Shown here piece after piece: positions 1 to 64,000 of a stretch of 64,000 nt of DNA (position 1 is the first letter of the stretch; each line of letters starts with the position of its first letter). Source of the DNA: Azotobacter chroococcum. GTDB lineage: Bacteria > Pseudomonadota > Gammaproteobacteria > Pseudomonadales > Pseudomonadaceae. Location of the stretch: positions 124,001-188,000 of the forward strand of contig NZ_SMMU01000003.1 in assembly GCF_004339665.1 (NCBI RefSeq), read 5' to 3'. Under the pieces are notes generated by a model that saw only the letters and a program-made list of their open reading frames with translations, ran no database searches and had not been told where the DNA came from. A program made the translations under genes and the position numbers.

Positions 1-134
1 AGCAGCGGAATGTCGTCGGCGGAGAGGGTTTCGGTGAGCAGGGGCGGCAGCAGGTCTTCCTCCAGCAGGTCGCGGATCGACTGCAGGTCGTCCAGCAGGT
101 GGGCGGTTTCCGGCTTGGGTTTCAGGCTGTCCAT
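1..134 (-). CDS. Hypothetical protein of the holC-valS interval, C-terminally truncated by window edge
   Basis: Forty-four codons are visible, starting MDSLKPKPETAHLLDDLQSI; the frame is still open at base 1. It lies on the holC strand, only 6 bases downstream of the holC stop codon, so it is probably translated from the same mRNA. The visible part is acidic, leucine-rich and probably helical, with no signal peptide. From memory, Pseudomonas genomes carry a short uncharacterised gene between holC and valS, which fits this position. No function can be given. The rest of the gene is outside the window. Confidence 0.7.
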   Translation of the reverse strand, partial: MDSLKPKPETAHLLDDLQSIRDLLEEDLLPPLLTETLSADDIPL

Positions 135-140
135 GGCGCG

Positions 141-569
141 TCAGATGCGTGGCAGGCGGTGATCCTGCAAAGGATAGCCGCGCTCGCGGTAGAAGCGGTA
201 GCTGGCGCGCGTGGCCTGACGGATGGCCGGCTCGCTCACCACCAATTCGGCGATCCGCGCGAAGCGCTCGCAGAAGGGGGGGGCGGCCAGCGCCAGATTG
301 ATCAGCAGGTCGTGGTGATTGCCGGGAGCGTCGTCCAGGCCGAGGGCGATCGGTGTGTCGGCATCCTCCTCGATCATGTCGTGGGGCAGGAAGGCCTCGC
401 TTTTGTAGCTCCACAGCCGGGCGTCCAGCGCATCGCGCTGGGCCGCGTCCTGGCAGTACAGATAGATACGGTGCCCCAGGCGCCAGGCCTTTTCCGTCAG
501 CTTGCAGGCGAAGTCCAGGCGTGCCGCCGGGTCGGCGGAGGGCAGGATGTAGAAGTCGACTTGGGGCAT
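141..569 (-). CDS. holC: DNA polymerase III chi subunit
   Basis: This 142-residue protein matches HolC, the chi subunit of the polymerase III clamp loader, which links the replisome to single-stranded DNA-binding protein. The recognisable parts are the N-terminal MPQVDFYILPS strand, the LCRL-type helix region near residues 25-40 (KAWRLGHRIYLYC), and the FLPHDMIEED and DLLINLA segments typical of the family. Its length is normal. The start at MPQVDF is preceded by a purine-rich stretch in the 44-base gap after pepA. The order pepA, holC, small hypothetical on the minus strand is the usual Pseudomonas arrangement. Confidence 0.93.
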   Translation of the reverse strand: MPQVDFYILPSADPAARLDFACKLTEKAWRLGHRIYLYCQDAAQRDALDARLWSYKSEAFLPHDMIEEDADTPIALGLDDAPGNHHDLLINLALAAPPFCERFARIAELVVSEPAIRQATRASYRFYRERGYPLQDHRLPRI

Positions 570-613
570 GGAGTCCTCGGCTGTGCGGGGGCGGAGCTCG
601 CCCCCGCGTCCGC

Positions 614-2197
<1,584 letters not shown>

Positions 2198-2380
2198 CTA
2201 TCGGTGTGGGATCGGGTTCGGAGTCCTTTCATGTCAGGGACACTGCACAGCCTTGCCTGATCTTGCCCTGTCCGGCCTCGCTCGCGGCCTTTTCGACGGC
2301 CTGTGGGGCGGTGGGTCGGCAACAAGGCGGCTAGTTTGAGCACAGCGGCCTGAGCCTGACAACCCTGGAGTGTCTCTGGT

Positions 2381-3502
2381 TTGATCATCCCTCGCTATCT
2401 TTCCCGTGAGCTGCTGATGACGCTGAGCGCGGTCAGTGCCGTGCTGCTGGCGATCATCATGAGCGGCCGCTTCATCAAGTATCTGGCGCAGGCCGCCCAG
2501 GGCCAGCTCGACCCGGGCGTGCTGCTGCAGATCATGCTCTACCGGATGCCCAGTTTCCTCGAGCTGATCCTGCCACTGGGGCTGTTCCTCGGCATCCTGC
2601 TCACCTATGGCCGGCTGTACCTCGACAGCGAGATGACGGTGCTGGCGGCGACCGGCATGAGTCCGCGGCGCCTGGTCGTCTACACCCTGATTCCGGCCAT
2701 CCCGATCGCCGCGCTGGTCGCCTGGATGAGCCTGGGGTTGGCGCCCCAGGGAATCCGGATGGTGGAGCAACTGCTCAACGAGCAGAAGGCCCTGACCGAG
2801 TTCGATACCCTGGTGCCGGGGCGCTTCCAGACCATGAAGGACGGCTCGCGGGTGACCTATGTCGAGGATCTGGCCGACGATCGCACTGAGCTTTCCAGCG
2901 TGTTCATCAGCGAGAAGCGGATGTCCCGCGATGGCGGAAAGGAGCGCGGCATCGCCGTGCTGGTGGCGGAGGGCGGTCGCCAGGAGGTGCAGGCGGACGG
3001 CAGTCGCTACCTGATCCTGCAGAACGGCTATCGCTATGACGGTAATCCCGGGCAGGCCGACTACCGGGTGATCCGCTACGACACCTATGGCGTGCTGCTG
3101 GCCAAGCCGGCGGTGAGCGGCGAGATCAACGAGCGCGAGGCGATTCCCACCCGTGAACTGATCGGCAGCGAGCAGCTGCGTCATCAGGCCGAACTGCAGT
3201 GGCGCCTTTCACTGCCCCTCCTGGTGTTCGTGGTCGCCGTGCTGGCGGTGCCGCTGGCCAAGGTCAATCCCCGCCAGGGACGCTTTCTCAAGCTGTTGCC
3301 GGCGATCCTTCTCTACATGGCCTATCTGGCCACGTTGATCGCCGTGCGCGGTGAGCTGGACAAGGGCAGGATTCCGATGCTGATCGGCCTCTGGTGGGTC
3401 CACGGGCTCTTCCTGCTGATCGGCTTGGGGCTGCTGTTCTGGGAGCCCCTGCGCCTGCACCTGGCGAGCCGTCGTGCCGCGCGGAGTCTGAAGCATGGGT
3501 AA
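2381..3502 (+). CDS. lptF: LPS export ABC transporter permease LptF
   Basis: This inner-membrane permease works with LptG and the LptB ATPase to extract lipopolysaccharide and drive it across the Lpt bridge. The protein is 373 residues in YjgP/YjgQ topology: about three N-terminal membrane helices (to about residue 120), a periplasmic beta-jellyroll region (about 125-270) and three C-terminal helices. The N-terminal motif IIPRYLSRELLMTLSAVSAV is typical. The start codon is TTG at 2381, chosen because no ATG gives the conserved N-terminus. It is divergent from pepA, with a 276-base gap between them, and overlaps lptG by 8 bases. Confidence 0.96.
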   Translation: MIIPRYLSRELLMTLSAVSAVLLAIIMSGRFIKYLAQAAQGQLDPGVLLQIMLYRMPSFLELILPLGLFLGILLTYGRLYLDSEMTVLAATGMSPRRLVVYTLIPAIPIAALVAWMSLGLAPQGIRMVEQLLNEQKALTEFDTLVPGRFQTMKDGSRVTYVEDLADDRTELSSVFISEKRMSRDGGKERGIAVLVAEGGRQEVQADGSRYLILQNGYRYDGNPGQADYRVIRYDTYGVLLAKPAVSGEINEREAIPTRELIGSEQLRHQAELQWRLSLPLLVFVVAVLAVPLAKVNPRQGRFLKLLPAILLYMAYLATLIAVRGELDKGRIPMLIGLWWVHGLFLLIGLGLLFWEPLRLHLASRRAARSLKHG

Positions 3503-4556
3503 GCTGGACAGATACATCGGCATCAGTGTGTTGCTCGCCATCCTGGCGGTGCTCGGGGTGATCGTCGGTCTGACCCTGCTGTTCGCCTTCGTCGACGAGC
3601 TGGGCGATGTCCGGGGCAATTACGATCTGGCCGCGGCGGCCTGGTATGTCTTTCTGACCGTGCCGCAGCGCACCTATGAAATGCTGCCGATGGCGGCGCT
3701 GATCGGCTGCCTGATCGGTCTCGGCACTCTGGCCAGCAGCTGCGAGTTGACGGTCATGCGGGCCGCCGGGGTATCGCTCGGGCGCATCGTCTGGGCGGTG
3801 ATGAAGCCCATGCTGGTGCTGATGCTGCTTGGCGGGCTGCTTGGCGAGTACCTGGCGCCCTGGGCGGAAAACAAGGCCGAGGCCCATCGCTCCCTGGCCC
3901 AGGGTGGCGGCGAGGCGCAGACGGCCAAGCACGGCCTCTGGCATCGCCAGGGCGAGGAGTTCGTGCACATCAACGCGGTGCAGCCGGGAGGCGTGCTGTA
4001 CGGGGTGACCCGCTACCGTTTCGATGATCAGCGCCATATGTTGTCCTCCAGCTTCGCCAGGAGGGCGCACTACCGGGACGGATACTGGCGGCTGGAGGAG
4101 GTGACGACCACCCGTTTCCTCGAGCGCCGCACCGAGATCGTCAATGCGCCCGGCGAGCGCTGGGATGTCCAGTTGACTCCCCAGTTGCTGGGGACCGTGG
4201 TGATGGATCCGGAAGCCCTGTCGATGACCGGGTTGTGGCGCTACATCCATTATCTGGCCGAGCAGGGGCTGAACAATACGCGCTACTGGCTGGCCTTCTG
4301 GAGCAAGGTGCTGCAGCCCATGGTGACCGCGGCGCTGGTGCTGATGGCGATTTCCTTCATCTTCGGCCCGCTGCGCTCGGTCACCCTCGGCCAGCGGCTC
4401 TTCACGGGGGTGCTGGTCGGCTTCGTCTTCCGCATCTTCCAGGACCTGCTCGGTCCTTCGAGTCAGGTGTTCGGCTTCTCGCCCCTGCTGGCGGTGGCTC
4501 TGCCGGCAGGGCTTTGTGCGCTGCTGGGGCTGCACCTGTTGCGCCGGGCAGGGTAG
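3495..4556 (+). CDS. lptG: LPS export ABC transporter permease LptG
   Basis: This is the second permease of the LptB2FG complex. The protein is 353 residues with N-terminal helices from about residue 10, conserved cytoplasmic coupling region CELTVMRAAGVSLGRI near 85-100, a periplasmic domain, and three C-terminal helices. The ATG overlaps the lptF stop by 8 bases, which indicates translational coupling and equal synthesis of the two subunits. The start MGKLDRYIG is the standard LptG N-terminus. The gene ends convergently with the RDD gene, 37 bases away. Confidence 0.96.
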   Translation: MGKLDRYIGISVLLAILAVLGVIVGLTLLFAFVDELGDVRGNYDLAAAAWYVFLTVPQRTYEMLPMAALIGCLIGLGTLASSCELTVMRAAGVSLGRIVWAVMKPMLVLMLLGGLLGEYLAPWAENKAEAHRSLAQGGGEAQTAKHGLWHRQGEEFVHINAVQPGGVLYGVTRYRFDDQRHMLSSSFARRAHYRDGYWRLEEVTTTRFLERRTEIVNAPGERWDVQLTPQLLGTVVMDPEALSMTGLWRYIHYLAEQGLNNTRYWLAFWSKVLQPMVTAALVLMAISFIFGPLRSVTLGQRLFTGVLVGFVFRIFQDLLGPSSQVFGFSPLLAVALPAGLCALLGLHLLRRAG

Positions 4557-4593
4557 GGCGGGAACGCCGCCCGCCTTCCGGTGGCGGGGGATG

Positions 4594-5088
4594 CTATTTC
4601 TTGTGGATGTTCTTCGGCAGCCGGATCACCCGGCTGTTGGAGTACAGGTCCTGCCAGGTGCGCCCTTGCTTGTCCCAGAGCATCCAGAGGTGGCCCAGGC
4701 CAAGGCACAGCCAGGAGACGATGGCGATCAGAAAGCGCAGCAGGGCCTGCCAGAGATCGATGGCGGTGCCGTCGCTGTTCTGGATGCGCAATCCCCAGAC
4801 CTGCATGCCGAGGGTCTGGCCGTTATGCGTCCAGAATTTCGCGAAGAAGCCGAACAGGCAGAAGAGCAGCAGGGTGGAGAGCAGCGGGTCGCCATCCAGT
4901 GCGCCGGCGTCGGACAGTTGCCTGAGCCGTTCGCTGCCGACGATGGCCATCTGGATCAGTTTGTAGAGAAAGGTGACGACGATCAGCAGGGCAGCGCAGA
5001 GCAGAAAGTCGTAGAACATCGCTGCCAGGCGGCGGGGCAGTCCTGCGGCAGGGAAGTCCCCTTGGGGGATCAGGGCGGGTTTGGGCAT
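4594..5088 (-). CDS. RDD family membrane protein
   Basis: This 164-residue protein has the RDD family pattern: AAGLPRRLAAMFYDFLL at the start of helix 1 (RR..A...D), a second helix, and a C-terminal GQTLGMQVWGLRIQNSDG segment followed by a helix pair. I chose MPKPALIPQG as the start, 7 codons inside the longest frame, because it matches the common N-terminus. RDD proteins are widespread; some are thought to be ion exchangers, but the role of this one is unknown. A short charged tail (KNIHKK) ends the protein. It is convergent with lptG and transcribed in the same direction as the upstream cold-shock gene, but a terminator separates them. Confidence 0.85.
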   Translation of the reverse strand: MPKPALIPQGDFPAAGLPRRLAAMFYDFLLCAALLIVVTFLYKLIQMAIVGSERLRQLSDAGALDGDPLLSTLLLFCLFGFFAKFWTHNGQTLGMQVWGLRIQNSDGTAIDLWQALLRFLIAIVSWLCLGLGHLWMLWDKQGRTWQDLYSNSRVIRLPKNIHKK

Positions 5089-5138
5089 GGCGGACTCGCG
5101 GTAAGGCAAAGGCCGTCATTCTACGAAATATCGGGCAC

Positions 5139-5170
5139 AAAAAAGCCCCTGATGGCGACATCAGGGGCTT
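5139..5170 (-). terminator. Rho-independent terminator of the cold-shock gene
   Basis: Bases 5143-5154 (AAGCCCCTGATG) pair perfectly with 5159-5170 around a 4-base loop. On the minus strand the stem is followed by six T residues (complement of 5139-5144). It lies 16 bases past the cold-shock stop codon, so it should end that short transcript before the RDD gene. Confidence 0.9.
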
Positions 5171-5185
5171 TCCGCAAGCCTAGAA

Positions 5186-5398
5186 TCAGCCCAGGATCTG
5201 AACTTTGTCAGCCTGCATGCCTTTCTGGCCTTGTACCGCTTCGAAGGTGACCTTCTGGCCTTCTTTCAGGCTCTTGAAGCCGGTGCCTTCGATTGCGCGA
5301 AAGTGGACGAACAGATCCGGACCGCTCTCGGGGGTGATGAAGCCAAAGCCCTTCTCGTCGTTGAACCACTTGACGGTGCCGGTTTGACGATTCGACAT
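5186..5398 (-). CDS. Cold-shock domain protein, CspA family
   Basis: This 70-residue single-domain RNA/DNA-binding protein acts as an RNA chaperone. RNP1 (KGFGFI) is at 16-21 and RNP2 (LFVHF) at 29-33, with the aromatic residues that stack on bases intact. Its length equals the family norm. The start is supported by an AAGGA Shine-Dalgarno 8-9 bases upstream on the minus strand. It is probably monocistronic: a strong terminator follows it and a long non-coding region precedes it. Pseudomonas has several paralogues (CspA, CapB, CspD types), so I assign no symbol. Whether it is cold-induced cannot be told from sequence. Confidence 0.95.
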
Positions 5399-6396
5399 GT
5401 CTTATTTCCTTGAAACTGGAGTTGATGGCAGTCCCTGTGACAACAGAGAGCTGGAACTGGTTGCAGAGAGTAAGAGAAGTCGAGCGGGATGTAGCGGACC
5501 TGTAGGACCTACTGCCACCAAGTCAAGATTCAACAGCGACCCACGCAAACACAGTTTAGATACTGTACGCCAAGTCCGCGGAAAAAGCCAAGCCCCAGAG
5601 CGGAAGGTTTTTGCGAGTGGTTATATTGTGGGGAAATTGCAGATATTTTCTCTAAAAATGATAATTTTTGCAGGAAATTACCGCTCTTGTAGGATGGATG
5701 GTTGCCTCTTCCTCGGCTGGCAATGGAGGGAGCGCCGTCGATGGGACGGCACTGCTTCGGCGGCAGTTCGTCGCACCTGTGGGCAGGTCTTGCCGACAGG
5801 CAGGGGGACAGCCAGAGGCTTTTCCATGTCTGGGGCTGGTCGGGTTCATGGGTAATTTCCTTGCTTGACTGAATGGCGGCTGGAATCTCTGCTGGCATGG
5901 TTTGTTGCAGTTTTGATGCTCTGGGTGTGTTGGGCTTATATTTTTATTTCATTTTATGGGGCCGCTCTTTTTAAGAGATGTTTGCTTCTAAATGGTTGCC
6001 TGGAAATATCCCTATCCAATAAGTGCCGCCTTGACCCCGGTGCCTGCAGGATCTTTTCTTGTAATGGGTTGCGGTAAATACAGGTTTTCTCGGGGCTGGA
6101 TATGGCAGGGCATCTCGAATGCCAAGGCCAGATGTCGCATGAGCATGCATGAGCATGAGTGTGGGATGTATCAGGCGGTCGTGTGCTTTCGCCTAAACCC
6201 GAGCGCCGGGCTGTCGAAGATGACAAGGGCTCTAACAGGGAGACGTTATCCGGACCACCGCGGTTTCGCTGATTGGGAGGACAGCCGTGCCGGTCACTTT
6301 GGCCAGCACTGCTTTTTATGACTGCCTGAGGGGTGCGAGCGAGTCAGTGCTCTGTGTCGCACGCTTCCTATTCTTCTCCTGTGGGAGGGATATTCC
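5399..6396. other. 998-base stretch without a supported gene
   Basis: The right side of this region (in minus-strand terms the upstream side) should hold the promoter and leader of the cold-shock gene, roughly 5399-5620. From about 5620 to 6200 the DNA is clearly AT-richer than the neighbouring genes, for example the runs near 5625-5680 and 5930-5980. A frame with one hydrophobic segment begins at a TTG near 5865, but it has no ribosome binding site and no recognisable family, so I do not call it. A small direct repeat of GCATGAGCAT occurs near 6137-6158. Nothing else is supported. Confidence 0.6.
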
Positions 6397-6729
6397 ATGA
6401 CAGTGTTCAGTATGAAACCCATAAAGCTGATTTTCACCGTAGCGCTACTTTTGCCGGCGTCCTTGGCCTTGGCAGAGACTGATAGCCGACCTGCCGCAGG
6501 TCCGACAGAGCTGGAGGAGATGGTTGTTTATTCGCAGATGCCTCAGGTCCGGGACTATAGCTATGGCATGCGCCTGGATATTGCCGAAGTGGTGGCCATG
6601 GAGTATTTCCCCCCCGAACCGGATTTTTGTGGGGTCATTCCGGCACAGATGACCTACGAGGACTCCATGGGCGAGCTCAACACCATTCGCTATCTATATC
6701 CGGAAACCGCAGGCTGCCACGACAACTAG
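6397..6729 (+). CDS. Small secreted protein, DUF2790-like
   Basis: This 110-residue precursor has a clear signal peptide: Met6-Lys7 followed by a hydrophobic core to about residue 26, with likely cleavage after SLALA. The mature part contains YSYGMRLDIAEVV and, further on, CGVIPAQMTYEDSMGEL, then a final Cys. This pattern (Y-YG-LD, Cys, MTY-DS-G, Cys) is how I recognise the Pseudomonas DUF2790 family of small periplasmic proteins, whose function is unknown. The two conserved cysteines could form a disulfide. GGGAGG lies 8-10 bases before the ATG and supports this start over Met6. Its base composition is less GC-rich than the flanking core genes. Confidence 0.7.
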   Translation: MTVFSMKPIKLIFTVALLLPASLALAETDSRPAAGPTELEEMVVYSQMPQVRDYSYGMRLDIAEVVAMEYFPPEPDFCGVIPAQMTYEDSMGELNTIRYLYPETAGCHDN

Positions 6730-6974
6730 AAAAAACGGAATGCAAAGCACGGGGCAAGCGTCACGGCGTTGGGTGAGGCAAGGCGGACGAGGATGCATTC
6801 GTAATGCCAGTGCTCTAGCCGCGATCTTTCTCGTGCAATTCGCCCTCGGTCGCGGTGTGGGGCGTGTAAGCGTGCTGGTTGTGCGAGGGGGCGGATTGCA
6901 CTTTGCCGGCGTTGTGCTGTCACAACGGCAACCACCTAACCTTGTATGAGCTGCAACGCCAGGAAGGGCAACTG

Positions 6975-7250
6975 ATGACCATCAATCCGATTCTTTCTCT
7001 TGTACTTGCATGCTGCGGTCTGTTCGCGAGTGGACTGTATCTGGGAAGCTGGCTGCGCTCCTCGCCGAAACCGGAAGCGGATGTGGAGGAGCCGGTGGAC
7101 GATGCCGGTCTGTTCTGTGGCTGGGACGGGCTCTCGGCTGTTGAGCGCAAGACGCGGCTGGCTCTGTATCAGCGGCGTGTGCGCGCGCGAATCGCCGAAC
7201 AGGAGCGGGCCTGGCTCCAGGCTCGTCTGAGAGAGTGTGCAAAGGTGTAA
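6975..7250 (+). CDS. Small single-pass membrane protein, unknown function
   Basis: This 91-residue product starts MTINPILSLVLACCGLFASG, one N-terminal membrane segment (about residues 5-26). It is followed by an acidic linker (PEADVEEPVDDAG) and a basic, arginine-rich helical C-terminus. I recognise no family. I chose this ATG because AGGAAGGG lies 7-14 bases upstream; the longer frame upstream has no such signal. The composition is typical of the host. It is followed within 20 bases by a bidirectional terminator shared with bamD. The 245-base gap before it shows nothing else. Confidence 0.6.
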   Translation: MTINPILSLVLACCGLFASGLYLGSWLRSSPKPEADVEEPVDDAGLFCGWDGLSAVERKTRLALYQRRVRARIAEQERAWLQARLRECAKV

Positions 7251-7269
7251 GGCATGACTGGTAACACGC

Positions 7270-7297
7270 AAAAAGGGAGGCCTCGGCCTCCCTTTTT
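7270..7297. terminator. Bidirectional terminator between the small membrane gene and bamD
   Basis: GGGAGGC (7275-7281) pairs with GCCTCCC (7286-7292) around a CTCG loop. It is flanked by A's on the left and T's on the right, so it works as a terminator in both directions. It serves the convergent genes on either side. Confidence 0.88.
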
Positions 7298-7318
7298 GTT
7301 TCGCTATCTGTCTTGACT

Positions 7319-8332
7319 TCAGTCGAGCAGGCGGAGGGGGTTCCACCAGGCGCGCTTGGGCTTGCGATCGGCGGCCTCGACGTTTTCTGGCGTTTCCTCG
7401 CCCTGTTTCAGGTCGAGGCGGATTTCCTGGCGAGCCTCTTCGTACATGCGGCGAACATCCTGGTTGGCGCGGGTTTCGCCCGGAGGCAGCGGAGGCTTGC
7501 TCTCGATCAGGCCGAGGGTGTACTTGCCCAGCCAGGAACGGTTGTCGTCCTCCTCCTCCAGCGGCACGAACTGGCCGTTCTGCAGGCTCGGGTGGTCCGG
7601 GTAGTTCAGCTTCAGGGTTTCCAGGCTGGTGGCGGCCAGTTCGTCCAGGGTCAGGCGCTGGTAGGACTCGACCATCACCGCCAGGCCATCGCCTACCGCG
7701 GGCGTTTCCTGAAGGTTCTCCACCACGTAGCGGCCGCGGTTGGCGGCGGCTACGTAGGCCTCGCGCTTCAGGTAGTAGTGGGCGACGTGGATCTCGTAGG
7801 CGGCCAGCAGGTTGCGCAGGTAGACCATGCGCGCCTTGGCGTCCGGCGCATAGCGGCTGTTCGGGTAGCGGCTGGTGAGCTGGGCGAACTCGTTGAAGGA
7901 GTCGCGGGCCGCGCCGGGGTCGCGCTTGGTCATGTCCAGTGGCAGGAAGCGTGACAGCAGGCCGCGATCCTGGTCGAAGGAGGCCAGTCCCTTGAGGTAG
8001 TAGGCGTAGTCGACGTTCGGGTGCTGCGGATGCAGGCGGATGAAGCGTTCGGCAGCCGAACGCGAGGCTTCTGTCTCCTGACTCTTGTAATAGGCGTAGA
8101 TCAGTTCGAGCTGCGCCTGTTCCGCGTAGCGACCGAACGGATAGCGCGACTCCAGGGCCTTCAGCTTGCTGGTCGCGGCGCTGTAGTTCTCGTTGTTGAG
8201 ATCGGTCTGGGCCTGCTGGTACAGCTCGGTTTCGCTCAGGTTCTCGTCGACGACATCCTCCTTCTCCTTCTTCGATCCGCAGGCGGCGATGAGAACGAGC
8301 GTGGCGATCAGCAGCAGGTGTTTCAGGTGCAT
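7319..8332 (-). CDS. bamD: Outer-membrane assembly lipoprotein BamD
   Basis: BamD is the essential TPR lipoprotein of the BAM complex that inserts beta-barrel proteins into the outer membrane. The protein is 337 residues. The signal sequence ends in a lipobox with Cys18 (LIAAC), followed by [11 protein letters not shown]-type helices occupy about residues 35-250 ([20 protein letters not shown], then [20 protein letters not shown]). The C-terminal tail beyond residue 260 is longer than in E. coli BamD, as I recall for other Pseudomonas. It is divergent from rluD, a conserved arrangement because of their shared intergenic promoter region. Confidence 0.95.
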
Positions 8333-8478
8333 GGATGCTGTGCGTCCCTGTGACGGCGGCTGTCGGGGGGCGGGCCGTCCTGTTATGATGGGCGCCCCGC
8401 GTGAGTCGGGGCAGAGGGGCCGTATTTAACCACAAGCGCATGGCCGAAACCAAAGGCCGTGCCCCGCCGTTGCCGAGC

Positions 8479-9450
8479 ATGTCAATACACAACGATCAGG
8501 CCATCCGACTTCGCGCCGAAGTCCCCTTCGAACTGGGCGGTCAGCGCCTCGACCAGGTCGCCGCCCAGCTTTTCGCCGAACATTCGCGCTCGCGTCTGGC
8601 CGCCTGGATCAAGGACGGGCGCCTGACCGTGGACGGCGCCGTATTGCGCCCCCGCGACATCGTGCATGGTGGCGCCCTGCTCGAGCTGGATGCCGAGCAG
8701 CAGGCGCAGGGCGAGTGGATCGCCCAAGCCATCGAGCTGGACATCGTCCATGAGGACGAGCAGATACTGGTGCTGAACAAGCCTGCCGGACTGGTTGTGC
8801 ATCCGGCTGCGGGGCATGCCGATGGCACCCTGCTCAATGCGTTGCTGCACCATGTGCCGGGGCTGGTCAATGTGCCACGCGCCGGCATCGTCCATCGCCT
8901 GGACAAGGACACCACTGGACTGATGGTAGTGGCCAAGACCCTGCAGGCGCAGACCCGGCTGGTCGAGCAGCTGCAGGCGCGCAGTGTCAGCCGCATCTAT
9001 GAGGCCATCGTGGTCGGCGTGATCACCGCCGGTGGCAGCGTCGACGCGCCCATCGGTCGTCATGGCCAGCAGCGCCAGCGCATGGCGGTGGTCGAGGGCG
9101 GCAAGCCGGCGGTCAGCCACTATCGCGTGCTCGAGCGTTTCCGCGCGCATACCCATAGCCGCATCAAGCTGGAAACCGGGCGCACCCACCAGATCCGCGT
9201 GCACATGGCGCACATCGGCTACCCGCTGGTGGGTGACCCGGTCTATGGCGGGCGCTTTCGCATCCCGCCGGCGGCCAGTCCGACCCTGGTGCAGGCGCTC
9301 CGGGAGTTTCCGCGCCAGGCGCTGCACGCGCGCTTCCTCGAGCTGGACCACCCCGCCAGCGGCAAACGTCTCAAATGGGAGGCGCCGCTGCCGGACGATT
9401 TCGTCTGGTTGCTGACGCTGCTGCGCCAGGACAGCGAGGCGTTCGTCTGA
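8479..9450 (+). CDS. rluD: 23S rRNA pseudouridine(1911/1915/1917) synthase RluD
   Basis: This enzyme makes the pseudouridines of helix 69 of 23S rRNA. The protein is 323 residues. An S4 RNA-binding domain spans about 18-75 (GGQRLDQVAAQLFAEHSRSR). The RluA-family catalytic motif HRLDKDT is at 139-145 with nucleophile Asp142. The KPAGLVVHP motif lies near 101-109, and ETGRTHQIRVH follows in the C-terminal half. I chose the start MSIHNDQAIR, 26 codons inside the longest frame, by family length. Its stop overlaps the pgeF start by one base. Confidence 0.95.
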   Translation: MSIHNDQAIRLRAEVPFELGGQRLDQVAAQLFAEHSRSRLAAWIKDGRLTVDGAVLRPRDIVHGGALLELDAEQQAQGEWIAQAIELDIVHEDEQILVLNKPAGLVVHPAAGHADGTLLNALLHHVPGLVNVPRAGIVHRLDKDTTGLMVVAKTLQAQTRLVEQLQARSVSRIYEAIVVGVITAGGSVDAPIGRHGQQRQRMAVVEGGKPAVSHYRVLERFRAHTHSRIKLETGRTHQIRVHMAHIGYPLVGDPVYGGRFRIPPAASPTLVQALREFPRQALHARFLELDHPASGKRLKWEAPLPDDFVWLLTLLRQDSEAFV

Positions 9451-10178
9451 TGGACGCTTGGCTGGTGCCGGACTGGCCAGCACCAGCACGCGTACGCGCC
9501 TGCGTGACGACTCGCGAGGGTGGCATCAGTGCTGCGCCCTTCGACGGTCTCAATCTCGGCGACCATGTCGGGGACGAGCCGGGGGCGGTGGCCGAGAATC
9601 GCCGGCGCCTGCAGGCCGGTCTCGGCTGCGAGCCGGCCTGGCTGCGTCAGGTGCATGGCGTGACGGTGGTGCCGGCCGATCCGGCGCTGACATCCGAGGC
9701 CGATGCCAGCTGGACGGACCGCTCCGGTATCGCCTGCGCCATCCTTACCGCCGACTGCCTGCCGGTGCTGTTCTGCGACCGCGCCGGCACGCGGGTGGCG
9801 GCGGCCCATGCCGGCTGGCGCGGGCTGGCCGGCGGGGTGCTGGAGGCGACCCTGGACGCCCTGGCCGTGGCGCCGGAGGAGCTGCTGGTCTGGCTCGGCC
9901 CGGCCATCGGCCCGGCGGCCTTCGAGGTCGGCCCCGAGGTGCGCGAGGCCTTTCTCGAACGCCACCCGCGGGCGGCAGAGGCCTTCGTGGCGAGCCGCAA
10001 TCCGGGTCGCTTCATGGCCGACCTCTATCAGCTGGCGCGTATCCGTCTGGCTGCTCGGGGCGTCGTGGCTGTCTATGGCGGTGGCTTCTGCACCTACAGC
10101 GACCCGCGCTTCTACTCCTACCGCCGCGCCCCGCACACCGGGCGCTTCGCCAGTCTGGTCTGGCTGACGCTCCCCTGA
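9450..10178 (+). CDS. pgeF: Purine nucleoside phosphorylase / laccase-domain protein PgeF
   Basis: This 242-residue YfiH/DUF152 family protein is reported to have purine nucleoside phosphorylase and adenosine deaminase activity, and a cell-wall-related editing role in E. coli. The three conserved metal/catalytic residues are present: His69 (QVHG), Cys103 (TADCLP) and His120 (AAHAGWRG). The ATG overlaps the rluD stop (TGATG), which implies coupled translation. This rluD-pgeF-clpB order is common in Pseudomonas. Older annotation calls it a polyphenol oxidase, which I consider less likely. Confidence 0.92.
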   Translation: MDAWLVPDWPAPARVRACVTTREGGISAAPFDGLNLGDHVGDEPGAVAENRRRLQAGLGCEPAWLRQVHGVTVVPADPALTSEADASWTDRSGIACAILTADCLPVLFCDRAGTRVAAAHAGWRGLAGGVLEATLDALAVAPEELLVWLGPAIGPAAFEVGPEVREAFLERHPRAAEAFVASRNPGRFMADLYQLARIRLAARGVVAVYGGGFCTYSDPRFYSYRRAPHTGRFASLVWLTLP

Positions 10179-10260
10179 TCGCCTTTTCTCGCCACGGCGC
10201 GCATTAAGCCCACGGTCTGCGCTCATCGGTCCGGCTGCTGACGTGGATCAATCCTGCGGC

Positions 10261-10288
10261 CTTGAATCCCCGCCGATCATCCTTATCT
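10261..10288 (+). promoter_or_regulatory. Candidate sigma-32 heat-shock promoter of clpB
   Basis: CTTGAA at 10261-10266 and CCTTATCT at 10281-10288 resemble the sigma-32 elements CTTGAAA and CCCCATNT with normal spacing. They lie about 60 bases before the clpB start, and clpB is a known heat-shock gene. The -10 element has mismatches, so this is a moderate call. Confidence 0.55.
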
Positions 10289-10348
10289 ATGCTTCAACTC
10301 GGCAGGCCTCCAGCGCGCCAGCCCGCTCCTCATAGGAAGGATGACTCC

Positions 10349-12913
<2,565 letters not shown>

Positions 12914-12926
12914 TGCCGCTCCTCGA

Positions 12927-12949
12927 CCCTCTCTCCATGGGGGAGAGGG
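12927..12949 (+). terminator. Hairpin after clpB
   Basis: CCCTCTCTCC (12927-12936) pairs with the GGGGAGAGGG that follows a 3-base loop, with one wobble pair. No T-run follows, so it could be a weak terminator, an mRNA 3' stabiliser, or a fragment of a dispersed CCCTCTCCC-type repeat. Confidence 0.45.
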
Positions 12950-12990
12950 CGAAGAAAATAAGTGATTGCCACAAAAAGCATTTTCAAGGG

Positions 12991-13018
12991 TTGACAGGGG
13001 CGCCGTGAGCCGTAAAAT
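12991..13018 (+). promoter_or_regulatory. Strong sigma-70 promoter of the tRNA cluster
   Basis: A perfect -35 TTGACA (12991-12996) is followed after 16 bases by TAAAAT (13013-13018). A GC-rich discriminator (GCGCGCC) follows, typical of stringently controlled stable RNA promoters. Transcription would start near 13026, about 50 bases before tRNA-Asn. All three tRNAs are closely spaced and probably share this transcript. Confidence 0.85.
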
Positions 13019-13078
13019 GCGCGCCACTGCAACGGAGACGGTATTCCTTGATCTGTTGTAGGTAGAAGTGATGAAAGT

Positions 13079-13154
13079 TCCGCGATAGCTCAGTCGGTAG
13101 AGCAAATGACTGTTAATCATTGGGTCCCTGGTTCGAGTCCAGGTCGCGGAGCCA
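13079..13154 (+). tRNA. tRNA-Asn (anticodon GTT)
   Basis: This is a 76-base cloverleaf with acceptor arms TCCGCGA/TCGCGGA, anticodon loop CTGTTAA, T-arm with GTTCGAGTC, discriminator G and an encoded CCA end. Confidence 0.97.
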
Positions 13155-13163
13155 GCTTTCAGA

Positions 13164-13240
13164 CGGGGTATAGCGCAGTCCGGTAGCGCGCCTGCTTTGG
13201 GAGCAGGATGTCGGGAGTTCGAATCTCTCTACCCCGACCA
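13164..13240 (+). tRNA. tRNA-Pro (anticodon TGG)
   Basis: This is a 77-base cloverleaf with acceptor arms CGGGGTA/TACCCCG, anticodon loop CTTTGGGAG (TGG), T-loop GTTCGAATC and an encoded CCA. It begins 9 bases after tRNA-Asn. Confidence 0.97.
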
Positions 13241-13255
13241 TCTCTTCATGTGTTT

Positions 13256-13331
13256 GGGTCGTTAGCTCAGTCGGTAGAGCAGTTGGCTTTTAACCAATTG
13301 GTCGTAGGTTCGAATCCTACACGACCCACCA
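13256..13331 (+). tRNA. tRNA-Lys (anticodon TTT)
   Basis: This is a 76-base cloverleaf with acceptor arms GGGTCGT/ACGACCC, anticodon TTT in GGCTTTTAACC, T-loop GTTCGAATC and an encoded CCA. It is the last of the three-tRNA cluster; 243 bases with no gene follow before ndh. Confidence 0.97.
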
Positions 13332-13535
13332 TTTCCCTCCTTGCACACCCGTGCATGTCAAAACTACTCTTTCATAGTTCATTGCAGTAATTCTGCGCGT
13401 TCAATCTTTTCGCCAGTCGTCCGGGGTTTCCCTGTGGCGGGTTTCGGTGTGTTCGAACATTGGGCTTGGCGTGTTTGCGCAGCAAGGCGTAGCAGCGCTC
13501 TGCCGTGCGGGCGGTCGCAATGAGGCGGTGAAGAT

Positions 13536-13567
13536 GCCCCGGCGAGCGGCTGGCGCTGCGCCGGGGC
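13536..13567 (-). terminator. GC-rich hairpin downstream of ndh
   Basis: GCCCCGGCG (13536-13544) pairs with CGCCGGGGC (13559-13567), 8 bases past the ndh stop on the minus strand. The T-run is poor, so it is a possible terminator or 3' stabiliser. Confidence 0.4.
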
Positions 13568-13574
13568 GAGGGGA

Positions 13575-14873
13575 TCAGTGGAGCTTGAGGCGGGGTTCGG
13601 TGCTGCTGCGGAAGCGGTCGCCCACCATCATCATCAGGGTGCGGAAGGTGCCGTACAGCGCCATCTGGTGCATCCGGTAGAGCGAGATGTAGAACTTGCG
13701 GGCCAGCCAGCCCTCCAGGGTTACAGTGCCGGTCAGGTTGCCCATCAGGTTGCCGATCGCCGAGAAGCTCGACAGCGAAATCAGCGAGCCGTGATCGCTG
13801 TAGTGGTACTCCAGCAGGGGCTTGTCTTCCTGAAGCTTGCGATAGAGCGACTTGGCCAACAGCGAGGCTTGCTGGTGGGCTGCCTGGGCGCGCGGCGGCA
13901 CGGTGCGGTCGGTGCCCGGCTGCGGGCAGGCGGCGCAGTCGCCGAAGGCGAAGATGTCGTCGTCGAGGCTGGTCTGCAGGGTCGGGCGCACCACCAGCTG
14001 GTTGATGCGGTTGGTTTCCAGGCCGTCCAGCTCCTTGAGGAAGGCGGGGGCGCGAACGCCTGCCGCCCAGACCATGAGATCGGCGGAGATGAACTGACCA
14101 TCCTTGGTGTTCAGGCCTTTGGCGGTGACTTCGCTGACGGCGGTGCTGGTATGGACGCGAACGCCGAGGCTTTCCAGGGTGGCATGTGCCGAGCGGCTGA
14201 TGCGTTCGGGCAGGGCGGCCAGTACGCGCGGGCTGGATTCGATCAGCGTGATGCTGAGGTTTTCCGGCGGAATGCGCTCCAGTCCGTAGGCGACCAGTTC
14301 TTCGGAAGCGTGGCGCAGCTCGGCGGCCAGTTCGACCCCGGTGGCGCCGGCGCCGACGATGGCGACATTCACCTGATGGCCGTCATCGTCGCTGGCATGG
14401 GCGCGCAGGTAATGGCTGAGCAGCAGGCGGCGGAAGCGTTCGGCTTGTTCGCGACTTTCCAGGAAGATGCAGTTCTCGGCGGCGCCCGGGGTGCCGAAGT
14501 CGTTGGTGGTGCTGCCGACGGAGAGGATCAGGGTGTCGTAGCTCAGTTCGCGTTCGGGCAGCGGGGCGCGGTCCTCCAGAGCCGGCTGGGCGGCCAGGCG
14601 GATGCGCTTGTTGGCCCGATCCAGCCCGCACATGCGGCCAAACTGGAATTCGAAGTTGTTCCACTTGGCCTGGGCCACGTAGTTCAGTTCGTCGCCGGTC
14701 GAGTTCAGCGAGCCGGCGGCGACTTCGTGGAGCAGCGGTTTCCACAGGTGGGTCATGTTGGCATCGACCAGGGTGATCTTCGCCTGGAAGTTCCTGCCCA
14801 TGGTCTTGCCGAGGCGAGTGGCAAGTTCCAGGCCGCCGGCGCCGCCGCCTACAATTACGATGCGATGAGTCAT
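13575..14873 (-). CDS. ndh: Type II NADH dehydrogenase
   Basis: This non-proton-pumping NADH:quinone oxidoreductase feeds the respiratory chain from the cytoplasmic face of the inner membrane. The protein is 432 residues. The FAD-binding Rossmann motif GGGAGG is at 9-14. A second nucleotide-binding motif GAGATGVELAAEL (NADH) lies mid-protein, and ADLMVWAAGVRAP plus FAFGDCA mark the C-terminal FAD contact. Length and spacing are normal for Ndh. The start MTHRIVIVGG is the usual N-terminus; longer upstream frames are not conserved. The DUF3094 gene precedes it on the same strand after a 75-base gap. Confidence 0.95.
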   Translation of the reverse strand: MTHRIVIVGGGAGGLELATRLGKTMGRNFQAKITLVDANMTHLWKPLLHEVAAGSLNSTGDELNYVAQAKWNNFEFQFGRMCGLDRANKRIRLAAQPALEDRAPLPERELSYDTLILSVGSTTNDFGTPGAAENCIFLESREQAERFRRLLLSHYLRAHASDDDGHQVNVAIVGAGATGVELAAELRHASEELVAYGLERIPPENLSITLIESSPRVLAALPERISRSAHATLESLGVRVHTSTAVSEVTAKGLNTKDGQFISADLMVWAAGVRAPAFLKELDGLETNRINQLVVRPTLQTSLDDDIFAFGDCAACPQPGTDRTVPPRAQAAHQQASLLAKSLYRKLQEDKPLLEYHYSDHGSLISLSSFSAIGNLMGNLTGTVTLEGWLARKFYISLYRMHQMALYGTFRTLMMMVGDRFRSSTEPRLKLH

Positions 14874-14948
14874 AGCTAGAGCCTCACAAGGTTGAAATGA
14901 AAAGGTTGGAAAGGCAGAGCAGGGACGTCGGGGCGAGCGCAAGGCAGC

Positions 14949-15122
14949 TCATAGCACCAGGCGACCCAGAATACGGCTCAGCAGGCCCAGGCAGACGACC
15001 ACGGTCAGCACGATCAGTGCGAGGCGCCAGGGGCGGAACGGCTGGCGTTCCACCTGATGCTGCGGGGCGCTCAGGTACTCGTCGACTCGTTGCTGATCCT
15101 CGGGTTTCAGGCGGCTTGCCAT
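14949..15122 (-). CDS. DUF3094 small membrane protein
   Basis: This 57-residue protein MASRLKPEDQQRVDEYLSAP has a charged N-terminal half with conserved RPFRPW and one C-terminal membrane helix (about 33-52, LALIVLTVVVCLGLLSRIL). This matches the small DUF3094 family of Pseudomonas and relatives, whose function is unknown. I chose the internal ATG at 15122 because the conserved sequence starts there; the 20 upstream codons look non-coding. It sits directly upstream of ndh on the same strand, so a link with respiratory membrane complexes is possible but unproven. Confidence 0.8.
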   Translation of the reverse strand: MASRLKPEDQQRVDEYLSAPQHQVERQPFRPWRLALIVLTVVVCLGLLSRILGRLVL

Positions 15123-15438
15123 GCAGGACTCGCATTCTGCAAAAATCGTTCGCTGAGCAATCCGGCTACCCGGAAAGCCCATGCTTTGTTGATGTGAATC
15201 ATAACTCCTTGTGCCTCTCGGCTGGCAAGATGTCTTTTGGCTAAAATTTTCAATGTGGCGAAAGTTCGCATTCCAAAAATGACGCCAAGCTCAAGGGAGG
15301 CCTCAAGACCAGCCTCCAGGAGGCGCATCCGGATGGGCCCGTTCGTCTGGCCGGACGGCTACTTGCCCCGCAAGCCTGCTTTGTGCTGGCAGGACAGCAT
15401 GCGGTGTAGACTCTGCCGCCCGCTCCCCGGAGTTTCCC
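15123..15438. other. 316-base intergenic region between divergent genes
   Basis: This region must carry the divergent promoters of the DUF3094/ndh unit and of the GNAT operon. I see no RNA gene, hairpin terminator or clear operator in it. The part near 15190-15260 is AT-richer than its surroundings, as expected for promoters. Confidence 0.6.
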
Positions 15439-15864
15439 ATGTTCGTTCGCTCCATCACTCCTGCCGATCATCCGGCCTTGCTGGCGTTGTGGCGGCGCAT
15501 GCCGGGTCTGCAACTGCGCGCCGAAGATGATTTCGAACCCTTCTGCATCTATCTGGCGCGCAATCCCGGGCTGAGCCTGCTGGTCGAGCTCGATGGCCGG
15601 ATCGTCGCTTCGCTGCTGGTCGGCCATGATGGACGGCGCGGTTATCTGCAACATCTGGCGGTCGACGAACCCTGTCGCGGCCGCGGCTTCGCCCGGGCGC
15701 TGCTGGGCGAGGCGCTGGCCAGGCTCGCGCAGCTGGGAGTCGACAAGTCCCATGTCTTCGTCCTGCGGGACGCTCCGCAGGCACAGGCCTTCTGGGAAGC
15801 CCAGGCCGGCTGGGAGGGCCGCAGCGATATTCGGGTCTATTCCACGCGGAGGGGCAGCGAGTGA
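15439..15864 (+). CDS. GNAT family N-acetyltransferase
   Basis: This 141-residue GCN5-type acetyltransferase has the acetyl-CoA pyrophosphate-binding motif [12 protein letters not shown] (about 75-87) following the LQHLAVDE strand, and a C-terminal [11 protein letters not shown] segment typical of the fold. Substrate specificity cannot be read. GGAG stands 7 bases before the ATG. Its last codons overlap the next gene (GTGA overlap), so the three genes 15439-17011 form one translationally coupled operon. Confidence 0.85.
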
Positions 15865-16328
15865 GATTTTTCGCCGGTATCGTGCTTTGCCTGGCACCGT
15901 TCTGGGCTCAGGCACTCGAGGTGGGCGAGCGGCTCGCGCCCTGGACCCTGCTGGACCAGCATGACCAGGCCTGCAGCCTGAGCGAGGAAACCCGCATCCT
16001 GCTGGTCGCGCGCAGCATGGACGGCGCCCGGCTGGTCGAGAGCGCACTCAAGGCACGACCGCAGGGCTACCTGGAGGCGCGCCGGGTCGTGTTCGTCGCC
16101 GATATCAGCCGCATGCCCTCGCTGATCGCCCGTCTGTTCGCCGTTCCGGCGATGCGTGACTATCCCTATCGTGTGCTGCTCGACCGCGATGCCCGGGTCG
16201 CTTCTCGTTATCCGGGCGATCCGGCCAAGGTGTTGTGGCTCGATTTGGAGCAGGGGCAGCTGCGCGCCCGGCGCGAGTTCGGTGATGCCGGTGCCTTGGC
16301 TGCGGCCCTCGAGCAGGTGACACCGTGA
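15861..16328 (+). CDS. Exported thioredoxin-like protein, unknown function
   Basis: This 155-residue protein starts at a GTG that overlaps the previous stop by 4 bases. A signal peptide ([17 protein letters not shown]) is followed by [17 protein letters not shown], which resembles the start of a thioredoxin/peroxiredoxin fold. Two further strands (LLVARSMDG and [11 protein letters not shown]) support that fold. There is no CXXC active site; a lone Cys follows QHDQA. It is therefore unlikely to be a disulfide oxidoreductase. Similar proteins are hypothetical in Pseudomonas as far as I recall. It sits between a GNAT enzyme and a CbiM-like permease. Confidence 0.65.
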
Positions 16329-17011
16329 TCGCCGCCGATCTGCTGGCGCCCGATACCCAACTGATCGGCAGCGGCTTCTATCTGGGACTTCTGCTCTATG
16401 CCGCCTGGCGGGCGCCCTGGCTCGAGCTGTTCAGCGACAGCCGGCGCCAGCATCTGCTGTTCGGCACTGTCCTTGCGCTATTTCTGCTCTGGCTGGTGCG
16501 GCGCGATTTCGTCTCCGGGCTGTCCTTCCACTTCATCGGCATGACGGCGGTGACCCTGCTGCTCGACTGGCCGCTGGCCATGCTCGCGGGCCTGGCCGCG
16601 CAGATCGGGCTGCTGCTTCTGGGGCGTCAGGACCTGGCGGCGCTGGGCGTCAATGGCCTGCTGCTGGTGGCCATTCCCGTCTCGATCACCGAAGGCTGCG
16701 CTCTCCTGGTCGAGCGCGCGCAGCCGCGCAACCTGTTCGTCTACATCTTCTGCTCGGGCTTCTTTCCGGCTGCGCTGAGCGCCCTGGCCTGCCTGCTGGC
16801 GGGGTTCGGTGTGCTGTGGATGGATGGTCGCTACGAAATGCCGCCGTGGCTGCTCGATTACCTCGGCTACCTGTGGCTGGTGATGTTCCCCGAGGCGTTC
16901 ATCAACGGCGCGGTGGTCAGCGGGCTGGTAGTGTACTGCCCGGAATGGCTGGAAACCTTCAACCGCAGCCGCTACCTGGCGGCGCCCTGGAAGGACGACG
17001 AGCCGAGCTGA
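16325..17011 (+). CDS. CbiM-like (PF01891) integral membrane protein
   Basis: This 228-residue polytopic protein has about seven hydrophobic segments and no signal peptide. The pattern LSFHFIGMTAVTLLLDWPLAMLAG and the late PEAFINGAVVSG segment match the CbiM/energy-coupling-factor S-component-like permease family (PF01891). Canonical members bind cobalt or nickel. Here no partner ATPase or T-component is adjacent, so the substrate is unknown. The start codon is GTG, overlapping the previous stop by 4 bases. It is convergent with yacG, 20 bases away. Confidence 0.72.
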   Translation: MIAADLLAPDTQLIGSGFYLGLLLYAAWRAPWLELFSDSRRQHLLFGTVLALFLLWLVRRDFVSGLSFHFIGMTAVTLLLDWPLAMLAGLAAQIGLLLLGRQDLAALGVNGLLLVAIPVSITEGCALLVERAQPRNLFVYIFCSGFFPAALSALACLLAGFGVLWMDGRYEMPPWLLDYLGYLWLVMFPEAFINGAVVSGLVVYCPEWLETFNRSRYLAAPWKDDEPS

Positions 17012-17031
17012 TCTTTTTCCTTCTGTGCACT

Positions 17032-17232
17032 TCAATGCCCGCGTGGCGGCAGCTCTCCGGAAAACAGCTCATCCTCGAGATTTTCGCCGGGAATGGCATG
17101 CGCCTCGGCCGCCCAGGCACCCAGGTCGATCAGCTTGCAGCGTTCGCTGCAGAACGGCCGGTGCGGGCTTTGCGGCCCCCACTCGACTGGCGCCCGGCAG
17201 GTAGGGCAGGTGACTGTCAACGGTTGTTTCAT
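17032..17232 (-). CDS. yacG: DNA gyrase inhibitor YacG
   Basis: This 66-residue zinc protein binds GyrB and blocks gyrase activity (known for the family). The zinc ligands Cys9, Cys12, Cys28 and Cys32 are all present (CPTC ... FCSERC), followed by the conserved DLGAWAAE. The acidic disordered tail is normal. Its ATG overlaps the coaE stop by 4 bases, the usual coaE-yacG arrangement. Confidence 0.93.
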
Positions 17233-17837
17233 GGCTGGCCTCCACGCAGGGTCAGATAGAACCGGTGCAGGCGCTCGACCTCGCCCTGCAGCCAGGACAG
17301 ATCACGGTCGTTCACCAGTACGTCGTCGGCATGGCGCAGGCGCTCCTCGCGGCTGGCTTGGGCCTTGATGATCGCCTCGACCTGCTTGCGGTCGGCCTGG
17401 TCGCGCTGCATGGCCCGTTCGAGCTGCAGGGATTCGGGCACATCGATGACCAGGATGCGCTGGGTCATCGTGTGCTGATCGGTTTCCACCAGCAGGGGGG
17501 AAACCAGAATGGCATAGGGCGAGCTGGCGCACTCGAGATAGCTGCGGATTTCCTGGCGGATCAGCGGATGCAGCAGCCGCTCCAGCCAGCGACGCTCCTC
17601 GGCGTTCTCGAACACCCGGGCGCGCAGCGCGGCGCGGTCCAGGCGTCCGTCGGGCTGGAGGACTTCCACGCCGAAATGCGCGGCGATCTCCGCCAATACC
17701 GGGCGGCCGGGCTCGACCACCCAGCGCGCCGCGTCGTCGGCGTCCACTAGGTGCACGCCGAGCGCTCTGAAATGCTGGGCAGCGGCGCTCTTGCCGCTGC
17801 CGATGCCGCCGGTCAGACCGAGAATCCAGGGTTTCAT
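17229..17837 (-). CDS. coaE: Dephospho-CoA kinase
   Basis: This enzyme catalyses the last step of coenzyme A synthesis, ATP-dependent phosphorylation of dephospho-CoA. The protein is 202 residues. The P-loop GGIGSGKS is at 10-17, and conserved [18 protein letters not shown] and [14 protein letters not shown] segments are present. I chose [10 protein letters not shown] over a start four codons upstream. It lies downstream of pilD on the same strand but is separated by a repeat (17921-17990), and it is coupled to yacG. The pilD-coaE-yacG order is typical of Pseudomonas. Confidence 0.94.
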
Positions 17838-17920
17838 GACAGCCCTCAACGCCGAAGTGCCGTGTAGATACCGCTTTGCCGGCGGATATGCAATGGCTTG
17901 CGGGCAATGGGGCCCCTTGC

Positions 17921-17990
17921 GCAGGGCGGGGGCAACCCGCCGCCCTGCGCAAGGGGCCGATCCGCAACGGCGGGCTGTGCCCGCCCTACA
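17921..17990. repeat. REPIN-like inverted repeat, diverged copy, at the pilD 3' end
   Basis: Two palindromic ends (a GCAGGGCGGG/CCCGCCGCCCTGC arm on the left and GGCGGGCTGTGCCCGCCCTA on the right) flank a short core. The right end matches the GGCGGGnnnnnCCCGCCCTAC family found elsewhere in this window (20121, 24019, 24724, 39635). It overlaps the pilD stop codon. Confidence 0.6.
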
Positions 17991-18855
17991 AACCGGCGAA
18001 CTGCAGATAGCTGCCGGTGATCCGCTCGCCCCAGAGCAGGGTGATCCAGCCGGCGAGGGCGAGGAAGGGGCCGAAGGGGATCGGCGTGCCGCTTTCAGCC
18101 TTGCGCAGGCGCAGGATGACGATTCCCAGCACGGCGCCGACCAGCGAGGAGAGCAGGATGGTCAGCGGCAGGATCTGCCAGCCGCCCCAGGCGCCGAGCA
18201 TCGCCAGCAGCTTGAAGTCGCCGTAGCCCATGCCTTCCTTGCCGGTGAGCAGCTTGAACAGCCAGTACACCGACCACAGGCTGAGATAGCCGGCCACCGC
18301 GCCCCACAGGGCGTCCTCCAGGGAAACGAACAGCCCGAAGTTGTTGAGGATCAGCCCCAGCCAGAGCAGCGGTAGCACCAGCGAGTCCGGCAGCAGCTGA
18401 TGATCGTAGTCGATCAGGCTCATGACCAAGAGGCCCCAGCCGAGCAGCAGCATGGCGCCGGCCTGCCAGCCGAAGCCGTAATGCCAGGCGATATAGGCAG
18501 AGAGCAGCCCGCAGGCCAGCTCCACCAGCGGATAGCGCGCACCGATCGGCGCCTTGCAGGCCGAGCAGCGGCCGCGCAGGGCCAGCCAGCCGAGCAGCGG
18601 GATGTTCTCCCAGGGGCGGATTTCGTGCCCGCAATGCGGGCAGTGGGAATGGGGCAGCAGCAGGTTGAAGGGTTCACCCGGCGCTTCGCCGGGCAGTTCC
18701 AGCACTTCCCGCGCCTGCGCCTGCCAGTCGCGCAGCATCATCTTCGGCAGGCGATGGATCACCACGTTGAGAAAGCTGCCGACCACCAGGCCCAGCAGTC
18801 CCGCCCAGAAAGCGAAGGCCGGCCCGGGACCGGCCAGAAGATCGTGAATGGACAT
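17986..18855 (-). CDS. pilD: Prepilin peptidase / N-methyltransferase PilD
   Basis: PilD removes the short leader of type IV prepilins and pseudopilins and methylates the new N-terminal Phe, in the inner membrane. The protein is 289 residues with eight or so membrane segments. The cytoplasmic zinc domain has Cys72, Cys75, Cys97 and Cys100. The two catalytic aspartates are Asp149 (SLIDYD) and Asp213 in the GMGYGDFK motif (208-215). It is two bases downstream of pilC on the same strand. In Pseudomonas the same enzyme also serves type II secretion. Confidence 0.97.
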
Positions 18856-18857
18856 GC

Positions 18858-20075
18858 TCAGACCACCGCCCCCAGCTGGAAGATCGGCAGGTACATGGCG
18901 ATGATCAGGCCGCCGACCAGCACGCCGAGCACAGACATGATCAATGGCTCCATCAGGCTGGTCAGACCGTCCACCATGTTGTCCACCTCGGCTTCATAGA
19001 AGCTCGCCACCTTGTCGAGCATCTCGTCGAGCGCGCCGGACTCCTCGCCGATGGCGGTCATCTGGATCGCCATGGTCGGGAAGGTGCCGGTGGTGCGCAT
19101 GGAGAAGTTCAGCTGCATGCCGGTGGTGACGTCGGCCTTGACCTTCTCGGTGGCGGTGCGGAACACCACGTTGCCGGTGGCGCCGGCCACCGAGTCCAGC
19201 GCCTCGACCAGCGGCACGCCGGCGGCGAAGGTGGTGGCCAAAGTGCGGGCGAAACGGGCCACCGCCGACTTGTAGAGGATCTCGCCGACGATCGGCAGCT
19301 TGAGCAGGGTGCGGTCCGTCCAGTTGCGGAACTTCTCCGAGCGCTGGTGCGCTTGCTTGAGGGTGAAGGCTATGGCGAATAGCCCCAACAGCCCGTAGAA
19401 CCAGTATGCCTGCATGACCTCCGACATGCGGATGACCATGCGGGTGAAGGCCGGCAGCTCGGCGCCGAAATTGGCGAACACCGACTCGAACTGTGGCACC
19501 ACCTTGATCAGCAGGATCGCCGAGACGATGATCGCCACCACGATCACCGCAATGGGGTAGTTCATCGCCTTCTTGATCTTGGCCTTCAGCGCCTCGGTCT
19601 TTTCCTTGTAGGTGGCGACCCGGTCAAGCAGGTTTTCCAGGGCGCCGGATTGCTCGCCGGAGTCCACCAGGTTGCAGTAGAGGTCGTCGAAGTACTGCGG
19701 CTTCTTGCGCAGGGCGCTGGCGAAGCTGTTGCCGGCCGCCACCCCCTGCTTCACCTCGTCCACCAGCGTGCGCATGTTCGGGTTGTCGAAGCCCTCTCTG
19801 ATGATGTCGAAGGCCTGGAGCAGCGGCACGCCGGCCTTCATCATGGTCGCCATCTGCCGGGTGAACAGGGCGATGTCCATCGGCTTGATCTTCTTGCCGG
19901 CGCCGAACAGCGAGGCGGCCTTCTTGCGCACCTTGGTCGGGTTGATGCCCTGCTTGCGCAGCTGCGCCTTGACCAGCGCCGGATTCTGTCCGCTCAGCTC
20001 GCCCTTGACCTTGGCGCCGCGCCGGTCGGTGCCCTCCCAGGTGAACAAACTGGTCTTTAACGCTTTTTCCGCCAT
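18858..20075 (-). CDS. pilC: Type IV pilus inner-membrane platform protein PilC
   Basis: PilC is the polytopic platform on which the PilB and PilT motors act. The protein is 405 residues with two repeated GspF-type cytoplasmic domains (about 70-190 and 275-395) and three membrane helices (about 170-195, 225-245 and 378-398). The start MAEKALKTSLFTWEG is the usual N-terminus. The Shine-Dalgarno is weak, and the sequence immediately upstream belongs to a 143-base tandem duplication, so translation initiation may have been altered. It is followed by pilD after 2 bases. Confidence 0.95.
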   Translation of the reverse strand: MAEKALKTSLFTWEGTDRRGAKVKGELSGQNPALVKAQLRKQGINPTKVRKKAASLFGAGKKIKPMDIALFTRQMATMMKAGVPLLQAFDIIREGFDNPNMRTLVDEVKQGVAAGNSFASALRKKPQYFDDLYCNLVDSGEQSGALENLLDRVATYKEKTEALKAKIKKAMNYPIAVIVVAIIVSAILLIKVVPQFESVFANFGAELPAFTRMVIRMSEVMQAYWFYGLLGLFAIAFTLKQAHQRSEKFRNWTDRTLLKLPIVGEILYKSAVARFARTLATTFAAGVPLVEALDSVAGATGNVVFRTATEKVKADVTTGMQLNFSMRTTGTFPTMAIQMTAIGEESGALDEMLDKVASFYEAEVDNMVDGLTSLMEPLIMSVLGVLVGGLIIAMYLPIFQLGAVV

Positions 20076-20213
20076 GTTGGGTCTGCCATCGAATTATCTG
20101 GGTTTGCGAACCGCTTCGCATAGGACGGGTGAAACCCGCCGATTTTTGGCGTGAGGCCTTTGTCGTGCTTGACGGGTTTCACCCGCCCTACAAATCGGGC
20201 ATTCCATGTACCA
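20071..20213. repeat. Tandem 143-base repeat, copy 1 (contains a REPIN)
   Basis: This copy runs from the pilC start codon towards pilB. The next 141 bases repeat it in direct orientation at high identity, with scattered substitutions. Each copy contains the same left unit (GCCATGNTGGGNCTGCCATC), a REPIN with arms GGGTGAAACCCGCC and GACGGGTTTCACCCGCCCTA (20121-20192), and the end CAAATCGGGCATTCCATG. Confidence 0.88.
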
Positions 20214-20354
20214 GCCATGCTGGGCCTGCCATCGAATTATCTGGACTTGCGAACCGCTTCGCGTAGAGCGGGTGAAACCCGCCGATTTTTGGCGTGGGGC
20301 CTTTGCCGTGTTTGGCGGGTTTCATCCCCCTACAAATCGGGCATTCCATGCACC
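20214..20354. repeat. Tandem 143-base repeat, copy 2 (contains a REPIN)
   Basis: This direct copy of 20071-20213 ends 3 bases from the pilB stop, so the two copies fill almost the whole pilB-pilC gap. Its REPIN is at 20263-20334. Copy 2 also keeps the CAT triplet that is the pilC start codon in copy 1. Confidence 0.88.
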
Positions 20355-20357
20355 GCG

Positions 20358-22058
20358 CTAGTCCTTGGTGACGCGGTTGACTTCTTCCAGGCTGGTGACG
20401 CCCTGCATGGCTTTCAGCAGGGCGGATGTGCGCAGGTCGTTGAAGCCGTCGGCGCGCATCTGCCGGGCGATTTCGATGGAGTTGCCGTCCTCCATGATAA
20501 TGCGCTGCAGGGCCGGGGTGTTTTTAACCACTTCATAAATGCCGACCCGGCCCTTGTAGCCGCCGTTGCAGTTCTCGCAACCGACCGGGGCGTAGAGCTT
20601 GAAGGTGCCGATGCGCGCCTCCGGAAAGCCCTCCTCGAGCAGCGCCTCGCGGGGAATGTCCACCGCCTTCTTGCAGGCGCACAGCTTGCGCGCCAGGCGC
20701 TGGGCGATGATCAGGTTCACCGAGGTGGCGATATTGAAGGAGGGCACGCCCATGTTGCGCAAGCGGGTCAGGGTTTCCGCGGCGCTGTTGGTGTGCAGGG
20801 TGGACATCACCATGTGCCCGGTCTGTGCGGCCTTGATGGCGATCTCGGCGGTTTCTAGGTCGCGGATCTCGCCGACCATGATGATGTCCGGGTCCTGGCG
20901 CAGGAAGGCGCGCAGCGCCTGGGAGAAGTCCATGCCCTGGCGCGGATTGACGTTGACCTGGTTGATACCCTCCAGGTTGATCTCCACCGGGTCTTCGGCG
21001 GTGGAGATGTTCACCTCCGGGGTGTTGAGGATGTTCAGGCCGGTGTACAGGGACACCGTCTTGCCCGAGCCGGTCGGGCCGGTCACCAGAATCATCCCCT
21101 GCGGCTGGCTCAGCGCCGCCAGGTAGAGTTCCTTCTGCGCCTCCTCGTAACCGAGGGCGTCGATGCCCATCTGCGCGCTGGACGGGTCGAGAATCCGCAT
21201 CACCGTCTTTTCGCCCCACAGGGTCGGCAGGGTGTTGACTCGGAAGTCGATGGCCTTGGTCTTCGACAGCTTCATCTTGATCCGGCCGTCCTGCGGCTTG
21301 CGCCGCTCGGAGATGTCCAGCCCGGCCATCACCTTCAGGCGTGCGGCGATCTTCGGCGCCAGCTGGATCGGCGGCCGGGCCGCCTCATGCAGGATGCCAT
21401 CGGTACGGAAGCGCACCCGGTAGCTCTTCTCGTAGGGTTCGAAGTGCAGGTCCGAGGAGCCGCGGCGGATCGCATCCAGCAGCATCTTGTTGATGAAGCG
21501 CACCACCGGCGCGTCCTCGGCGCCGCCGCTCGGGTCGGCCTCGTCTTCCTTCTGGCCGCCCGCCTCGACGTCGAGTCCGTCCAGATCGGCGTCGGCCAGG
21601 TCGTCCAGGCCGGTGCCGGCGCCCTCGAAATATTTCTCGATGGCCTCGCCCAGGCGGTCGTCCTCGACAAGGATGGCCTCAGTGTTCAAGCCGGTGCCGA
21701 AGCGGATTTCGCGGATCGCCTCGTGGTTGGTCGGGTCGGAAATCGCCACGAACAGCCGGTTGCCGCGCCGCCACAGCGGCAGGGCGCGGTGCTGGCGGAT
21801 CAGCTTTTCGCTGAGCAGATCCCGGGGCTGGCTCTCCCGGTCCAGCGTCTTGAGGTCGAATAGGGCGATGCCGAACTGCTCGGCGGCCAGCTCCGCCAGC
21901 GCCCGGCTCTTGACCAGCTTGTTCTGCACCAGCCAGGTGACCAGCGGGGTCTGGTTGCGCTGCGCCTGCTGCTGGGCCTGCTGGGCGGTCTTCTCGTCGA
22001 TCAGCCCGGCCAGCACCATCTGCCGTGCCAGGCCGGGGAGGGAAATATCGCTGTTCAT
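20358..22058 (-). CDS. pilB: Type IV pilus assembly ATPase PilB
   Basis: PilB is the hexameric GspE-type motor that powers pilus extension. The protein is 566 residues: an N-terminal domain of the T2SSE_N type (about 1-150), an acidic linker (about 150-182) and the ATPase domain. Walker A GPTGSGKT is at 327-334, the Asp box near 354-360, Walker B (DPDIIMVGEIRD) at 389-400 and the His box (MSTLHTN) near 418-424. Zinc-type cysteines occur at 460, 462, 494 and 497; the first pair is CxC. The gene is divergent from pilA. A tandem duplication separates it from pilC. Confidence 0.96.
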   Translation of the reverse strand: MNSDISLPGLARQMVLAGLIDEKTAQQAQQQAQRNQTPLVTWLVQNKLVKSRALAELAAEQFGIALFDLKTLDRESQPRDLLSEKLIRQHRALPLWRRGNRLFVAISDPTNHEAIREIRFGTGLNTEAILVEDDRLGEAIEKYFEGAGTGLDDLADADLDGLDVEAGGQKEDEADPSGGAEDAPVVRFINKMLLDAIRRGSSDLHFEPYEKSYRVRFRTDGILHEAARPPIQLAPKIAARLKVMAGLDISERRKPQDGRIKMKLSKTKAIDFRVNTLPTLWGEKTVMRILDPSSAQMGIDALGYEEAQKELYLAALSQPQGMILVTGPTGSGKTVSLYTGLNILNTPEVNISTAEDPVEINLEGINQVNVNPRQGMDFSQALRAFLRQDPDIIMVGEIRDLETAEIAIKAAQTGHMVMSTLHTNSAAETLTRLRNMGVPSFNIATSVNLIIAQRLARKLCACKKAVDIPREALLEEGFPEARIGTFKLYAPVGCENCNGGYKGRVGIYEVVKNTPALQRIIMEDGNSIEIARQMRADGFNDLRTSALLKAMQGVTSLEEVNRVTKD

Positions 22059-22617
22059 CGAGTGGGCAACTCTCTATGTAATGAGTGGGGCAGGGCGCTG
22101 CTAGTGCATTTCACCAGCCATCTTATTTTTCCTAGGAGATAGAGCTGGGAATCAAGGAGGTTTTTTAAAGCGGAGAAGATAAGGAAAAGCTCTCGACCAA
22201 TGCAGGCTATATGCCATGGCAACAATGGTCCGCCTTATAACCCAGTTGCCCGCCTCTGCCAAACGCAGAAAAGTGGGTGACAAAAAGTGTCAGGAACTGG
22301 CGGGTTTGCGGTTGGTGCTTTGATGCAGAGTTGTCATTTGGAAAAGTGGATGGGCTTGAAGGCTCGGGCGCTTTGTCGCACGGCTATATCGGATTTTGTG
22401 ATGCATTCTTGATCTTGCGAAGTTGCTGTGGAGTTGTCCGTATATGCGGAAGGTACAAGGAGGCCCAGCAATGATGGGGCTTGCAGCTGTTCTTTAAGGG
22501 TTGAAAAGAGCGCTGAAGACAAACTTTCTCAGGTTGACTCCATGAGTGGCTGGCATATCGCCTGCACTGGTTCTGGCAGGCCAGAAAGAAAGCCTGACCA
22601 CTTCAAGGAGATGTTTG
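22059..22617. other. 559-base divergent regulatory region between pilB and pilA
   Basis: This AT-richer region holds the pilA sigma-54 element at 22551-22566. Several TGTC half-sites of the kind reported for PilR lie upstream of it, at about 22288, 22332, 22374 and 22435. The first is part of an inverted repeat, TGACA (22278-22282) and TGTCA (22288-22292). PilR usually binds such half-sites upstream of pilA. The pilB promoter should lie near 22060-22150 but I cannot define it. No gene is supported here. Confidence 0.6.
22551..22566 (+). promoter_or_regulatory. Sigma-54 promoter of pilA
   Basis: TGGCATATCGCCTGCA matches the sigma-54 consensus TGGCAC-N5-TTGCA with the invariant GG and GC exactly 12 bases apart. 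The predicted start is near 22578, about 40 bases before the pilA ATG. Pseudomonas pilA is known to be sigma-54 and PilSR dependent. Confidence 0.85.
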
Positions 22618-23157
22618 ATGAAAGCTCAACTGCAAAAAGGTTTTACCCTGATTGAACTGATGATCGTGGTTGCGATCATCGGTATTCTGGCCGCCGTTGC
22701 CCTGCCGGCTTATCAGGATTACACCATCCGTGCCCGCGTGACTGAGGGTGTGGGCCTGGCTTCCAGTGCCAAGCAGCTGATCGGCGAAAGCGCCACCACT
22801 GCAGGTGAGCTGGCAGCAACCGCTACTTCCTTCAATGCTCAGGCTGGTGGTGTTGGTCTGACCAGTAAGTACGTGACTTCTGTGCAGATTGATGACGCCA
22901 CTGGCGAAATCACTGTCACCTTCAACGAAGCCAACGTAGGTAGTATCCCGGCTGGTTCCACCCTGGTTTACACCCCCTACGTGATGGGTGCTGCTGCTAC
23001 CCCCACCCAGCTGGCCACCAGCTTCACCGCCGGTGTGACCGGTTCCATCGATTGGGGTTGCGCTTCCGATGCCAACGCTGTTGCAGGCGGCCGTGGTTTG
23101 GATGCTCTGACCCCCGGTAGTCTGCCGTCCCAGTTCGCGCCGAGCGAGTGCCGCTAA
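22618..23157 (+). CDS. pilA: Type IVa major pilin PilA
   Basis: This 179-residue prepilin has an 8-residue leader MKAQLQKG cleaved before Phe9, followed by the [20 protein letters not shown] hydrophobic helix with the essential Glu5 of the mature chain. The C-terminal disulfide loop is formed by Cys148 and Cys178 with 29 residues between. The length, larger than the common 145-160-residue group I/II pilins, and the accessory gene next door suggest a group III/V-like pilin. The last residue is Arg, not the Ser that is glycosylated in group I. AAGGAG lies 6-11 bases before the ATG. It has its own strong terminator. Confidence 0.96.
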
Positions 23158-23211
23158 GCGAGAAGCGGCAGCCTAGGGTGCTCCAGGTGTCCTGAGCGGC
23201 CGCTCTTGAAT

Positions 23212-23250
23212 AAGCAGAAGACCCCTTGATTGCAAGGGGTCTTCTGCTTT
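23212..23250 (+). terminator. Strong terminator of pilA
   Basis: A perfect 17-bp stem (AAGCAGAAGACCCCTTG, 23212-23228, with 23233-23249) closes a 4-base loop and ends in TTT. It should end most pilA mRNA, with limited read-through into the accessory gene that starts 39 bases later. Confidence 0.93.
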
Positions 23251-23288
23251 GTGGGTTGTGGATTTTCGGATTCTCTGGAGTTCTTGGG

Positions 23289-23990
23289 ATGTTGATGAGA
23301 AAGCCGTTGAGTCGCTGGAGTGCCAGTGTGCTGCACCTTCTGATCAGTCTGGCGATCCTTGCCTTGCTGGCGTTCACTGCTCTGTTCTGGCTATTTCCTG
23401 GTGGCTTGTTCCAGGCTGCAGGCGGTTGGGAGGGGCTGCAAATCGTCGTTGCGGTCGACTTGGTGCTCGGTCCCTGCCTGACCTTGATCGTGTTCAATCC
23501 GATGAAGCCACGGGGGGAGCTGGTCAGGGACCTGTCGTTGATCGCCTTGGTACAGGTGCTCGCCTTGGGGGGCGGTTTCTGGCAGGTGCTCAAGGTTCGT
23601 CCCCTGGCAGTGGTGCAGGTGTTTGACACCTTCCATGTGCTCAATCGGGAGGACTATCTCCAGCTGAATGTCGCGGAAGGCGAACTGGAGCGCCTGTCGG
23701 GCTGGATGCCCCGATATTTCTATGTCGAAGTGCCCGAAAGTCAGGCGGAGTTTCTGGCTCAGCACACCAGGGCTTTGCTTAACGGCGAGACGCCACTCCA
23801 GCAGCGCATAGACCTGTACCGCGAGCTGACGACCGACCGCCAGGTCCTGGAAAAGATCCTCCATGGCGCCGTCTGGGAGGCAGAGGGCGGTTGCTTTCGG
23901 GTGGATATCGAGTCTTCCTACCGGAGCGGTTCGATCTGCTTCGACCCGCAAACGCAGCGGATGTCGGATTTCGTGCCGGAGCATTCGTAG
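23289..23990 (+). CDS. TfpX/TfpZ-family type IV pilin accessory protein
   Basis: This 233-residue protein has three or four N-terminal membrane helices (about 15-35, 50-70 and 85-105) and a periplasmic C-terminal domain. The architecture and the position directly after pilA match the TfpX/TfpY/TfpZ accessory proteins that assist display of particular pilin groups. I chose MLMRKPLSRW because GGAG stands 8 bases upstream. It follows the pilA terminator, so it may be expressed at a low level by read-through. I recognise the family from its topology and context more than from exact motifs. Confidence 0.78.
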   Translation: MLMRKPLSRWSASVLHLLISLAILALLAFTALFWLFPGGLFQAAGGWEGLQIVVAVDLVLGPCLTLIVFNPMKPRGELVRDLSLIALVQVLALGGGFWQVLKVRPLAVVQVFDTFHVLNREDYLQLNVAEGELERLSGWMPRYFYVEVPESQAEFLAQHTRALLNGETPLQQRIDLYRELTTDRQVLEKILHGAVWEAEGGCFRVDIESSYRSGSICFDPQTQRMSDFVPEHS

Positions 23991-24018
23991 CAAGGCAGCC
24001 CAATGCCTTGGCAGCCTT

Positions 24019-24043
24019 GTAGGGCGGGTTTCTCCCGCCCTAC
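24019..24043. repeat. REP element upstream of the RAYT gene
   Basis: GTAGGGCGGG (24019-24028) and CCCGCCCTAC (24034-24043) form a perfect 10-bp palindrome around TTTCT. It is 28 bases past the pilin accessory stop and 140 bases before the transposase start. Confidence 0.88.
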
Positions 24044-24182
24044 GAACGCTCTGCCTTTGTGCGGGGCGTTTGCGTTTTGGTTTTCTCGTTGCCGATATCC
24101 TGGCAGGCCGACATTGGACGATGCCGCGTTTCACCCGCCGTTAATCCGCTGCCCGTATTGTCCGCACAACAAGGATGTTGTC

Positions 24183-24734
24183 ATGTCGCGTTATCGCCGC
24201 GCCCGTGTTCCCGGTGGCACCTACTTCTTCACGGTGGTCACCGAGCGGCCTCAACCGATCCTGACCCATGCGGATGTTCGCCTGGCCTTGCGCGAGGCCA
24301 TCGTGCTCGTGCGGGAAACGCTGCCGTTTCGCATCGACGGCTGGGTGCTGCTGCCGGATCATCTGCACGCCATCTGGACTCTGCCCGAGGGCGATGCCGA
24401 TTTCTCCGCACGCTGGCGGCTGATCAAGCGGCATGTCACCCGCACCTGCGGGTCTGCCCATGGCCGTTCCAACTATCTGACCGGGCGGCGTACCGCGAAG
24501 CAATGCGGCACGCTCTGGCAGCACCGCTTCTGGGAACACCTGATTCGCGACGAGCACGACTTTCGCCGGGATCTCGACTACCTGCACGGCAATCCGCTGA
24601 AGCACGGGCTGGTCGAGCGGGTCGTGGACTGGCCCTGGTCCAGCTTTCACCGGTGGGCGAGGCAAGGCGTCTATCCTGCCGATTGGGCCGGTGTCGGGAA
24701 CGATGGGTCGGTTGCGGAGGGGGAGGGCGGGTGA
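24183..24734 (+). CDS. REP-associated tyrosine transposase (RAYT)
   Basis: This 183-residue single-domain transposase belongs to the Y1/HUH superfamily related to IS200/IS605 TnpA. The HUH motif is His60-Leu61-His62 (LLPDHLHAIWTLP). The likely nucleophile is Tyr133 in LDYLHGNPLKHGLV. The WQHRFWEH motif (112-119) is typical of RAYTs. Such enzymes are usually single-copy, chromosomal and vertically kept, and they cut and join REP/REPIN sequences in vitro. Repeats of one family flank the gene at 24019-24043 and 24724-24790, and its stop codon lies inside the downstream repeat. I chose the start MSRYRRARVPGG by family pattern. Confidence 0.92.
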   Translation: MSRYRRARVPGGTYFFTVVTERPQPILTHADVRLALREAIVLVRETLPFRIDGWVLLPDHLHAIWTLPEGDADFSARWRLIKRHVTRTCGSAHGRSNYLTGRRTAKQCGTLWQHRFWEHLIRDEHDFRRDLDYLHGNPLKHGLVERVVDWPWSSFHRWARQGVYPADWAGVGNDGSVAEGEGG

Positions 24735-24790
24735 AACCCGCCGTTTCGAGGTGGGTTTTTGCCATTTTCGGCGGGTTTCACCCGCCTTAC
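24724..24790. repeat. REPIN downstream of, and overlapping, the RAYT gene
   Basis: The left arm GGGCGGGTGAAACCCGCC and right arm GGCGGGTTTCACCCGCCTTA are inverted copies about 30 bases apart. The RAYT stop codon (24732-24734) is within the left arm. Confidence 0.88.
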
Positions 24791-24816
24791 CGAACGGTGT
24801 TTGTCATCTCGCCTGA

Positions 24817-24838
24817 TTTTGGCTAGATTTGGCCAAAA
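24817..24838. promoter_or_regulatory. Candidate operator of toxin-antitoxin pair 1
   Basis: TTTTGGC (24817-24823) and GCCAAAA (24832-24838) form an inverted repeat 19 bases before the antitoxin ATG. Phd-type antitoxins repress their own operon by binding such palindromes. No binding evidence exists here. Confidence 0.45.
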
Positions 24839-24856
24839 ATGACTGGAGGCATCGAC

Positions 24857-25093
24857 ATGACCACGGTTCCGCTTGGCGAAGCCAAGAACAATCTTTCCAA
24901 GCTGGTCGACGAGGCTGCCGCCGGCCGGGTGATAACCATTGCCAAGCATGGCCGCGCGCTCGCCCGGCTGGTGCCGGCTGGAAAACCTTCCGGCAAGCGA
25001 ATCGGGGCGATGAAGGGTAAGCTGGTGATTCCGGACGACTTCGATGCGCCATTGCCCGATGAGGTCGTGGAGGCCTTCGAGGGGCATTCATGA
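24857..25093 (+). CDS. Phd/YefM-type antitoxin (pair 1)
   Basis: This 78-residue protein has the Phd/YefM start MTTVPLGEAKNNLSKLVDEA followed by VITIAKHGRALARLVP, the N-terminal DNA-binding fold of the family. The C-terminal tail (about 50-78) would wrap the toxin. GGAGG lies 7 bases before this ATG, so I prefer it to a start six codons upstream. The gene overlaps the toxin by 4 bases, as is usual for such operons. The product should neutralise the PIN RNase and repress the promoter. Confidence 0.9.
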   Translation: MTTVPLGEAKNNLSKLVDEAAAGRVITIAKHGRALARLVPAGKPSGKRIGAMKGKLVIPDDFDAPLPDEVVEAFEGHS

Positions 25094-25467
25094 GGGTGCT
25101 GCTGGATACGCACATCCTGCTATGGGCGCTTGCCGACGATCCGAGGCTTTCCCACAAGGCCAGACGCTTGATCGAGGAGGCCAGCGAGATATACACCAGC
25201 GCCGCAACCTTCTGGGAGCTTGCCATCAAGATCGGCCTCGGCAGGCTGGAGGTCGATCTCGACGCGATTCGCGACCATTGCCGGGAAAGCGGATTCATCG
25301 AGCTTCCCGTCGCCGTCGAGCATGCCATGGCCGTTCGCGAACTCGACCATCACCACCGCGACCCGTTCGACCGGATTCTGGTGGCGACAGCGATTACCGA
25401 GCCCATGCGGCTCCTGACTGCAGATCCGGCAGTCGCCAAATACACCAGCCTGGCCGTTCTGGTCTGA
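25090..25467 (+). CDS. PIN-domain ribonuclease toxin (pair 1)
   Basis: This 125-residue VapC-like endoribonuclease has the acidic metal-binding residues intact: Asp6 (LLDTHILLW), Glu43 (FWELAIK), Asp94 (DPFDRILVA) and Asp112 (LLTADPAV). The THxLLW start and HRDPFDR motif identify the subgroup that pairs with Phd-type antitoxins. It overlaps the antitoxin gene by 4 bases. The RNA target is not predictable. It appears to be an intact, functional pair. Confidence 0.9.
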   Translation: MRVLLDTHILLWALADDPRLSHKARRLIEEASEIYTSAATFWELAIKIGLGRLEVDLDAIRDHCRESGFIELPVAVEHAMAVRELDHHHRDPFDRILVATAITEPMRLLTADPAVAKYTSLAVLV

Positions 25468-25491
25468 CCGTTCGTGAAGCAGGCCGAGCCT

Positions 25492-25558
25492 TGTGGGGCG
25501 GGTGCAACCCGTCGGAAACGGCAAGGGCCGGCCCGAAAGCGGCGGGTTGCACCCTACT
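25492..25558. repeat. REPIN between the two toxin-antitoxin pairs (GTGCAAC variant)
   Basis: The left arm GGGGCGGGTGCAACCCGTC and right arm GGCGGGTTGCACCCTACT are in inverted orientation. The loop sequence is GTGCAAC instead of GTGAAAC. The minus-strand toxin stop is 6 bases away. Confidence 0.8.
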
Positions 25559-25564
25559 TATGGG

Positions 25565-25951
25565 TCAGGCCAGCCGTACAGGGCCGGGATATCGAGCAAC
25601 CAGCGCGTCGGCGGTCAACAGGATGATGCCCTCGACCATCGCCTGGGCGACGAGAATCCGGTCGAACGGGTCCTTGTGAATCGGCGGCAGGGCGTCGATC
25701 GCAACGCTGTGTTCGCTGGTGATCGGCAGTTCGTTGTAGCCATTGTCGAGCAGGCCCCTGCGCAGTACCCGTGCGTCGGCCTGGAAATCGTTTCTGCCGA
25801 GGCCGCGCTTGATGGCGATTTCCCACAGGCTCGCGGCGCTGAAGAACAGTTCGTTTTCCGGGGCTTCGAGCAGGGCGCGAGTCGTCGCCGAAAGTCGCTC
25901 GGGGCTGCCGGCAGCCCACAGCAGAAGGTGGGTATCGAGCAGCAGCTTCAA
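25565..25951 (-). CDS. PIN-domain ribonuclease toxin (pair 2)
   Basis: This 128-residue VapC-like protein is clearly related to pair 1 (THLLLW, LWEIAIKRGLG, KDPFDRILVAQA). The acidic residues are Asp6, Glu44, Asp97 and Asp114. Its sequence has diverged enough from pair 1 that cross-neutralisation cannot be assumed. It is convergent with the pair 1 toxin across a REPIN and overlaps its antitoxin by 4 bases. Confidence 0.9.
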   Translation of the reverse strand: MKLLLDTHLLLWAAGSPERLSATTRALLEAPENELFFSAASLWEIAIKRGLGRNDFQADARVLRRGLLDNGYNELPITSEHSVAIDALPPIHKDPFDRILVAQAMVEGIILLTADALVARYPGPVRLA

Positions 25952-26193
25952 GCTTCGCCTCCGAACAACTGCTCGATTTCTTCGCTGCCCATGCGGTCGA
26001 AATCGTCCGGCACGGCAATCTGGCCGGCCATGAAACCCAGGCGTTTCATCCGTGTCGTGTCGGGGGCATCCAGCCGGGATACCTTCACCAAGGGTTTGCC
26101 CGCCTTGGCGATGATGAACGGTTCCCCTTGGACGGCCTGTTCGATCAGGCGCGAGAGATTGGTTTTGGCTTCGTGGATATTAACCGTGTGCAT
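25948..26193 (-). CDS. Phd/YefM-type antitoxin (pair 2)
   Basis: This 81-residue protein starts MHTVNIHEAKTNLSRLIEQA and continues GEPFIIAKAGKPLVKVSRLD, the standard Phd/YefM N-terminal fold. The C-terminal toxin-binding tail ends FGGEA. Translation is coupled to the toxin by a 4-base overlap. A perfect palindrome lies 11 bases upstream of the start codon and is the likely autoregulatory operator. The start was chosen at the conserved N-terminus; a longer in-frame extension runs through the operator and is unlikely. Confidence 0.92.
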   Translation of the reverse strand: MHTVNIHEAKTNLSRLIEQAVQGEPFIIAKAGKPLVKVSRLDAPDTTRMKRLGFMAGQIAVPDDFDRMGSEEIEQLFGGEA

Positions 26194-26203
26194 GAGAGAC
26201 TCC

Positions 26204-26220
26204 GTCAGACTTAGTCTGAC
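26204..26220. promoter_or_regulatory. Operator palindrome of toxin-antitoxin pair 2
   Basis: GTCAGACT-T-AGTCTGAC is a perfect 17-base palindrome ending 11 bases before the antitoxin start. A further half-site, CTTAGTC, lies just upstream (26224-26230). It is a strong candidate for the Phd-type repressor site. Confidence 0.7.
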
Positions 26221-26351
26221 GAGCTTAGTCCGGTGTGGGGGCCTGCACAAGCCCGAGGGCAGGCAAGATCGACAAGCAGGGGTGGCGATTCTTGCCCGGT
26301 CATTAGTTACCCGTTGCCGGCCATCCGCCTGGGCCGCTGCGCGGTAGCCTT

Positions 26352-26418
26352 GTAGGGCAGGTGCAATCCGCCGCCATTGCGGATCGGGCCTTGCCATGCC
26401 TGGCGGGTTGCACCCTAC
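26352..26418. repeat. REPIN between toxin-antitoxin pair 2 and nadC (GTGCAAC variant)
   Basis: The left arm TAGGGCAGGTGCAATCCGCC and right arm TGGCGGGTTGCACCCTAC are inverted. It shares the GTGCAAC loop with the copy at 25492-25558, so the pair 2 genes are bracketed by the two copies of this variant. Confidence 0.82.
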
Positions 26419-26440
26419 AGGGGGCGGAAGGCGCTCCCCC

Positions 26441-27289
26441 TCACAACTGCAAGCGCATCGACAGGTCCACCGCCTTGATGTCCTTGGTCAGGGTGCCGAG
26501 GGAGATGTAGTCCACCCCCGTCTCGGCGATGCGGCGCAGGTTGTCGCCGTTGATGCCGCCGGAGGCTTCCAGCTTGGCGCGGCCGGCGGTGCGGCGCACG
26601 GCGGTATACATGTCCTCCAGGCTGAGTTCGTCGAGCATGACGATGTCGGCACCGGCACTCAGGGCCTGGTCGAGTTCTTCCAGGTCCTCGACTTCGACCT
26701 CCACCGGCTTGCCGGGGGCGATGCGCCGGGCGGCGGCGACCGCCTCGGCGATGCCGCCGCAGGCGGCGATGTGGTTTTCCTTGATCAGGAAGGCGTCGAA
26801 CAGGCCGATGCGATGGTTGTGGCAGCCGCCGCAGGTGACCGCGTATTTCTGCGCCAGGCGCAAGCCGGGGAGGGTCTTGCGGGTGTCCAGCAGGCGCACC
26901 GGCGTGCCTTCGACCAGGTCGGCGTAGTGGCGGCAGCGGGTGGCCACGGCGGAGAGGGTCTGGAGGAAGTTCAGGGCGCTGCGTTCGCCGCTGAGCAGGG
27001 CGCGGGCCGGGCCTTCCAGGCTGAACAGCAGCTTGTCGGCGTCGACCCGCTCGCCGTCGGCGACCTCCCAGTGCACGGCGACGCGCGGGTCTATCTGGCG
27101 GAACACCTCGTCGACCCAGGCGCGGCCGGCGATCACTGCCGCCTCGCGGGTGATGACGCGGGCGCGCGCCAGGCGCTCTTCGGGAATCAGCTGCGCGGTG
27201 AGATCGCCGCTGCCGATGTCCTCGGCCAGGGCGCGGCGGACGTTCGCCGCGATTTCGGCGCTCAGGTCGGCAAGGATGAGGTCAGGCAT
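26441..27289 (-). CDS. nadC: Nicotinate-nucleotide pyrophosphorylase (carboxylating)
   Basis: This enzyme converts quinolinate and PRPP to nicotinate mononucleotide in NAD synthesis. The protein is 282 residues. Active-site motifs are [10 protein letters not shown] (135-144), GGCHNHR (154-160) and LIKENH (169-173), followed by [11 protein letters not shown] and the C-terminal SGGIN phosphate-binding loop. Size and start are normal. In Pseudomonas nadC is the usual neighbour of pilA; here the transposase and toxin-antitoxin cassettes lie between them. ampD is divergent from it. Confidence 0.96.
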
Positions 27290-27441
27290 GGGGGACTCCG
27301 GCAGGTGGGGTGCGCCGGATTATAGGACGCATGCCGCTTCCCGTGCAGTCGGGATCTTGCCCGTCGGCCATGGTGTGGCGGGCGTCACTTGGCCCGGCGG
27401 CCCAGCTGCTCTAGAGTGTCGGCTGTTTTCAGGAGAGACGC

Positions 27442-28002
27442 ATGCGGTTCGACCCCTCCACCGGCTGGTGCCAAGGCATTCGCCATTGCCCGTCGCCGAA
27501 TTTCAATGCCCGTCCGCAAGGTGAGATTTCCCTGTTGGTGATCCACAACATCAGCCTGCCGCCGGGCTGCTTCGGCACCGGCAAGGTGCAGCAGTTGTTC
27601 CGCAACTGCCTGCCGGCGGACGAACATCCCTATTTCGCCTCCATCGCCGCGCTGCAGGTGTCGGCGCATTTCTTCATCGAGCGCGACGGTGCGATCACCC
27701 AGTTCGTCTCCTGCCTGGATCGTGCCTGGCACGCCGGGCAGTCGTGCTTCGAGGGACGCGAGAACTGCAACGACTTTTCCCTGGGCATCGAACTGGAGGG
27801 CACCGACGCGCTGCCCTACAGCGACGCCCAGTACGCCAGCCTGACGACCCTCACCCGGCTGCTGCAGCAGGCCTATCCGGCGCTCGACGTCCGGCGCATC
27901 TGCGGCCATGCCGATATCGCCCCCCAGCGCAAGACCGACCCGGGGCCGGCCTTCGACTGGGCGCGCTATCGCACGGCGCTGTCCGACTCTGGAGATATGT
28001 AA
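27442..28002 (+). CDS. ampD: 1,6-anhydro-N-acetylmuramyl-L-alanine amidase AmpD
   Basis: This cytosolic zinc amidase of murein recycling removes the peptide from anhydro-muropeptides, which lowers AmpR-dependent beta-lactamase induction. The protein is 186 residues. Zinc ligands are His35, His156 and Asp166 (KTDPGPAFDW), with catalytic Glu117 and Lys164. The family pattern RHCPSPNFNARP is intact at 14-25. Its stop overlaps the ampE start by one base (TAATG), so the two are translationally coupled. Confidence 0.96.
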   Translation: MRFDPSTGWCQGIRHCPSPNFNARPQGEISLLVIHNISLPPGCFGTGKVQQLFRNCLPADEHPYFASIAALQVSAHFFIERDGAITQFVSCLDRAWHAGQSCFEGRENCNDFSLGIELEGTDALPYSDAQYASLTTLTRLLQQAYPALDVRRICGHADIAPQRKTDPGPAFDWARYRTALSDSGDM

Positions 28003-28844
28003 TGACCTTTCTGGTGCTTCTGCTGGCGCTGCTGGTGGAACGGTTTTCCCGCTGGCGCCTGCGTCTCCAGCAGGACATCTTCTGGCTGCGCCTGCTGGAT
28101 CGGGTCGAGCTGGACCCGGACCTGGCCGGCGATCCGCGGCGGGCGCTGTTCCGTCTGGTGTTGCTGCCGGTGCTGGTGGTGGGCGTGCTGCTGGCGCTGT
28201 TGTCGCTACCGCTCTACGGCTGGCTGGCGTTGCCGCTGCATCTCTTCGTGCTGATCTACAGTCTGGGGCGCGGCGATGTGCTGACCGAGCTGCGGCCGTT
28301 CCGCGAAGCCTGGCGGCGAGGCGACAGCGAGGCCGCCTGCCTGGTGGCCGAGCGCGACCTGGCGGTGGAAGCCGAGGAAAGCCTGTCGCTGTTGCGCCGG
28401 GTGCAGGGCTACCTGCTGTGGCAGGCCTACCAGAGCTTCTTCGCGGTGATCTTCTGGTACGCCCTGCTCGGTCCCGTGGCGGCGCTGGCCTACCGCCTGC
28501 TGGCGCTGACCGGCGAGCACACGACCCTGCCGGTTCTGCGCGAGCGCTCGGTGCGCCTGCGCCACCTGTTCGACTGGCTGCCGGCGCGCGCCCTGGCCCT
28601 GAGCTTCGCCCTGGTCGGCAATTTCGCTGCGGTATTCCGCGTGCTGCTGCGCTACCTGTCGGATCGCGAGGTGCCGGCGGCAAAGCTGGTGATCGAGGCC
28701 GGGCGCGCGGCCAACGAGGGGCAGGAGGCGGAGGTGCTGATCGGCGAGGCGGGGCTGATGACCCTGGACGAGCTGTGGCAGCTCCTGGTGCGTGCCGGGA
28801 TGCTCTGGTATGTGGTGCTGGCGCTGGCGATCCTGTTCCTCTGA
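28002..28844 (+). CDS. ampE: AmpE, beta-lactamase induction signalling membrane protein
   Basis: This 280-residue polytopic protein starts MTFLVLLLALLVERFSRWRL. Membrane segments lie near 1-12, 50-85, 140-165, 200-220 and 262-280. The family belongs to the CobD/CbiB-like group, and AmpE has been proposed as an inner-membrane transducer in beta-lactamase induction, though its biochemical role is unclear. It overlaps ampD by one base. It ends convergently with the TatD gene 8 bases away. Confidence 0.9.
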   Translation: MTFLVLLLALLVERFSRWRLRLQQDIFWLRLLDRVELDPDLAGDPRRALFRLVLLPVLVVGVLLALLSLPLYGWLALPLHLFVLIYSLGRGDVLTELRPFREAWRRGDSEAACLVAERDLAVEAEESLSLLRRVQGYLLWQAYQSFFAVIFWYALLGPVAALAYRLLALTGEHTTLPVLRERSVRLRHLFDWLPARALALSFALVGNFAAVFRVLLRYLSDREVPAAKLVIEAGRAANEGQEAEVLIGEAGLMTLDELWQLLVRAGMLWYVVLALAILFL

Positions 28845-28852
28845 GATCGGCC

Positions 28853-29635
28853 TCAGTCGGCCCAGCCGAACAGTTCGCAGGCGTTGCGCGTGCTGGCTTC
28901 GGCCAGGGCTTCCGGCTCGATGCCCATGAGTGCGGCGATGGCCGCGCAGATTTCCGGCAGATACTCGGGACTGTTGCGTCCGCCCGGATGCATCGCCGGC
29001 GCCATGTCCGGGGCGTCGGTTTCCAGCACCACGGCCTCCAGCGGCAGCCCGGCGACGACCTGGCGCAGGCGGTTGGCCTGGGGCCAGGTCGGCGCCCCGC
29101 CGAGGCCGAGGCGAAAACCCAGTTTCAGGTACTCCCGCGCTTCCTCGTGACTGCCGGCAAAGGCATGGACGATGCCGGCGCGGGGCAGGCGCAGGCGCTT
29201 GAGGGTGGCGATGGTCGCGGCATGGGCGCGGCGCACGTGCAGCAGCACCGGCAGCTCCAGCTCCGCTGCCAGCCGCAGCTGGGCCTCGAACAGCGTCTGC
29301 TGGCGCTCGCGGTCCAGCTCCGCCAGGTAGTAGTCGAGACCGAACTCGCCGACCGCGCAGAGCCGGTCGGCGCCGCGCAGGCGCTGCAGCCAGGCGCCGA
29401 GGTCGTCCAGGTCGGCCGCGCGGTGCTGCTCCAGATAGACCGGGTGCAGGCCGAAGGCGGCGTACAGGCCGGGCTCGGCGCAGGCCAGATCCCACACCCG
29501 CTGCCAGTTCGCGCGGTACACCCCGGCCAGCACCTGGCGGCCGACGCCGAGCGCCCGGCAGCGGGCCAGTACGGCGGCGCGGTCGGCGTCGAAGTCGGGG
29601 AAGTCGAGATGATTGTGGGTGTCGATCAGGCGCAC
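28853..29635 (-). CDS. TatD family metal-dependent hydrolase/DNase
   Basis: This 260-residue TIM-barrel amidohydrolase has the metal ligands His7 and His9 (DTHNHLDF), Glu near 96 (AVGEFGLDYY), His near 133 (PVLLHVRRAH), His near 156 (VHAFAGS) and Asp near 206 (ETDAPDM). The TatD family includes 3'-5' exonucleases and deoxyribonucleases. Pseudomonas has several paralogues (TatD, YcfH, YjjV), and I cannot decide which this is; the QANRLRQVVAGLPLE region looks closest to YjjV-type. It is convergent with ampE, and upstream on the same strand lies ugd. Confidence 0.88.
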   Translation of the reverse strand: MRLIDTHNHLDFPDFDADRAAVLARCRALGVGRQVLAGVYRANWQRVWDLACAEPGLYAAFGLHPVYLEQHRAADLDDLGAWLQRLRGADRLCAVGEFGLDYYLAELDRERQQTLFEAQLRLAAELELPVLLHVRRAHAATIATLKRLRLPRAGIVHAFAGSHEEAREYLKLGFRLGLGGAPTWPQANRLRQVVAGLPLEAVVLETDAPDMAPAMHPGGRNSPEYLPEICAAIAALMGIEPEALAEASTRNACELFGWAD

Positions 29636-29698
29636 CGGCGGCGGACTCCTCGGAAAAGCGGGCTTCTTCCAAGAATATCCCGTCGCCGCATCCGTGGT

Positions 29699-31075
29699 TC
29701 AGGCCGAGCGCTGCAGACTTTCCACCTGCGGGCTGCCCAGCGCCGGCAGGCGCTCGCCGCGGCCGATGGCGAAGTAGCGGATGCCCTGGCGGGTCAGGCG
29801 TTCGGGGTCGAACAGGTTGCGCCCGTCGAAGATCAGCGGGGCGGCCAGCTTGCGGGCGATCAGCGCAAAGTCCGGGGCCTTGAACTGCTGCCATTCGGTG
29901 CAGATCAGTAGGGCGTCGGCACCGCCCAGTGCGGCCTCCGGGGTGCCCATCAGCTGCAGCCTGTCGTCGTCGCCGTAGAGGCGCTGGGCCTCGTGCATGG
30001 CCTCCGGGTCATAGGCGCGCACTCGCGCGCCGGCGGTCCACAGCGCTTCCAGCAGGTCGCGGCTGGGCGCCTCGCGCATGTCGTCGGTGTTCGGCTTGAA
30101 GGCCAGGCCCCAGAGGGCGAAGGTCCGTCCGCGCAGGTCGTCGCCGAAGTAGCGGCGCACCCGCTCGAACAGCTTGCCCTTCTGCCGCGCGTTGACCGCC
30201 TCGACCGCCTGCAGCAGGTCGCTGGCGCAGCCGGCCTCGCCGGCGCTGTGGATCAGCGCCCGCAGGTCCTTGGGAAAGCACGAGCCGCCGTAGCCGCAGC
30301 CGGGGTAGATGAAGTGGTAGCCGATGCGCGGGTCGGCGCCGATGCCCTGGCGCACCGCCTCGATGTCGGCGCCCAGGTGTTCGGCCAGCTCGGCCATCTG
30401 GTTGATGAAGCTGATCTTGGTGGCCAGCATGCCGTTGGCCGCGTACTTGGTCAGCTCGGCGCTGCGCAGGTCCATGAACAGCATGCGGTCGTGGTTGCGG
30501 TTGAACGGCTCGTAGAGCTCGCGCATGGTCTCGCGGGCCGCTGCCGAGGCGCTGCCGACGATGATCCGGTCCGGCCGCCGGCAGTCGGCCAGGGCCGAGC
30601 CTTCCTTGAGGAATTCCGGGTTGGAGACGATCTCGAACTCCAGCCGCCGCCCGGCATCCTTCGCGGCCTGGGCGATGCGCGCCTGCAGGCGGTCGCCGGT
30701 GCCGACCGGCACGGTGGACTTCTCGACGATCACCAGCGGCTCGCGGCGATGGCGGGCGATGGCGTCGCTGACCGCCAGCACGCCGGCGAGGTTGGCCGAG
30801 CCGTCCGTTTGCGAGTCGGTGCCGACGGCGATGAACAGCACCCGGCCATGCTCGACGGCCGCCCGTTCGTCGGTGGTGAAGCGCAGCCGCCCGGCCTCCA
30901 GGTTCTCCCGCACCAGTTCGGCAAGGCCCGGCTCGTAGAGGCGCACCTGGCCGCGCTGCAACTGGGCGATCTTGACCGCGTCGATGTCCATGCAGAGCAC
31001 GTCGTGGCCGACTTCCGCCATGACCGCGGCCTGCACCAGGCCCACGTAACCGATGCCGAAGACGCTGATTTTCAA
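29699..31075 (-). CDS. ugd: UDP-glucose 6-dehydrogenase
   Basis: This enzyme oxidises UDP-glucose twice to UDP-glucuronate with NAD+, supplying exopolysaccharide or aminoarabinose pathways. The protein is 458 residues. The Rossmann motif GIGYVG is at 7-12; NPEFLKEG at 152-159; catalytic Lys210 and nucleophile Cys266 in YGGSCFPKD. The length is normal. From memory, in P. aeruginosa a nucleotide-sugar dehydrogenase neighbours the arn and fru genes; here fru is close but no arn genes are present. GDP-mannose dehydrogenase is an alternative, but the context motifs favour Ugd. Confidence 0.9.
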   Translation of the reverse strand: MKISVFGIGYVGLVQAAVMAEVGHDVLCMDIDAVKIAQLQRGQVRLYEPGLAELVRENLEAGRLRFTTDERAAVEHGRVLFIAVGTDSQTDGSANLAGVLAVSDAIARHRREPLVIVEKSTVPVGTGDRLQARIAQAAKDAGRRLEFEIVSNPEFLKEGSALADCRRPDRIIVGSASAAARETMRELYEPFNRNHDRMLFMDLRSAELTKYAANGMLATKISFINQMAELAEHLGADIEAVRQGIGADPRIGYHFIYPGCGYGGSCFPKDLRALIHSAGEAGCASDLLQAVEAVNARQKGKLFERVRRYFGDDLRGRTFALWGLAFKPNTDDMREAPSRDLLEALWTAGARVRAYDPEAMHEAQRLYGDDDRLQLMGTPEAALGGADALLICTEWQQFKAPDFALIARKLAAPLIFDGRNLFDPERLTRQGIRYFAIGRGERLPALGSPQVESLQRSA

Positions 31076-31199
31076 GATGGATTCCCCCGAGTGCGCAAGC
31101 GATGAACTGATGCTGGGGGAGGGATGTGTCAGGGATTTTACGCTTGTGTGGCAGATGGGCTGATCCCGCTGCCAATAGTGGCCGAATGCCCTCGCCGCA

Positions 31200-31217
31200 C
31201 CGTCATGCTCCGGTCAA
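31200..31217 (+). promoter_or_regulatory. Candidate Pho box before phoD
   Basis: CCGTCAT-N4-CGGTCAA matches the Pho box CTGTCAT-N4-CTGTCAT at 11 of 14 positions with exact 11-base periodicity. It lies 51 bases before the phosphatase ATG. The match is only moderate, but the context fits. Confidence 0.42.
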
Positions 31218-31267
31218 CGGGATGGCTTAAACCCGTACTTCCCCAACGTCCGTATGGGAAGACGCAC

Positions 31268-32827
31268 ATGAGCGATATCGATACCAACCGTCGCCGCCTG
31301 CTGCAAGGCATGGGGGCCGGCCTGCTGCTGCCGGGGATGGGCGTTGCCCCGGCTCTGATCGCCGCGCCCGGCGCGCGGCCGCAACTCACCGACGGCGTGC
31401 AGTCCGGCGATCTGCAGGGCGACCGCGCGGTGATCTGGAGCCGCTGCGACCGGGCGGCGCGGATGATCGTCGAGTGGGACACCCGCAGCGTGTTCGGCGC
31501 GCCGCGGCGGCTGGTCGGGGAGGTGACCGACGCCAGCCAGGACTTCACCGCGCGCCTCGACCTGAGCGGGCTGCCGGCGGACCAGTCGATCTTCTACCGG
31601 GTGCGCTTCGAGGATGCCCGCGACGGCAGCCTCAGCGAGCCCTGGTTCGGCCACCTGCGCAGCGCCCCGGCGCAGGCGCGGGACATCCGCTTCGTGTGGG
31701 GCGGCGACACCGCCGGGCAGGGCTTCGGCATCAACCCGGAGATCGGCGGCATGCGCATCTACGAGGCCATGCGCCGGCGCCAGCCGGACTTCTTCCTGCA
31801 CAGCGGCGATTGCGTGTACGCCGACGGGCCGATCAGCGCGCAGATCCAGACCGCCGACGGCCAGCTGTGGAAGAACCTGGTCACCGAGGCCAAGAGCAAG
31901 GTGGCCGAGAGTCTCGACGAGTTCCGCGGCAACTACCGCTACAACCTGCTCGACGACAACCTGCGCCGCTTCAACGCCGAGGTGCCGCAGATCTGGCAGT
32001 GGGACGACCACGAGGTGACCAACAACTGGTCGCCGGGCAAGGAGCTGGACGATCGCTATCAGGTCCGCGACATCGGCCTGCTCGCCGCCCGCGGCCGCCA
32101 GGCCTTCCTCGAGTACTCGCCGATGCGCCTGTTGCGCCCCGACGGCGCCGGGCGCATCTACCGCAAGCTTGGCTACGGTCCGCAGCTGGACGTGTTCGTG
32201 CTGGACATGCGCAGCTACCGCGACGCCAACAGCGACAACCTGCAGCCGCGCCAAGGGCCGGGCACCGCCTTCCTCGGCCATCCCCAGCTGAACTGGCTGA
32301 AGCGCGAGCTGCGCGCCTCGAAGGCGCTGTGGAAGGTGATCGCCGCGGACATGCCGATCGGCCTGCTCATCCCCGACGGCCAGGATGCCCAGGGCCAGCG
32401 GCGCTGGGAGGCGATCGCCAACGGCAACGATGGCCCGGCCCTCGGCCGCGAGCTGGAGATCGCCGAACTGCTGGCCTTCATCCGCCAGCAGGAGATCCGC
32501 AACACCCTCTGGCTGACTGCCGACGTACACTACTGCGCGGCCCACCACTACAGCCCGGAGCGGGCGGTCTTCCAGGATTTCGGGCCGTTCTGGGAGTTCG
32601 TCGCCGGTCCGCTCAACGCCGGCAGCTTCGGCCCCAACCCGCTGGACGGCACCTTCGGTCCCCAGGTGGTGTTCCAGAAGGCGCCGCCGGTGGCCAACAG
32701 CTCGCCGCTGGCCGGCTACCAGTTCTTCGGCGAGGTGGAGATCGAGGCGCAGAGCGGCCTGTTGCGGGTGTCGCTGCGCGATATCGACGGCCTGGCGGTG
32801 TACAGCCAGGAGCTGCAACCCGCCTGA
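31268..32827 (+). CDS. phoD: Tat-exported PhoD-family alkaline phosphatase/phosphodiesterase
   Basis: This 519-residue enzyme is exported folded by the Tat pathway: the twin-arginine signal NRRRLLQG (7-14) is followed by a hydrophobic stretch to about residue 32. After an N-terminal beta-sandwich (about 38-135) comes the metallophosphatase domain, with Asp147 (WGGDTAG), HSGDCVYADGP (178-188), WDDHEVTNNW (245-254) and a late ADVHYCAAHHY segment. PhoD enzymes are Ca2+/Fe3+ dependent and release phosphate from mono- and diesters. I chose the MSDIDTN start because it places the Tat motif at the N-terminus. A Pho-box-like sequence is upstream. Confidence 0.92.
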   Translation: MSDIDTNRRRLLQGMGAGLLLPGMGVAPALIAAPGARPQLTDGVQSGDLQGDRAVIWSRCDRAARMIVEWDTRSVFGAPRRLVGEVTDASQDFTARLDLSGLPADQSIFYRVRFEDARDGSLSEPWFGHLRSAPAQARDIRFVWGGDTAGQGFGINPEIGGMRIYEAMRRRQPDFFLHSGDCVYADGPISAQIQTADGQLWKNLVTEAKSKVAESLDEFRGNYRYNLLDDNLRRFNAEVPQIWQWDDHEVTNNWSPGKELDDRYQVRDIGLLAARGRQAFLEYSPMRLLRPDGAGRIYRKLGYGPQLDVFVLDMRSYRDANSDNLQPRQGPGTAFLGHPQLNWLKRELRASKALWKVIAADMPIGLLIPDGQDAQGQRRWEAIANGNDGPALGRELEIAELLAFIRQQEIRNTLWLTADVHYCAAHHYSPERAVFQDFGPFWEFVAGPLNAGSFGPNPLDGTFGPQVVFQKAPPVANSSPLAGYQFFGEVEIEAQSGLLRVSLRDIDGLAVYSQELQPA

Positions 32828-32849
32828 GCCGCGGCCGCCGGGGGCAGGC

Positions 32850-33842
32850 CTACGGCTGCCCGCGGCGGACCTTCAGGGTGCGCGGGATGGCCTCGATGCC
32901 GGGCTGGTAGTCGCCCTCGATGGCGCGCAGGGTCCGGTCGAGCACCCGCTCGGCGATGCGGTCATACTGCTGGGCGATGGTGTTGACCCTGAGCGGCACG
33001 AAATCCAGCAGCTGGGCATCGCCGAAGGTGGCCAGGCGCAGCTCGGAGAAGGTTTCCGCCGGGTAGTCGCGCAGGGCCTCGAAGACGCCCTCCAGCAGCA
33101 CGTAGGAGGTGGTCACCACGGCGTCCGGCCGCTCCGCGCTGTCCAGCAGGGCGCGCATCTGCTCGCAGCCGCAGGCCCGGCTGAACTGCTCGGCGTGGTG
33201 CACGCTGACGATCCCGTCGAACCCCTCCAGGGCCTGGTGGAAGCCGCGCTCGCGCGCCTGGCTGATCGGCAGGGCGCTGGAGGCGTCGATCAGCGCGATG
33301 TGCCGCGGCGGCGGATCGAGCAGGCTGGCGGTGAGCTGGGCGCCGGCCAGCTGGTCATCGCTGACCACCGAGCGGATGTGTACGGGGTCGAGGGCGCGGT
33401 CGACGGCGATCACCGGCAGTCCGCCCTCGACCAGGTTGCGGTACAAAGGATCGTCCTGCGGCAGGCAGCTGGCGACGATCAGCGCGTCGCAGCGCCGCGA
33501 GCGGAACAGCTCGAGCAGCTGGCGCTCGCTGGCCGGATCGTCGTCGGAGCTGGCGATCAGCAACTGGTAGCCGGCGGCGCGGGCGCCCTGTTCGAGCAGC
33601 TTGGCCAGGCGCGCGTAGCTGGGGTTCTCCAGATCGGGAAGGATGAAGCCCAGGCAGCGGCTCTGCCCGCGGCGCAGGCCGGCGGCCTGCTGGTCGGGGA
33701 GATAGCCGTGCTGCTCGACCACCGCCAGCACGCGCTCCACGGTGGCCGGGCTGATGCGCCGCTGGGCGGCCTGGCCGTTGATCACATAACTGGCGGTGGT
33801 GACGGAAACCTGGGCCAGGCGGGCGATGTCGCTGAGTTTCAA
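32850..33842 (-). CDS. fruR: Fructose operon repressor FruR/Cra, LacI family
   Basis: This 330-residue regulator has an N-terminal LacI helix-turn-helix (KLSDIARLAQVSVTTASYVI, 2-21) and hinge region, and a periplasmic-binding-protein-like effector domain (about 60-325). In Pseudomonas putida, Cra is displaced from DNA by fructose-1-phosphate; this is family knowledge. It is divergent from fruBKA. A near-perfect Cra operator lies in the 177-base gap. The start at MKLSDIAR is standard. Confidence 0.95.
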   Translation of the reverse strand: MKLSDIARLAQVSVTTASYVINGQAAQRRISPATVERVLAVVEQHGYLPDQQAAGLRRGQSRCLGFILPDLENPSYARLAKLLEQGARAAGYQLLIASSDDDPASERQLLELFRSRRCDALIVASCLPQDDPLYRNLVEGGLPVIAVDRALDPVHIRSVVSDDQLAGAQLTASLLDPPPRHIALIDASSALPISQARERGFHQALEGFDGIVSVHHAEQFSRACGCEQMRALLDSAERPDAVVTTSYVLLEGVFEALRDYPAETFSELRLATFGDAQLLDFVPLRVNTIAQQYDRIAERVLDRTLRAIEGDYQPGIEAIPRTLKVRRGQP

Positions 33843-33913
33843 GGTCGGGTCCTGAATGGATGACGGCAGGGCTTCAAGGATCGCCCATTATGGGGTAACG
33901 TGCCAGTCCATGA

Positions 33914-33925
33914 TGAAACGATTCA
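33914..33925. promoter_or_regulatory. FruR/Cra operator
   Basis: TGAAACGATTCA matches the Cra consensus TGAAACGTTTCA with one mismatch and is nearly palindromic. It lies between the divergent fruR and fruBKA, 72 bases upstream of fruR and 95 bases before fruB, so one bound dimer could control both directions. Confidence 0.85.
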
Positions 33926-34019
33926 GCAGGCGGTCCGGTGGACTATTCTTCCAAGGATGACCGGACTCGCCCGCGCTCGACGGTGGCTCTTGCCAGAACA
34001 GAACAATTAGGAGATTTCC

Positions 34020-36896
34020 ATGCTCGAGTTGAATGCCGCGCAGATTCGCATGGGCCGCAGCGCGCCAGACAAGCAGGCGGCGCTGGCGCTGCTGGCCGAG
34101 GGCCTGATCGACGACGGGCTGGTCGAGCCCGGCTACCTCGCCGGCATGCAGGCCCGCGAGGCCCAGGGCTCGACCTACCTCGGCCAGGGCATCGCGATTC
34201 CCCACGGCACGCCGGAAACCCGCGACCAGGTGCGGCGCACCGGCGTGCGCCTGATCCAGTTTCCCGAGGGCGTGGACTGGGGCAACGGCCAGCAGGTCTA
34301 CCTGGCGATCGCCATCGCCGCCCGCTCCGACGAGCACCTGCACCTGCTGCAGCTGCTGACCCGGGCGCTCGGCGAGGGCGATCTCAGCCAGGCGCTGCGC
34401 GAGGCCCGCGAGGCCGAGCAGCTCGTCGCGCTGCTGCAGGGTGCGCCGCGCGAGCTGGCCCTGGACAGCCAGCTGATCGGCCTGGGCGTGGCTGCCGAGG
34501 AGTTCGACGACCTGGTCTGGCACGGCGCGCGCCTCCTGAGGCGGGCCGGCTGCGTGGCCTCCGGCTTCGCCGGCAGCCTGCTGCAGGGCCAGCCGCTGCC
34601 GCTGGGCGAGGGGCTCTGGTGGCTCAACAGCGAGCAGGCGGTGGAGCAGCCCGGACTGGCCTTCGTCACCCCGGGGCAGCCGCTCAGCCTGCACGGCCAG
34701 CCGCTGGCCGGGCTGTTCTGCCTGGCCAGCCTGGGCGAGGCGCACAGCCAGTTGCTCGAGCGGCTCTGCGACCTGCTGATTGAGGGGCGCGGCGCGACCT
34801 TCAGCCAGGCCACCTGCAGCCGCGCCGTGCTGGAGGCGCTGGGCGCCGAGCTGCCGGACGACTGGCCGAGCCTGCGCGTGGTCCTGGCCAATGCCCACGG
34901 CCTGCACGCGCGGCCGGCCAAGGCGCTGGTCGAGGTCGCCCAGGCCTTCGAGGGCGAGATCCGCATCCGCCTGGCCGGCGAAACCGGCCGCGGGGTGTCG
35001 GCCAAGAGCCTGAGCAAGCTGCTGGCCCTCGGCGCGCGGCGCGGCCAGGAGCTGGAGTTCAGCGCCGAGCCGACGATCGCCGCCGATGCCCTGACGGCCA
35101 TCGAGGCGGCCGTGCTGGCCGGCCTCGGCGAGAGCATCGAGCCCCTGGCGGTGCACGGCGAGACGCCGTCGCCCGAGGCGGCGCCGAGTAGCTCCACCTT
35201 CATCCGGCCGCAGGCGCCGGCGGCGGGAGCGCGCCTGCAGGCGGTCGCCGCGGCGCCGGGCATCGCCATCGGCCCGGCGCTGGTGCGCACGCCGCTGGAG
35301 CTCGACTATCCGCAACGCGGCCAGGGCATGCTGGTCGAGCTGCAGCGCCTGGACAGCGCCCTGGCGCAGGTCACCGCGGATATCCAGCGGCTGATCGACA
35401 ACAGCACGGAAGCCAACATCCGCGACATCTTCATCACCCACCAGGCGATGCTGCGCGACCCGGCGCTGCGCGAGGATGTCAATGCGCGCCTGGCCGACGG
35501 CTTCAGCGCCGAGGCCGCCTGGAGCGTGGAAACCGAGGCGGCGGCGCAGCAGCAGGAGGCCCTGCACGATGCGCTGCTCGCCGAGCGCGCCGCCGACCTG
35601 CGCGACATCGGCCGGCGGGTGCTGGCGCACCTGTGCGGCGTCGAGGCGCCGCGCGAGCCGGACGAGCCCTACATCCTGGTGATGGACGAGGTGGCACCCT
35701 CCGACGTGGCCAGCCTCAATCGCCAGCGCGTGGCCGGCATCCTCACCGCCCGCGGCGGCGCCACCGCGCACAGCGCGATCATCGCCCGCGCCCTGGGGAT
35801 TCCCGCCATCGTCGGCGCCGGCGAGGGGGTGCTGGCGCTGGCCCAGGGTACCCCGCTGCTGCTCGACGGCGACCACGGCGTGCTGCGCGTCGCGCCGGAT
35901 GCGCAGACCCTGGAGCAGGCCCGGCGCGAGCGCGAGGCCAACCGCCTGCGCCGCGAGCGCGCCCATGCCGAGCGCATGCTGCCGGCGGTGACCCGCGACG
36001 GCCACGGGGTGGAGGTGGCGGCGAACATCGGCGCCAGCGCCGAGAGCGCCGAGGCGGTCGAGCTGGGCGCCGAGGGCGTCGGTCTGCTGCGCACCGAGCT
36101 GGTGTTCATGGACCATGCCCAGGCACCGGATCAGTACGCCCAGGAAGCCGAATACCGCCGCGTGCTCGACGGGCTGGCCGGCCGGCCGCTGGTGGTGCGC
36201 ACCCTGGACGTCGGCGGCGACAAGCCGTTGCCCTACTGGCCGATGCCGGCGGAGGAGAACCCCTTCCTCGGCGTGCGCGGCATCCGCCTCAGCCTGCAGC
36301 GCCCGGACATCCTGGAGACCCAGCTGCGCGCCCTGCTGGCCTCGGCCGACGGCCGGCCGCTGCGGATCATGTTCCCGATGGTCGGCGGCGTCGAGGAGTG
36401 GCGCATCGCCCGCGACCTGACCCTGAGCCTGCGCGAGGAGATCCCGATCGCCGACCTGCAGCTCGGCATCATGGTCGAGGTGCCCTCGGCGGCGCTGCTG
36501 GCCCCGGTGCTGGCCCGCGAGGTGGATTTCTTCAGCATCGGCACCAACGACCTGACCCAGTACACCATGGCCATCGACCGCGGCCATCCGACCCTGTCGG
36601 CCCAGGCCGACGGCCTGCATCCCTCGGTGCTGCGGCTGATCGGCCTGACCGTCGAGGCGGCCCATGCCGAAGGCAAGTGGGTCGGCGTGTGCGGCGAGCT
36701 GGCCAGCGACATGCTCGCCGTGCCGTTGCTGGTCGGCCTCGGGGTGGACGAACTGAGCGTCTCGGCGCGCGCCATCGCCCTGGTCAAGGCGCGGGTGCGC
36801 GAGCTGGATTTCGCCCACAGCCGGGCGCTGGCGCAACGGGCGCTGGCTCTGGAAAGCGCTGGCGCGGTGCGCGACCTGGTCGGGGAGACGCATTGA
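34020..36896 (+). CDS. fruB: Fructose PTS multiphosphoryl transfer protein (EIIA-HPr-EI fusion)
   Basis: This 958-residue cytosolic phosphotransfer chain lies in one polypeptide. The EIIA domain (about 1-145) has active His62 (IAIPHGTPE). A linker domain follows. HPr (about 284-372) has active His296 ([10 protein letters not shown]). Enzyme I (about 405-958) has phosphohistidine His584 in [15 protein letters not shown], and PEP-binding segments [12 protein letters not shown] and [12 protein letters not shown]. It passes phosphate from PEP to FruA. Its stop overlaps the fruK start by one base. This single fused protein is the normal sugar-PTS entry in Pseudomonas. Confidence 0.96.
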
Positions 36897-37822
36897 TGGC
36901 GCGCATCCTGACCCTGACCCTGAATCCGGCACTGGACCTGACCCTGCGCCTCGACAGCCTGCAGCCGGGCGCGGTCAACCGCGGCCAGGCGCTGGTCAGC
37001 CATGCCGCCGGCAAGGGCCTGAACGTCGCCCAGGTGCTCGCCGACCTGGGCCACCGGGTGACCGTCGGCGGCTTTCTCGGCAGTGCCAATGCGGCGCCCT
37101 TCGAAGCGCTGTTCCACCGCCGCGGCTTCCTCGACGCCTTCGTCCGGGTGCCCGGGGAAACCCGCAGCAACATCAAGCTGAGCGAGCACAGTGGACGGAT
37201 CACCGATATTAACGGGCCGGGGCCGCTGGTCGAGGCCGAGCATCGCGAGGCGCTGCTCGAGCGCCTCGAGCAGATCGTCGCCGGGCACGACGCCGTGGTG
37301 GTCGCCGGCAGCCTGCCGCAGGGCGTCGAGCCGGACTGGTTCGCCCTGCTGCTGCGCCGGCTCAAGGCCTGCGGCGTGCCGCTGGTGCTGGACAGCAGCG
37401 GCGCGGCCCTGCGCGCCGGCCTGGCGGTGGCGCCCTGGCTGGTCAAACCGAACGAGGAGGAACTGGCCGAGGCCCTGGGCGTTGCCTCGACCGAGCTGCT
37501 GACCGCGGCGCTGCACCTGCGCGCCCAGGGCGTCGAGCACGTGCTGCTGTCGCGCGGCGCCGCCGGGGTCAGCTGGTTCGGCCCGGACATCGCGCTGGAG
37601 GCGCGGCCGCCCAAGGTCGAGGTGGTCAGCACGGTGGGCGCCGGCGATTCGCTGCTCGCCGCGACCCTGCACGGCCTGCTCGAAGGCTGGCCGGCCGAGC
37701 GCACCCTGCGCCAGGCCACCGCCATCGCTGCCCAGGCGGTCACCCAGCTGGGCTTCGGCATTCACGACCGGGAACAGCTGGCGCGCCTGGAGGCGGGCGT
37801 GACGGTCACGTCGCTGGCTTGA
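36896..37822 (+). CDS. fruK: 1-phosphofructokinase
   Basis: This PfkB-family kinase converts fructose-1-phosphate to fructose-1,6-bisphosphate with ATP. The protein is 308 residues. The anion hole and catalytic base are in GAGDS (248-252, Asp251). Substrate-binding NPALDLT (10-16) and GKGLNVA (39-45) are typical of FruK. The ATG overlaps the fruB stop (TGATG). fruA follows after 32 bases with its own ribosome binding site. Confidence 0.96.
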   Translation: MARILTLTLNPALDLTLRLDSLQPGAVNRGQALVSHAAGKGLNVAQVLADLGHRVTVGGFLGSANAAPFEALFHRRGFLDAFVRVPGETRSNIKLSEHSGRITDINGPGPLVEAEHREALLERLEQIVAGHDAVVVAGSLPQGVEPDWFALLLRRLKACGVPLVLDSSGAALRAGLAVAPWLVKPNEEELAEALGVASTELLTAALHLRAQGVEHVLLSRGAAGVSWFGPDIALEARPPKVEVVSTVGAGDSLLAATLHGLLEGWPAERTLRQATAIAAQAVTQLGFGIHDREQLARLEAGVTVTSLA

Positions 37823-37854
37823 TACGACACAACAAGAAAAGAGGTCTCTTTTTC

Positions 37855-39603
37855 ATGAATCTGCTGATCGTCACTGCCTGTCCGAACGGCATGGTCACCA
37901 GCGTGCTCTGCGCACGCCTGCTGGAAGCGGCTGCCCTGCGTCTGGGCTGGACCGCTCGCGTCGAGGTGCATGATCCCAAGGCGATCGGCTCGCCGCTTTC
38001 CGAAGGCGACATCGCCGCCGCCGACCTGATCGTCGTGGTCAAGACCGGCGAGCTGGCGCTCGAGCGCTTCGTCGGCAAGCGCCTGGTGCAGTCCACCCCG
38101 GCCGAGGCGCTGCAGGAGCCGCAACGCTTCCTCAGCGAGGCCGCCGAACATGCCGAAGTGCTCCAGGCCGGGGCGGCCGCGCCGGCGGCGCCGGCCTCGG
38201 CCCAGCCGCGGCTGGTGGCGGTGACCGCCTGCCCGACCGGGGTGGCCCACACCTTCATGGCCGCCGAGGCCCTGCAGCAGGCCGCCAAACAGCTCGGCTA
38301 CGCGCTGCAGGTGGAAACCCGCGGCTCGGTGGGCGCGCGCAACCTGCTCGACGAGGCGGCCATCGCCGCCGCCGACGTGGTGCTGCTGGCCGCCGACATC
38401 GAGGTGGACACCAGCCGCTTCGCCGGCAAGAAGATCTACCGCTGCGGCACCGGCGTGGCCCTCAAGCAGCCGCAGCAGACCCTGCGCCGCGCCCTGGAGG
38501 AGGCGGTGCCGCAGGCTGGCGCAAGCCCCTCCGCGGCCGCCGCGCCGGGCAAGGCAGCGACCAAGACCGGCCCCTACAAGCATCTGCTGACCGGGGTGTC
38601 CTACATGCTGCCGATGGTGGTGGCCGGCGGCCTGCTGATCGCCCTGTCGTTCGTCTTCGGCATCGAGGCGTTCAAGGAGGAGGGCAGCCTGGCCGCAGCG
38701 CTGATGCAGATCGGCGGCGACACCGCGTTCAAGCTGATGGTGCCGGTGCTGGCCGGCTACATCGCCTATTCCATCGCCGACCGCCCCGGCCTGGCGCCGG
38801 GGATGATCGGCGGCCTCTTGGCCGGCAGCCTGGGGGCGGGCTTCATCGGCGGCATCATCGCCGGCTTCCTCGCCGGCTATTGCGCCAGCGCGCTCAGCCG
38901 CTGGCTGCGCCTGCCGCAGAGCCTCGAGTCGCTCAAGCCGATCCTGCTCATCCCGCTGCTGGCCAGCCTGTTCACCGGTCTGGTGATGATCTACGTGGTC
39001 GGCACGCCGGTGGCCGGCATGCTCGCCGGGCTGACCGATTTCCTCAACGGCATGGGCAGCACCAACGCTGTGCTGCTCGGCCTGCTGCTCGGCGGGATGA
39101 TGTGCGTCGACCTCGGCGGGCCGGTCAACAAGGCGGCCTATGCCTTTTCGGTGGGACTGCTGGCCTCGCAGACCTACGCGCCGATGGCGGCGACCATGGC
39201 CGCGGGCATGGTGCCGCCGCTCGGCATGGCCATCGCCACCGTGCTGGCCCGCTACAAGTTCGCCAAGGCCGAGCGCGAGGCCGGCAAGGCGGCCGGCGTG
39301 CTGGGACTGTGCTTCATCTCCGAGGGGGCGATTCCCTTCGCCGCCAAGGACCCGCTGCGAGTGATCCCGGCCAGCATCGCCGGCGGCGCCCTGACCGGCG
39401 CGCTGTCGATGTTCTTCGGCTGCAAGCTGATGGCGCCCCACGGCGGACTGTTCGTGCTGCTGATCCCCAACGCGATCAACCACGCGCTGGCCTACCTGCT
39501 GGCGATCGTCGCCGGCAGCCTGGTGACCGGGGTGCTGTATGCCGTGCTCAAGCGCGGGGAGGTGGTCGAGGCGATGCCGGTGCCGGCGGTGGAGCAGGGG
39601 TGA
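37855..39603 (+). CDS. fruA: Fructose PTS permease EIIBC
   Basis: This 582-residue inner-membrane permease imports and phosphorylates fructose at C1. It has an N-terminal EIIB-like domain (1-105, LIVTACPNGM with Cys9), then the active EIIB domain (about 118-220) with phosphocysteine Cys126 in VTACPTGVAHTF, then a polytopic EIIC domain from about 240 to the end (GVSYMLPMVVAGGLL onward). I chose MNLLIVTACP by family; a longer frame begins inside the Shine-Dalgarno region (AAGAGGT). Two hairpins follow the stop and should terminate the operon. Confidence 0.95.
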   Translation: MNLLIVTACPNGMVTSVLCARLLEAAALRLGWTARVEVHDPKAIGSPLSEGDIAAADLIVVVKTGELALERFVGKRLVQSTPAEALQEPQRFLSEAAEHAEVLQAGAAAPAAPASAQPRLVAVTACPTGVAHTFMAAEALQQAAKQLGYALQVETRGSVGARNLLDEAAIAAADVVLLAADIEVDTSRFAGKKIYRCGTGVALKQPQQTLRRALEEAVPQAGASPSAAAAPGKAATKTGPYKHLLTGVSYMLPMVVAGGLLIALSFVFGIEAFKEEGSLAAALMQIGGDTAFKLMVPVLAGYIAYSIADRPGLAPGMIGGLLAGSLGAGFIGGIIAGFLAGYCASALSRWLRLPQSLESLKPILLIPLLASLFTGLVMIYVVGTPVAGMLAGLTDFLNGMGSTNAVLLGLLLGGMMCVDLGGPVNKAAYAFSVGLLASQTYAPMAATMAAGMVPPLGMAIATVLARYKFAKAEREAGKAAGVLGLCFISEGAIPFAAKDPLRVIPASIAGGALTGALSMFFGCKLMAPHGGLFVLLIPNAINHALAYLLAIVAGSLVTGVLYAVLKRGEVVEAMPVPAVEQG

Positions 39604-39605
39604 GG

Positions 39606-39659
39606 CTGATCGCCAGCTTGCTGGCGATCAGCCCGTAGGGCGGGTTTCACCCGCCCTAC
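39606..39659. terminator. Two adjacent hairpins after fruA, the second a REP element
   Basis: CTGATCGCCAG (39606-39616) pairs perfectly with 39621-39631 around CTTG. Directly after it GTAGGGCGGG (39635-39644) pairs with CCCGCCCTAC (39650-39659) around TTTCA, the same REP family as elsewhere. Neither has a long T-run, although GTTTT follows. They separate the convergent fruA and prfC genes and may act as terminators or 3' stabilisers. Confidence 0.7.
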
Positions 39660-39683
39660 GGTTTTACCGGGTAACGCAAGGGC

Positions 39684-41267
<1,584 letters not shown>

Positions 41268-41558
41268 GAATTCGTGCCTGGGAGGATGCGGTGGCGGGCG
41301 GGAAGGGCCCGGAAAAGCGCGGAATTATACCTGAAACCGGACGCCGGCCAGCCCGCGCCGACGCCAGGCCGGCGGCTTGCCGGGCAGGAACATCGCGCTG
41401 TCATCTCGGTCTGTCAGAACGGGGGCGAGCGCGAGAGGGCGCTCGCTGCCGTGCGTTTCTCCGCTCGCCAGGCTGTTCGAGATTCTGAATGCTTTCGTTG
41501 CCGATACTGGACGTTCGCGGATTGGACCATCGAGGGGGCGCAAAGCGGCAATTTAGGG

Positions 41559-41587
41559 TTGATCTTGACCCCCCATGGTCCTAAAGT
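41559..41587 (+). promoter_or_regulatory. Promoter of the speC leader/sRNA
   Basis: TTGATC (41559-41564) and TAAAGT (41582-41587) are spaced by exactly 17 bases. A start near 41594 would place the terminator at the end of an 89-base transcript. Confidence 0.6.
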
Positions 41588-41593
41588 TCGCGC

Positions 41594-41682
41594 CCGAACG
41601 TCCATGCTGGAAACGATCCATCCGGCTCAAGTACTGACGACGAGACAGCAAGGTCAACCCGTGTCCCCGGTTGACCTTTTTT
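41594..41682 (+). ncRNA. Predicted short transcript: speC leader attenuator or small RNA
   Basis: A terminator hairpin AAGGTCAACC (41650-41659) / GGTTGACCTT (41669-41678) with a 9-base loop and six T's ends at 41682, about 110 bases before the speC ATG on the same strand. No open frame lies between it and the preceding promoter. The transcript could therefore be an independent sRNA of about 89 bases, or a leader that regulates speC by read-through. I do not recognise a named RNA family. The 5' end is inferred from the promoter. Confidence 0.55.
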
Positions 41683-41793
41683 GCTTTCGGCGACATGCCT
41701 TGGGAAGTAGGCGAACCAAAGTGGGGAAACTGATCAGGCGTTCGTGTAACCCCTTTTTCCATCCTTTCCGCGTTTTGCCATTGGAGTCCGTGC

Positions 41794-42957
41794 ATGTCGA
41801 TCAAGATCGAAGACTACTACCCGCCCGCCACCTTCCAGCGCATGAAGGCCTTTGCCGACAAGCAGGAAACCCCCTTCGTGGTCATCGACACCGAAACCAT
41901 CGCCAACGCCTATGACGAGCTGGGCGACTGCTTCCCCTTCGCCCGCATCTACTACGCGGTGAAGGCCAACCCGGCGGTGGAGATCATCCGCCTGCTGCGC
42001 GACAAGGGCTCGAACTTCGACATCGCCTCGATCTACGAACTGGACAAGGTGCTGAACGAGGGTGTCGGCGCCGAGCGCATCAGCTACGGCAACACCATCA
42101 AGAAGTCCCGCGACATCCGCTACTTCTACGAGAAGGGCGTGCGCCTGTTCGCCACCGACTCCGAGGCCGACCTGCGCAACATCGCCAAGGCCGCGCCGGG
42201 CTCGCGGATCTACGTGCGCATCCTCTCCGAGGGTTCCACCACCGCCGACTGGCCGCTGTCGCGCAAGTTCGGCTGCCAGCCGGACATGGCCCTGGACCTG
42301 CTGATCCTCGCCCGCGAACTGGGCCTGGTGCCCTATGGCGTGTCCTTCCACGTCGGCTCGCAGCAGCGCGACATCGACGTCTGGGACGCGGTGATCGCCA
42401 AGGTCAAGGTGATCTTCGAGCGCCTCAGGGAAGAGGACGGCATCGAGCTGAAGATGATCAACATGGGCGGCGGCTTCCCGGCCAACTACATCACCAAGAC
42501 CAACAGCCTGGAAACCTACGCCGAGGAGATCATCCGCTTCCTCAAGGAAGACTTCGGCGACGAGCTGCCGGAGATCATCCTCGAGCCGGGCCGTTCGCTG
42601 ATCGCCAACGCCGGCATCCTGGTCAGCGAAGTGGTGCTGGTCTCGCGCAAGTCGCGCACCGCCGTGGAGCGCTGGGTGTACACCGACGTGGGCAAGTTCT
42701 CCGGGCTGATCGAGACCATGGACGAGGCCATCAAGTACCCGATCTGGACCGAGAAGAAGGGCGAGATGGAGGAGGTGGTGATCGCCGGGCCGACCTGCGA
42801 CAGCGCCGACATCATGTACGAGAACTACAAGTACGGCCTGCCGCTCAACCTGGCCAGCGGTGACCGCCTGTACTGGCTGTCCACCGGCGCCTACACCACC
42901 AGCTACAGCGCCGTGGAGTTCAACGGCTTCCCGCCGCTGAAGGCCTTCTACATATAA
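41794..42957 (+). CDS. speC: Ornithine decarboxylase (group IV, PLP-dependent)
   Basis: This fold-III decarboxylase makes putrescine from ornithine. The protein is 387 residues. The PLP lysine is Lys57 in YYAVKANP; glycine-rich phosphate-binding GGGFP lies near 224-228; EPGRSL near 263-268; and catalytic Cys335 in GPTCDSAD. The short length and Lys/Cys pattern match the eukaryote-like ODC of Pseudomonas SpeC; lysine specificity cannot be excluded. A terminated leader lies upstream, which may mean attenuation control. A terminator follows. Confidence 0.92.
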   Translation: MSIKIEDYYPPATFQRMKAFADKQETPFVVIDTETIANAYDELGDCFPFARIYYAVKANPAVEIIRLLRDKGSNFDIASIYELDKVLNEGVGAERISYGNTIKKSRDIRYFYEKGVRLFATDSEADLRNIAKAAPGSRIYVRILSEGSTTADWPLSRKFGCQPDMALDLLILARELGLVPYGVSFHVGSQQRDIDVWDAVIAKVKVIFERLREEDGIELKMINMGGGFPANYITKTNSLETYAEEIIRFLKEDFGDELPEIILEPGRSLIANAGILVSEVVLVSRKSRTAVERWVYTDVGKFSGLIETMDEAIKYPIWTEKKGEMEEVVIAGPTCDSADIMYENYKYGLPLNLASGDRLYWLSTGAYTTSYSAVEFNGFPPLKAFYI

Positions 42958-42977
42958 GATCCGCCTGCCAGCGAAAC

Positions 42978-43003
42978 AACGCCGCGCCTGTCGCGGCGTT
43001 TTT
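42978..43003 (+). terminator. Terminator of speC
   Basis: AACGCCGCG (42978-42986) pairs with CGCGGCGTT (42992-43000) around CCTGT, followed by TTT. It begins 21 bases past the stop. Confidence 0.88.
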
Positions 43004-43046
43004 CATTGCGAATCCCGATAGCCCCGATAGCCGAGGAGCGGACGCC

Positions 43047-44153
43047 ATGCACAGCCCCCTGCCCACGCTGCAGCAGATCCCCGCGAGCATCGCCGCGGTC
43101 GCCGACTACGAGCCCTTTGCCCGCGAGCGGATGAGCGAGCAGGCCTGGGCCTACATGGCCGGCGGCGCGGCGGACGAGCTGACCCTGCGCGAGAACTGTG
43201 CGGCGTTCCAGCGCCTGCGCCTGCGCAGCCGGGCGCTGCCGGACCTGAGCGGCGGGCACACCCGCCTGGAGCTGTTCGGCCAGCGCCTCGAGCAGCCGAT
43301 CCTGCTGGCGCCGGTGGCCTACCAGAAGCTGGTCCACCCGGACGGCGAGCTGGCCACGGTGCTGGCGGCCTCGGCGGTGCGCGCCGGGATGGTGGTCAGC
43401 ACCCAGGCCAGCCTGGCGCTGGAGGAGATCGCCCGCCAGGCGCAGACGCCCTTGTGGTTCCAGCTCTACGTGCAGCCCGACCGCGAGTTCACCCGCGAGC
43501 TGGTGCGGCGCGCCGAGGCGGCCGGCTACCAGGCGCTGGTGGTGACCGTGGATGCGCCGGTCAACGGCCTGCGCAACCGCGAGCAGCGCGCCGGCTTCGC
43601 GCTGCCGGCGGGCGTGGAGGCGGTCAACCTGCGCGGCATGCGCACATTGCCGCCGACCGCCACTCGGATCGGCGACAGCGTGCTGTTCGGCGGCCCGCTG
43701 CTGGCCGCCGCTCCGGCCTGGCGGGATCTCGCCTGGCTGCGCTCGCTGACTCGCCTGCCGGTGCTGGTCAAGGGCGTGATGCATCCCGAGGACGCCCGCC
43801 GCGCGGTGGCCGAGGGCATCGACGGGATCATCGTCTCCAACCACGGCGGGCGCACCCTGGACACCCAGCCGGCGACCATCGAGGTCTTGGCGGAAATCGC
43901 CCGGGCCGTCGATGGACGGGTTCCGCTGCTGCTGGATGGCGGCATCCGCCGCGGCACCGACGTGTTCAAGGCCCTGGCCCTGGGTGCCAGCGCGGTGCTG
44001 GTGGGGCGGCCCTACGTCTTCGGCCTGGCCGCGGCGGGCGCGCCGGGGGTCTGCCATGTGGTGCAGCTGCTGCGCGCCGAGCTGGAGGTGGCCATGGCCC
44101 TGACCGGCTGCCGGACCCTGGCCGATATAGGGCCGGGACTGGTGGACCGCTGA
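43047..44153 (+). CDS. FMN-dependent alpha-hydroxy-acid dehydrogenase/oxidase
   Basis: This 368-residue TIM-barrel flavoenzyme of the lactate oxidase/glycolate oxidase group has active-site residues Tyr141 (FQLYVQ), Lys242 (LVKGVM), His266 and Arg269 in SNHGGRTLD, and FMN-contact Asp298 (LLDGGIRRG). It lacks the membrane-associated insertion of LldD, so it is a soluble enzyme. L-lactate, glycolate or a related 2-hydroxy acid could be the substrate. It stands between speC and the convergent Sel1 gene. No dedicated permease is adjacent. Confidence 0.85.
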   Translation: MHSPLPTLQQIPASIAAVADYEPFARERMSEQAWAYMAGGAADELTLRENCAAFQRLRLRSRALPDLSGGHTRLELFGQRLEQPILLAPVAYQKLVHPDGELATVLAASAVRAGMVVSTQASLALEEIARQAQTPLWFQLYVQPDREFTRELVRRAEAAGYQALVVTVDAPVNGLRNREQRAGFALPAGVEAVNLRGMRTLPPTATRIGDSVLFGGPLLAAAPAWRDLAWLRSLTRLPVLVKGVMHPEDARRAVAEGIDGIIVSNHGGRTLDTQPATIEVLAEIARAVDGRVPLLLDGGIRRGTDVFKALALGASAVLVGRPYVFGLAAAGAPGVCHVVQLLRAELEVAMALTGCRTLADIGPGLVDR

Positions 44154-44160
44154 GAACCTT

Positions 44161-44928
44161 TCAGCCGGCGAGAGCGCCGGCTTCCTGCTCGGCGCAGCGC
44201 CGGGCGTAGGCCTCGGCGAGGTCGGCGAGTTCCGCGACGGCGGCCCGTTGCAGTTCGTCGCAGGCCTTGCGCAGGAATTTCAGATGGCCGCGGGCGAGGG
44301 CTTCGCGCAGCCAGTGGCGAGCCTCGTCCCAGCGGCCGAGACCCATCAGCACCGAGGCATAGCTGAACTGGCCGCGGAAGTCGCCAGCCTCGGCGGAGCG
44401 CCGGTAGCAGTCGAAGGCGGCCTGCGGGTCGGCGCGGACCACCCGGCCTTCCTCGTAGTAGCGGCCGACCAGGTTCATCGACTTGGCGTGCCCCAGCGCG
44501 GCGGCGCGCTGGTACCAGGCGAAGGCCTGTTCCTCGTCGCGCGCCACCCCGCGGCCGGTGGCGAGCAGGTTGGCGTAGTTGTACATGCCCCAGTCGAGAC
44601 CGCGCTCGGCCGCCGTGCGGTAATGCCGGGCGGCGGCCGCTTCGTCGACGGGACCGCCCCAGCCCAGTTCGCAGCAGCGGCCCAGCATGTTGCTGGCCAT
44701 GGCATGGCCGCGCCGGGCGGCGATCTCGAACCAGTCGCGGGCCAGCGCCGCGTCGCGCTGGATGCCGAGACCATCGAGCAGAAGTTGGCCTAGCAGGGCC
44801 TGGGCCTCCGCTTCGCCGGCGCTCGCCGCGGCGAGCGTCCAGCGTGCCGCCTGGCGCGGATCTTCGGCCAGGCTGCGGCCCAGTTGCGCGAGGTCGGGCG
44901 TTTCGCTGCGGTGCAGGATGAAGCTCAT
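44161..44928 (-). CDS. Sel1-repeat protein next to piuC
   Basis: This 255-residue protein has about five Sel1-like repeats of 36 residues (about 35-210), with the pattern ALLGQLLLDGLGIQRDAALA, then GRCCELGWGGPVDEAAAARH and NYANLLATGRGVARDEEQAF. It has no signal peptide. Sel1 proteins act as scaffolds for protein partners. It lies 10 bases downstream of piuC on the same strand, and I recall the same pair in P. aeruginosa, which suggests a link with iron uptake. No direct function is known. Confidence 0.85.
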   Translation of the reverse strand: MSFILHRSETPDLAQLGRSLAEDPRQAARWTLAAASAGEAEAQALLGQLLLDGLGIQRDAALARDWFEIAARRGHAMASNMLGRCCELGWGGPVDEAAAARHYRTAAERGLDWGMYNYANLLATGRGVARDEEQAFAWYQRAAALGHAKSMNLVGRYYEEGRVVRADPQAAFDCYRRSAEAGDFRGQFSYASVLMGLGRWDEARHWLREALARGHLKFLRKACDELQRAAVAELADLAEAYARRCAEQEAGALAG

Positions 44929-44938
44929 GGTCGTCCGC

Positions 44939-45619
44939 TCACACCTCGCCCCAGCGGCGCAGCAGGTTGTGGTAGTTGCCGGTCAGCTGGACCAGCGCCG
45001 GGTGCTCGGGCACGTCGCGCGACAGGCTCTGGATCGCCTGGTCCATCTCGTACAGCAGGCTGCGCTGGGGGTCTTCGCGGACCAGGCTCTGGGTCCAGAA
45101 GAACGAGGCGTAGCGCGCCCCGCGGGTGACCGGAGTGACCTGGTGGATGCTGGTGGCCGGGTAGAGCACCAGGTCGCCGGCCGGTAGCTTGACCCGCTGC
45201 ATGCCGTAGGTGTCCTGGATCACCAGCTCGCCGCCGTCGTACTCGTCCGGGTCGCTGAAGAACAGCGTGGAGGAGAGGTCGGTGCGCACCCGCTCGGCGG
45301 AGCCGCGCACCTGGCGCACGGCGTTGTCGATGTGAAAGCCGAAGGTGCCGCCGTCGGTGTAGCAGTTGAACAGTGGCGGATAGACCTTGTGCGGCAGCGC
45401 GGCGGACATGAACTGCGGGTTCTGCCACAGGCGCTCGAGCATGGCGGTGGCGATCTCCTGGGCCAGCGGGTCGTCCTCGGCCAGTTGCAGATTGTGCTTG
45501 GTGCGAGCCGACTGATAACCGGCGGTCACCTTGCCGTCGAGCCACTGCGCCTGCTCCAGCGCCTGGCGGATGCGCCGGACCTCGTCGCGGGAAAACACCC
45601 CCGGTATGTGTAGCAGCAT
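44939..45619 (-). CDS. piuC: Fe(II)/2-oxoglutarate-dependent PKHD-type hydroxylase PiuC
   Basis: This 226-residue double-stranded beta-helix dioxygenase has the iron ligands His96 and Asp98 (FGFHIDN) and His159 (SIHQVTPV), with the 2-oxoglutarate arginine at 166 or 169 (RGARYAS). It is the PiuC/YbiX family. PiuC homologues are co-located with piuA and are iron regulated; the substrate is unknown, but a modification of a siderophore or receptor partner is often proposed. The gene is divergent from piuA, and the Sel1 gene follows. The gap to piuA (180 bases) contains Fur-like sites. Confidence 0.93.
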
Positions 45620-45737
45620 GATGGCTGGCCCCTATTAATCGAGAATATATCTCAAATGTTATTTCCTTTTATTTGCTGAGTAAATGGAGCGCTGAAACAA
45701 AAAAATAATAATTCGTGTATGTAAATTTGTATCTGTT

Positions 45738-45756
45738 GATTACGAGAATCGTTCTT
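45738..45756. promoter_or_regulatory. Candidate Fur box between piuC and piuA
   Basis: GATTACGAGAATCGTTCTT matches the 19-base Fur consensus at about 13 of 19 positions, in an AT-rich divergent promoter. A second palindrome, GAGAATATATCTC (45641-45653), near the piuC start could be another weak site. Iron control of piu genes is known in Pseudomonas. Confidence 0.6.
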
Positions 45757-45799
45757 GATTAGAGTGCGCGCCATTCGTTTCGTTAGGGGGGAAACTATT

Positions 45800-48082
45800 A
45801 TGTCGCGTATCAACGAGCGTCCTGCCACCAAGCCGTGCGTGCTGGCTTCCGCCTTGGGAGTCGTCACCGCAGTGACCACGGTCGGTGGGTTGCGTGCCGA
45901 GGAGGCGGCACAGAAGGAAACCGCTCGCAAGGACGCGGAGAAGAAGGAGGTTCTGTCGCTGGAGGCCGATAGCGTCATCGGCCAGCGCGAGGACGACTAC
46001 AAGGTCGAGTCGGCATCGAAGAAGTTCACCGCACCGCTGCGCGAGACGCCCAAGTCGGTCACCATCATTTCCCAGCAGGTCATCGAGGACACCGGCTCGC
46101 TGACCCTGGTCGACGCCCTGCGCACCACCTCGGGCATCACCTTCGGCGCCGGCGAGGGCGGCAATCCGGCGGGCGACCGGCCGATCATCCGCGGCTTCAA
46201 CGCCGAGAGCGACACCTTCATCGACGGCCTGCGCGACGTTGCCTCGCAGACCCGCGAGATATTCAACATCGAGCAGATCGAGGTGAGCAAGGGCCCCGGC
46301 TCGGCCTATACCGGCGCCGGCTCCACCGGCGGCAGCATCAACATGATCACCAAGACCGCCAAGCGCAACGATTTCCTCGACCTCAGCCAGACCTTCGGCT
46401 CGGACCAGACCCGTCGCTCGACCCTGGACTTCAACCGGATGCTGACCGACCAGATCGGCTTCCGCCTGAACCTGATGAAGCACGACGCCAACGTCGCCGG
46501 CCGCGACGGGGTGGACGTCAGCCGCTGGGGCTTCGCGCCGACCATCACCTTCGGCTTTGACACCCCGACCCGCGCGACCTTCTCCTACTACCACGTGGAG
46601 GCCGACGACATGCCGGACTACGGCATTCCAGTGAAGCCGGCAACCGCCAGCAACCCGGTGCGCAAGCCGGTGAGCGGCGACAAGGACCACTTCTACGGCC
46701 TGACCGGCCGCGACTTCCGGGAAAGCAGCACCGACTCCGGCACCTTCAGGATCGAGCACGATATCAACGAGAACGTGACGATCTCCAACACCTTCCGCCA
46801 GGTGCGCACCACCCTCGACTACATCGCCACCAACCCGAACGACTCGGTCGCCGGCAATCTCGAGAGGGGACTGGTGTGGCGCTCGCCGAAGAGCCGCAAT
46901 TCCACCTCGGAAGGCTGGGTGAACCAGACCGACATCCAGGCGAAGTTCAACACCGGCTTCATCGAGCACACCATGGTAGGCGGCATCGAGATCACCGACC
47001 AGGACGTGCACAACCGCCCCTATGCCTTCTACACCGCGGACGGCAGAGCCATCTCCACCACCAATAGCTGCAACAGCGCCAGCCTGTCCTCGGGCAACTG
47101 CACCACCCTGAACAACCCGACCTACAAAGACAGTTGGGATGGCTACTACACCGACGGCCTGTCCTACACCGACACGGACACCCAGACCAAGTCCGCCTAC
47201 CTGTTCGACACCCTCAAGTTCAACGACAAGTGGTCGCTGAACCTCGGCCTGCGCTACGACGACTTCGAGACCGAGTCCTCGGGCTATAGCACCGGTACCC
47301 GTACCCAGCCTGCAGGCAATTTCAAGTTGGAGAACAACAACAACTTCTGGAGCCACCAGTTGGGCGTGGTCTACAACCCGCTGCCCAACGGCAGCATCTA
47401 CGCGGCCTGGTCGACCTCGCGCAACCCGGTCGGCGAAACCGCCGGCGAAGGCAACGACAGCATCGCCGGTGCCACCCAGGACCTCGAGCCGGAACGCAAC
47501 CGCAACATCGAGCTGGGCACCAAGTGGGAGTTCTTCGACGGCCGCCTGGCGCTGGACTCGGCGATCTTCAAGACCAAGAAGTCCAACGCGCGGGTCACCG
47601 ATGAGGACGGCCGGACGCAGAACATGGGCGAGGTGGAGATCAAGGGCTTCGAGCTGGGCGTCAACGGCCGGCTCACCCGCGAATGGCAGGTCTTCGCCAA
47701 CTACACCTACCTCGACAGCGAGATCGTCGACGGCGGCGTAGTCGGCGGCGTCGACGGTGCCAACGACGGCAACGAGAACCCCAGCACCCCGGAAAACAGC
47801 TTCAGCTTCTGGAGCACCTACCAGCTGTTCCCCTTCCTGACCGTCGGCGGCGGCGCCAATTACGTGGATTCGCGCTATGGCAACGCCGCCAACACGATCC
47901 AGGTGTCCAGCTACTGGCGCTACGATGCCATGGCCAACCTGAAGGTGAGCAAGAGCCTCGACCTGCAGCTGAATATCCAGAACCTGACCGACAAGCGCTA
48001 CTTCGACCAGGTCTTCACGACCCACATGGCCCACGTGGCGCCGGGACGTACCGTGTTGCTGGCCACCAACTTCCACTTCTGA
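45800..48082 (+). CDS. piuA: TonB-dependent siderophore receptor PiuA
   Basis: This outer-membrane receptor imports ferric siderophores with TonB energy. The precursor is 760 residues. An N-terminal export sequence is followed by a plug domain (about 65-180, RETPKSVTIISQQVIEDTGS, then SKGPGSAYTGAGSTGGSIN) and a 22-strand barrel ending in Phe (TNFHF), the usual C-terminal signature. In Pseudomonas PiuA is a known entry route for siderophore-linked beta-lactams. The start MSRINERPATK follows an AGGGGGGA ribosome site. piuC is divergent and piuB follows. Confidence 0.95.
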   Translation: MSRINERPATKPCVLASALGVVTAVTTVGGLRAEEAAQKETARKDAEKKEVLSLEADSVIGQREDDYKVESASKKFTAPLRETPKSVTIISQQVIEDTGSLTLVDALRTTSGITFGAGEGGNPAGDRPIIRGFNAESDTFIDGLRDVASQTREIFNIEQIEVSKGPGSAYTGAGSTGGSINMITKTAKRNDFLDLSQTFGSDQTRRSTLDFNRMLTDQIGFRLNLMKHDANVAGRDGVDVSRWGFAPTITFGFDTPTRATFSYYHVEADDMPDYGIPVKPATASNPVRKPVSGDKDHFYGLTGRDFRESSTDSGTFRIEHDINENVTISNTFRQVRTTLDYIATNPNDSVAGNLERGLVWRSPKSRNSTSEGWVNQTDIQAKFNTGFIEHTMVGGIEITDQDVHNRPYAFYTADGRAISTTNSCNSASLSSGNCTTLNNPTYKDSWDGYYTDGLSYTDTDTQTKSAYLFDTLKFNDKWSLNLGLRYDDFETESSGYSTGTRTQPAGNFKLENNNNFWSHQLGVVYNPLPNGSIYAAWSTSRNPVGETAGEGNDSIAGATQDLEPERNRNIELGTKWEFFDGRLALDSAIFKTKKSNARVTDEDGRTQNMGEVEIKGFELGVNGRLTREWQVFANYTYLDSEIVDGGVVGGVDGANDGNENPSTPENSFSFWSTYQLFPFLTVGGGANYVDSRYGNAANTIQVSSYWRYDAMANLKVSKSLDLQLNIQNLTDKRYFDQVFTTHMAHVAPGRTVLLATNFHF

Positions 48083-48100
48083 TTCGGTTGCGAAGCCGTC

Positions 48101-48124
48101 GAAGGCCGCCTGCGGGCGGCCTTC
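48101..48124 (+). terminator. Hairpin after piuA
   Basis: GAAGGCCGCC (48101-48110) pairs with GGCGGCCTTC (48115-48124) around TGCG. The T-run is weak, so it may be partial termination, leaving some read-through into piuB. Confidence 0.6.
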
Positions 48125-48286
48125 GCGTGTCTGCCGGTTGCCGGTAAAAGTTGGGTAAAGCCGGTTTGTTGCAAACTGTTCTCGAATAGAATTTTCCGCA
48201 CCGCCGCCGTGGCGGTGTAGCGTGCGGGTGACCGCATTCCGATTCCAGGTGTGCCGCCGAGAGCGGCATCGATCAGGTGACATCAG

Positions 48287-50653
48287 GTGCTGAAGAAGAT
48301 CCTTTTCCAGCTGCACTGGCTGCTCGGCATCAGTGCCGGGCTGGTGCTGGCGGTGATGGGCGTGACCGGCGCGACCCTGTCCTATCAGGGCGAGCTGCTG
48401 CGCTTTCTCAATCCCGGGGTGATGACCGTCGAGGCGCCGTCGGGCGCCCAGGCGCTGAGTCCGGACGAACTGCTCGAGCGCCTGCGCGGCCAGGTGGGGC
48501 AGCGCCAGGTGCTGGGGCTGACCCTGTCGGGCGCGCCGGAGGATGCCGCCCAGTTGATCGTCAGCGGCGGCGGTCCGCGCGGCGAGACCCTCTACGCCGA
48601 TCCCTACAGCGGCGACCTGCTCGGCGCGGCGCGCGGGCTGGGCTTCTTCCGCTTCATGATGCAGGTGCACCGCTGGCTGGCCATCGGCGATACCGGCAAG
48701 GCGATCACCGGCGCCTCGACCCTGATCCTGGTGTTCCTCTGCCTGTCCGGCCTCTACCTGCGTTGGCCGCGCCGGGCCGGCGATTGGCGCGCCTGGCTGA
48801 GCCTCGACTGGTCGCGCCGGGGACGGGCGTTCCTCTGGAGCCTACATGCGGTGGCCGGCACCTGGGTGCTGCTGCTCTATCTGCTGGCCGCGCTGACCGG
48901 CCTGAGCTGGTCCTACGACTGGTACCGCCAGGGCCTCTTCGCCCTCGCCGGCGAAGCCGCCCCGCAGCACGGCGGTCCCGGTGGACGCCGCGGTCCGCCG
49001 CCGGACGGCGAGCAGGCCCGGCCCGCGGTGCCGGCGATCGGCCTCGATCCGCTGTTCCAGGCCTTCCGCCGCGAGGTGGGGGATGCCTACCGGCAGGTCA
49101 ACCTGACGCTGCCCGAGCGTCCCGGCCAGCCGCTACAGGTCATGTATGTCGCGCCCGACGCCGACCATCCCCGGGCGATCAACCGGCTGAGCCTCGATAT
49201 CGACAGCGGTACACCGCTCAAGCACGAACGCTACGCGGACAAGAGCCTGCCCCGGCGCCTGCTCGCCAGCCTCTATCCGCTGCATACCGGCGAATACTTC
49301 GGCCAGCCCGGCCGCGTGCTGATGCTGCTCGCCAGCCTGGGCATGCCGCTGTTCTTCATCACCGGCTGGCAGCTCTACCTCGAGCGTCGGCGCAGCCGCC
49401 GCGCCGCCCGCGAGGCGCAGCAGGCGCTGGCGGCCTCGACCGGCGGCCAGCCGTGGCTGGTCGGTTTCGCCAGCCAGAACGGCTTCGCCGAGCGCCTGGC
49501 CTGGCAGGCTGCCGGCCAGCTGCAGGCGGGCGGCGCCACGGTGCAGGTGCGCTCGCTGGCGCAGCTCGAGGCGAGCGACCTGCGCGGCACCGAACGCGCG
49601 CTGTTCGTGGTCAGCACCTTCGGCGACGGCGAGGCGCCGGACAGCGCCCGCGGCTTCGTGCGCCGGGTGCTCGGCGGCGACTGCGAACTGGACCATCTGC
49701 AGTACGCCCTGCTCGGGCTCGGTGACCGCCAGTACCAGCGCTTCTGCGCCTTCGCCCGGCAGCTCGACGAGTGGCTGCAGGATCAGGGCGCCCGCAGGCT
49801 GTTCGCCCCGGTGGAGGTGGACAGCGGCGATGCCGCGGCCCTGCAAAGCTGGCGCGAGCAGCTCGGCCGGCTGTCCGGCAGCGAGCCGCCGGTCGCGCTG
49901 GAGGAGGAGGGCTTCACCGACTGGACGCTGCTGGCCCGCGAATGCCTCAACCCCAGCAGCACGGCCGAGCCGGTCTGGCGCCTGGTCCTGCAGATCCCGG
50001 ACGGACAGCGCTGGGAAGCCGGCGACCTGGTGGAGATCCGCCCGCCGCAGGCCGGCGCGCTGCCGCGCTGCTACTCGGTCGCCTCGCTGAAGGGAGATGG
50101 CGTGCTGGAGCTGCTGGTACGCCGGCAGCGGCGTCCCGACGGCACGCCCGGGCTGTGTTCCGGCTGGCTGTGCGAGCTGGCGCCGGGCGCCCGCGTGGCG
50201 CTGCGCCTGCGCGCCAACAGCGGCTTCCGCCTGCCGGCGGACGACCGGCCGCTGCTGCTGATCGGCAACGGCGCCGGCCTCGCCGGTTTGCGCGGCCTGC
50301 TGCGCGAGCGCATCCGCCGCGGGCAGAACCGCAACTGGCTGATCTTCGGCGAGCGCAGCGAGGCCCACGACTTCCTCTGCCGCGAGGAACTGCTGGCGTG
50401 GCAGGCGGCGGGCCGGCTGGCCCGTCTCGACCTGGCCTTCTCCACCAACGAGGGGCGCAAGGTCTACGTGCAGGACCGTCTGCGCGAGTCCGCCGATGTC
50501 CTGCGTGGCTGGCTGACCGAGGGCGCGGTCATCTACCTGTGCGGCAGCCGTGGCATGGCGTCCGGCGTCGAGGCGGCGCTCATCGAGCTGCTCGGCAGCG
50601 CCGAGGTCGAGCGCCTGCGCGACGAGCAGCGCCTGCGCCGCGATCTCTTCTGA
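48287..50653 (+). CDS. piuB: PepSY-flavodoxin-reductase fusion (PiuB-like iron reductase)
   Basis: This 788-residue fusion has an N-terminal PepSY-associated membrane region with about four helices and heme-type histidines (HWLLGISAG, VHRWLAIGDTGK, SLHAVAGTW, YPLHTGEYFG). A flavodoxin-like domain (about 385-520, GFASQNGFAERLAWQA) and a FAD/NADPH reductase domain (about 545-788, PRCYSVASLKGDG, LLLIGNGAGLAGLRG) follow. It likely reduces periplasmic ferric siderophores with cytosolic NADPH through the membrane. The start is GTG at 48287. It follows piuA on the same strand, 204 bases away, in the same iron-uptake locus. Confidence 0.88.
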   Translation: MLKKILFQLHWLLGISAGLVLAVMGVTGATLSYQGELLRFLNPGVMTVEAPSGAQALSPDELLERLRGQVGQRQVLGLTLSGAPEDAAQLIVSGGGPRGETLYADPYSGDLLGAARGLGFFRFMMQVHRWLAIGDTGKAITGASTLILVFLCLSGLYLRWPRRAGDWRAWLSLDWSRRGRAFLWSLHAVAGTWVLLLYLLAALTGLSWSYDWYRQGLFALAGEAAPQHGGPGGRRGPPPDGEQARPAVPAIGLDPLFQAFRREVGDAYRQVNLTLPERPGQPLQVMYVAPDADHPRAINRLSLDIDSGTPLKHERYADKSLPRRLLASLYPLHTGEYFGQPGRVLMLLASLGMPLFFITGWQLYLERRRSRRAAREAQQALAASTGGQPWLVGFASQNGFAERLAWQAAGQLQAGGATVQVRSLAQLEASDLRGTERALFVVSTFGDGEAPDSARGFVRRVLGGDCELDHLQYALLGLGDRQYQRFCAFARQLDEWLQDQGARRLFAPVEVDSGDAAALQSWREQLGRLSGSEPPVALEEEGFTDWTLLARECLNPSSTAEPVWRLVLQIPDGQRWEAGDLVEIRPPQAGALPRCYSVASLKGDGVLELLVRRQRRPDGTPGLCSGWLCELAPGARVALRLRANSGFRLPADDRPLLLIGNGAGLAGLRGLLRERIRRGQNRNWLIFGERSEAHDFLCREELLAWQAAGRLARLDLAFSTNEGRKVYVQDRLRESADVLRGWLTEGAVIYLCGSRGMASGVEAALIELLGSAEVERLRDEQRLRRDLF

Positions 50654-50695
50654 GGCGGGCTTGCGGCCGCCCGGTGGAGGCCGCAAGCTAGTTCC

Positions 50696-51442
50696 ATGAA
50701 GACCATCATCCTCCTCAACTGCGACATGGGCGAGAGCTTCGGCGCCTGGAAAATGGGCAACGACGCGCTCGCCATGCCGCTGATCGACCAGGCCAACCTG
50801 GCCTGCGGCTTCCACGCCGCCGATCCCCTGACCATGCAGCGCAGCGTGGCCCTGGCGCTGCGCCACGGGGCGAGCATCGGCGCCCATCCGGCCTACCCGG
50901 ACCTGGTCGGGTTCGGCCGTCGCCATCTCGACTGCTCGCCCGACGAGGTGCGTGCCCAGGTGCTCTACCAGCTCGGCGCGCTGGACGCCTTCTGCCGCGC
51001 CGCCGGCACCGCCATCGACTACGTCAAGCCGCACGGCGCGCTGTACAACGACCTAGTGCGCGACGACGCGCTGCTCGCTGCCGTGCTGGAGGCCTGCGCG
51101 GCCTTCCGCCCGGGGCTGCCGCTGATGGTCCTGGCGCTGGCCGACAACACCCGCGAGGCGCGTCTGGCCGGGGCCGCCGGGGTGCCGCTGCTGTTCGAGG
51201 CCTTCGCCGACCGCGCCTACCTCTCCGACGGCCGCCTGGCGCCGCGCCGGCTGAGCGGGGCGGTGCACCAGGACCCCGAGCGCATCCTCGCCCAGGCGCT
51301 GGCCATCGCCCGCGGCGCGCCCTTCCCGGACCTCGACGGCAAACCGCTGCGCCTGCGCGCCGACAGTCTCTGCGTGCACGGCGACAACGCCGAGTCGCTG
51401 GCCGTGCTGCGCCGCCTGCGCGCCGCTCTCGACGCGCTCTGA
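50696..51442 (+). CDS. pxpA: 5-oxoprolinase subunit A
   Basis: This 248-residue LamB/YcsF family subunit of the prokaryotic ATP-dependent 5-oxoprolinase, PxpABC, opens pyroglutamate to glutamate. The family start [16 protein letters not shown], then [12 protein letters not shown] and [17 protein letters not shown], is intact. The ATG is 42 bases after piuB. Its stop overlaps the pxpB start by one base, and the three pxp genes form one overlapping operon. PiuB may share the transcript but has an unrelated function. Confidence 0.95.
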
Positions 51443-52116
51443 TGCGCCTCGAGCCGGCCGGCGCCGACGCCCTGCTGATCGTCCTGGCCGAGCAGCCCGA
51501 CGCCGGGCTGCCGCTGCGCATCGCCACCCTGACCGACCGAATCCATCTCGAACTGGGGCCCTTGCTCATCGATCTGGTGCCGGGCTGGACTACCCTGTTG
51601 CTGCACTACGACCTGCTGCGCACCGACCACCTGCAGCTCGGCAAACGCCTGCTGCCGTTGCTCGAGGACTGGCATGCCGAGCCAGAGTCCCCGCGGCTCG
51701 GGCGCCTGCATGAGCTTCCTGTCTGGTACGCCGGCGAGGACCTGGCCGAGGTCGCCCGTGCCTGCGCCCTGAGCGAGGCCGAGGTGATCGCCCTGCACAG
51801 TGGTACCGAGTACCGGGTCGGCGCCATCGGCTTCGCGCCGGGTTTTGCCTATCTCGGCGAGCTGGACGCGCGCCTGGCCCTGCCGCGCCGGGCCAGTCCG
51901 CGCACCCGGGTGCCGGCCGGCAGCCTGGCCATCGCCGAGCGGCAGACGGCGATCTACCCGCAGGCTTCGCCGGGCGGCTGGCACCTGCTCGGGCGCTGCC
52001 CGCGGCGCCTGTTCGACGCCCGCGCCGAGCCGCCCTGTCCGCTGGCGGTGGGCGACCGGGTGCGCTTCTGCGCCATCGACGAGGCGGCCTTCCGCGCCGA
52101 AGGCGGCGTGCCGTGA
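51442..52116 (+). CDS. pxpB: 5-oxoprolinase subunit B (KipI-like)
   Basis: This 224-residue carboxyltransferase-like subunit has the motifs HYD (residues 54-56), the LPVWYAGEDLAEVARACALS segment, and a GFAPGFAYLGELDARLALPRR segment followed by PAGSLAIAERQTAIYP, all typical of KipI/PxpB. In B. subtilis KipI inhibits a sporulation kinase, but beside pxpA the catalytic role is far more likely. It starts in the pxpA stop (TGATG) and overlaps pxpC by 4 bases. Confidence 0.93.
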   Translation: MRLEPAGADALLIVLAEQPDAGLPLRIATLTDRIHLELGPLLIDLVPGWTTLLLHYDLLRTDHLQLGKRLLPLLEDWHAEPESPRLGRLHELPVWYAGEDLAEVARACALSEAEVIALHSGTEYRVGAIGFAPGFAYLGELDARLALPRRASPRTRVPAGSLAIAERQTAIYPQASPGGWHLLGRCPRRLFDARAEPPCPLAVGDRVRFCAIDEAAFRAEGGVP

Positions 52117-53033
52117 CGGGCCTTGCGGTGCTCCGCCCCGGCCCGCTCAGCCTGCTGCAGGATGCCGGCCGTTTCGGCTGGCAGCACCTCGGTGTGTCCC
52201 CCGCCGGCCCGCTGGATGTCCAGGCGGCGGCCTGGGCCAACCGTCTGCTGGACAATCCCTGGGGCACGCCGCTCGTCGAGATCGCCCTCGGCGGCGTCGA
52301 GCTGGAAAGCCGGCTCGACACCTGGGTGGCGCTCTGCGGCGCCGAGCTGGATATAACGCTGGACGGGGCGCCGCGGCCGAACTGGTCGCGCTTTCCCCTG
52401 CGCGCCGGCCAGTGCCTGTGCCTGGGCTTCGCCCGCAGCGGCCAGCGCAGCTACCTGGCGGTGGCGGGGGGCTTTCGCGCCGGGGCGCTGCTCGGCAGCG
52501 TGGCGACCCAGACCCGCGAAGGCCTCGGCGGCCTGCACGGCGACGGCCAGCCTCTGCGCGCCGGGGATCTCTTGCCCTGCGCGCCGGCCAGCCGCTCCGG
52601 CGCAACCAGCGTGCCCTGGCGCTTCGTGCCGGACTACCGGGCCGAACCCCGCCTGCGGGTGATGCCCGGCGGCGATGCCGGGGACTTTTCGGTGGCCGAG
52701 CGCCGGCGCTTCTTCGCCCAGCCCTGGCGGTTGAGCCCGCAGTCCGACCGCATGGGCGCGCGTCTTCTGGGCGAGCCGCTGCGGGCGCCGGCGCGGCAGT
52801 GGTCGCTGGGGGTGACTACGGGGGCGATCCAGGTGCCGCCGGACGGCCAGCCGATCGTGCTGCTGGCCGATCGGCAGACCATGGGCGGCTATCCCATCCT
52901 CGGCTGGGTGCATCCGCTGGACTTTGGGCTGCTGGCGCAGTGTCCGGCGCACCGGACGGTGCGTTTCGAGCGGGTGGCGGTGGAGGCGGTGCAGGGGGAG
53001 ATGCGGGAGTTCTATCGGTTCTTCGGGCGCTGA
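52113..53033 (+). CDS. pxpC: 5-oxoprolinase subunit C (KipA-like)
   Basis: This 306-residue biotin-dependent-carboxyltransferase-like subunit starts TGLAVLRPGPLSLLQDAGRF. It contains GVSPAGPLDVQAAAWANRLL and a late PPDGQPIVLLADRQTMGGYP segment, the standard KipA/PxpC pattern. The start is GTG at 52113, overlapping the pxpB stop. It ends the operon. A 602-base non-coding element begins 44 bases later. Confidence 0.93.
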   Translation: MTGLAVLRPGPLSLLQDAGRFGWQHLGVSPAGPLDVQAAAWANRLLDNPWGTPLVEIALGGVELESRLDTWVALCGAELDITLDGAPRPNWSRFPLRAGQCLCLGFARSGQRSYLAVAGGFRAGALLGSVATQTREGLGGLHGDGQPLRAGDLLPCAPASRSGATSVPWRFVPDYRAEPRLRVMPGGDAGDFSVAERRRFFAQPWRLSPQSDRMGARLLGEPLRAPARQWSLGVTTGAIQVPPDGQPIVLLADRQTMGGYPILGWVHPLDFGLLAQCPAHRTVRFERVAVEAVQGEMREFYRFFGR

Positions 53034-53727
53034 GCGCTTGCCGAATTTCTCTGGCTTGGCTTTCGCGAGCAATCTCAGCGCTTTCCTCGGCCCGGCCGAC
53101 AGGTTTCGCCTTGCACGGCGAGTTCCTTTCTTCTTGCTTGCCCAAGAAGAAAGGAACCAAAGAAGAAGGGCACCCGACATCCGGCCCTTCACTGCGTTGC
53201 GCTTCGTTACGGGTTCCTCGCTCCGGCGCCGCTCCGGGGGCCGTCACGAAGGGACGTCCCTGTCCCTTCGCGACTCGCTCGGCGTCCATGCCTCGCGTCC
53301 CCCTACGCAGCGCCTGCACTCGGCCTTCTGTACGGGATTTGGGTGTGGCTTGAACCTTCACAAAACCTTTCAGGTTTCAGGCGATGGCTTCTGGCTTTTT
53401 GCTTTTTGACGCCAGAGCTGCCAGGCAGCGCCGAACGCCCCTTGCAGAAGGCCGAGCGGAGTCGTCGAGGAAGGGGTTGAGCCGCATGGATGCGGCGAAA
53501 GGCCCGTTGGCCATGGATGGCCCTTCGGGCCGGGCCCCTGGAGCGACGACGGAGGGAGGGAACCCCGCCGCAGGCGGGGCCGGATGATAGGGGCAAGCGT
53601 TTTTGCTTACTTTTTTCGCGACTGAAAAAAGTGAGTCGCCGTGCAAGGCGAAACCTGTCGGTCGCGCCGAGGAAAGCGCATCGTCATTGCCCCTTGGGTC
53701 AGGCCCAAGCCGACAAATACATAAGCC
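53034..53727. other. 694-base gene-free region holding the paired-unit element
   Basis: This is the space between pxpC and dppF, which is on the other strand. All but the ends is the 602-base inverted element described separately. Apparent reading frames within it are low-complexity and in conflict between strands; none has a ribosome site or a family match. Confidence 0.7.
53078..53679. repeat. 602-bp non-coding element: two related units in inverted orientation
   Basis: The outer 44 bases (53078-53121 and 53636-53679) are inverted copies, identical at 42 of 44 positions. Just inside each arm is a hairpin: CTTTCTTCTTG/CAAGAAGAAAG near 53127-53154, and CTTACTTTTTTC/GAAAAAAGTGAG near 53606-53635. 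The inner sequence of the two halves (53078-53336 and, in reverse, 53438-53679) is also related, sharing CATCCGGCCC, GGGGCC, CGAAGGG, GCTCGGC and CTCGGCCTTCTG in the same order. About 100 bases separate the units. It looks like two diverged copies of one repeat joined tail to tail. I recall similar sequences dispersed in other Pseudomonas genomes. Confidence 0.75.
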
Positions 53728-54683
<956 letters not shown>

Positions 54684-54687
<4 letters not shown>

Positions 54688-55652
54688 GGGCTCTCCTGGT
54701 TGCGCGGGTGATAGCAGCGCGCCTGGCTCTGCCGCTTGGCTTCCAGCGGCGGACGGCGGGCGCGGCAGTCGTCCTGCACGTAGGCGCAGCGCGGCGCCAG
54801 CAGGCAGCCCACGGGACGGTCGTGGCGGCCGGGGACGCTGCCCGGCAGGCCGCGCAGCGGGCGGCGCGCGGTGCCGGCCTCGGGCAGCGCGGCGAGCAGC
54901 GCCTCGGTGTAGGGATGCGCCGGGGCGTCGAACAGCCCGGGCAGGGCGCCGACCTCCACCGCCTGGCCGGCGTACATCACGCAGACCCGGCTGGCGCATT
55001 CGGCGACCACGGCGAGGTCGTGGCTGATCAGCAGCAGGGCCATGCCGCGCTCGCGCTGCAGGTTCAGCAGCAGTTCGAGGATCTGCGCCTGGATGGTCAC
55101 GTCGAGGGCGGTGGTCGGCTCGTCGGCGATCAGGAGAAGCGGTTCGGCGGCGATCGCCAAGGCGATGGCCACGCGCTGGGCCATGCCGCCGGAGAGCTGG
55201 TGCGGGTAGGCGTCCAGACGGCTGGCGGCGGCCGGGATCTCCACCTGTTCGAGCAGCTCCAGGGCGCGCCGGCGGGCTTCGCGACCGCGCAGGCCGAGGT
55301 GCTGGCGCAGCACTTCCTCGAGCTGGAAGCCGACCCGGTAGCTCGGGTCGAGGGCGGCCAGCGGGTCTTGGAAGACCATCGCCAGTTCCTTGCCGAGCAG
55401 CCTGCGCCGCTGGCGCTCGCCGAGGGCGAGCAGGTCGTGGCCGGCGAACTGCAGGCGGTCGGCAGCGACCCGGCCGGGCGGGTCGATCAGGCCGAGCAGG
55501 GCGAGCATGGCCTGCGACTTGCCGGAGCCGGACTCGCCGACGATGGCCAGCACCTCGCCGGCCTCCAGGCGCAGGTCGAGGCCGTCGACCACCGGCGGGG
55601 CGTCGGCGGGCCCGTAGCGCACGCTGAGGTTGTCGATTTCCAGAAGGCTCAT
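54684..55652 (-). CDS. dppD: Dipeptide/oligopeptide ABC transporter ATPase (DppD/OppD type)
   Basis: This 322-residue partner ATPase has Walker A GESGSGKS (39-46), signature [14 protein letters not shown], Walker [13 protein letters not shown], and C-terminal cysteines ([14 protein letters not shown]) of the oligopeptide family. It is 10 bases downstream of dppC and overlaps dppF by 4 bases. The two ATPases would form a heterodimer under the DppBC permease. Confidence 0.92.
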
Positions 55653-55662
55653 GGCTAACTCC

Positions 55663-56565
55663 TCAGGCCAGGTTCTTCAGCTTCGGGTCCAGCGCGTCGC
55701 GCAGGCCGTCGCCCAGCAGGTTGATCGCCAGCACGCTCGTGAGGATGGCGAGGCCCGGCAGGCTCACCACCCACCAGGCGCGCTCGATGTAGTCGCGCGC
55801 CGAGGCCAGCATGGTGCCCCATTCGGGGGTCGGCGGCTGCACGCCGAGGCCGAGAAAACCCAGCGCGGCGGCATCCAGGATGGCTGCGGAAAAGCCCAGG
55901 GTGGCCTGGACGATCAGGGGCGCCAGGCAGTTCGGCAGCACCGCGACGAACATCAGGCGCAGCCGCCCGGCGCCGGCCAGCCGTGCGGCGGTGACGTAGT
56001 CGCGGTGGATCTCGCCGAGCACCGCGGCGCGGGTCAGGCGCACGTAGGCGGGCAGCGAGACGATGGCAATCGCCAGCACGGTGTTGAGCAGCCCCGGGCC
56101 GAGCACGGCGACCACCGCCACCGCCAGCAGCAGGGCGGGCAGCGCCAGCATGATGTCCATCAGGCGCATGATCGCAGGGCCCAGAAGGCGGGGGAAGAAA
56201 CCGGCGCAGAGGCCGAGCAGCACGCCGGGCAGCAGCGACAGCGCCACCGAGGCCAGGCCGATCAGGAGCGACAGGCGCGCGCCAAAGATCAGCCGGGAGA
56301 GCAGGTCGCGGCCCAGTTCGTCGGTGCCGAGCAGGAACCGGGCTTGACCGCCTTCCAGCCAGGCCGGCGGGGTGAGCAGGAAGTCGCGGTGCTGGGCGGC
56401 GGGATCGAAGGGGGCGAGCCAGGGGGCCAGCAGCGCGCAGGCGACGAGCAGGGCGAGGAACAGCAGGGCGGCGAGGGCGCCGCGGTTGCGCGCGAAGGCC
56501 TGGCAGAACTCGCGCAAGGGCGAGGGCCAGGCCGGTTCGGCAGTGAGGGGGAGGGGGGTGTTCAT
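55663..56565 (-). CDS. dppC: Dipeptide ABC transporter permease DppC
   Basis: This 300-residue inner-membrane permease has about six helices and the binding-protein-dependent signature [24 protein letters not shown] (EAA-loop type, about 207-230). The soluble loop [18 protein letters not shown] is standard for DppC/OppC. I chose [10 protein letters not shown] because GAGGA lies 7-8 bases upstream. It lies 10 bases after dppB. Confidence 0.93.
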
Positions 56566-56575
56566 CGGTATGTCC

Positions 56576-57586
56576 TCATTGCCGGTGACGGATGCGCGGA
56601 TTGGCCAGGCCATAGAGGATGTCCACGACGAAGCTGACCAGGATGACCAGTGCGGCGATCAGCAGGATGCCGTTCTGCACCACCGGGTAGTCGCGGGCGC
56701 CGATCGCCTCGATCAGCCACTTGCCGATACCCGGCCAGGAGAACAGGGTCTCGGTGAGCACCGCGCCGGAGAGCAGCGAGCCGATCTGCAGGCCGAATAC
56801 CGTGAGCACCGGGACCAGGGCGTTGCGCAGGGCGTGCACGAACACCAGCCGCGCCGGCGACAGGCCGCGGGCGCGGGCGGCGCGGATGTAGTCCTCGCGC
56901 AGCACCTCGAGCATCGCCGAGCGGGTCATGCGGGCGATCACCGCCAGCGGGATGGTGCCGAGCACGATGGCCGGCAGGATCAGGTGGCGCAGGGCGTCGA
57001 GGAAGGCGCCCTGTTCTTCGCTGAGCAGGGTGTCGATCAGCATGAAGCCGGTCACCGGCTCCACGTCATAGAGCAGGTCGAGGCGCCCGGACACCGGGGT
57101 CCAGCCGAGTTCCACGGAGAAGAACATGATCAGGATCAGCGCCCACCAGAAGATCGGCATCGAGTAGCCGGTCAGCGCCAGGCCCATGGTGCCGTGATCG
57201 AGGAGCGAGCCGCGCTTCAGCGCCGCGAGGGTGCCGGCGAGCAGGCCGAGCACGCCGGCCAGCAGCAGGGCGGCGAAGGCCAGCTCGACGGTGGCCGGGA
57301 ACAGGCTGGCGAACTCGCTCCAGACGCTCTCGCGGGTGCGCAGCGACTGGCCGAGGTCGCCCTGCGCCAGCTGGCCGAGGTAGCTCAGGTACTGCTCGTG
57401 CAGCGGCCGGTCGAGGCCGAGGCGCTGCATGGCTTCGGCATGCATCTGCGGGTCGAGGCGCCGCTCGCCCATCATCACCTCCACCGGATCGCCGGGGATC
57501 AGGCGGATCAGCGCGAAGGTCAGCAGGGTCACGCCGAGGAAGGTGGGGATCAGCAGCCCGAGACGGCGAGCGAGAAAGGACAACAT
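56576..57586 (-). CDS. dppB: Dipeptide ABC transporter permease DppB
   Basis: This 336-residue permease has an N-terminal helix (MLSFLARRLGLLIPTFLGVT), the typical RLIPGDPVEVMMGERRLDP periplasmic start, and an EAA loop ARARGLSPARLVFVHALRNALVP (about 243-265). Six membrane helices are expected. It is 9 bases downstream of dppA and 10 upstream of dppC. Confidence 0.94.
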   Translation of the reverse strand: MLSFLARRLGLLIPTFLGVTLLTFALIRLIPGDPVEVMMGERRLDPQMHAEAMQRLGLDRPLHEQYLSYLGQLAQGDLGQSLRTRESVWSEFASLFPATVELAFAALLLAGVLGLLAGTLAALKRGSLLDHGTMGLALTGYSMPIFWWALILIMFFSVELGWTPVSGRLDLLYDVEPVTGFMLIDTLLSEEQGAFLDALRHLILPAIVLGTIPLAVIARMTRSAMLEVLREDYIRAARARGLSPARLVFVHALRNALVPVLTVFGLQIGSLLSGAVLTETLFSWPGIGKWLIEAIGARDYPVVQNGILLIAALVILVSFVVDILYGLANPRIRHRQ

Positions 57587-57595
57587 GCGTGGGGC

Positions 57596-59206
57596 TCACT
57601 CCGGATCGCTGGCCGAAGTGCGGCGCACTCCGGCGAAGTTGTTGGTGCCCAGCGGGCTGATCACGAAGCCCTGGACGTCGCGGCGCACGGCGGCGAACTC
57701 GCGGGGATGGGCCAGGGGTATCCACGGCGCCTGTTCGTGGAAGATCGCCAGGGCCTGGCGGTAGAGCGCGGCGCGCTGCGCCTGGTCGGTGGTGCGGCGG
57801 GCCTCGCGCAGCAGGGCGTCGAAGCGCTCGTCGCACCAGCCGGCCTGGTTCTCTCCCGAGGCGGCGGCGGCGCAGGACAGGTTGGGGGTGAGGAAGTTGT
57901 CCGGGTCGCCGTTGTCGCCGGCCCAGCCCATGAACACCAGGTCGTGCTCGCCGTTCTTCGCCCGCTTGATCAGCTCGCCCCATTCCAGCACGCGGATTTC
58001 CGCCTGGATGCCGATGGCGGCCAGGTCGGCCTGCAGCAGCTGGGCGCCGATGCCCGGGTTGGGATTGGTCGGCCCGCCGCCGGGGCGGGTCCAGATGCTC
58101 AGTTTCAGGCCCTTGGCGTGCCCGGCCTCGGCCAGCAGGGCACGGGCCTTCGCCGGATCGTGGGGCCAGCCTTCGAGGCTCGGGTCCGAGCCCCACAGGC
58201 TCGGCGGGTAGGGCGCCACCGCCGGGCTGGCGCCGTCCTCGCCGTACTGGGTGCGCAGGTAGGCGGTCTTGTCGAAGGCGAGGTTGAGAGCCTGGCGCAC
58301 CCGCACGTCGTCCAGCGGCGGGTGGCGGGTGTTGATGCCGATGTAGGCGGTCAAGAGCGGCTCGTCCTCCAGCACTTCGATGCGCGTGTCCCTGCGCAGG
58401 CCGGGCAGGTCCACCGGGCGCGGGTAGAGGGCGATCTGGCAGTCGCCGGCCTTGAGCTTCTGCACCCGCACGTTGGGCTCGGGGGTGATGGCGAAGATCA
58501 GCCGTTCGATGGCCGGCGCGCCGTCCCAGTAGTCCGGGTTGCGCCGAAAGCGCACCTGGGCGTCCTTCTCGTAGCGCTCGAAGACGAAGGGGCCGCTGCC
58601 CACCGGCTGGCTGTTGAGGCGCTCCGGGGTGCCGGCCGCGAGCAGCCGGTCGGCGTATTCGGCCGGATAGATGGAGGCGAAGCCCATCGCCAGGTTGGCC
58701 AGGAAGGGCGCCTCCGGGTGGCGCAGGACGAAGCGCACGCGATGGTCGTCGAGCCGGTCGATGCGCCGGATAAGCTCGCCGACGGCCATCGACTCGGCAT
58801 AGGGGAAGCCGCGCGGCGACAGCCTGTGCCAGGGGTGCCCGGGGTCGATCTGGCGCTGGAAGCTCCAGATCACGTCGTCGGCGTTGAATTCCCGGCTCGG
58901 GGTGAACCAGGGCGTGCGCTGGAAGCGCACACCCTGACGCAGCTGGAAGGTGTATTCGAGGCCGTCGGCGGACACCTCCCAGCGCTCGGCGAGGGCGGGG
59001 AGCAGCTCGGTGCCGCCGGGGGCGAAGCGCAGCAGGCGGTCGAACACCGTCTCCGCCGAGGCATCGGCGCTGACGGCGGCGGTGTACTGGACGATGTCGA
59101 AGCCTTCCGGGCTGCCTTCGGTGCACACCACCAGGCTGCTCGGCGCGGCCTGGACGGCGCCGGCAAGCAGGCCTGCGAGGAGGAGGGCGGTCGGGCGTCG
59201 GGGCAT
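57596..59206 (-). CDS. dppA: Periplasmic peptide-binding protein DppA-like (SBP family 5)
   Basis: This 536-residue precursor has the signal peptide MPRRPTALLLAGLLAGAVQA, and the mature start contains LVVCTEGSPEGFDIV. Family-5 motifs include the AERWEVSADGLEYTFQLRQGV region (about 70-90). It captures di- or oligopeptides and delivers them to DppBC. I chose the second in-frame Met (59206) because it gives a proper signal peptide. It is the first gene of the dpp set; the SIMPL gene is 46 bases upstream on the same strand. Heme-binding DppA types are known; nothing here decides this. Confidence 0.92.
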   Translation of the reverse strand: MPRRPTALLLAGLLAGAVQAAPSSLVVCTEGSPEGFDIVQYTAAVSADASAETVFDRLLRFAPGGTELLPALAERWEVSADGLEYTFQLRQGVRFQRTPWFTPSREFNADDVIWSFQRQIDPGHPWHRLSPRGFPYAESMAVGELIRRIDRLDDHRVRFVLRHPEAPFLANLAMGFASIYPAEYADRLLAAGTPERLNSQPVGSGPFVFERYEKDAQVRFRRNPDYWDGAPAIERLIFAITPEPNVRVQKLKAGDCQIALYPRPVDLPGLRRDTRIEVLEDEPLLTAYIGINTRHPPLDDVRVRQALNLAFDKTAYLRTQYGEDGASPAVAPYPPSLWGSDPSLEGWPHDPAKARALLAEAGHAKGLKLSIWTRPGGGPTNPNPGIGAQLLQADLAAIGIQAEIRVLEWGELIKRAKNGEHDLVFMGWAGDNGDPDNFLTPNLSCAAAASGENQAGWCDERFDALLREARRTTDQAQRAALYRQALAIFHEQAPWIPLAHPREFAAVRRDVQGFVISPLGTNNFAGVRRTSASDPE

Positions 59207-59252
59207 GGGGCGATCCGCTCGGCGGGCTCGGGACGTCACGCTGGACGGCACC

Positions 59253-59963
59253 TCAGGGCATCTGCACTTCGATCACGCCATCGGCGCGGATGCTCACCTG
59301 GCTGCTGCCGGCTTCGATCTCCTGGGCCGGCGCGCCCGCCTCGCGATCCATGCTCTTCATCATCGCGACGCGCGGGAAGGGCGGCGGGACTATCCCGGCG
59401 CTGTTCAGGCTCAGGCTGACCAGCTTGTAGCCGCTGCCGCCGAGCGCCTGGGTGGCGAGCTGGGCGCGCTCGCTGAAGGCTTTCACGGCGTCCTGCAGCA
59501 GGGTGTCCTCGTTCTTCTTGCGGGTCGCGTCGGCGATGGCGAAGCGCATGTCGCCGATCTTCAGCTCGCCGAGCAGTTCGGCGCTCAGCTGGGAGAGGGC
59601 GGCGAAATCGGCGCTTTCCAGGCGCAGTTCGGCGCGCTCGCGCCAGGCGACGATCCGGCGTCCCTGGTCGTCGTAGACCGGATGGCTGTTGCGGTGGCCG
59701 AGGCTGACCTTCACCCCCGCCACCTGGCGCGCCCGCTCCACCGCGGCATTCAGGCTGCGGGTGATGTCGCCGGCCAGCTGGGCCGGGTCCTTGTGCTGGG
59801 CTTCGCTGTAGAGGGTCACCAGCATCAGGTCGTGGGCGATCTCCCGGCTGGCCTCGGCCTGCAGGCTGATCTGGTTGTAGCGGGGCGCTTCCTCGGCCAG
59901 GGCCGGCAGGCTGGCCAGGGCGGCGAGGACGAGGGGCGTGGCGAGGCGGAAAAGGCGAGGCAT
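59253..59963 (-). CDS. Periplasmic SIMPL-domain (DUF541) protein
   Basis: This 236-residue exported protein has a signal peptide (MPRLFRLATPLVLAALASLPALA) followed by the SIMPL domain, with the pattern ISLQAEASREIAHDLMLVTL (about 32-51) and the late ALGGSGYKLVSLSLN segment. The family is related to YggE and BP26; proposed roles are in stress tolerance and oligomeric channel-like assemblies. It is 46 bases upstream of dppA on the same strand, so it may share a transcript. roxS is divergent. Confidence 0.88.
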   Translation of the reverse strand: MPRLFRLATPLVLAALASLPALAEEAPRYNQISLQAEASREIAHDLMLVTLYSEAQHKDPAQLAGDITRSLNAAVERARQVAGVKVSLGHRNSHPVYDDQGRRIVAWRERAELRLESADFAALSQLSAELLGELKIGDMRFAIADATRKKNEDTLLQDAVKAFSERAQLATQALGGSGYKLVSLSLNSAGIVPPPFPRVAMMKSMDREAGAPAQEIEAGSSQVSIRADGVIEVQMP

Positions 59964-60125
59964 GGGCGGTCCTTGTGTGAGGTGTGGGCATGTCCGTTGG
60001 ATGATTTGAGCCAGACTCTAGCGGGGTAGTCCAGTTTTTGCAGCCCTGCCTGCGTCCGGTTGCCGCATTCGGGCCGGTCGCTGGCAGGCTTTTGGGTATA
60101 CTGGCGGGCGCATCCGAGGAATACC

Positions 60126-61388
60126 ATGCTCGCACCCGTTCAAATGCTGTCGGCCAGCCGCCACAATCTCCGCCGGCTCATCCTGATCCGCGTCCTCGTG
60201 CTGGGCGCCCAGGCCGGTTCGGTCGGACTCGCCTATCTCACCGATCTGCTGCTGCTGCCCTGGCTGGCGCTCGCCTTCACCCTCAGCCTGTCGGCGATGC
60301 TCAGCCTCGGCGCCGCCCTGCGCCTGAACATGTCGTGGCCGGTGACCGACCTGGAGTACGCCGGCCACCTGGCCTGCGATCTGGTCATCCACAGCCTGCT
60401 GCTGTATTTCACCGGCGGCCCGACCAACCCCTTCGTCTCCTATTACCTGGTGCCGCTGACCATCGCCGCGGCGACCCTGCCCAGGCTGCACACGGTGATG
60501 CTCGCCGGCCTGGCGCTGGTGGCCTACACCCTGCTGGTGTTCTGGTACAACCCGACTACCCTGCCGCCGGAGCATCGCGTCACCCTGCTGATCTACGGCA
60601 TGTGGCTGAGCTTCGCCCTGGCGGCGGCGCTGATCACCTTCTTTGTCGGCCGCATGGCCGGCGAACTGCGTCGCCAGGAGGAGTTCCAGGCCACGCGCCG
60701 CGAGGAGAGCATGCGCGATCAGCAGCTGCTGGCGGTGGCCACCCAGGCGGCCGGCGCGGCCCACGAGCTGGGCACACCGCTGGCGACCATGAGCGTGCTG
60801 ATCACCGAGTTGCGCCAGGAGCACGACGATCCGCTGCTGCAGGAGGATCTGGCGGTGCTGCAGGAACAGGTGAGGCTGTGCAAGGACACCCTGCAGCAGC
60901 TGGTGCGTGCCGCCGAGGCCGATCGCATGCAGTCGGTGAAGGAGCAGAGCGCGGCGGCCTGGCTGGAAGCCACGCTCAATCGCTGGCACCTGATGCGCCC
61001 GGAGGCAAACTACCGCTACGAGATCCTCGGCACGGGCTCGATGCCGCGGCTGGCGCCGGCGCCGGACCTGACCCAGTCGCTGCTCAACCTGCTCAACAAC
61101 GCCGCCGATGCCTGCCCGGAGGACCTGGACATCTGCCTCGACTGGGATGTCGAGGAGCTGTGCATCAGCATCCGCAACCATGGCGAAGGCGTGCCGCTGG
61201 CGATCGCCGAGCAACTGGGCAAGCCTTTCTTTACCACCAAGGGCAAGGGCTTCGGCCTCGGCCTGTTCCTGAGCCAGGCCAGCGTGACCCGCGCCGGCGG
61301 CTCGGTGAAACTCTACAACCACGAGGAGGGCGGCACGCTGACCGAGTTGCGTCTGCCGCGCCTGGGCCCAGGAGACTACTATGAGTGA
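60126..61388 (+). CDS. roxS: Redox-sensing histidine kinase RoxS (RegB/PrrB family)
   Basis: This 420-residue membrane sensor has six N-terminal helices (about 15-178). The quinone-binding signature GGPTNPF is at 97-103. Phosphorylated His213 lies in GAAHELGTPLA, and the redox-active-type Cys252 is in EQVRLCKDTLQQL. A C-terminal ATPase domain has NNAADACP, GEGVPL and GFGLGLFL motifs. It senses the state of the quinone pool and controls respiratory oxidases; in Pseudomonas the RoxSR system controls cyanide-insensitive oxidase. I chose MLAPVQMLSA because GAGGA stands 7-8 bases upstream. It overlaps roxR by 8 bases. Confidence 0.94.
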   Translation: MLAPVQMLSASRHNLRRLILIRVLVLGAQAGSVGLAYLTDLLLLPWLALAFTLSLSAMLSLGAALRLNMSWPVTDLEYAGHLACDLVIHSLLLYFTGGPTNPFVSYYLVPLTIAAATLPRLHTVMLAGLALVAYTLLVFWYNPTTLPPEHRVTLLIYGMWLSFALAAALITFFVGRMAGELRRQEEFQATRREESMRDQQLLAVATQAAGAAHELGTPLATMSVLITELRQEHDDPLLQEDLAVLQEQVRLCKDTLQQLVRAAEADRMQSVKEQSAAAWLEATLNRWHLMRPEANYRYEILGTGSMPRLAPAPDLTQSLLNLLNNAADACPEDLDICLDWDVEELCISIRNHGEGVPLAIAEQLGKPFFTTKGKGFGLGLFLSQASVTRAGGSVKLYNHEEGGTLTELRLPRLGPGDYYE

Positions 61389-61941
61389 GCATCCGATCGA
61401 GGGAGAAGAGCAGCAGCCGCACCTGCTGCTGGTGGACGACGACACGACCTTCACCCGAGTCATGATGCGGGCCATGACCCGCCGTGGCTTCCGGGTGAGC
61501 TGCGCCAGTTCGGCGGAGGAGGGGCTGGAGCTGGCGACCCAGGACGTGCCCGACTATGCCGTGCTCGACCTCAAGATGGAGGGCGACTCGGGGCTGGTGC
61601 TGCTGCCCAAGCTGCTCGAACTGGACGGCGAGATGCGCGTGCTGATCCTCACCGGCTATTCGAGCATCGCCACCGCGGTGGAGGCGATCAAGCGCGGCGC
61701 CTGCAACTACCTGTGCAAGCCGGCCGATGCCGACGACGTGCTCACCGCGCTGCTCTCCGAGCACGTCGATCTGAACAGCCTGGTGCCGGACAACCCGATG
61801 TCGGTGGACCGCCTGCAGTGGGAGCACATCCAGCGCGTGCTCACCGAGAACGACGGCAACATCTCCGCCACCGCCCGCGCCCTGGGCATGCACCGGCGCA
61901 CCCTGCAGCGCAAGCTGCAGAAGCGCCCGGTCCGCCGCTGA
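61381..61941 (+). CDS. roxR: Response regulator RoxR (RegA/PrrA family)
   Basis: This 186-residue regulator has a receiver domain with acidic pocket Asp19-Asp20, phosphoacceptor Asp63 (YAVLDLKMEGDSG) and Lys near 113 (LCKPAD), and a C-terminal Fis-type helix-turn-helix (GNISATARALGMHRRTLQRK). This is the RegA architecture. It starts inside the last codons of roxS (8-base overlap). A GC-rich region follows, with no clear terminator before the AEC gene. Confidence 0.95.
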   Translation: MSEHPIEGEEQQPHLLLVDDDTTFTRVMMRAMTRRGFRVSCASSAEEGLELATQDVPDYAVLDLKMEGDSGLVLLPKLLELDGEMRVLILTGYSSIATAVEAIKRGACNYLCKPADADDVLTALLSEHVDLNSLVPDNPMSVDRLQWEHIQRVLTENDGNISATARALGMHRRTLQRKLQKRPVRR

Positions 61942-62059
61942 GGCGGCACGCTCCGGCCTGTCCGCCGCAGGCCGTCACGACGGCGTCCCGGAGTACGGGA
62001 TGCCGGCCGTGTCCGGGCAGACCGTACCGCTTGTCTTCCGGCGGGAGAGATGCGCTTAT

Positions 62060-62073
62060 GATAGGCGCCTATC
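62060..62073. promoter_or_regulatory. Perfect 14-base palindrome before the AEC gene
   Basis: GATAGGCGCCTATC is a perfect palindrome 18 bases before the AEC transporter start. It could be a repressor operator or an mRNA hairpin at the ribosome site. I do not recognise the motif. Confidence 0.4.
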
Positions 62074-62091
62074 GTTTTCCGGATGCTCTCC

Positions 62092-63033
62092 ATGCTCGCG
62101 CTGTTCTCGCAAACCCTGGCCATTACCGCGCCAGTGTTCGCCATGCTGTTTCTCGGCGTCCTGCTGCGGCGTCTTGGCTGGATCGACGTCGCCTTCATCA
62201 ACACCGCCTCGGAGCTGGTGTTCAAGGGCACCATGCCGACGATGCTGTTCCTTGCGATCCTCCACGCGGATCTGGACACGGCGCTGCAGCCGGCGCTGCT
62301 CGGCTATTTCGCCCTGGCTTCCGTCGCCGGTTTCCTGCTCGCCTGGGCCTGGTCGCTGTGGCGCTGTCCGCGCGCCGACCGCGGCGTCTATGTCCAGGGA
62401 GCGTTCCGCGGCAACAACGGCATCGTCGGCCTGGCCCTGGCCACCAGCCTGTACGGCGACTACGGGCTGTCCCTCGGCGGGGTGCTGGCCGGCGCGGTGA
62501 TCCTGGTCTACAACACGCTCGCCTCGGTGGTGCTGGCGTTCTACAGCCCGCATGTGCGGACCGACCCCTGGAGCATCGCCAAGAGCATTCTCGGCAACCC
62601 GCTGATCATCGGCGTGCTGGTGGCGCTGCCGTTCGCCTACTGGCATGTCGGCCTGCCGGCCTGGCTGCTCACCTCCGGCGACTACTTCGCGCAGATGACC
62701 CTGCCACTGGCGCTGATCTGCATCGGCGCCACCATCTCCCTCGCCGCCCTGCGCGAAAGCGGCAGGCTTGCGCTCAGCGCCAGTCTGCTGAAGATGGTCT
62801 GGCTGCCGCTGCCGGCGACCCTGGGCGCCTGGCTGTGCGGTTTCCGCGGGGCCGATCTGGGCGTGCTGTTTCTCTATTTCGCCAGCCCGACCGCCGCGGC
62901 CAGCTTCGTCATGGCCAAGGCGGTGGGCGGCAATCACCAGCTGGCGGGCGGAATCGTGGTGATCACCACGCTGCTGGCGGCGGTGACCACCAATATCGGC
63001 ATCTTCGTCCTGCAGTGGCTCGGCTGGATCTGA
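62092..63033 (+). CDS. AEC family transporter
   Basis: This 313-residue auxin-efflux-carrier family membrane protein has ten helices in two five-helix halves. The N-terminal FAMLFLGVLLRRLGWIDVAFINTASELVFKG and the repeat-boundary ILGNPLIIGVLVALPFAYW segments are typical. Bacterial AEC proteins export or take up small organic acids such as malate and malonate; the substrate is not predictable here. I chose the ATG at 62092 because a GGA triplet lies in position for a ribosome site; 62083 is an alternative three codons upstream. It ends convergently with the exchanger gene. Confidence 0.85.
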   Translation: MLALFSQTLAITAPVFAMLFLGVLLRRLGWIDVAFINTASELVFKGTMPTMLFLAILHADLDTALQPALLGYFALASVAGFLLAWAWSLWRCPRADRGVYVQGAFRGNNGIVGLALATSLYGDYGLSLGGVLAGAVILVYNTLASVVLAFYSPHVRTDPWSIAKSILGNPLIIGVLVALPFAYWHVGLPAWLLTSGDYFAQMTLPLALICIGATISLAALRESGRLALSASLLKMVWLPLPATLGAWLCGFRGADLGVLFLYFASPTAAASFVMAKAVGGNHQLAGGIVVITTLLAAVTTNIGIFVLQWLGWI

Positions 63034-63042
63034 GGCGCGCCC

Positions 63043-64000
63043 TCAGCTCCGCCGTTGCCACTCGCGGGCGGCGATGACCAGCAGGGTCAGCGCGGTCAGC
63101 GGCAGGGCGTACCAGACCAGCGCGGTGTGCAGCAGGGCGACGGCCGAGGCGCCGGTGGCGAACAGCACCTGATAGGCAGCGTAGGCCAGGTAGTAGCCGA
63201 AGAACAGCAGGCCCTCCCAGCGGTTGATGCGGTAGCCGGTGAAGAAGATCGGCAGGCAGGCCACCGCCACCGCGACCATCACCGGGTAGTCGAAGGCCAG
63301 GGCATTGGGCGAGACACTGATCGGAGCGGGGGTGACCAGCGCGGCCAGGCCGAGGACGGCGAGCAGGTTGAAGAGGTTGCTGCCGACGATGTTGCCCACG
63401 GCGATGTCGCGCTCGCCCTTGAGGGCGGCCATCACCGAGGTGGCCAGCTCCGGCAGCGAGGTGCCGGCGGCGACGATGGTCAGGCCGATCACCAGCTCCG
63501 ACAGGCCGAGGGCGCGGGCCAGGGTCACCGCGGCGTCGACCAGCAGGCTGGAGCCCCAGACCAGCAGGGCCAGGCCGAGGACGACGAACCCCAGGTGGCC
63601 GAGCAGGGCCAGGCGTCCCTCGGGCCTTCCGCCGTACTCCACCTCGAACTCGTTGCTTTCGCCGTTGGTCTTGGCATTCAGACCGCTGCGCACCTGGAAG
63701 GTGGTATAGGCGATGATGCCGGCAAGCAGCAGAAGGCCGTCGAGGCGGCCGTAGTGCTGGTCGATGGCCAGCAGCCAGGCCAGCAGGCTGGCGCCGATCA
63801 TGAGCGGTACGTCGAGGCGGATCAGCTGGCGCGATACCGTCAGGGGAATGACCAGCGCGGACAGGCCGAGGATCATCAGCACGTTGAAGATGTTGCTGCC
63901 GAGGACGTTGCCCACCGCGATGTCGCCCTGTCCATTGCTGGCCGACTGCACGCTGACCGCCATTTCCGGGGCGCTGGTGCCGAAGGCGACCACGGTCAGG
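63043..64000 (-). CDS. K+-independent Na+/Ca2+ exchanger family protein, N-terminus outside window
   Basis: About 319 codons are visible; the frame runs off the right edge, so the N-terminus is missing. Both alpha repeats are present: GTSAPEMAVSVQSA near the visible start and GTSLPELATSVMAA in the second half, each followed by GNVLGSNIFN or GNIVGSNLFN. These are the ion-binding repeats of the CaCA superfamily. It is the YrbG/CalX-like bacterial type. The two glutamates in PEMAVS and PELATS are expected to bind Ca2+. It is convergent with the AEC gene. Confidence 0.92.
   Translation of the reverse strand, partial: LTVVAFGTSAPEMAVSVQSASNGQGDIAVGNVLGSNIFNVLMILGLSALVIPLTVSRQLIRLDVPLMIGASLLAWLLAIDQHYGRLDGLLLLAGIIAYTTFQVRSGLNAKTNGESNEFEVEYGGRPEGRLALLGHLGFVVLGLALLVWGSSLLVDAAVTLARALGLSELVIGLTIVAAGTSLPELATSVMAALKGERDIAVGNIVGSNLFNLLAVLGLAALVTPAPISVSPNALAFDYPVMVAVAVACLPIFFTGYRINRWEGLLFFGYYLAYAAYQVLFATGASAVALLHTALVWYALPLTALTLLVIAAREWQRRS

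Follow-up and report, generated by a model that had tools for sequence, protein, structure and literature searches.

A family-wide structured leader RNA, most likely a riboswitch, in the speC (ornithine decarboxylase) mRNA of the Pseudomonadaceae

Comparative analysis of the region upstream of speC, the ornithine decarboxylase gene, revealed that in the Pseudomonadaceae the mRNA of this gene begins with a structured RNA, which acts in cis, occurs family-wide and belongs to no family in the RNA libraries searched. This element is most likely a riboswitch. Its link to speC, the conservation of the sequence downstream of a hairpin initially taken for a terminator, and the natural loss of the arm bearing this hairpin together argue for a riboswitch-like RNA acting in cis, and against a free small RNA. 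More tentatively, we propose a new riboswitch class of the Pseudomonadaceae, with a core of approximately 77 nt, that may directly sense ornithine or one of the polyamines putrescine and spermidine and control the translation of ornithine decarboxylase; this narrower model is put forward as quite possible.

The analysed stretch of DNA (the window; 64,000 nucleotides) corresponds to positions 124,001–188,000 of the forward strand of contig NZ_SMMU01000003.1 (GCF_004339665.1) of Azotobacter chroococcum, and all positions given below are those of the window. The gene located downstream of the RNA is one which we take to be speC from its gene context; its product gave only sub-cut-off matches in NCBIfam, to related decarboxylases. 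It lies between prfC, carried by the other strand (39684–41267; above the NCBIfam cut-off), and a lactate-dehydrogenase-like gene. Ornithine decarboxylase catalyses the committed step to putrescine. The main features of the locus, as identified from the sequence and its comparison with relatives, are the following:

41559..41564, + strand: −35 box TTGATC (found in the sequence; among 152 distinct copies, 147 have their best −35 box at 17-bp spacing)
41582..41587, + strand: −10 box TAAAGT (found in the sequence), separated from the −35 box by a 17-base spacer
41596..41743, + strand: whole structured leader RNA, 148 nt (alignments A1 and A2, model R1, DNA search)
41783..41786, + strand: Shine-Dalgarno sequence GGAG of speC (found in the sequence)
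41794..42957, + strand: speC, ornithine decarboxylase (COG0019-type decarboxylase), an ORF starting with ATG

A DNA search with the segment 41550–41690 yielded a match, one per genome, in 389 of the 398 genomes of the Pseudomonadaceae (18 of the 19 genera), and the conserved block preceding speC is therefore not a product of chance. The records carrying the RNA include species of Pseudomonas, Stutzerimonas, Halopseudomonas and Azomonas. In eight of the nine family genomes without the RNA, speC was absent (at E ≤ 1e-40), while the ninth (G250) contains only a piece of the gene (residues 106–387), cut at the contig end and preceded on the contig by 2 bases, as derived from the locus length (2348 = 1500 + 846 + 2). 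The decarboxylase gene is the next one downstream in 149 of the 153 distinct RNAs, the other four being placed too near a contig end to be judged, and no copy away from speC was detected among the judged RNAs. The RNA thus travels with speC: genomes that lack the gene lack the RNA, and every RNA that could be judged is followed by the decarboxylase gene. The original prediction had proposed a regulatory leader tied to this gene, and the conservation check in relatives that keep speC, run within the family, did not refute this link.

The conserved unit spans the sequence from GAACG (41596) to CGUUC (41743), some 50 nt short of speC (median distance from helix P1 to the start codon of 53.5 nt, range 29–313, for 148 RNAs with start codons set by script). 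Eighty positions, counted from the list of such positions, are invariant across 43 aligned sequences. Alignments A1 and A2, and hence model R1, omit L044 (long insertion), L048, L063 and L064; L034 was not captured by the extraction pattern. In several relatives, P. delhiensis among them, the RNA carries very long insertions, most of them on arm P3 (L175, 7472–7720; L081, 1501–1677; L123, 1501–1669; and L044, in which the two arms of P3 are separated by an insert of about 140 nt).

Under stricter filters, with few candidates scored in each genome and distant relatives therefore liable to be missed, model R1 gave 18 matches in 390 genomes of the order, all of them in the Pseudomonadaceae (372 genomes were without a match, and the 20 of these listed include none of this family), and two matches in 369 genomes of the class, again both in the Pseudomonadaceae. 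In other families, the 23 speC loci examined gave no match at E values up to 10, and neither did phage records give a match. Among 80 listed stretches with the pattern of hairpin P2, 72 matched the whole model at E values below 1e-13; the remaining eight, from unrelated taxa or proteobacteria, matched at most the bare P2 pattern. P. delhiensis and P. jinjuensis are present among the matches listed, and P. aeruginosa itself is absent from them.

Other speC leaders were also noted in the order. In genus g44 of family f26, the speC leader bears a different, strongly conserved block of approximately 135–150 nt, which begins immediately behind a promoter (L095, 1349–1500; also L096, L098, L099 and L259–L268). 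Its DNA was matched in 10 of 244 genomes of the order, all of this genus, and it matched no Rfam family; it is a candidate for a second, separate speC leader RNA. In genus g38 (L091, L093, L094), a short hairpin followed by a T-run is located about 60–110 nt before speC, in the manner of a true terminator-like attenuator.

The promoter with 17-base spacing originally predicted at 41559–41587 is present in the sequence and proved to be conserved: a TAnnnT box is found 7–10 nt before the conserved GAACG in all 152 distinct copies with enough upstream sequence. This constant position suggests that transcription probably starts at or next to G41596, i.e. at the 5' arm of P1. A simple consensus scan of the window listed neither this promoter, which has too few consensus matches, nor the terminator, whose 9-base loop is too long under the rules of the scan. 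The scan being silent by its own limits, comparison with relatives must decide: by consensus matching alone, promoter and terminator are not more than chance, and it is conservation that lifts the promoter above this level. Between the −10 box and the predicted start, the window contains a G+C-rich stretch, TCGCGCCC (41588–41595), which is nearly fixed in relatives. Such a stretch in this position resembles promoters under stringent control.

Within the RNA, a closing helix (P1) encloses a hairpin (P2) and an arm (P3). The elements of the fold, including those that are proposed or alternative, are as follows:

41596..41602, + strand: 5' arm of P1, forming 7 pairs with 41737–41743
41737..41743, + strand: 3' arm of P1, pairing with 41596–41602
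41606..41626, + strand: hairpin P2 (GCUG/CGGC), in which 41606–41609 pair with 41623–41626, with ACGAUCCAU in the loop
41617..41621, + strand: 5' strand (UCCAU) of the proposed pseudoknot, with 41721–41725 (GUGGG) as its partner
41627..41631, + strand: 5' arm of P3a, pairing with 41699–41703
41699..41703, + strand: 3' arm of P3a, pairing with 41627–41631
41635..41643, + strand: 5' arm of P3b, pairing with 41687–41695 across two internal mismatches
41687..41695, + strand: 3' arm of P3b, pairing with 41635–41643
41650..41682, + strand: distal tip of P3, a 10-bp hairpin plus T6 (stems 41650–41659/41669–41678, T6 at 41677–41682)
41697..41712, + strand: alternative hairpin P4 (GCCU/AGGC) given by RNAalifold, mutually exclusive with P3a
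41714..41727, + strand: junction strand J3, AACCAAAGUGGGGA, the 3' side of the pseudoknot or a partner of the leader and Shine-Dalgarno region

Within this fold, 99.7% of cells are paired in 43 sequences and 99.6% in the 100 sequences of alignment A3, which was fitted to the structure of R1, so that its counts lean to that structure. Cells changed on both sides numbered 30 in A3 versus 7.1 in shuffles, and sliding of the partners reduced the paired fraction to 24–48%. This alignment contains 100 of at least 127 distinct RNAs (L065 stands for L001, and L196, L201 and L212 replace three others). Minimum free energies were only mildly below those of shuffles (mean z −1.58; 60 sequences).

Helix P1 is backed by compensatory changes. 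In the 153 distinct RNAs, for which the counts were taken from anchored ends, its pairs 1–7 are intact in 1068 of 1071 cells, and both partners have changed at pairs 3, 5, 6 and 7 (at three pairs in A3). The double changes include GAGCG..CGCUC for GAACG..CGUUC in two RNAs (A-U to G-C) and GAACA..UGUUC in three RNAs (G-C to A-U). Hairpin P2 and the pseudoknot are proposed from conservation and complementarity, neither of them being proven by covariation: the pairs of P2 do not vary in any of the 100 rows of A3, which precludes a covariation test, and those of the pseudoknot are kept in all of these rows, with a one-sided change from U-G to U-A in three. Within arm P3, 99.8% (P3a) and 98.7% (P3b) of the A3 cells are paired, with one both-sided change in each helix. 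RNAalifold alone prefers P4 over P3a. However, P4 is broken or gapped in six of the 100 rows of A3 and P3a in three, P3a is kept where P4 is broken or absent, and the short natural forms described below retain a P3-like stem; P3a is therefore favoured. A switch between the two is possible.

Conserved sequence and covarying structure thus occur together in the 5' leader of a single metabolic gene, which is the combination characteristic of riboswitches. An equally strict linkage to speC, and equal conservation, would also be expected if the conserved RNA were the binding site of a protein that senses polyamines, or the state of translation, and controls speC. In line with this rather unlikely reading, the speF leader of alphaproteobacteria did not measurably bind ornithine, putrescine or spermidine in one study (PMC1273637). 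However, some 80 invariant positions, a closed multi-helix fold and a proposed pseudoknot are probably more than most protein sites need, and the riboswitch reading is preferred.

The gap, and the hairpin with a T-run ending at 41682, 111 bases before the speC ATG (41794), are present in the sequence as originally described; the end that had been assigned to the structure at 41682 was not upheld, as the conserved unit extends to 41743. What had been taken for a terminator is the tip of arm P3, a variable part of a larger RNA. Regulated termination at this hairpin, halting transcription before speC, would account for the hairpin and T6 of A. chroococcum, and a T5 run is present in the P3 arm of 72 of the 149 full-length distinct forms. 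Nevertheless, such a run is lacking in the other 77 and in all four short forms, i.e. a G+C stem followed by a T-run is not conserved as an intrinsic terminator, and no alternative pairing partner of the hairpin was identified. Moreover, one clade keeps both the RNA and speC although the arm is deleted: in 13 genomes of the family (G284 and 12 others) the whole P3 arm is replaced by CUCA-AGUAC-UGAG, which gives a form of 77 nt that retains P1, P2 and the core. The model score of this form was also found, among the matches listed, in three named Pseudomonas isolates and a MAG; other short forms have 78 and 94 nt (L063, L064). In P. entomophila, the contig ends within the RNA, at model position 75.

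The natural loss of the arm with retention of speC argues against termination as the main function, and a regulated attenuator at this site is improbable. Long P3 arms, with or without the T-run, seem to represent tolerated variation, and partial termination at the hairpin is possible in species with the T-run, including A. chroococcum. Still less probable is the other function originally suggested, that of a free sRNA some 88 nt long that ends at 41682 and acts on other targets. The element does possess its own promoter and a terminator-like end, but in the aligned relatives the sequence past 41682 is as conserved as that 5' of it and pairs with the 5' end, and the RNA is lost together with speC. 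A terminated small RNA and an attenuator were accordingly both rejected as the main function, given the inconstant T-run, the deletion of the arm in a clade and the loss of the RNA with speC. A leader peptide acting like an arrest peptide, encoded by a 20-codon ORF at 41575–41637 (MVLKFAPERPCWKRSIRLKY), was dismissed as extremely improbable: although the frame is open in A. chroococcum and its DNA is conserved, the ORF would start before the predicted transcription start, relatives have CTG, GTA, CAG, TAC or TAA in place of its ATG, and their frame is disrupted by one-base indels. In enterobacteria, the arrest peptide SpeFL provides leader control of ornithine decarboxylase through a conserved peptide; the RNA described here likewise precedes an ornithine decarboxylase gene, but contains no conserved peptide.

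According to the riboswitch model, the near-invariant core (the P2 loop ACGAUCCAU and the junction AACCAAAGUGGGGA, joined by the pseudoknot) would bind a small molecule linked to the enzyme, the candidates being ornithine, putrescine, spermidine or a relative of these. With the ligand bound, the junction strand would be held in the pseudoknot; in the ligand-free RNA it would pair with the leader and the Shine-Dalgarno region, which would change the translation of speC. Either state may be the ON state.

Strand J3 has two possible partners, the P2 loop and the part of the leader that follows P1 and includes the Shine-Dalgarno side. Pairing was examined by folding without the pseudoknot in 138 RNAs (those with leaders of up to 140 nt, out of 148 of the 153 RNAs with a usable start), and reached 0.590 for J3 and the whole leader, versus 0.395 for shuffled sequences, and 0.293 versus 0.166 for J3 and the last 28 nt of the leader. 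Related sequences inflate p values, an effect which is reduced by clustering of the leaders; with one RNA for each of the 41 leader clusters, the respective values were 0.575 versus 0.423 (p=1.5e-5) and 0.307 versus 0.163 (p=6e-4). Pairing of five other segments was weaker or not raised: among them, only the 3' strand of P3a/P4 showed raised pairing on the last 28 nt (p=0.021), and the pairing of the 5' strand of P1 was below the shuffled level in the leader clusters. Plain duplex energies of J3 and the leader were no better than those of shuffles (mean z 0.16; 45 sequences). When the aptamer fold was locked in 130 RNAs with GGAG before a start, 13 of 38 clusters lost more than 0.2 in accessibility of the Shine-Dalgarno sequence and six gained in it, and shuffled leaders partly behaved likewise. 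Control of speC is likely to operate at the level of translation.

The original prediction had recognised no Rfam family, and this was borne out. At gathering thresholds, the whole window gave three hits, all of them tRNAs (three consecutive genes at 13079–13328) and none at the speC leader, and 20 loci with speC leaders matched no family; down to E 10, the window region gave only a weak unrelated hit (E 0.49) and the short form of the RNA no family of note. A survey of the open-access literature, with subscription papers and supplements outside its scope, did not turn up any description of the RNA. We know of no separate Rfam model for the spermidine variant of SAM-I, and the speC leader RNA differs from SAM-I and the spermidine riboswitch in that it matches no Rfam SAM family. 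The spermidine riboswitch of Gram-positive bacteria also has polyamine genes as its target, and is described as a SAM-I aptamer variant that acts by transcription termination (PMC10853860).

With the speF element (RF00518), the RNA shares its position as a structured leader before a COG0019-type ornithine decarboxylase, conservation beginning near the transcription start, and a large variable insertion on one stem (PMC1273637). However, no covariance match to RF00518 was obtained at gathering or up to E 10, the alphaproteobacteria are a different class, and the speF element is described as an insertion-bearing stem with an 80-nt bulged stem-loop after it (PMC1273637), in contrast to the P1-closed multi-branch fold observed here. 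The odc1 motif of alphaproteobacteria, a candidate riboswitch, is likewise an ornithine decarboxylase leader with a pseudoknot (PMC8632094). Compared by description, it is a single hairpin P1 holding the RBS, with twin UUG starts and an 11-codon uORF (PMC8632094), whereas speC starts with ATG, its leader RNA closes upstream of the RBS and there is no conserved uORF.

In other bacteria, the leader of the ornithine decarboxylase gene contains RNA elements of unrelated kinds (speF, odc1). The study of the spermidine riboswitch voices its authors' certainty that additional classes of polyamine riboswitch await discovery (PMC10853860). If the proposed ligand model is true, the speC leader RNA would represent a natural aptamer of the polyamine pathway that is unrelated to SAM-I. 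With a strict, compact and family-wide RNA and a natural form of only 77 nt, whether polyamine flux is sensed by RNA at speC becomes directly testable in tractable strains of Pseudomonas.
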